Assembly (NCBI GenBank): GCA_024278555.1
Contig: JAJRSX010000057.1
Location: forward strand, 1 to 18,460
DNA length: 18,460 nt
Origin: a bacterium
GTDB taxonomy: Bacteria; CG2-30-53-67; CG2-30-70-394
Direction: 5' to 3'
Positions within the stretch are counted from its first letter, which is position 1; every line of letters starts with the position of its first letter. The position numbers and the translations under genes were made by a program. Below are positions 1-18,460 of the stretch, piece after piece. A model generated the notes under the pieces. That model did no database searches, was not told the DNA's origin, and worked only from the letters and a program-made list of their open reading frames with translations.

Positions 1-35
1 CGCACCGGCCTCGGGTGATCGCCCCTTTGCGTCCT
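1..35 (+). repeat. 35-bp direct repeat, copy 1
   Basis: Bases 1-35 are identical to 352-386; the copy begins CGCACCGGCCTCGGGTGATC and ends in CCTTTGCGTCCT. Because it starts at the window edge it may extend further left. The end of the unit is the CCTTTGCGTCC word of the period-8 repeats, so the copy probably spread with that element. Confidence 0.9.
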
Positions 36-58
36 AACGTGCCGCGGGGGTCAGGTCT

Positions 59-115
59 TTACCTCATGGCTCTCAGCTCGTCGGCAAGCTCACGGTATTC
101 CTGCTGGTCTAGGCC
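59..115 (-). pseudogene. C-terminal scrap of an unidentified protein
   Basis: Read on the minus strand, this gives DQQEYRELADELRAMR followed by TAA. It is acidic/basic, helix-like and quite unlike the Pro/Arg-rich translations of neighbouring non-coding DNA, so it looks like the tail of a real protein. The upstream side is cut off exactly where the period-9 repeat (115-143) begins. The stop is followed by AGACCTGACCCC (minus strand), a word I recall next to REP-associated transposase genes and small mobile genes in environmental bacteria (memory, not checked). No function can be assigned from about 17 residues. Confidence 0.4.
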
Positions 116-143
116 TTCCGTGTCCTTCCGTGGATTCCGTGGC
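115..143 (-). repeat. Period-9 repeat arm (CCACGGAAT/CCACGGAAG type)
   Basis: On the minus strand this reads as 9-bp units CCACGGAAT, CCACGGAAG, GACACGGAA. It matches 4402-4430 at 28 of 29 bases, and the inverted arm 4359-4387 closely. It directly abuts the coding scrap at 59-115. Confidence 0.85.
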
Positions 144-351
144 TAGTTTCCCTGCCAACCGGCGCCGCTGCCGGTCGATTTGCTCCTCGTCGCCGTTGGC
201 GTTCGAAGCTCCCCTACGTCCGTTGTCTTTCGTGGTAACCACGCCTTCCGGGCCGCCACCTGCTCCACTTCACGCCGCCCACGACGCCATGTCTCCCGCT
301 CCTCCGTCTGCGTCTCTGCCCCTCCACGTCTCTGCGTTAAAAACCCACCCG

Positions 352-386
352 CGCACCGGCCTCGGGTGATCGCCCCTTTGCGTCCT
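352..386 (+). repeat. 35-bp direct repeat, copy 2
   Basis: Identical to bases 1-35 with an offset of 351 bp. Downstream it runs directly into the period-8 array, whereas downstream of copy 1 the sequence diverges. Confidence 0.9.
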
Positions 387-410
387 GGCGTCTTCGCGTC
401 TTGGCGTTGG
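375..410 (-). repeat. Period-8 repeat array (CGCCAAGA type)
   Basis: On the minus strand the 8-bp units are CGCCAAGA, CGCGAAGA, CGCCAGGA, CGCAAAGG. Related arms lie at 17328-17354, 18441-18460 and, with a CGGCAAGA core, at 11790-11816. Confidence 0.75.
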
Positions 411-485
411 AGTTGTTTCCGGCAGTCTCAATGCGGCATCCCTCCGCATTCGACGCCGACGGTGAGTCATCCACCCTTTCGTGTA

Positions 486-506
486 CTTCGTGTCCTTCGT
501 GGTTTT
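486..506 (-). repeat. Period-9 repeat arm (CCACGAAGG type)
   Basis: The minus strand reads CCACGAAGG, ACACGAAG. Its reverse complement is found exactly (21 of 21 bases) at 12715-12735. It lies 13 bp from the stop codon of the secreted-protein gene that ends at 520. Confidence 0.8.
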
Positions 507-519
507 GACTCGCCAGGCT

Positions 520-1674
520 CTATCGCCTTGCCGGCGCCATGCGGAGGGCCATGTTGAGCCGGTAGTCGCCGCGACCGAGGTGCTCCCAGCCGGTGAGGGT
601 GACGCCGGACTCGCCGAGGTGGCCGGGGATATCCTCGGGGGGGTCGTGGGCGGTGTCGTCGTCCGCGTAGTAGACCGCCGCCTTGAGCTTCAGGCGCGGC
701 CCGAGGGTGAGGGTGCCGTGGAGGGCGCCGTAGGTGTCGGCGATGGTGAACCCCTTCAGGGGGCAGCCGCGCAGCACCACCTCGGACGGCTGGGGGCGGC
801 CGTCGATGGCGGTGGTGACGTGGTTCGGGCAGGTGATGGTGCGCGGCTCGCCCGGGGCGAGGTCGATGGTGGAGCGGATCGCCAGGTGGTCGAAGAACCA
901 GCCGATCCGAAAGGGGATGTGGATGCGCATCTCTAAGAGCAGGGTGCGCGGGGTGTGGATCCGGTCGATGGTGGAGCTGGGTGAGCGCAGGCCGAGGGCC
1001 ATGCGCAGGCGGTTCTCGGTGCGTACCACCACCCGCACCGGCCCCTCGATCACTCCGGTCACCCGGCTGTTGAAGTCTTTGCGGGTGCGGAGGAAGCGAA
1101 AGGCGCCCATGAGGCGGCCGGAGGCGCGGAATTTCCCGGTGTCGATCCAGTCGCGCCGGTCGGGGTCGGCGTCCCAGACGAGGCGGTTGAGGACGAAGGG
1201 GCGGTCCGGCTCGAAGCCGACGGTGAAGCCGGGGTGGGCGACCTCCTCCGCCTCGCGGCGGTAGTGGAGCCAGGTGCGGTCGACCCGTGGCGGGTCGTGG
1301 CGGTGGTGGGCGAGGTAGGCGACGGCGCCATCGGGACCGTGGAGCGCCACCACCGCCACCGCGTCCGGCGGCCGCTGGCCCGGCGGTGCGGGGGGGCCGA
1401 GGTCGTCGACCGCTACCACCACCTCGTCGTCAGCGGTGGTGCGTAGCAGCGGTGCGCGATCAAAGTCCCAGTCGCCGGCCGCGTCGCGCGGGTCGACCTG
1501 CATGGGGATCGCCTCCCAGCCGGTGGCGCGCCACGCCCAGGCGCCGATGCGCGCCACCGCCACGCCGACAAAGGGCACCTCCACCGCGACTACATCCGCC
1601 GCCGTGGATGGTGAGGGCGCGGCCGCCGCCGGCACGGCGGCGAGGAGGAGGCCACAGAGGAGCGCGGGCAGCAT
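520..1674 (-). CDS. Secreted protein of unknown function
   Basis: A 384-residue protein starting MLPALLCGLLLAAVPAAAAP, a clear Sec signal peptide with an Ala-rich cleavage region near residue 20, so it is probably periplasmic or outer-membrane associated. The frame stays open a long way upstream, but that part translates through period-9 repeats and a second frame of the transporter gene, so I start at the ATG before the signal peptide. No enzyme motif is visible. Features are a phrase near the N-terminus (IPMQVDPRDAAGDWDFD, then DDEVVVAVDDLG) that I associate with uncharacterised secreted proteins, and two Cys (CPNH, RGCPLKG). It is rich in alternating hydrophobic strands, consistent with a beta-sandwich. 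It is 263 bp downstream of the MMPL transporter in the same direction, so a functional link (periplasmic partner) is possible but inferred. The Shine-Dalgarno is weak (AAGG). Confidence 0.75.
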   Translation of the reverse strand: MLPALLCGLLLAAVPAAAAPSPSTAADVVAVEVPFVGVAVARIGAWAWRATGWEAIPMQVDPRDAAGDWDFDRAPLLRTTADDEVVVAVDDLGPPAPPGQRPPDAVAVVALHGPDGAVAYLAHHRHDPPRVDRTWLHYRREAEEVAHPGFTVGFEPDRPFVLNRLVWDADPDRRDWIDTGKFRASGRLMGAFRFLRTRKDFNSRVTGVIEGPVRVVVRTENRLRMALGLRSPSSTIDRIHTPRTLLLEMRIHIPFRIGWFFDHLAIRSTIDLAPGEPRTITCPNHVTTAIDGRPQPSEVVLRGCPLKGFTIADTYGALHGTLTLGPRLKLKAAVYYADDDTAHDPPEDIPGHLGESGVTLTGWEHLGRGDYRLNMALRMAPARR

Positions 1675-1721
1675 GGTGCCTTGTCCCACAACCCGCCTCA
1701 GGTCGCCAAGGGGCGAAGTTT

Positions 1722-1745
1722 CACCACGGGGGACACGGGGGGAGG
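1722..1745 (+). repeat. Period-9 repeat arm (CCACGGGGG type)
   Basis: Reads CACCACGGGGGACACGGGGG, i.e. CCACGGGGG / ACACGGGGG. It is a G-rich variant of the CCACGAAGG class, in the 263-bp spacer between the transporter and the secreted-protein gene. Confidence 0.65.
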
Positions 1746-1818
1746 TGAGGGTTTTCATTTTCAGGGGTGGCGTTTCTCCACGCCTCGGTCGGGAGATGGT
1801 GGGCTCCCGGAATGGATT

Positions 1819-1926
1819 TTTCACCACAGAGATGGGATGAGGAGGCCGCTCTCCTCGCGAGCCCGAACAGGAGGGAAGCACCTTTCCTCTGCTGTTCTCG
1901 GTGCCCTCTGTGTCTCTGTGGTGAAA
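1819..1926. repeat. 108-bp element with 14-bp perfect inverted ends
   Basis: The left end TTTCACCACAGAGA (1819-1832) is the exact reverse complement of the right end TCTCTGTGGTGAAA (1913-1926). Inward from the right end the 9-bp period continues (minus strand CCACAGAGA, CACAGAGGG, CACCGAGAA). About 80 bp lie between the ends with no ORF of note. The right end stops 11 bp from the stop codon of the transporter gene. It looks like a small non-autonomous, hairpin-capable element; no target-site duplication is obvious. Confidence 0.75.
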
Positions 1927-1937
1927 TCGCCTTTCAG

Positions 1938-4190
1938 TTACCCCCTCCTTCGCTCCAGGGTCAGCAGGAGCGCCGGGAGGAGGAGGAGGTCGCCGAGCAG
2001 GGCGGTGACCACCGTCGCGACCGCCAGGAGGCCGAAATAGAAGGAGGGGACGAAGCGGGAGAAGAGGAGGGTGCCGAAGCCGATGCCGAGGATGAGCGAG
2101 GTGTAGAGCATCGGCCGGGCCACCGCACGCAGGGCGGGGGCGAGCGCCGCGGCCACGGAGTCGGCCGTGCGGCGTTAGTGTTGGAGGTGGTTGAGGAGGT
2201 GGATGGTGTCGTCCACCGCCAGACCGAGGGCGACGCTCGCCACCATGGCGGTGGCGGAGTTCAGGGCGATCCCCGCCGCCCCCATGAGGCCGAAGGTGCA
2301 GGTGAGCGGCACGATGTTCGGGACCATGGAGAGCAGGCCGGTACGCCACGAGCGGAAGAGGAGGATCATCATCGCGGTCACCGACACCAGGGCGATGGCC
2401 AGGGAGCGCACCTGCGAGGTCACGATGAGGTCGCTGATCTGCATGTAGAAGTGGGCGTAGCCGGTGACCTCCAGAGAGAGCTCGGGGAAGTCCCGCGCCA
2501 CCCGGGCGCGGATCTGGTCGATCTGCACCTTCATTGCCGAGGTGCGCGACTCCCCCTCCTGGAGGGCGATGTGGGCGATGGCGCGATCGCCGGAGAGGTA
2601 GCGGGCGAGCTCGTCGCTGCCCTCCTCCGAGAGCTCGAAGAAGAGGTAGCCCTGGGCGATCGCCGGACGGGTGTGGTCGCCGACCGGCCGGCCGTCAAGG
2701 CGGGCGAAGAGGGCGGTGAGGAGGTCGGCGGCGGAGGTGGCGCCGTCGATCCCCTCCACCGTGCGCACCCAGTCGCCGAAGTGCGCCAGGCGGGCGAGAC
2801 GCTCGGGGTCGGTGAAGGCGCCCGGCTCGCCGGTGAGGACGAGGTCGAGGGGGCGGACGCCGCCGAGGTGGTGTTGGAGAAGCACCGTGTCGGTGCGGAT
2901 GGCGCTCCCCTCTTTGAAGTAGGTGAGGTCGTTGGTCTCTACCCGGATCTGCGGGATCAGCACCACCGAGACGATGAAGATGGTCAGGGAGGCGGTGAGG
3001 ATCCAGCGTGGCGCCGCGGCGAGGCGGTGGGCGAGGGTGCGGATCCAGACGTCGCGCTGTACCGCGGTGCGCGGTGCGGCCGGCACCGGTAGGAGGTGGA
3101 GGGCCGCGGGTAGGGCAAAGATGGTGAGGAAGAAGGAGAAGAGGACCCCGAGGGCGGAGAAGCGGCCGAAGTCGTCCAGGGCCGGGATCGGTGAGGCGGT
3201 GAGGGAGGCGAAGCCGGCAGCGGTGGTGAGGGAGGTCATCAGGCAGCCGGGGCCGATACGCCGCACCGTCTCGGTGATCGCCTGCGCCCGCCCGAGGAGG
3301 TGTGCGTGGCTGCGGTAGTGGCTGAAGAGGTGGATGGCGTCACTCGCGGCGATGACCATGATCAGCGGCGGGATCATCGACGAGACGTTGTTCACCGTCC
3401 GCCCGGAGAGGAGGAAGATCGCCAGGGCCCAGGCGGTGGAGGCGACGATCGCGGCCATCGGCAGGAGGACGCCGAGGGGGGTACGGAAGAGCAGCAGCAG
3501 GGTGGCGGCGGTGAGGGTGAGGGTGATCGGGATGAAGGTCTCCAGGTCGCGGCGCATGAAGCGGTTCATCTCGCTCTCGATCACCGGCTCGCCCGAGAGG
3601 TGGGCGCGGTCGCCGAGCGGGGCGAGGACGGCGCGCGCCGCCGCGGTGATCCGGCGGTAGGCCTCGGTCTCCTCCGGCGGTGGGTCGAGGGTGGCGAGGA
3701 GGCCGAGGAGGCGGTGGTCGCGGGAGACGAGGCGGTCGGCGTAGACCGGATCGGCATCGAGGCGGGCAAGCAGCGCCGCTGCCGCGGCGCCGGTGGGGGG
3801 CGGCCCGTCCACCGGCGGCGCCAGGCGCACCGTGTCGCCATTGCCGCGGACCATGGGGGCGCTGACCAGGGAGTAGACCCGCTCGACCCCCTCGATCGCC
3901 TCCAGCCCCGCGACCACCTGCCGCAGCTCCGCCACGGTCGCCGGCGCCAGGGGGTCGTCGCAGTCGATGCCGACCACCAGGACCCGGTCGTTGCCGAAGC
4001 GGTCGGCAAAGTCGTGGTAGGCGGCGAGGTCCGGCGAGTCGGGGATGAGGAAGCGGTCGAAGGAGGAGTCGAAGCGCAGGCGCGGCGCAGTGGTGGCGGC
4101 GGCCAGGGTCAGGAGGACGACCACTACAACGATCGACCGCGGCCGGGCGGCGACGAGGCGGTCGATGAGGGCGAAGGTGCGGTCGAGCAT
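1938..4190 (-). pseudogene. MMPL/RND-family transporter broken by one in-frame TAA
   Basis: Residues 1-671 (4190 to the TAA at 2177-2175) give most of an MMPL-type RND permease. There is an N-terminal TM segment (about residues 19-36), a periplasmic domain, a first TM block with IAASDAIHLFSHYRS and TSLTTAAGFASL, a second TM around residue 400, another periplasmic domain, and the start of the second TM block with GLAVDDTIHLLNHLQH. The TAA falls there. In the same frame the sequence continues RRTADSVAAALAPALRAVAR and then two or more TM segments (TSLILGIGFGTLLFS, LLLLPALLLTLE) to the natural stop at 1938. The two halves of RND permeases are homologous, and the first half shows what should follow, so the 72 codons after the TAA are the missing end. 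A TAC (Tyr) to TAA change explains it. The family exports lipids or hydrophobic compounds; the substrate is unknown. Truncation removes the last helices, so the product is probably non-functional unless the stop is a sequencing error. Confidence 0.85.
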
Positions 4191-4255
4191 GGCGGGCGGC
4201 GGCGCGAGGCGGCCGAGGGTACGGGGCGAAGCAGGCGCGGCGCCAGCGCCCGGCC

Positions 4256-4290
4256 TTCAGCGTTCAGCGTTCAGCTATCAGCTTTCAGCG
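4256..4290 (+). repeat. Heptanucleotide array, 5 units (TTCAGCN)
   Basis: Five 7-bp units: TTCAGCG, TTCAGCG, TTCAGCT, ATCAGCT, TTCAGCG. The same CAGCNNN heptad occurs at 7718-7773 and, inverted, at 7854-7972. A 7-bp period is not compatible with a coding repeat of constant reading frame. Confidence 0.9.
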
Positions 4291-4358
4291 GCGTGGACCG
4301 CGATGACGACGTCGCGTCTATCGTGGGAATGAACGGCGCTACCCGGAAGGTCAAATTG

Positions 4359-4430
4359 GCCACGGAATCCACGGAAGGGCACGGAAGAGTGGGACAGCTC
4401 CCTTCCGTGTCTTTCCGTGGATTCCGTGGC
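4359..4430. repeat. Inverted repeat, 29-bp arms, 14-bp loop (period 9)
   Basis: Left arm 4359-4387 begins GCCACGGAATCCACGGAAG; right arm 4402-4430 is its reverse complement with two mismatches in 29. Each arm is built from 9-bp units (CCACGGAAT, CCACGGAAG, G.CACGGAAG). The loop (4388-4401) can extend the pairing with GGGA/TCCC. Transcribed from either side it would fold into a long hairpin. Confidence 0.9.
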
Positions 4431-4527
4431 TAAAACGCCTTCCAGGCCAGGCCCGTGTGGCCTTCATCTACCGGAGACGCGGAGCCCTCGTTTGTACTGC
4501 GTGGCCGTGTTCGCGGCGGGATATTGG

Positions 4528-4613
4528 GTAGGAGCCGGCTCCTGCCGACGAACCGCGCCCGCTGGCGCGGCAGGACCTGCGGGCCTGAATCGCGAGCGGG
4601 AGCTCGCTCCTAC
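4528..4613. repeat. REP pair (BIME-like), order A then inverted B
   Basis: REP A is 4528-4551, GTAGGAGCCGGCTCCTGCCG followed by ACGA. REP B on the minus strand is 4588-4613, GTAGGAGCGAGCTCCCGCTC followed by GCGAT. A GC-rich imperfect palindrome lies between them. GTAGGAGCnnGCTCnnGC is the typical layout of bacterial REP sequences of the Pseudomonas type, mobilised by RAYT transposases (established family knowledge); no RAYT gene is in the window. The element ends on the base next to the pntB stop codon, so it may form the 3' end of that mRNA. Confidence 0.85.
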
Positions 4614-6005
4614 CTATTTCCCGGCCAGCCCGGTCACGAAGCCGTTGACCGTCTCCTTGGCGTCGCCGAAGACCATCACCGTGTTGTCCATGAGGAAGAG
4701 CTCGTTCTCGATACCGGCGAAGCCCGGGTTCATGGAGCGCTTGAGGACGATGACCTGCTTCGACTTTTCCACGTCGAGGACCGGCATGCCGTAGATCGGT
4801 GAGCTCGGGTTGGTCTTCGCTGCCGGGTTCACCACGTCGTTGGCGCCGATGACGATGGAGAGGTCGGTCTCCTCGAACTCGTCGTTGATGTCGTCCATGT
4901 CAAAGAGCTGCGGGTAGGGGACGTTCGCCTCGGCGAGGAGGACGTTCATGTGGCCCGGCATGCGGCCGGCCACCGGGTGGATGGCGTATTTCACCGTGGT
5001 GCCGTTCTTCGCCAGCAGGTCGCCCATCTCGCGCACCGCGTGCTGCGCCTGGGCCGCGGCGAGGCCGTAGCCGGGGACGATGATCACCGACTTGGCCGCC
5101 TTCATCATCGCCACCGCCTCGTCCACGGTGGCGCTCTTCGGCTGCCCCTCACCGCCCTCGGCCGCCACCGGTACCTCGCCCGGCTCCGCCGCCTCGGTGC
5201 CGAAGCCGCCGAAGAGGACATTGGTGAGCGACCGGTTCATGCCGTCGCACATCACCTTGGTGAGGATGAGGCCGGCGGCGCCCACCAGGGAGCCGACGGT
5301 GATCAGCACCGGCGAGGAGAGGACCAGGCCGGTCATCGCCACCGCCAGGCCGGAGTAGGAGTTTAAGAGCGAGATCACCACCGGCATGTCCGCGCCGCCG
5401 ATGGGGATGGTCAGGAGTACCCCGAGGAGCAGGGCAATGAGCCCCACGAGGACGAAGAGGGGCCAGGCGCCGGGCGACGCGAGCAGGACCGCACCGAGGG
5501 CGAGGACCACCACCCCGAGAATGGCGTTGAGGAGGTGCTGACCCTTGAAGAGGGTCGGGGCACCGCCGACGAGCCCCTGGAGCTTGGCGAAGGCGACCAT
5601 CGAGCCGGAGAAGGTGACCCCGCCGATGAGCAGCGCCAGGACCAGGACCACGGTGGTGAAGTGGTCGAGGTTCGGGGTGAGGCGGGAGATCTCCGAGTAG
5701 GCCACCAGCCACGAGGCAAGGCCGCCGAAGCCGTTGAAGATGGCGACCATCTGCGGCATGTCGGTCATCTTCACGATCCGCGCCCAGACGACGCCGGCGA
5801 CCCCACCGACCACCAGGCCGGCGACGATCATCCCGTAGCTCACCACCTCGTGGTCGAGGAGGGTGACGAGGATCGCCATGAGCATGGCGCCGGCGGAGAG
5901 CAGGTTCCCCTTTCGCGCCGTGTCCGGGTGGTTCATGTACTTCAGCCCGAAGATGAACAGGGCTGCGGCGGTCATGTAGAAGATGTCGATGTAGTCGCTG
6001 AACAT
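4614..6005 (-). CDS. pntB: NAD(P) transhydrogenase subunit beta
   Basis: 463 residues, normal length for PntB. It carries the membrane domain (dII, about residues 1-260, mostly hydrophobic helices) and the NADP(H)-binding domain III (about 285-463). Diagnostic domain III motifs are GYGLAAAQAQHAVREMG, HPVAGRMPGHMNVLLAEA, GANDVVNPAA and KRSMNPGFAGIENELF. With PntAA and PntAB it forms the inner-membrane proton pump that couples proton influx to hydride transfer from NADH to NADP+. The start is supported by GGAGAG at 6010-6015 (minus strand), 4-5 nt before the ATG. It is the last gene of the minus-strand cluster, 81 bp after pntAB. Its stop codon touches a REP pair. Confidence 0.97.
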   Translation of the reverse strand: MFSDYIDIFYMTAAALFIFGLKYMNHPDTARKGNLLSAGAMLMAILVTLLDHEVVSYGMIVAGLVVGGVAGVVWARIVKMTDMPQMVAIFNGFGGLASWLVAYSEISRLTPNLDHFTTVVLVLALLIGGVTFSGSMVAFAKLQGLVGGAPTLFKGQHLLNAILGVVVLALGAVLLASPGAWPLFVLVGLIALLLGVLLTIPIGGADMPVVISLLNSYSGLAVAMTGLVLSSPVLITVGSLVGAAGLILTKVMCDGMNRSLTNVLFGGFGTEAAEPGEVPVAAEGGEGQPKSATVDEAVAMMKAAKSVIIVPGYGLAAAQAQHAVREMGDLLAKNGTTVKYAIHPVAGRMPGHMNVLLAEANVPYPQLFDMDDINDEFEETDLSIVIGANDVVNPAAKTNPSSPIYGMPVLDVEKSKQVIVLKRSMNPGFAGIENELFLMDNTVMVFGDAKETVNGFVTGLAGK

Positions 6006-6086
6006 GAGGCTCTCCGTGGGGCCGGACTGCGGGCGGTGGCCGCCGCACCGGGCTGGCGGTCGTGGGGGGACGGTGGGGGTCGGCCG

Positions 6087-6368
6087 CTACTCCTTCTTGA
6101 ACATCTGCAGCATCCGGTCGGTGACCGCGTAGCCGCCCACCACGTTGATGGTGGCGAAGACCACCGCCAGGAAGCCGAGGATCGTGGAGAGGTTGGTGTC
6201 GCCGCGACCGGCGGAGACGATCGCCCCGAGGACGGTTACCCCGGAGATCGCGTTGGCGCCGGACATGAGCGGCGTGTGGAGGATCGGCGGCACCTTGGTG
6301 ATGGTGTCAAAGCCGACGAAGCAGGCGAGGAGGAAGACGTAGAGGCCGGTCCAGTAGATCGGTTCCAT
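6087..6368 (-). CDS. pntAB: NAD(P) transhydrogenase subunit alpha, membrane part
   Basis: A 93-residue, mostly hydrophobic protein starting MEPIYWTGLYVFLLACFVGF and ending MLQMFKKE. It contains TKVPPILHTPLMSGANAISG, the hallmark of the membrane segment of the alpha subunit, then two further helices. In E. coli this part is fused to the NAD-binding domain in PntA; here it is a separate gene, as in Rhodospirillum rubrum and many other bacteria. GGAG lies 7 nt before the ATG. It sits 108 bp downstream of pntAA with no sign of decay of a fused gene in the gap. Confidence 0.96.
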   Translation of the reverse strand: MEPIYWTGLYVFLLACFVGFDTITKVPPILHTPLMSGANAISGVTVLGAIVSAGRGDTNLSTILGFLAVVFATINVVGGYAVTDRMLQMFKKE

Positions 6369-6476
6369 GGGCAGCTCCGGGGTTACGGTGGGTGGACGTC
6401 GAAGAGGAAAACAGTCGGGGCGAAGATGGGGTAGGGGGGCGGGTCGCCGCCGGCGGTGCGGGGCCGGATGCGGGTG

Positions 6477-7613
6477 CTACGCCTGGCCGTCGATCGCGGC
6501 GCGGACCCGCTCCTGCACGACCTCGCCGCCGTGGGTGATCAGGCAACCCTGGGTGATCTCGTCGTCGAGGTCGAACTTGAAGGCGCCGTCACTGGTGAGG
6601 TGTTTGAGGAGGTTGAGCATGTTGCGCGACCACATCTGGCTGGCGTGGACCGACATGCGCGACGGCAGGTCGGTGTAGCCGAGGATCCGGACGCCGTGGT
6701 GCTCCACCTCCTCGCCGGGGGCGGTGAGCTCGCAGTTGCCGCCGCGCTCGGCAGCGAGGTCGACGATCACCGAACCGGGGGCCATCCCCGCCACCATCTC
6801 CTCGGTGATGATCTTGGGCGCCGGGCGGCCGAAGATCAGGGCGGTGGTGATGATCACGCTCGCCTGCTTCGCGTGGTCGGCCAGCAGCGCCTGCTGCTTC
6901 TGCTTGTACGCCTCGCTCACCTCTTTCGCGTAGCCGCCCTCGGTGGCCGCGTCGACCTCTTCATCCACCTCCAGGAAGGTGGCGCCGAGGGAGAGGGCCT
7001 CCTCCTTCGCCGCCTTGCGCACGTCCGAGACCTCCACCACCGCGCCGAGACGGCGGGCGGTGGCGATCGCCTGCAGGCCGGCGACACCGGCGCCGACGAT
7101 CAGCACCGTGGCCGGCTGGATCATCCCGGCGGCGGTCATCAGCATCGGGAAGAGCTTCGGGTGGCGGTCGGCGGCCATCAGGACCGCCTTGTAGCCGGCC
7201 ACCGTCGCCTGCGAGGAGAGGATGTCCATCGCCTGGGCGAGGGTGGTGCGCGGGATGTACTCGAGGGCGAAGCCGGAGATGCGGCGCTCGCGGTAGCGGG
7301 CGAGGAGCTCCGGGCTCTCCAGCGGCTGGAAGAGGGAGACCACCGCCGCCCCTTCGGAGAGCCCATCTACCTCTGCCATGGTCGGGGGCTGGATCTTCAG
7401 GAGGAGGTCGGCGGAGGCCAGCAGCGCCCCCTTGTCCTCCACGACCTCGGCGCCCGCCTCGCGGTACGCCTCGTCGGTGTGCAGGGCGCCCTCTCCCGCG
7501 CCCGCCTCGATGGCCACCTCGACGCCGAGCTTGGCGAGCCTCTTCAGCTCCGCGGGGATCACCGCCACCCGCCGCTCGTCCGTTGCTACCTCCCTGGGAA
7601 CCGCAACCTTCAT
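6477..7613 (-). CDS. pntAA: NAD(P) transhydrogenase subunit alpha, NAD-binding part
   Basis: 378 residues from MKVAVPREVATDERRVAVIP. It resembles alanine dehydrogenase/transhydrogenase domain I: the N-terminal half has LLKIQPPTMAEVDGL and the central Rossmann fold has VLIVGAGVAGLQAIATARRL (about residues 160-180). The C-terminal half has GYTDLPSRMSVHASQMWSRN, which belongs to the family. It binds NAD(H) at the cytoplasmic face and passes hydride to PntB domain III. The frame is open 31 codons further upstream, but the ATG at 7613 is chosen because homologues begin with MKVAVPRE-like sequence and because AGGAGAGGTGGAG lies directly upstream (about 7617-7629). First gene of the cluster. Confidence 0.96.
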   Translation of the reverse strand: MKVAVPREVATDERRVAVIPAELKRLAKLGVEVAIEAGAGEGALHTDEAYREAGAEVVEDKGALLASADLLLKIQPPTMAEVDGLSEGAAVVSLFQPLESPELLARYRERRISGFALEYIPRTTLAQAMDILSSQATVAGYKAVLMAADRHPKLFPMLMTAAGMIQPATVLIVGAGVAGLQAIATARRLGAVVEVSDVRKAAKEEALSLGATFLEVDEEVDAATEGGYAKEVSEAYKQKQQALLADHAKQASVIITTALIFGRPAPKIITEEMVAGMAPGSVIVDLAAERGGNCELTAPGEEVEHHGVRILGYTDLPSRMSVHASQMWSRNMLNLLKHLTSDGAFKFDLDDEITQGCLITHGGEVVQERVRAAIDGQA

Positions 7614-7675
7614 GGTCTCCACCTCTCCTTGAAGTCCGTGCCCCTGCCGGATCGAGGGGCGCGGAAAAGCGTGGG

Positions 7676-7706
7676 ATTGTAACCCGGCGGGGTGTCCTCT
7701 CGGCAA
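7676..7706 (-). promoter_or_regulatory. Possible sigma-70 promoter for pntAA
   Basis: On the minus strand TACAAT (7681-7676) matches the -10 consensus at five of six bases, with TTGCCG (7706-7701) 19 bp upstream. The spacing is long and the -35 weak. Transcription would start about 55 nt before the pntAA ATG. A weak call in GC-rich DNA. Confidence 0.25.
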
Positions 7707-7717
7707 GCGGGCGGCGG

Positions 7718-7773
7718 ACAGCGTACAGCTTTCAGCTTTCAGCTCTCAGCTTTCAGCGAACGGCTTTCAGCGG
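7718..7773 (+). repeat. Heptanucleotide array, 8 degenerate units (TCAGCTT)
   Basis: Units in order: ACAGCGT, ACAGCTT, TCAGCTT, TCAGCTC, TCAGCTT, TCAGCGA, ACGGCTT, TCAGCGG. CAGC is the constant core and the other three positions vary. Together with 7854-7972 it forms a head-to-head pair of arrays. Confidence 0.9.
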
Positions 7774-7853
7774 AGGGGCGCCGGGAGGGTGGTGGAGAGG
7801 GGGGGCTTGCGGTTGCACCACGGCCCCCGGTTCGCTGGTTGAAGGAGACGCTG

Positions 7854-7972
7854 TGTCCGCTGTCCGCTGTCCGCTGTCCGCTGTCCGCTGTCCGCTGTCC
7901 GCTGTCCGCTGTCCGCTGTCCGCTGTCCGCTGTCCGCTGTCCGCTGTCCGCTGTCCGCTGATCGCTGATCGC
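7854..7972 (-). repeat. Perfect heptanucleotide minisatellite, 15 + 2 units
   Basis: Fifteen perfect copies of TGTCCGC (7854-7958), followed by two copies of the variant TGATCGC (7959-7972). On the minus strand the unit is CAGCGGA, then CAGCGAT, the same CAGCNNN class as the neighbouring arrays but in opposite orientation. Perfect identity implies recent expansion by slippage. It ends about 30 bp before the start of the next gene, where copy number could alter promoter spacing. Confidence 0.97.
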
Positions 7973-8002
7973 CCCCGCGCCTTGCCGCTGGTACGATCGA
8001 TC

Positions 8003-8548
8003 GTGGCCGTGACCATTCCCAACATCCTTACCTCTTTGCGTATCGTCGCCGCGCCGGTGGCGGGGGGCGCCATCCTGTGGGGCCATCTCGAGGTCGCCCT
8101 CGCCCTCTTCGTCGCCGCTTCGGTCACCGACGGCCTCGACGGCCTTCTCGCCCGGGTCCTCCACCAGCAGAGCCGGCTGGGCGCCTTTCTCGACCCCCTC
8201 GCCGACAAGACGCTGCTCCTGGCCTGTTACGTCGCCCTCGCCTATGTGCATAAGGCGCCGGCGTGGCTCACCGCTACCATCGTGGTGCGTGACATCCTGA
8301 TCGTCTCGGCGGTCTACCTCATCTATCTACGGATCGGCCGTTTCACCATGGCGCCGTCGCTGCCGGGTAAGCTCACCACCCTTCTGCAGATGGCCACTGC
8401 CGCGGCGCTCCTGGTGGAGGGGTGGCGGGCGCCCGCCATCCCCCTCCCGCTCGGGCCGCTGTATGTCACCACCGCGCTGGCCACCGTCGTCTCCGGGGTC
8501 CACTACATCACCGTGGGGCTGCGCCTGGCGGAAGAGGGTGGTGAATAA
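8003..8548 (+). CDS. CDP-alcohol phosphatidyltransferase family membrane protein
   Basis: 181 residues from a GTG start (MAVTIPNILTSLRIVAAP). The family signature D-x2-DG-x2-AR-x8-G-x3-D-x3-D is complete in DGLDGLLARVLHQQSRLGAF then LDPLADK. Such enzymes swap the CMP of a CDP-diacylglycerol for an alcohol in the inner membrane. Four to five hydrophobic helices follow. The middle, VVRDILIVSAVYLIYL then PSLPGKLTTLLQ, looks to me more like cardiolipin-synthase-type members than typical PgsA, so I give no gene symbol. There is no ATG and no good Shine-Dalgarno. GTG 8003 or GTG 8009 are the only sensible starts, since further upstream the frame runs into the heptad array. Confidence 0.88.
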   Translation: MAVTIPNILTSLRIVAAPVAGGAILWGHLEVALALFVAASVTDGLDGLLARVLHQQSRLGAFLDPLADKTLLLACYVALAYVHKAPAWLTATIVVRDILIVSAVYLIYLRIGRFTMAPSLPGKLTTLLQMATAAALLVEGWRAPAIPLPLGPLYVTTALATVVSGVHYITVGLRLAEEGGE

Positions 8549-8564
8549 TCACCGATATTGGCGA

Positions 8565-8577
8565 TCTCAATTTGAGA
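8565..8577. promoter_or_regulatory. Possible operator palindrome TCTCAA-T-TTGAGA
   Basis: Perfect 6-bp arms around a single T, with a further TTGAGA at 8594-8599. It is about 220 bp upstream of the predicted sigma-54 promoter, a normal distance for an enhancer-binding activator site. It is also 17 bp after the stop of the preceding gene. The binding protein is unknown. Confidence 0.35.
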
Positions 8578-8792
8578 CGGTTGTTGTCGCATATTGAGAA
8601 GTGCGATAAGTGGCTGAAAAGACATGGTGTTTGAGGAGGCGCGGAGGGGCGCGGGGGACGGGGGGGTGGAGGACGTGTCGGCTAACGTTACAGTTAACAC
8701 TCCTCCATGGGTTTCCATCCAGTCTGACGGATGTCGTGTAACTGGTTGAACCGTATAGCCCTTCATCGCGACGGTGGGGGCGGCGCGACGCC

Positions 8793-8808
8793 GGGCATAG
8801 GGATTGCT
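8793..8808 (+). promoter_or_regulatory. Sigma-54 (-24/-12) promoter for the PEP-CTERM gene
   Basis: GGGCATAGGGATTGCT fits the YTGGCACGNNNNTTGCW consensus. The -24 GG (8794-8795) and -12 GC (8806-8807) are separated by exactly 10 bp, and GGCA and TTGCT match. A purine-rich stretch follows, and transcription would begin near 8819, about 70 nt before the ATG at 8888. PEP-CTERM genes in several proteobacteria are known to depend on RpoN with the PrsK/PrsR two-component system, which makes this site biologically sensible. Confidence 0.65.
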
Positions 8809-8887
8809 TGCAAAAAAAACAAGGGGTGTCTCGGCCGGGGAATACCGTGGCACCCGCCCACACCAAACCTGTCAGGGGGAACTATCC

Positions 8888-9550
8888 ATGCGATTCGGAC
8901 TGCTGGTGGCCGCGCTCGTCCTCTGTGTACCCAACGCCCACGCCGCCCTGGTGGCGACTGGCTCCGCCGCCTTTGGGGAGCCGAGCGGCGGGGTCTCCTC
9001 GCCGATCTTCGGCGGCACCCTCCACGCCGAGGTCTTTGACGCGGCGGGGGGGACCTTCTCGTACACCGGCGAGGCGGTGGCGGCGACCGGTGGGGACTAC
9101 ACCGTGGCCCTGCAGGTGGTCCTCAACCCCGACGCGGAGGGGGAGCAGGCGTTGATCGACAAGCTGACCCTCTCCGCCTTCATGCTCGGGCCGGGGGATT
9201 TCGGGACTCCCCCCTGGAGCTTCGGCCCTGCGCCCGGTAGTGGCGGTACCCTCGGCGGCGGCGGGGATCCCTCCTTTGCGGTGGGGGGGGGGACGTTGAT
9301 GGACCCGGGGGATGCGATCTACACCTGGGCCACGCCGATGGCCGAGGGAGACACCTCCGTCAGCCTCTACTTTACCTACCCGAACCTTGTCGTTCCCGAC
9401 TCGATGAGCTTCGCCCTGACGACCACTGTGGCCACCTCGGTGAACGGAGTCCTGCCCCTCTTGGCGCCTCCGCCGGTGGTCCCCGAGCCCACCAGCCTCG
9501 CCCTGGTGGCCGGGGCGGCGGGCCTGCTCGCCCTGCGTCGGCGGCGCTAG
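8888..9550 (+). CDS. PEP-CTERM sorting domain protein
   Basis: 220 residues. It has a signal peptide MRFGLLVAALVLCVPNAHA, a Gly/Ser/Thr-rich extracellular body without Cys after the signal, and a classic C-terminal sorting tail: VPEPTSLALV (about residues 198-207), a short hydrophobic helix, then RRRR. Such proteins are cut and released or anchored by an exosortase (EpsH/XrtA), usually linked to exopolysaccharide or floc formation, so the genome should encode an exosortase, not in this window. AGGGGGA (8874-8880) lies 7 nt before the ATG. The body probably forms beta strands; I recognise no domain. The frame is open further upstream but the signal peptide fixes the start. Confidence 0.92.
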   Translation: MRFGLLVAALVLCVPNAHAALVATGSAAFGEPSGGVSSPIFGGTLHAEVFDAAGGTFSYTGEAVAATGGDYTVALQVVLNPDAEGEQALIDKLTLSAFMLGPGDFGTPPWSFGPAPGSGGTLGGGGDPSFAVGGGTLMDPGDAIYTWATPMAEGDTSVSLYFTYPNLVVPDSMSFALTTTVATSVNGVLPLLAPPPVVPEPTSLALVAGAAGLLALRRRR

Positions 9551-9608
9551 GGGGAATGGCCACCGCTCTTGTTGCAGATCGGATATCGGATAAATCAGGA
9601 GTAAGTCT

Positions 9609-10961
9609 ATGAAGCTTCTCGCCCTCCTTCTCCCCATCCTCGTCGCCGCACCGGCCCTCGCCGCCCTCGAGTCGTCGACGGTCACCTTCGAGAACCTCGA
9701 CACGCCGCCCTTCTACTTCCACGCCACCGTCGCCTACCAGGTCTACGCCCCGGGCGATCCGGCGAGCCCGGCGCCGTCGGCGACCGACTTCACCTACGTC
9801 TATACCCTCACCAACGATGCGGTTACCCCCCCTGCCGGCCAGATGAACGTGCCGGTGGACCGCCTGGTGGTGGGGGTGGGGGCCGGGGCCACGGTGACCT
9901 CGGCGACCGCCGCCTGCGCCACCGCCGACACCTCGGTAGCCACCAAGGTGACCTTCGGCTTCACCAGCGCGGTGGTGCCCAACACCACCTCCTGCCCGAT
10001 GATCATCCACTCCACCGCCGGTCCCGGTGATGTGGCCGGCACGGTGGGCTTCTCCAGCTTCGTGGACGACCAGCTCCTCCGTGGCCCCTTCACCCTGCCG
10101 GTCGCCTCCTTCCCCTGCTTCGACGTGAACAAGGTGAAGATCGAGGTGAAGCGCAACAAGGCGGGCCGGGACGAGATCGAGCTGGAGAAGGGGGTCCTCG
10201 CCTTCGATCCGGGCGACACCTTCGACCCGGCCACCGAGATCGTGAAGCTCGACCTCAACGGCGGCACCGTCTCCCTCTCCATCCCCGCCGGCGCCTTCGA
10301 GCGCAAGGGGGTGAAGGAGGACTTCCGCTACAAGACCGGCTCCGGGGTCACCCCCAAGGTCCACGCGCGGATCAACGTCACCAAGGGGGAGTGGGAGGTG
10401 AAGATCGATAAGACCGACGCCGCCCTCTTCGAGAACACCGCCAACCTCGACGTGATGCTGATGATCGGCGACGTGAAGGGGCAGGTCTCCGTGCCCCTCA
10501 CGGTGAAGAAGGACGAGCCCAAGGAGCAGAAGCTGGAGTTCAAGCGCCACCCGAAGCTCGAGTGCATCCCCGACCTCGATGAGGACGACCCCGACCCGAC
10601 GAAGCACCGCTCGTGTCTCTCCTACATGGAGGTCACCTACCACGAGGGGCAGCCGGACCAGGAGGTGATCCGCCGCTTCTCCGATGAGATCGGCCACCCG
10701 GAGACCACCTTCATCACCTCGAGCGGGACGGCGGTCACCTTCCACACCTCGTGCAGCCGGCCCCTTGCCTGCGGGGACACGGACGTGGCGGGCAACTTCA
10801 CCATCACCGGCCTCTCCGACGCCACCGGCAAGATGGCCACAAAGTTTGGGGTCGATCCGAGCTGTGACGCCACGCCGTCGGCCCCGGGCGAGGCGGGCGC
10901 CGCCTGTGCCTCCGCGGCCGATTGCAACAGCGGCCTGTGCAGCGCGGGGGTGTGCCAGTAG
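9609..10961 (+). CDS. Secreted protein with Cys-rich tail, function unknown
   Basis: 450 residues. It has a signal peptide (MKLLALLLPILVAAPALA), then a beta-rich domain (about 20-175) and a charged middle (about 180-330; VKIEVKRNKAGRDEIELEKG, LSIPAGAFERKG). A third region follows, and a C-terminal four-Cys motif at C433, C439, C444 and C449 (spacing C-x5-C-x4-C-x4-C). That small disulfide motif is common at the ends of secreted proteins in myxobacteria and relatives. It lacks a PEP-CTERM tail. AGGAG (9597-9601) lies 7 nt before the ATG. It starts 58 bp after the PEP-CTERM gene with no terminator between, so the two are probably one transcript from the sigma-54 promoter. The terminator at 10998 ends it. 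Confidence 0.85.
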   Translation: MKLLALLLPILVAAPALAALESSTVTFENLDTPPFYFHATVAYQVYAPGDPASPAPSATDFTYVYTLTNDAVTPPAGQMNVPVDRLVVGVGAGATVTSATAACATADTSVATKVTFGFTSAVVPNTTSCPMIIHSTAGPGDVAGTVGFSSFVDDQLLRGPFTLPVASFPCFDVNKVKIEVKRNKAGRDEIELEKGVLAFDPGDTFDPATEIVKLDLNGGTVSLSIPAGAFERKGVKEDFRYKTGSGVTPKVHARINVTKGEWEVKIDKTDAALFENTANLDVMLMIGDVKGQVSVPLTVKKDEPKEQKLEFKRHPKLECIPDLDEDDPDPTKHRSCLSYMEVTYHEGQPDQEVIRRFSDEIGHPETTFITSSGTAVTFHTSCSRPLACGDTDVAGNFTITGLSDATGKMATKFGVDPSCDATPSAPGEAGAACASAADCNSGLCSAGVCQ

Positions 10962-10997
10962 GACCCGAGGAGGGAGTGGTCCCCGGGGGAGGGGAGC

Positions 10998-11038
10998 GGG
11001 GGTGGCGGTCGGGTGGGGCCGCCACCCCCTTGTGTTTT
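10998..11038 (+). terminator. Intrinsic terminator
   Basis: Perfect 11-bp GC-rich stem: GGGGGTGGCGG (10998-11008) pairs with CCGCCACCCCC (11019-11029) around a 10-nt loop, followed by TTGTGTTTT. It lies 37 bp after the stop of the Cys-tailed secreted protein and ends the two-gene secreted-protein unit. Confidence 0.88.
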
Positions 11039-11104
11039 CGGGTGGGATATCTCCGCGGTCAGGGGCCCGAGGGGCCGACCACGGTGCCGCGCCGCGGGTG
11101 CATG

Positions 11105-11191
11105 ATTAGAGCGAGCTCCCGCTCGCGAACCGCGGCCACCGGCCGCGGCAAGCCTACCGACGCTGGACCGCCGGCGGGAGCCGGCTCCTAC
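11105..11191. repeat. REP pair (BIME-like), order B then inverted A
   Basis: REP B (11105-11128) reads ATTAGAGCGAGCTCCCGCTC then GCGA. REP A on the minus strand (11171-11191) reads GTAGGAGCCGGCTCCCGCCG. Between them is a second palindrome, CCGCGGCCACCGGCCGCGG. The order of the two REP types is the mirror image of the element at 4528-4613. It sits between two convergent genes, after the terminator and 38 bp from the Nudix stop. Confidence 0.85.
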
Positions 11192-11229
11192 CTCATCCCG
11201 GCGGTCCGATTGTTCGCCCCGGCCGCCTG

Positions 11230-11760
11230 TTACAGGAGGGAGAGGTGGTGAAAGGCGCAGATCACCAGCGAATGGGTGATCACCCGGGTGCGGATCAGCT
11301 CGGGGATGTCGGCGAGCGGCCGGGTGACCACCTCGATCTCCTCGGTGGCGTCGAGGTCCGGCGGGGCGGTGAGGCGGGCGTTGCGCACCAGGTAGGTGTA
11401 GGTGAGGTTGTTGAGGATGGCGGGGTTCGAGTGGACCTCGCCGAGGTACGACACCTCGCCGACGTAGCCGGTCTCCTCCAGGAGCTCCCGCACCGCCGCC
11501 CTCTCCGGCTCCTCTCCCGGATCCACCAGGCCTCCGGGGATCTCCAGGTGGACCTGGTCGGTGCCGTGGCGGTACTGGCGCACCAGGACCACCTCGTCGT
11601 CCTCGGTAAGGGCGATGATGTTCACCCACGCCCCGGTCTCCAGGACATAGAAGGGGTGCTCGACGCCGCTCGTCGGGTGGCTGCGGCGCCGCTCGTTGAG
11701 GGTGAAGATGGGGGTAGTGACCAGGGTACGGCGAGAGATTTCGGGCCACGGCTCGATCAT
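11230..11760 (-). CDS. Nudix hydrolase, ADP-ribose pyrophosphatase-like
   Basis: 176 residues. The Nudix box G-x5-E-x7-REUxEExGU is complete at residues 77-99 (GLVDPGEEPERAAV then RELLEETGY), preceded by VHLEIPGG as in ADP-ribose/nucleotide-sugar pyrophosphatases. It would cleave a nucleoside diphosphate linked to X, in the cytoplasm, with Mg2+ held by the box glutamates. The exact substrate is not decidable from the sequence. The start at 11760 is chosen for GGAG 6 nt upstream; the longer frame (to 11841) reads through a period-8 repeat. It is divergent from the MBL-fold gene, with 155 bp between starts. Confidence 0.92.
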   Translation of the reverse strand: MIEPWPEISRRTLVTTPIFTLNERRRSHPTSGVEHPFYVLETGAWVNIIALTEDDEVVLVRQYRHGTDQVHLEIPGGLVDPGEEPERAAVRELLEETGYVGEVSYLGEVHSNPAILNNLTYTYLVRNARLTAPPDLDATEEIEVVTRPLADIPELIRTRVITHSLVICAFHHLSLL

Positions 11761-11789
11761 CGTCGGCTCCAAGAGAGGGCACCGCCGGA

Positions 11790-11831
11790 GGGCGGCAAGA
11801 CGGCAAGGCGGCAGGGTAGGCCCGCCCTGCC
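11790..11831 (+). repeat. Period-8 repeat (CGGCAAGA type) plus small hairpin
   Basis: 8-bp units CGGCAAGA, CGGCAAGG, CGGCAGGG from about 11793, running into a 7-bp stem GGCAGGG (11810-11816) / CCCTGCC (11825-11831). It lies in the shared upstream region of the divergent Nudix and MBL-fold genes. Confidence 0.6.
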
Positions 11832-11915
11832 CGGAATGCACCGCGCGAGACCCCTTTCGCTCATCCTCCCCCTGTGGTTCTCTCTTCGCCGGTCACCGGC
11901 GGGGGAGAGGGCGCT

Positions 11916-12683
11916 ATGGAGCTTCTGGTTACGGGTTCAGGGACGGCGGTCCCCTCGGTGCGGCGATGCGCCGCGGGCTACTCGGTGGCGGTGGCCGGGA
12001 GGCGGCTGCAGATCGACTCGGGGCCGGGGACGATGCGCCAGCTCGCCCGCTTCTCCATCGGGCCGGAGCAGGTCGACTGCCTCTGCTACACCCACACCCA
12101 CCCGGACCACGTCGCCGACCTGGTCCCCTTCCTCTTTGCCTCCCGCTACGGCCAGGAGCCGCCGCGCACCCGTGGTTTGGAGGTGGTGGCGGGACGCGGC
12201 TTCGGCGCCTTCTTGGCGGCGCAGCAGGCGGTCTACGGCCACTGGCTGGAGCCGGAGGGCTTCGAGCTCCACCTCCACGAGCTCGCCACCGACGGCGAGG
12301 ACCGCTGGGAGGGCGGCGGCTTCCGGGTGGTGAGCCGGCCCATGCGCCACATCGAGACCTCTGTCGCCTTGCGTGTCGAGGAGGTCGCCACCGGCCGCTC
12401 GATCTGCTTCTCCGGCGACACCGAGTACACCGACGAGCTGGCGCGACTCGCCGACCACACCGACCTGCTGGTGTGTGAATGCGCCAACCCGGAGGAGGCG
12501 CCGGGGCCGGGCCACCTGATCCCGTCGCAGGCGGGAAGGATCGCCGCGGCGAGCGGCTGCAAGACCCTGCTCCTCACCCACTTCTACCCGCCGTGCGACG
12601 AGGCGGACCTGATCACCCCCCTGCGCCGCCACTACGACGGCCCGCTGCTCCTCGCCGAGGACGGCCTGCGTCTGGTGGTGTGA
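11916..12683 (+). CDS. MBL-fold metallohydrolase, RNase Z-like
   Basis: 255 residues from MELLVTGSGTAVPSVRRCA. The metal-binding set of the metallo-beta-lactamase fold is complete: H60-x-H62-x-D64-H65 (THTHPDH), H145 (RPMRHIE), D168 (SGDTEY) and H222 (LLTHFYP). The GSGTAVPS start, the compact size and HLIPSQAGRIAAASG before the last His place it in the RNase Z / phosphodiesterase branch rather than with lactamases or glyoxalases. It is shorter than typical RNase Z, and I see no clear exosite arm, so whether it acts on tRNA 3' ends or on a small phosphodiester is open. GGGGGAGAGG (11901-11910) supports the ATG at 11916. Confidence 0.9.
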   Translation: MELLVTGSGTAVPSVRRCAAGYSVAVAGRRLQIDSGPGTMRQLARFSIGPEQVDCLCYTHTHPDHVADLVPFLFASRYGQEPPRTRGLEVVAGRGFGAFLAAQQAVYGHWLEPEGFELHLHELATDGEDRWEGGGFRVVSRPMRHIETSVALRVEEVATGRSICFSGDTEYTDELARLADHTDLLVCECANPEEAPGPGHLIPSQAGRIAAASGCKTLLLTHFYPPCDEADLITPLRRHYDGPLLLAEDGLRLVV

Positions 12684-12714
12684 GCGGCTGCACCCGGCGG
12701 CAGGCAGGGGGGGC

Positions 12715-12888
12715 AAAACCACGAAGGACACGAAGGGGTGGTGGCCATCGTTGTGATGCCAACGGTGAGCACTGTGGCTGCGGCTCCGCGCCTCTGCGCG
12801 AGGCCTGTGTCTCCGCAGTCACCAACCCACCATCGTTGTGGCAAAGGTGGCGCCCAGCGCTCTTCTTCACCTCCGTGAACTTTGTGGT
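12715..12888. repeat. Repeat-filled spacer with period-9 arms
   Basis: The left arm begins CCACGAAGGACACGAAGG (12719-12736). Its first 21 bases (12715-12735) recur exactly, inverted, at 486-506. The right arm TTCACCTCCGTGAACTTTGT (12866-12885) reads in the opposite sense. Between them are GCCTCTGCGCGAGGC and TGTGTCTCCGCAG words of the CGCAGAGAC class, and an 11-bp direct repeat CCATCGTTGTG at 12745-12755 and 12830-12840. It occupies most of the 266 bp between the MBL-fold gene and ispH. Confidence 0.7.
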
Positions 12889-12949
12889 CTCGTCCGATCG
12901 GGGCCCACCGCTGCACACACGGCCGCGGCCGGGGTACCGTTGTTGCCCC

Positions 12950-14125
12950 ATGTCCGACCCCCTCTACATCCGCCGTGGCTTCGGCCTGCGCAAGGAGATC
13001 GCCCCGCAGGTGGACGCGGAGTACGGCTCCGCGATGCTCGCGCGGATCCGGGCGAACGGTAACCGGTTGGAGGAGGGGGGGGTGACGGTGGTGGTCGCCG
13101 ACGCCCTCGGCTTTTGCTACGGCGTTGATCGGGCGGTGGATCTCGCCTACGAGACCCGCGCCCGCTTCCCCGACCGCCGCCTCTTTCTCACCGCCCAGAT
13201 CATCCACAACCCGCACGTGAACCGGCGGCTGGAGGCGATGGGGATCCGCTTCCTGGAGGGTGACTACGGCCGCCTGGTACCGGAGGACGTGGTGATCATC
13301 CCCGCCTTCGGCGTCCCCGAGGAGACCTTGGCGCGGCTGCGCGCCACCGGCTGCCTGCTGGTGGACACCACCTGCGGCTCGGTGATCAACGTCTGGCGCA
13401 ACGTCGAGCGCAACGCCCGCGACGGCTTCACCACCGTCATCCACGGCAAGCTCCACCACGAAGAGACCCGCGCCACCAGCTCGCGGGCGATCCACGGAGG
13501 GGAGGGCCACTTCGTGGTGGTGCGTGATCTTGGTGAGGCGGAGGTGGTGGCGGCGGCGATCCGGGGTGACCTGGAGGCGGACGCCTTCATGGCCGTCCTC
13601 GGCCCTGCCAGCTCTCCCGGGTTCGACCCGCGGCTCCACCTGGCGCGGATCGGCCTGGCGAACCAGACCACCATGCTCGCCAGCCAGTCGTTGGAGATCG
13701 CCCACTGTCTGGAGGGGGCGATGGCCGCGCGCTACGGGGGGGCGGTCGATGGGCGGTTCCGCTCCTTCGACACCATCTGCGGCGCAACCGAGGAGCGGCA
13801 GCAGGCGGTCCTCAAGCTGGTGGAGGAGGAGCGGCCCGACCTGATGGTGGTGGTGGGCGGCTTCAACTCGTCGAACACCGGCCACCTGGCGGAGATCGCC
13901 ACCGGCCACTGTACCACCCTTCATATCGAGGAGGCGGCCGACCTCCTGGCCGCCGACCGTATCCGCCACAAGCCCCCCGGCGCGCCTCCGGTGGAGGCGC
14001 ACCAGCGGTGGTTGCCGGAGCTGCCCGCCATTGTCGGCCTCACCGCCGGCGCCTCGACCCCGGGGGTGAAGATCGGCGAGGTGGTCGCGCGGCTGTTCGA
14101 GCTGGCGCGGGGCAACGAGGCGTAG
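12950..14125 (+). CDS. ispH: 4-hydroxy-3-methylbut-2-enyl diphosphate reductase, long type
   Basis: 391 residues. It catalyses the last step of the MEP isoprenoid pathway, reducing HMBPP to IPP and DMAPP with a [4Fe-4S] cluster in the cytosol. The three cluster cysteines are present: C56 (GFCYGVDRAV), C142 (VDTTCGSVINVW) and C277 (FDTICGATEERQ). Other family motifs are IIHNPHVNRRL, IHGKLHHEETRATSS, ANQTTML, GGFNSSNTGHLAEI and GLTAGASTPG. The N-terminal RRGFGLRKEI, the HGK..HEET motif and a length near 400 mark the cyanobacterial/plant form rather than the about 315-residue E. coli form. The frame is open further upstream, but that part overlaps the MBL-fold gene and repeats, so I take the ATG at 12950. 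The Shine-Dalgarno is poor. Confidence 0.95.
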   Translation: MSDPLYIRRGFGLRKEIAPQVDAEYGSAMLARIRANGNRLEEGGVTVVVADALGFCYGVDRAVDLAYETRARFPDRRLFLTAQIIHNPHVNRRLEAMGIRFLEGDYGRLVPEDVVIIPAFGVPEETLARLRATGCLLVDTTCGSVINVWRNVERNARDGFTTVIHGKLHHEETRATSSRAIHGGEGHFVVVRDLGEAEVVAAAIRGDLEADAFMAVLGPASSPGFDPRLHLARIGLANQTTMLASQSLEIAHCLEGAMAARYGGAVDGRFRSFDTICGATEERQQAVLKLVEEERPDLMVVVGGFNSSNTGHLAEIATGHCTTLHIEEAADLLAADRIRHKPPGAPPVEAHQRWLPELPAIVGLTAGASTPGVKIGEVVARLFELARGNEA

Positions 14126-14249
14126 ACACACCGGCCGCGACGCGCCCTTTGATCGTGCCGGAGGCTCCGCCCCCCCCGGACCTACCCCCTTCCCCCCTTC
14201 GCGCGAGCCATTCGCCCCGTCCGCCGCCTCGCCGGGCCCGGTATCGGCC

Positions 14250-16793
14250 TCACACGCCGATGCGCCGGAGGCGCAGGAGGGGGGCTTCGTCCACCTGGGG
14301 CTCGGGGAGGTCGATCTCGGCCTCGACGCACCACATGTTGTCACCCTCGGGGTCGAGCAGGGTCTGGGTGCAGCGCCAGTGGCGCGGGCCGTCCTCCTTG
14401 AGGGTGGTGAGGTGGGGCCGCCGGGCCGCCGGGGTGAAGAGGATCTCGTCGTAGTCGTCGAAGTAGGGGGCAATCGCCTCCTCGATCCGTCGCGCCTCCC
14501 ATGGGTCCGCCTCGTCCGGGCACAGGAGGGTGGCCGCCTCCTCGTAGTCGCGCTCCGCCAGGGCGCCCACCAGGCGGTGGAGCTCGGTGCGCACCCGGGC
14601 GGCGAAGGCGCGCGGGTGGAGGGTGGGGTCGAGGGTTACCTTCGCCTCCGCCGGCGGCGGAGCGCCGCTCTTGAGGAGCCGACCCGGGTGGTGCATCTGC
14701 TCCCACTCCTCCAGGAGAGAGGCGTCGACGGTCTCCAGCAGCGCCCGCAGGTAGGCGACGATCTCGTCCACCGCGTCGCTCTTGTACGGGTCGGGGACGG
14801 TGTGGCGGAGGCAGTTGTAGACCTGGCTCAGGTAGCGCAGGAGGACCCCCTCGGCGCGGGCGATGGCGAGGTGGCGGACGTAGAGGGGGAAGGTGTAGAG
14901 CCCCTCGAACATCTCCCGGGCCACCGTCTTCGGGCGGATATTTTCCCCCGCGACCCACGGGTGGTGGGCGGCGAAGCGGTTGAAGGCGGTGTAGATCGCC
15001 TCCGCGTTCGGCTTCGGGTAGGTGACCTCCTCGAGCCGCTCCATCCGCTCGTCGTACTCCACCCCCTCCGCCTTCAGCCGAGCGATGAGCTCCCCCTTCT
15101 CGCGCCGCACCTGGGCGTAGAGGACCGTGTACGGGTGCTCGAGGATCGACTCCACCAGCGACAGCAGGTCGAGGGCGTAGTCGGGGGCGTCGCGGTCGAG
15201 CTCCGCCAGGGCCTCGACGAGGAAGAGCGACAGGGTGTGGTGGAGGGAGAAGTCCCGCTGCAGGTGGTCGGCGAGCACCAGCTCGCTGCCACCGCCCCCC
15301 GGGCGGCGGATCACCTGGATGAGCTCGGCGTCGCGCAGGGAGCGGAAGAGGGCGGCGGCGCGGCGGCGGTGGTAGACCTTGGCGCCGTCGCCGCCGTGGG
15401 CGTGGCGGATGAGCTCGGTGATGGCGCAGTAGCCGCCGGCCCGCTCACCCCTCTCGATGCCGCGCTGGAGGCACTGCAAGAGCAGGCCGTGGTCGATCTC
15501 GAAGCGGGAGGTGAGGGGCTCGGGCGGCTGGTTGGCGAGGCGCTCGAAGCTCTTCTCGTTCCAGTTCACCAACCCCTTGGGGGCGGCGCGCTTGGCGACC
15601 CGCTTCTTCTTGCCCGCCGCCTGCTTCGCCGCGGCCCGCTTGTTGGCGATGGTGTGCTCCGGCGCCTGGGCCACCACCCAGCCGGCGTCGTCGAACCCCT
15701 TGCGGCCGGCGCGGCCGGCGATCTGCAGGAAGTCGCGCACCGTCAACAGTCCCACCTTCTCGCCGTCGTACTTGGACAGGCGCGAGAAGAGGACGGTGCG
15801 GATCGGGATATTGACCCCGACCCCGAGGGTGTCGGTACCGCAGATCACCTTCAGCAGCCCGTCCTGGGCGAGGCGCTCCACCAGCCGCCGGTAGCGTGGC
15901 AGGAGCCCCGCGTGGTGGACGCCGATGCCGTGGCGCAGGAAGCGTGACAGCTCCTTGCCGTACGGGGTGTCGAGGCGCACGCCGGTGAGGGCTTTGCCGA
16001 TGGCGCGCTTCTGCTCGCGGTTGGTGACCTTCGCGGAGGTGAGCGCCTGCGCCTGTTCGGCGCACTCGCGCTGGGCGAAGTGGACGATGTAGATCGGCGC
16101 CCGGTCGCTGGCCACCAGCGACTCCACCGTCTCGTGGATCGCCGTCTCGCGATACTCGAAGGTGAGCGGCACCGGCCGCTCCACCGCGCCCACCTCGGCC
16201 ACCTCGCGGCCGCTGCGGGCGGTGAGCCGCTCGCGGATCTCCGCGGTGTTGCCGAGGGTGGCGGACATGAGGAGGAAGGTGGTCGCGGGCAGGGTGAGCA
16301 GCGGGATCTGCCACGCCATGCCGCGGTCGCGGTCGCCGTAATAGTGGAACTCATCCATCACCACGTACGGCGCGTCTACCTCTTCCCCGCGGCGCAGGGC
16401 CTGGTTGGCCAGCACCTCGGCGGTGCAGCAGACGATCGGGGCGTCGCCGTTGATCGTCGCATCCCCCGTCTGCATCCCGACCCGCTCCGGGCCGAAGGCT
16501 TCGCACAGGGCGAAGAACTTCTCGTTCACCAGCGCCTTGATCGGCGCGGTGTAGACGGAGCGGCTGTGCTCGGCCATCGCCTTGAAGTGCAGCGCCGTGG
16601 CGACCAGCGACTTGCCCGAGCCGGTAGGGGTGGCGAGGATCAGGTGGCGCCCCCCGAAGAGCTCCAGGATCGCCTCCTCCTGCGCCGGGTAGAGCTCCAG
16701 CCCCAGCTCCGCCACCCAGGAGAGGAAGCGGTCGAGGATCTCATCGGAGGTGATGGGTCCTTCTTGCGGGAGGAGGTCGACGAGGGAGGGCAT
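14250..16793 (-). CDS. Ski2-like DEAD/DEAH-box helicase (DUF3516 type)
   Basis: 847 residues from MPSLVDLLPQEGPITSDEIL. Helicase motifs: Walker A ATPTGSGKS (54-62), Ia TAPIKALVNEKF, Walker B DEFHYYGDRDRG (from 147), III SATLG (177-181) and VI QIAGRAGRKG (357-366). A Lys-rich stretch follows (about 384-406). The long C-terminal half has no catalytic motif and matches my recollection of the DUF3516 region that follows this core, best known from actinobacteria. Probably an ATP-driven RNA helicase. The frame continues to a TTG at 16835, but those 14 codons are only repeat sequence (period-9 unit at 16825-16852), so the ATG at 16793 is preferred, although it lacks a good ribosome site. Convergent with ispH (124-bp gap, no clear terminator). 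Confidence 0.92.
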   Translation of the reverse strand: MPSLVDLLPQEGPITSDEILDRFLSWVAELGLELYPAQEEAILELFGGRHLILATPTGSGKSLVATALHFKAMAEHSRSVYTAPIKALVNEKFFALCEAFGPERVGMQTGDATINGDAPIVCCTAEVLANQALRRGEEVDAPYVVMDEFHYYGDRDRGMAWQIPLLTLPATTFLLMSATLGNTAEIRERLTARSGREVAEVGAVERPVPLTFEYRETAIHETVESLVASDRAPIYIVHFAQRECAEQAQALTSAKVTNREQKRAIGKALTGVRLDTPYGKELSRFLRHGIGVHHAGLLPRYRRLVERLAQDGLLKVICGTDTLGVGVNIPIRTVLFSRLSKYDGEKVGLLTVRDFLQIAGRAGRKGFDDAGWVVAQAPEHTIANKRAAAKQAAGKKKRVAKRAAPKGLVNWNEKSFERLANQPPEPLTSRFEIDHGLLLQCLQRGIERGERAGGYCAITELIRHAHGGDGAKVYHRRRAAALFRSLRDAELIQVIRRPGGGGSELVLADHLQRDFSLHHTLSLFLVEALAELDRDAPDYALDLLSLVESILEHPYTVLYAQVRREKGELIARLKAEGVEYDERMERLEEVTYPKPNAEAIYTAFNRFAAHHPWVAGENIRPKTVAREMFEGLYTFPLYVRHLAIARAEGVLLRYLSQVYNCLRHTVPDPYKSDAVDEIVAYLRALLETVDASLLEEWEQMHHPGRLLKSGAPPPAEAKVTLDPTLHPRAFAARVRTELHRLVGALAERDYEEAATLLCPDEADPWEARRIEEAIAPYFDDYDEILFTPAARRPHLTTLKEDGPRHWRCTQTLLDPEGDNMWCVEAEIDLPEPQVDEAPLLRLRRIGV

Positions 16794-16824
16794 GGACGCA
16801 GTAGACAGGAGATCGAGGGGAGGG

Positions 16825-16852
16825 GAAACCACCAAGGCCGCGAAGGGGCACG
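16825..16852 (+). repeat. Period-9 repeat arm (ACCACCAAG/GCCGCGAAG)
   Basis: 9-bp units ACCACCAAG, GCCGCGAAG, GGGCACGGG. It belongs to the CCACGAAGG class. It fills the junction between the helicase start and the toxin remnant, directly where the toxin coding sequence is cut off. Confidence 0.7.
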
Positions 16853-16857
16853 GGTGC

Positions 16858-16965
16858 CGATCATCACGCCTCGGCCTCCAGTTTCGCGTGATCTACAAGG
16901 TCATCGCCAAACAGGTGCTTGTTCAGGTGATCAACATTACGGCACACGACTATCGGAGACAGTGA
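16858..16965 (+). pseudogene. C-terminal remnant of a RelE/HigB-like toxin
   Basis: An open stretch of 35 codons ends FRVIYKVIAKQVLVQVINIT then AHDYRRQ and TGA. The pattern FRVIYxV...VLVxVxxIxxHDYRR is the last beta hairpin of RelE/ParE/HigB-family toxins. The expected 50-60 N-terminal residues are missing: upstream comes a period-9 repeat and then the helicase gene. The TGA (16963-16965) is one base before the GTG of the XRE regulator, the toxin-first layout of higBA-type pairs. The remnant has no plausible own start and should be inactive. Confidence 0.65.
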
Positions 16966-16966
16966 G

Positions 16967-17227
16967 GTGAAGGAGTTTCGTCGTGCACAGAAACGGGTCG
17001 ACGTCTCGGTCGGCGAGTCGGTGAAGATCTTCCGTGAGCTTCAAGAGATGAGCCAGAACGATCTGTCGAAGGCCACGGGGATCGCTCAATCGACGATCTC
17101 GGCGATCGAGAATGGTCGTGTCAAGCTCGGTGTCGAGCGGGCCAAGGTGATCGCCAGGGCCCTCAAGCGCCACCCGGCCGTCCTTGTCTTCCCCGGCTGG
17201 GAGATCCACAAGCAATCCGCTGCGTAA
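16967..17227 (+). CDS. XRE-family HTH protein, HigA-like antitoxin
   Basis: 86 residues from a GTG, with GGAG (16955-16958) 8 nt upstream. The HTH (about residues 17-72) contains LSKATGIAQSTISAIENGRV, a textbook XRE helix-turn-helix, followed by GVERAKVIARALKRHPAVLV. In toxin-first modules the antitoxin binds the toxin and represses the shared promoter. Here the toxin is only a fragment, so this may be an orphan antitoxin kept as a regulator or as an anti-addiction protein against related toxins. It is intact and has normal coding character. The end FPGWEIHKQSAA is typical for these short regulators. Confidence 0.88.
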   Translation: MKEFRRAQKRVDVSVGESVKIFRELQEMSQNDLSKATGIAQSTISAIENGRVKLGVERAKVIARALKRHPAVLVFPGWEIHKQSAA

Positions 17228-17236
17228 ACCGCGGGG

Positions 17237-17266
17237 CTCGCGCAGAGACGCTGAGGCGCAGAGGGG
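17237..17266 (+). repeat. Period-9 repeat (CGCAGAGAC type), copy left of the GGDEF gene
   Basis: CTCGCGCAGAGACGCTGAGG then CGCAGAGGGG: 9-bp units CGCAGAGAC, GCTGAGGCG, CAGAGGGG. It matches 18344-18373 at 27 of 30 bases in the same orientation, so the diguanylate cyclase gene is bracketed by direct copies. Confidence 0.88.
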
Positions 17267-17327
17267 GGTGATCCCCGCCTTCCAGGCCGATGGAATCGCT
17301 CCGTGTACTGCCGGTGACGCTACACCC

Positions 17328-17354
17328 CCTTTTCGTCCTGGCGCCTTTGCGTTG
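17328..17354 (-). repeat. Period-8/9 repeat arm (CGCAAAGGCG type)
   Basis: On the minus strand AACGCAAAGGCGCCAGGACG. It is related to 375-410 and, in opposite orientation, to 18441-18460. With 17237-17266 it forms a left/right arm pair in the 215-bp gap between the XRE gene and the cyclase. No terminator is obvious in that gap. Confidence 0.7.
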
Positions 17355-17442
17355 TGCGGTTGCCTTCCGGGTCGATGACTACTCCAGGCCGGCCTCCGTC
17401 GACGCCGTCATCCCGCTTTCTCCTCTGCCTCTCTCCCCGTTA

Positions 17443-18300
17443 CTACTTACGTCCCTCTCCCCCGTCTTCGCCTGTGGCCGGTGTGCCGGTCGCAACGGAA
17501 ACTCGGTTTCGGCCGCCTCGCTTGGCCTGGTAGAGGGCGCCGTCGGCGCGGGAGATGAGGGTCTCGCCGCTCACCGGGTGCTCCACGTCGAGCTGGGAGA
17601 GGCCGATGCTGATGGTCACCGGCCCTGCCTCCGGCGGCAGGGGAAAGGGGTGGGAAGAGACGGTGGTCAGGAGCCGGTGGGCGAGGCGGCGCGCCTCGGC
17701 CTCGTCGGTGTACGGCAGGAGGATGACGAACTCTTCGCCGCCGTAGCGGGCCGAGATGTCGCTTGCCCGCAGCCCCGAGCGGATGAGCTCGGCGATGGTC
17801 CGCAGGACCCGGTCGCCGGCCGGGTGGCCGTAGTTGTCGTTCACCCGCTTGAAGAGGTCGATGTCGATCATCATCAGCGATAGGGGCAGCCGGTGGCGGC
17901 GGGCGGCGCGCAGGTACTCCTCCAGGCGCTCGAAGAAGTAGCGCCGGTTGTACATGCCGGTGAGCTCGTCGGTGACCGAGATCGCCTCCAGGCGGAGGTT
18001 GAGCCCCTCCATCGCCGATGCATGGGCCCTCGCCTCGCGCTGCTCGCGCAAGACCGCGTCGAAGGCGCGGCCGATGAGATAACCGGCGACGGCGAAACAG
18101 AGCCCCGAGCCGAGGGTCATGTAGCCGTAGAGGAGGGCGTGGTCGTAGAGCTCGACCTTCACCTCCGGCCACGACCAGAGCCCCTGGTGGGGGATCTGGA
18201 GGATGAACCATCCGAGCGGGGCGATGAGGGAGAGGGCGACCCCGAGGAGCGGAAAGCGCCACCGTCGGGGGATCGAGTCTCTGGGGCGTTCCTCGACCAT
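17443..18300 (-). CDS. Membrane diguanylate cyclase (GGDEF)
   Basis: 285 residues. Two TM segments (about 16-36 and 54-78) enclose a short extracytoplasmic loop. A helical linker (about 80-108) leads to the GGDEF domain (about 109-270): DELTGMYNRRYFFERL, MIDIDLFKRVND, GGEEF at 187-191 and ISIGLSQ. The active-site GGEEF is intact, and RASD (178-181), five residues upstream, is a canonical RxxD inhibitory site, so an active, product-inhibited enzyme making c-di-GMP is expected. The loop of about 18 residues is too small for a known sensor domain. The frame extends 35 codons upstream, but those lie in repeat DNA (18344-18373), so the ATG at 18300 is chosen. It may connect to exopolysaccharide or PEP-CTERM biology, but that is inference. 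Confidence 0.93.
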   Translation of the reverse strand: MVEERPRDSIPRRWRFPLLGVALSLIAPLGWFILQIPHQGLWSWPEVKVELYDHALLYGYMTLGSGLCFAVAGYLIGRAFDAVLREQREARAHASAMEGLNLRLEAISVTDELTGMYNRRYFFERLEEYLRAARRHRLPLSLMMIDIDLFKRVNDNYGHPAGDRVLRTIAELIRSGLRASDISARYGGEEFVILLPYTDEAEARRLAHRLLTTVSSHPFPLPPEAGPVTISIGLSQLDVEHPVSGETLISRADGALYQAKRGGRNRVSVATGTPATGEDGGEGRK

Positions 18301-18343
18301 GGCGCTACTTTCCCGTGGCCGCCGGCGTCCGTCAAAGGGGGGC

Positions 18344-18373
18344 CTCGCGCGGAGATGCGGAGGCGCAGAGGGG
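18344..18373 (+). repeat. Period-9 repeat (CGCAGAGAC type), copy right of the GGDEF gene
   Basis: CTCGCGCGGAGATGCGGAGG then CGCAGAGGGG: 27 of 30 bases identical to 17237-17266 and in the same orientation. It lies 44 bp upstream of the cyclase start codon, where it may overlap the promoter region. Confidence 0.85.
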
Positions 18374-18440
18374 TAGCTGTCGGAGGGCGGAGTCTTGGCT
18401 GACACCCACAGTGTTTCCCTCGGCCCGGAAGTCGATATCT

Positions 18441-18460
18441 ACGCAAAGGCGCAAAGGAGC
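18441..18460 (+). repeat. Period-9 repeat arm (CGCAAAGG) at right edge
   Basis: ACGCAAAGGCGCAAAGGAGC, with 9-bp units ACGCAAAGG and CGCAAAGGA. It runs into the window edge, so its full extent is unknown. Confidence 0.75.

Follow-up and report, generated by a model that had tools for sequence, protein, structure and literature searches.

The interrupted transporter gene and its surroundings

The window (the whole stretch of 18,460 nucleotides that was analyzed) belongs to the draft genome (MAG) of an uncultured Nitrospirae-type bacterium. Between pntB and a gene for a protein of unknown family it carries a gene that, judged from its sequence, encodes a 750-residue MMPL/RND exporter (HAE3-like) with 12 transmembrane (TM) helices, and that is interrupted by an in-frame TAA. 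The features of this locus are:

1938-4190, minus strand (read from 4190 to 1938): whole frame of the MMPL/RND gene, 750 codons with one internal stop
2178..4190, minus strand: codons 1-671 of the transporter, TM1-TM10 and both periplasmic loops (from PF03176, TIGR00921, the sister orthologue and an AlphaFold2 model)
2175..2177, minus strand: TAA in frame at codon 672, Glu in the sister species (from the sister alignment)
1938..2174, minus strand: tail after the stop, 78 codons and a terminal TAA, with TM11 (679-710) and TM12 (714-748) (from dN/dS against the sister, weak profile matches and the helix limits of the model)
520..1676, minus strand: open reading frame, the downstream gene, which adjoins the transporter gene in the sister as well
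1801..1944, no strand: inverted-repeat element at the 3' end of the transporter gene, arms 1801-1832 and 1913-1944 (from a repeat search)
4333..4456, no strand: inverted-repeat element upstream of the transporter gene, arms 4333-4387 and 4402-4456, also found in part at 114-149

The frame opens with M, reads NHLQH immediately before the stop and RRTADSV immediately after it, and ends in LERRRG at its terminal stop. Translation bore out the preliminary description in that exactly one TAA interrupts the frame (2177-2175), which continues unshifted and open to 1938; 671 codons lie before the stop and 78 after it, the latter having been put at 72. The codon model scored the tail as coding in that frame, and this score, together with the gapless alignment to an open 750-codon orthologue in the sister species, suggests a coding frame far more strongly than chance would allow. 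All start codons after the TAA (GTG, ATG, and CTG) were checked and none is preceded by a Shine-Dalgarno-like motif, as had been remarked for the GTG. It is thus very improbable that a small membrane protein is made from the tail by separate translation, an idea that selection on the tail frame would favor, since a ribosome-binding motif is absent before every one of these codons and the sister and full-length homologues are single open frames. The fold of the RNA 3' of the stop is unremarkable (z -0.45), and a structured read-through element at this place was rejected on that account.

The protein encoded at 520..1676 had no Pfam or NCBIfam match. The spacer 3' of the transporter gene measures ~260 bp here vs. 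~45 bp in the sister, which is consistent with an insertion of inverted-repeat elements in this lineage; these elements lie clear of the stop. Dispersed repeats of the 'CCACGGAA...TTCCGTGG' and 'CACCACAGAGACACAGAG' type occur in many intergenic regions of the window (1801-1944, 4333-4456, 114-149, 486-519, 12702-12735, 17223-17266, and 18330-18373). A near-perfect TGTCCGC tandem array (7-bp unit) spans 7840-7965, upstream of a CDP-alcohol-phosphatidyltransferase-like frame, and related CAGCTTT units lie at 7702-7792 and 4244-4296. Further features of the window are a small exported protein at 8804-9550, with a PEP-CTERM tail just under the Pfam cut-off, and a DEAD/DEAH helicase with a C-terminal DUF3516 domain at 14250-16835 (minus strand).

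Protein family and predicted fold

The part of the transporter before the stop matched PF03176 (MMPL) with 116 bits (cut-off 20.5) and the intact sister protein did so with 112 bits, while their matches to TIGR00921 (HAE3), 194 and 223 bits respectively, both fell under the cut-off of 351.9; the protein is HAE3-like only. The tail alone gave weak matches to TIGR00921 and TIGR00833. Modelled with AlphaFold2, the intact sister protein has the RND fold (mean pLDDT 88.4), with 12 TM helices arranged as two related halves, and its best solved structural matches were MmpL5, MmpL4, and MmpL3, followed by HpnN and NPC1-like proteins (Foldseek against 8zkp_A: E 1.5e-27, TM 0.77). In this model codon 672 belongs to the final turn of TM10 (645-673), at its cytoplasmic end, and TM11 and TM12 lie beyond it, in agreement with the initial view that the stop costs the permease its last TM helices. 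A product ending at codon 672 would have 671 residues and lack 2 of the 12 helices, and would almost certainly be inactive. The MAG encodes at least four other MMPL/RND genes.

Comparison with the sister species and distant homologues

The sole close orthologue was found in Nitrospirae bacterium CG2_30_70_394 (MNYW01000012.1; G001:C17), a congeneric sister species. It is 82% identical over 750 gapless codons, is open throughout and has Glu at the position of the stop, a column that is variable, mostly polar and not Tyr in distant homologues. The change had been ascribed to a Tyr codon (TAC) turned into TAA, and an alignment had been proposed in order to see whether the position is Tyr or His; the Glu of the sister and the absence of a conserved Tyr from the family members aligned speak against that origin. 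The stop is kept in none of the homologues aligned and no complete homologue ends there, so that neither a family of orthologues all ending at NHLQH, which had been named as a possible refutation, nor a programmed read-through by a conserved stop applies to this gene.

Against the sister, dN/dS was 0.284 before the stop and 0.306 after it, and where the two proteins differ the residue of the window is more often the commoner one among distant homologues (10 v 4 after the stop). Because of these results we see no relaxed constraint on the branch of the window, and a search of the gene for signs of a pseudogene (relaxed selection, further lesions, an excess of unusual residues) gave none besides the one lesion. 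A decayed pseudogene is ruled out by these values together with the pooled dN/dS given below, so the stop would seem to be very recent, or not real, or not effective. A search for a second copy of the region in the MAG gave distant paralogues only, and the plasmid records searched held no match.

It is possible, if on the unlikely side, that the stop is a real, very young nonsense allele, by which the transporter would be truncated in the strain as an incipient pseudogene or a segregating polymorphism. This would suit one clean change in a transporter that looks non-essential and has at least four paralogues, and decay would not yet be expected.

In-frame stops elsewhere in the genome

One internal TAG in a response regulator from another part of the MAG prompted a wider scan, in which a six-frame codon model was used to find stops with coding sequence of one and the same frame on either side. 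The MAG sample comprised 1.04 Mb (34% of the MAG, 974 gene ends) and the controls 0.85 Mb from four relatives (654 gene ends; 521 kb from the sister and 329 kb from three other genomes of the class). Boundary hits were removed by eye, and L195:267 and many others were dropped as gene boundaries or wrong-frame hits. In total, 12 mid-gene stops were confirmed by a sister orthologue in the MAG, while the relatives, in which the thresholds were less strict than for most of the MAG sample and of which the sister sample was half the size of that of the MAG, yielded gene boundaries only and no mid-gene stop (Fisher p = 0.002 against all four, 0.02 against the sister alone).

The interrupted genes, most of whose names were read off the sequences and not obtained from family searches, are those for the RND transporter, the response regulator, a MoxR/CbbQ-like ATPase, two multihaem cytochromes, an NtrC-type activator, an AlaC-like aminotransferase, LysS, a DUF3106-like protein, a HAD-type phosphatase, a MotB-like protein, and a DsrE-like protein. 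Besides the transporter, the single in-frame stops in the sampled stretches (11 in all; ten TAG and one TAA, in genes that are otherwise intact) lie at:

L105:2681
L125:2784
L125:12417
L129:4323
L109:5953
L097:2583, minus strand
L126:19009
L106:4303
L194:15058, minus strand
L207:7769
L197:6086, minus strand

An internal TAG in a NadB/FrdA-like flavoprotein (L118:2687) was a further candidate, the thirteenth; it had no close sister orthologue and was therefore not counted.

The sister orthologues are open at all 12 stops and 60-92% identical across the stretch searched, and pooled dN/dS of the 12 genes was 0.249 before the stops and 0.263 after them. The stops are 10 TAG and 2 TAA, with no TGA (p = 0.14 under equal-rate point change), and stand opposite Glu (8), Gln (2), Trp (1), and Asp (1) in the sister; at least ten Glu or Gln among 12 would arise with p = 0.004 under equal-rate point change with the codon usage of this genome. 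The presumed G-to-T class was never present as its complement C-to-A (p = 0.02). A mutator arising from the loss of an HhH-GPD (MutY/Nth-type) glycosylase was rejected, as three members of that family are open in both genomes.

When shared orthologues were compared, 3 stops (transporter, MotB, and LysS) and 1 frameshift were found in 136 genes of the MAG vs. none in 143 sister genes; the whole-gene homology scan was noisy, and most of the stops that it listed lay in wrong frames or 5' flanks and were set aside. The MAG carries a frameshift in an EboB-like gene (L105:17846-19023, minus strand) that is open in the sister (L146), which makes some genuine gene loss plausible and to that extent favors a young allele. 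Against it stand the count of stops (12 in 1.04 Mb, none in the relatives) and the 3:1 ratio of stops to frameshifts in shared orthologues, whereas genuine decay commonly produces indels.

Lysyl-tRNA synthetase and decoding machinery

The lesions fall on genes whatever their importance, and among the genes struck, beside those for the NtrC-type activator and the MotB-like and AlaC-like proteins, is lysS, the sole lysyl-tRNA synthetase gene in the MAG, which has an internal TAG (G000:C56:18175-19635, in L126 and L255). A class I enzyme (LysK) was searched for in the MAG and not found, and other class II matches were weaker and under the LysRS cut-off, so a second enzyme that would make lysS dispensable was rejected. 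True loss cannot account for this stop, which weighs against a young allele in the transporter too. The options first listed for the transporter (young pseudogene, polymorphism, read-through, or assembly error) were well chosen, but they were drawn up for one gene and missed the genome-wide set; with stops across the genome, including the sole lysyl-tRNA synthetase, the weight moves from a young pseudogene towards an error or a base that is not fixed and, with less likelihood, towards read-through.

The release factor 1 (RF1) gene prfA is intact in the MAG, the 48 tRNA genes found are all ordinary with no suppressor anticodon among them, and TAG is the terminal stop of 40.2% of the genes vs. 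38.5% in the sister, with no depletion. Recoding or strong suppression is not supported because of these three results, on which a genome-wide reassignment of UAG or UAA was rejected as well. The cells can hardly read TAG efficiently, as suppression at that level would harm, TAG closing as many genes as it does.

Weak read-through is possible in principle. UAG and UAA may be leaky in this lineage, with near-cognate insertion of Gln- or Glu-like residues giving full-length protein at a reduced level, but we consider this unlikely. In RF1-lacking Escherichia coli, near-cognate decoding suppresses UAG, with Gln and Tyr among the residues put in (PMC6207430). Where bacterial genes are under purifying selection, interruptions by in-frame stops are reported to be frequent but short-lived (Belinky et al. 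2021, PMC7918605); that study proposes stop read-through in bacteria and, in order to exclude artefacts, considered only stops common to two or more species. In the present set all 12 stops are TAR, ten of them replace Glu or Gln, purifying selection persists beyond the stops in the pooled genes, and the essential lysS is included, all of which would fit. Apart from the intact RF1 and ordinary tRNAs, however, the lack of TGA is just mildly unexpected, the Trp and Asp sites misfit a simple Glu/Gln decoding, and at the transporter stop the RNA fold is ordinary and conservation absent; weak read-through of the only lysyl-tRNA synthetase also seems costly in a cell with RF1. Less probable still is a truly ambiguous UAG/UAA in this lineage: the two codons would end about half of the genes and yet be read as Gln or Glu at Glu/Gln-type positions in a dozen genes or more, lysS among them, despite the presence of RF1 and the lack of a dedicated suppressor tRNA.

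Origin of the stop

The transporter gene is undecayed and the MAG has about a dozen equally clean stops per megabase sampled, the one in the sole lysyl-tRNA synthetase gene included; therefore, the TAA is most likely not fixed. On this reading the base-level nonsense change, which strikes a Glu position that is not conserved, would be a wrong base in the MAG consensus or one carried by a minority only. The living population would not have fixed it; it may stem from a low-coverage, damaged-template, or strain-mixture substitution, and most cells would carry an intact transporter. We give an even chance to this reading, which would locate the cause in the consensus sequence rather than in the cells, and a sequence error or non-fixed base is more likely than death of the gene. 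The essential gene struck, the absence of decay and the clean sister speak for it. Against it, a substitution rate of ~5e-4 per base would be needed (our estimate from the nonsense count), which is high for a 100%-complete MAG, the Glu/Gln skew (10/12) fits less well, and the missing C-to-A complement is unlike the strand-symmetric prediction for library damage.

Taken alone, the stop makes an ordinary interrupted transporter gene, and it is the wider pattern that matters. If the stops are errors, a MAG rated as 100% complete and 0.68% contaminated has a base-level fault that is invisible to completeness scores and that would mislead whoever infers pseudogenes or lost genes from it. If they are real, UAR codons within an essential gene are tolerated by a bacterium that has RF1, which would make it a directly testable case of ambiguous termination.

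Comparison with known systems

With the in-frame stops of PMC7918605 the transporter shares a clean, short-lived stop, an intact downstream frame and a dN/dS well under 1, but its stop is known from one MAG and is absent in the sister. Stop-codon reassignment or amber suppression in bacteria would likewise give an excess of in-frame TAG at Glu/Gln positions; here, however, RF1 is present, no suppressor tRNA was found among the tRNA genes and terminal TAG is not depleted. A young bacterial pseudogene with a single nonsense mutation also has one such change and intact relatives, whereas the transporter gene shows no decay and belongs to a group of which one member is an essential single-copy gene. 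From other MMPL/RND exporters (HAE3-like; PF03176, nearest NCBIfam TIGR00921) the protein differs by its score under the TIGR00921 cut-off, its ~15% sequence identity to solved structures and the interruption of the window copy, while it shares with them the two halves of six TM helices with periplasmic loops and an Asp in TM4 (ASDAIH) and TM10 (VDDTIH).
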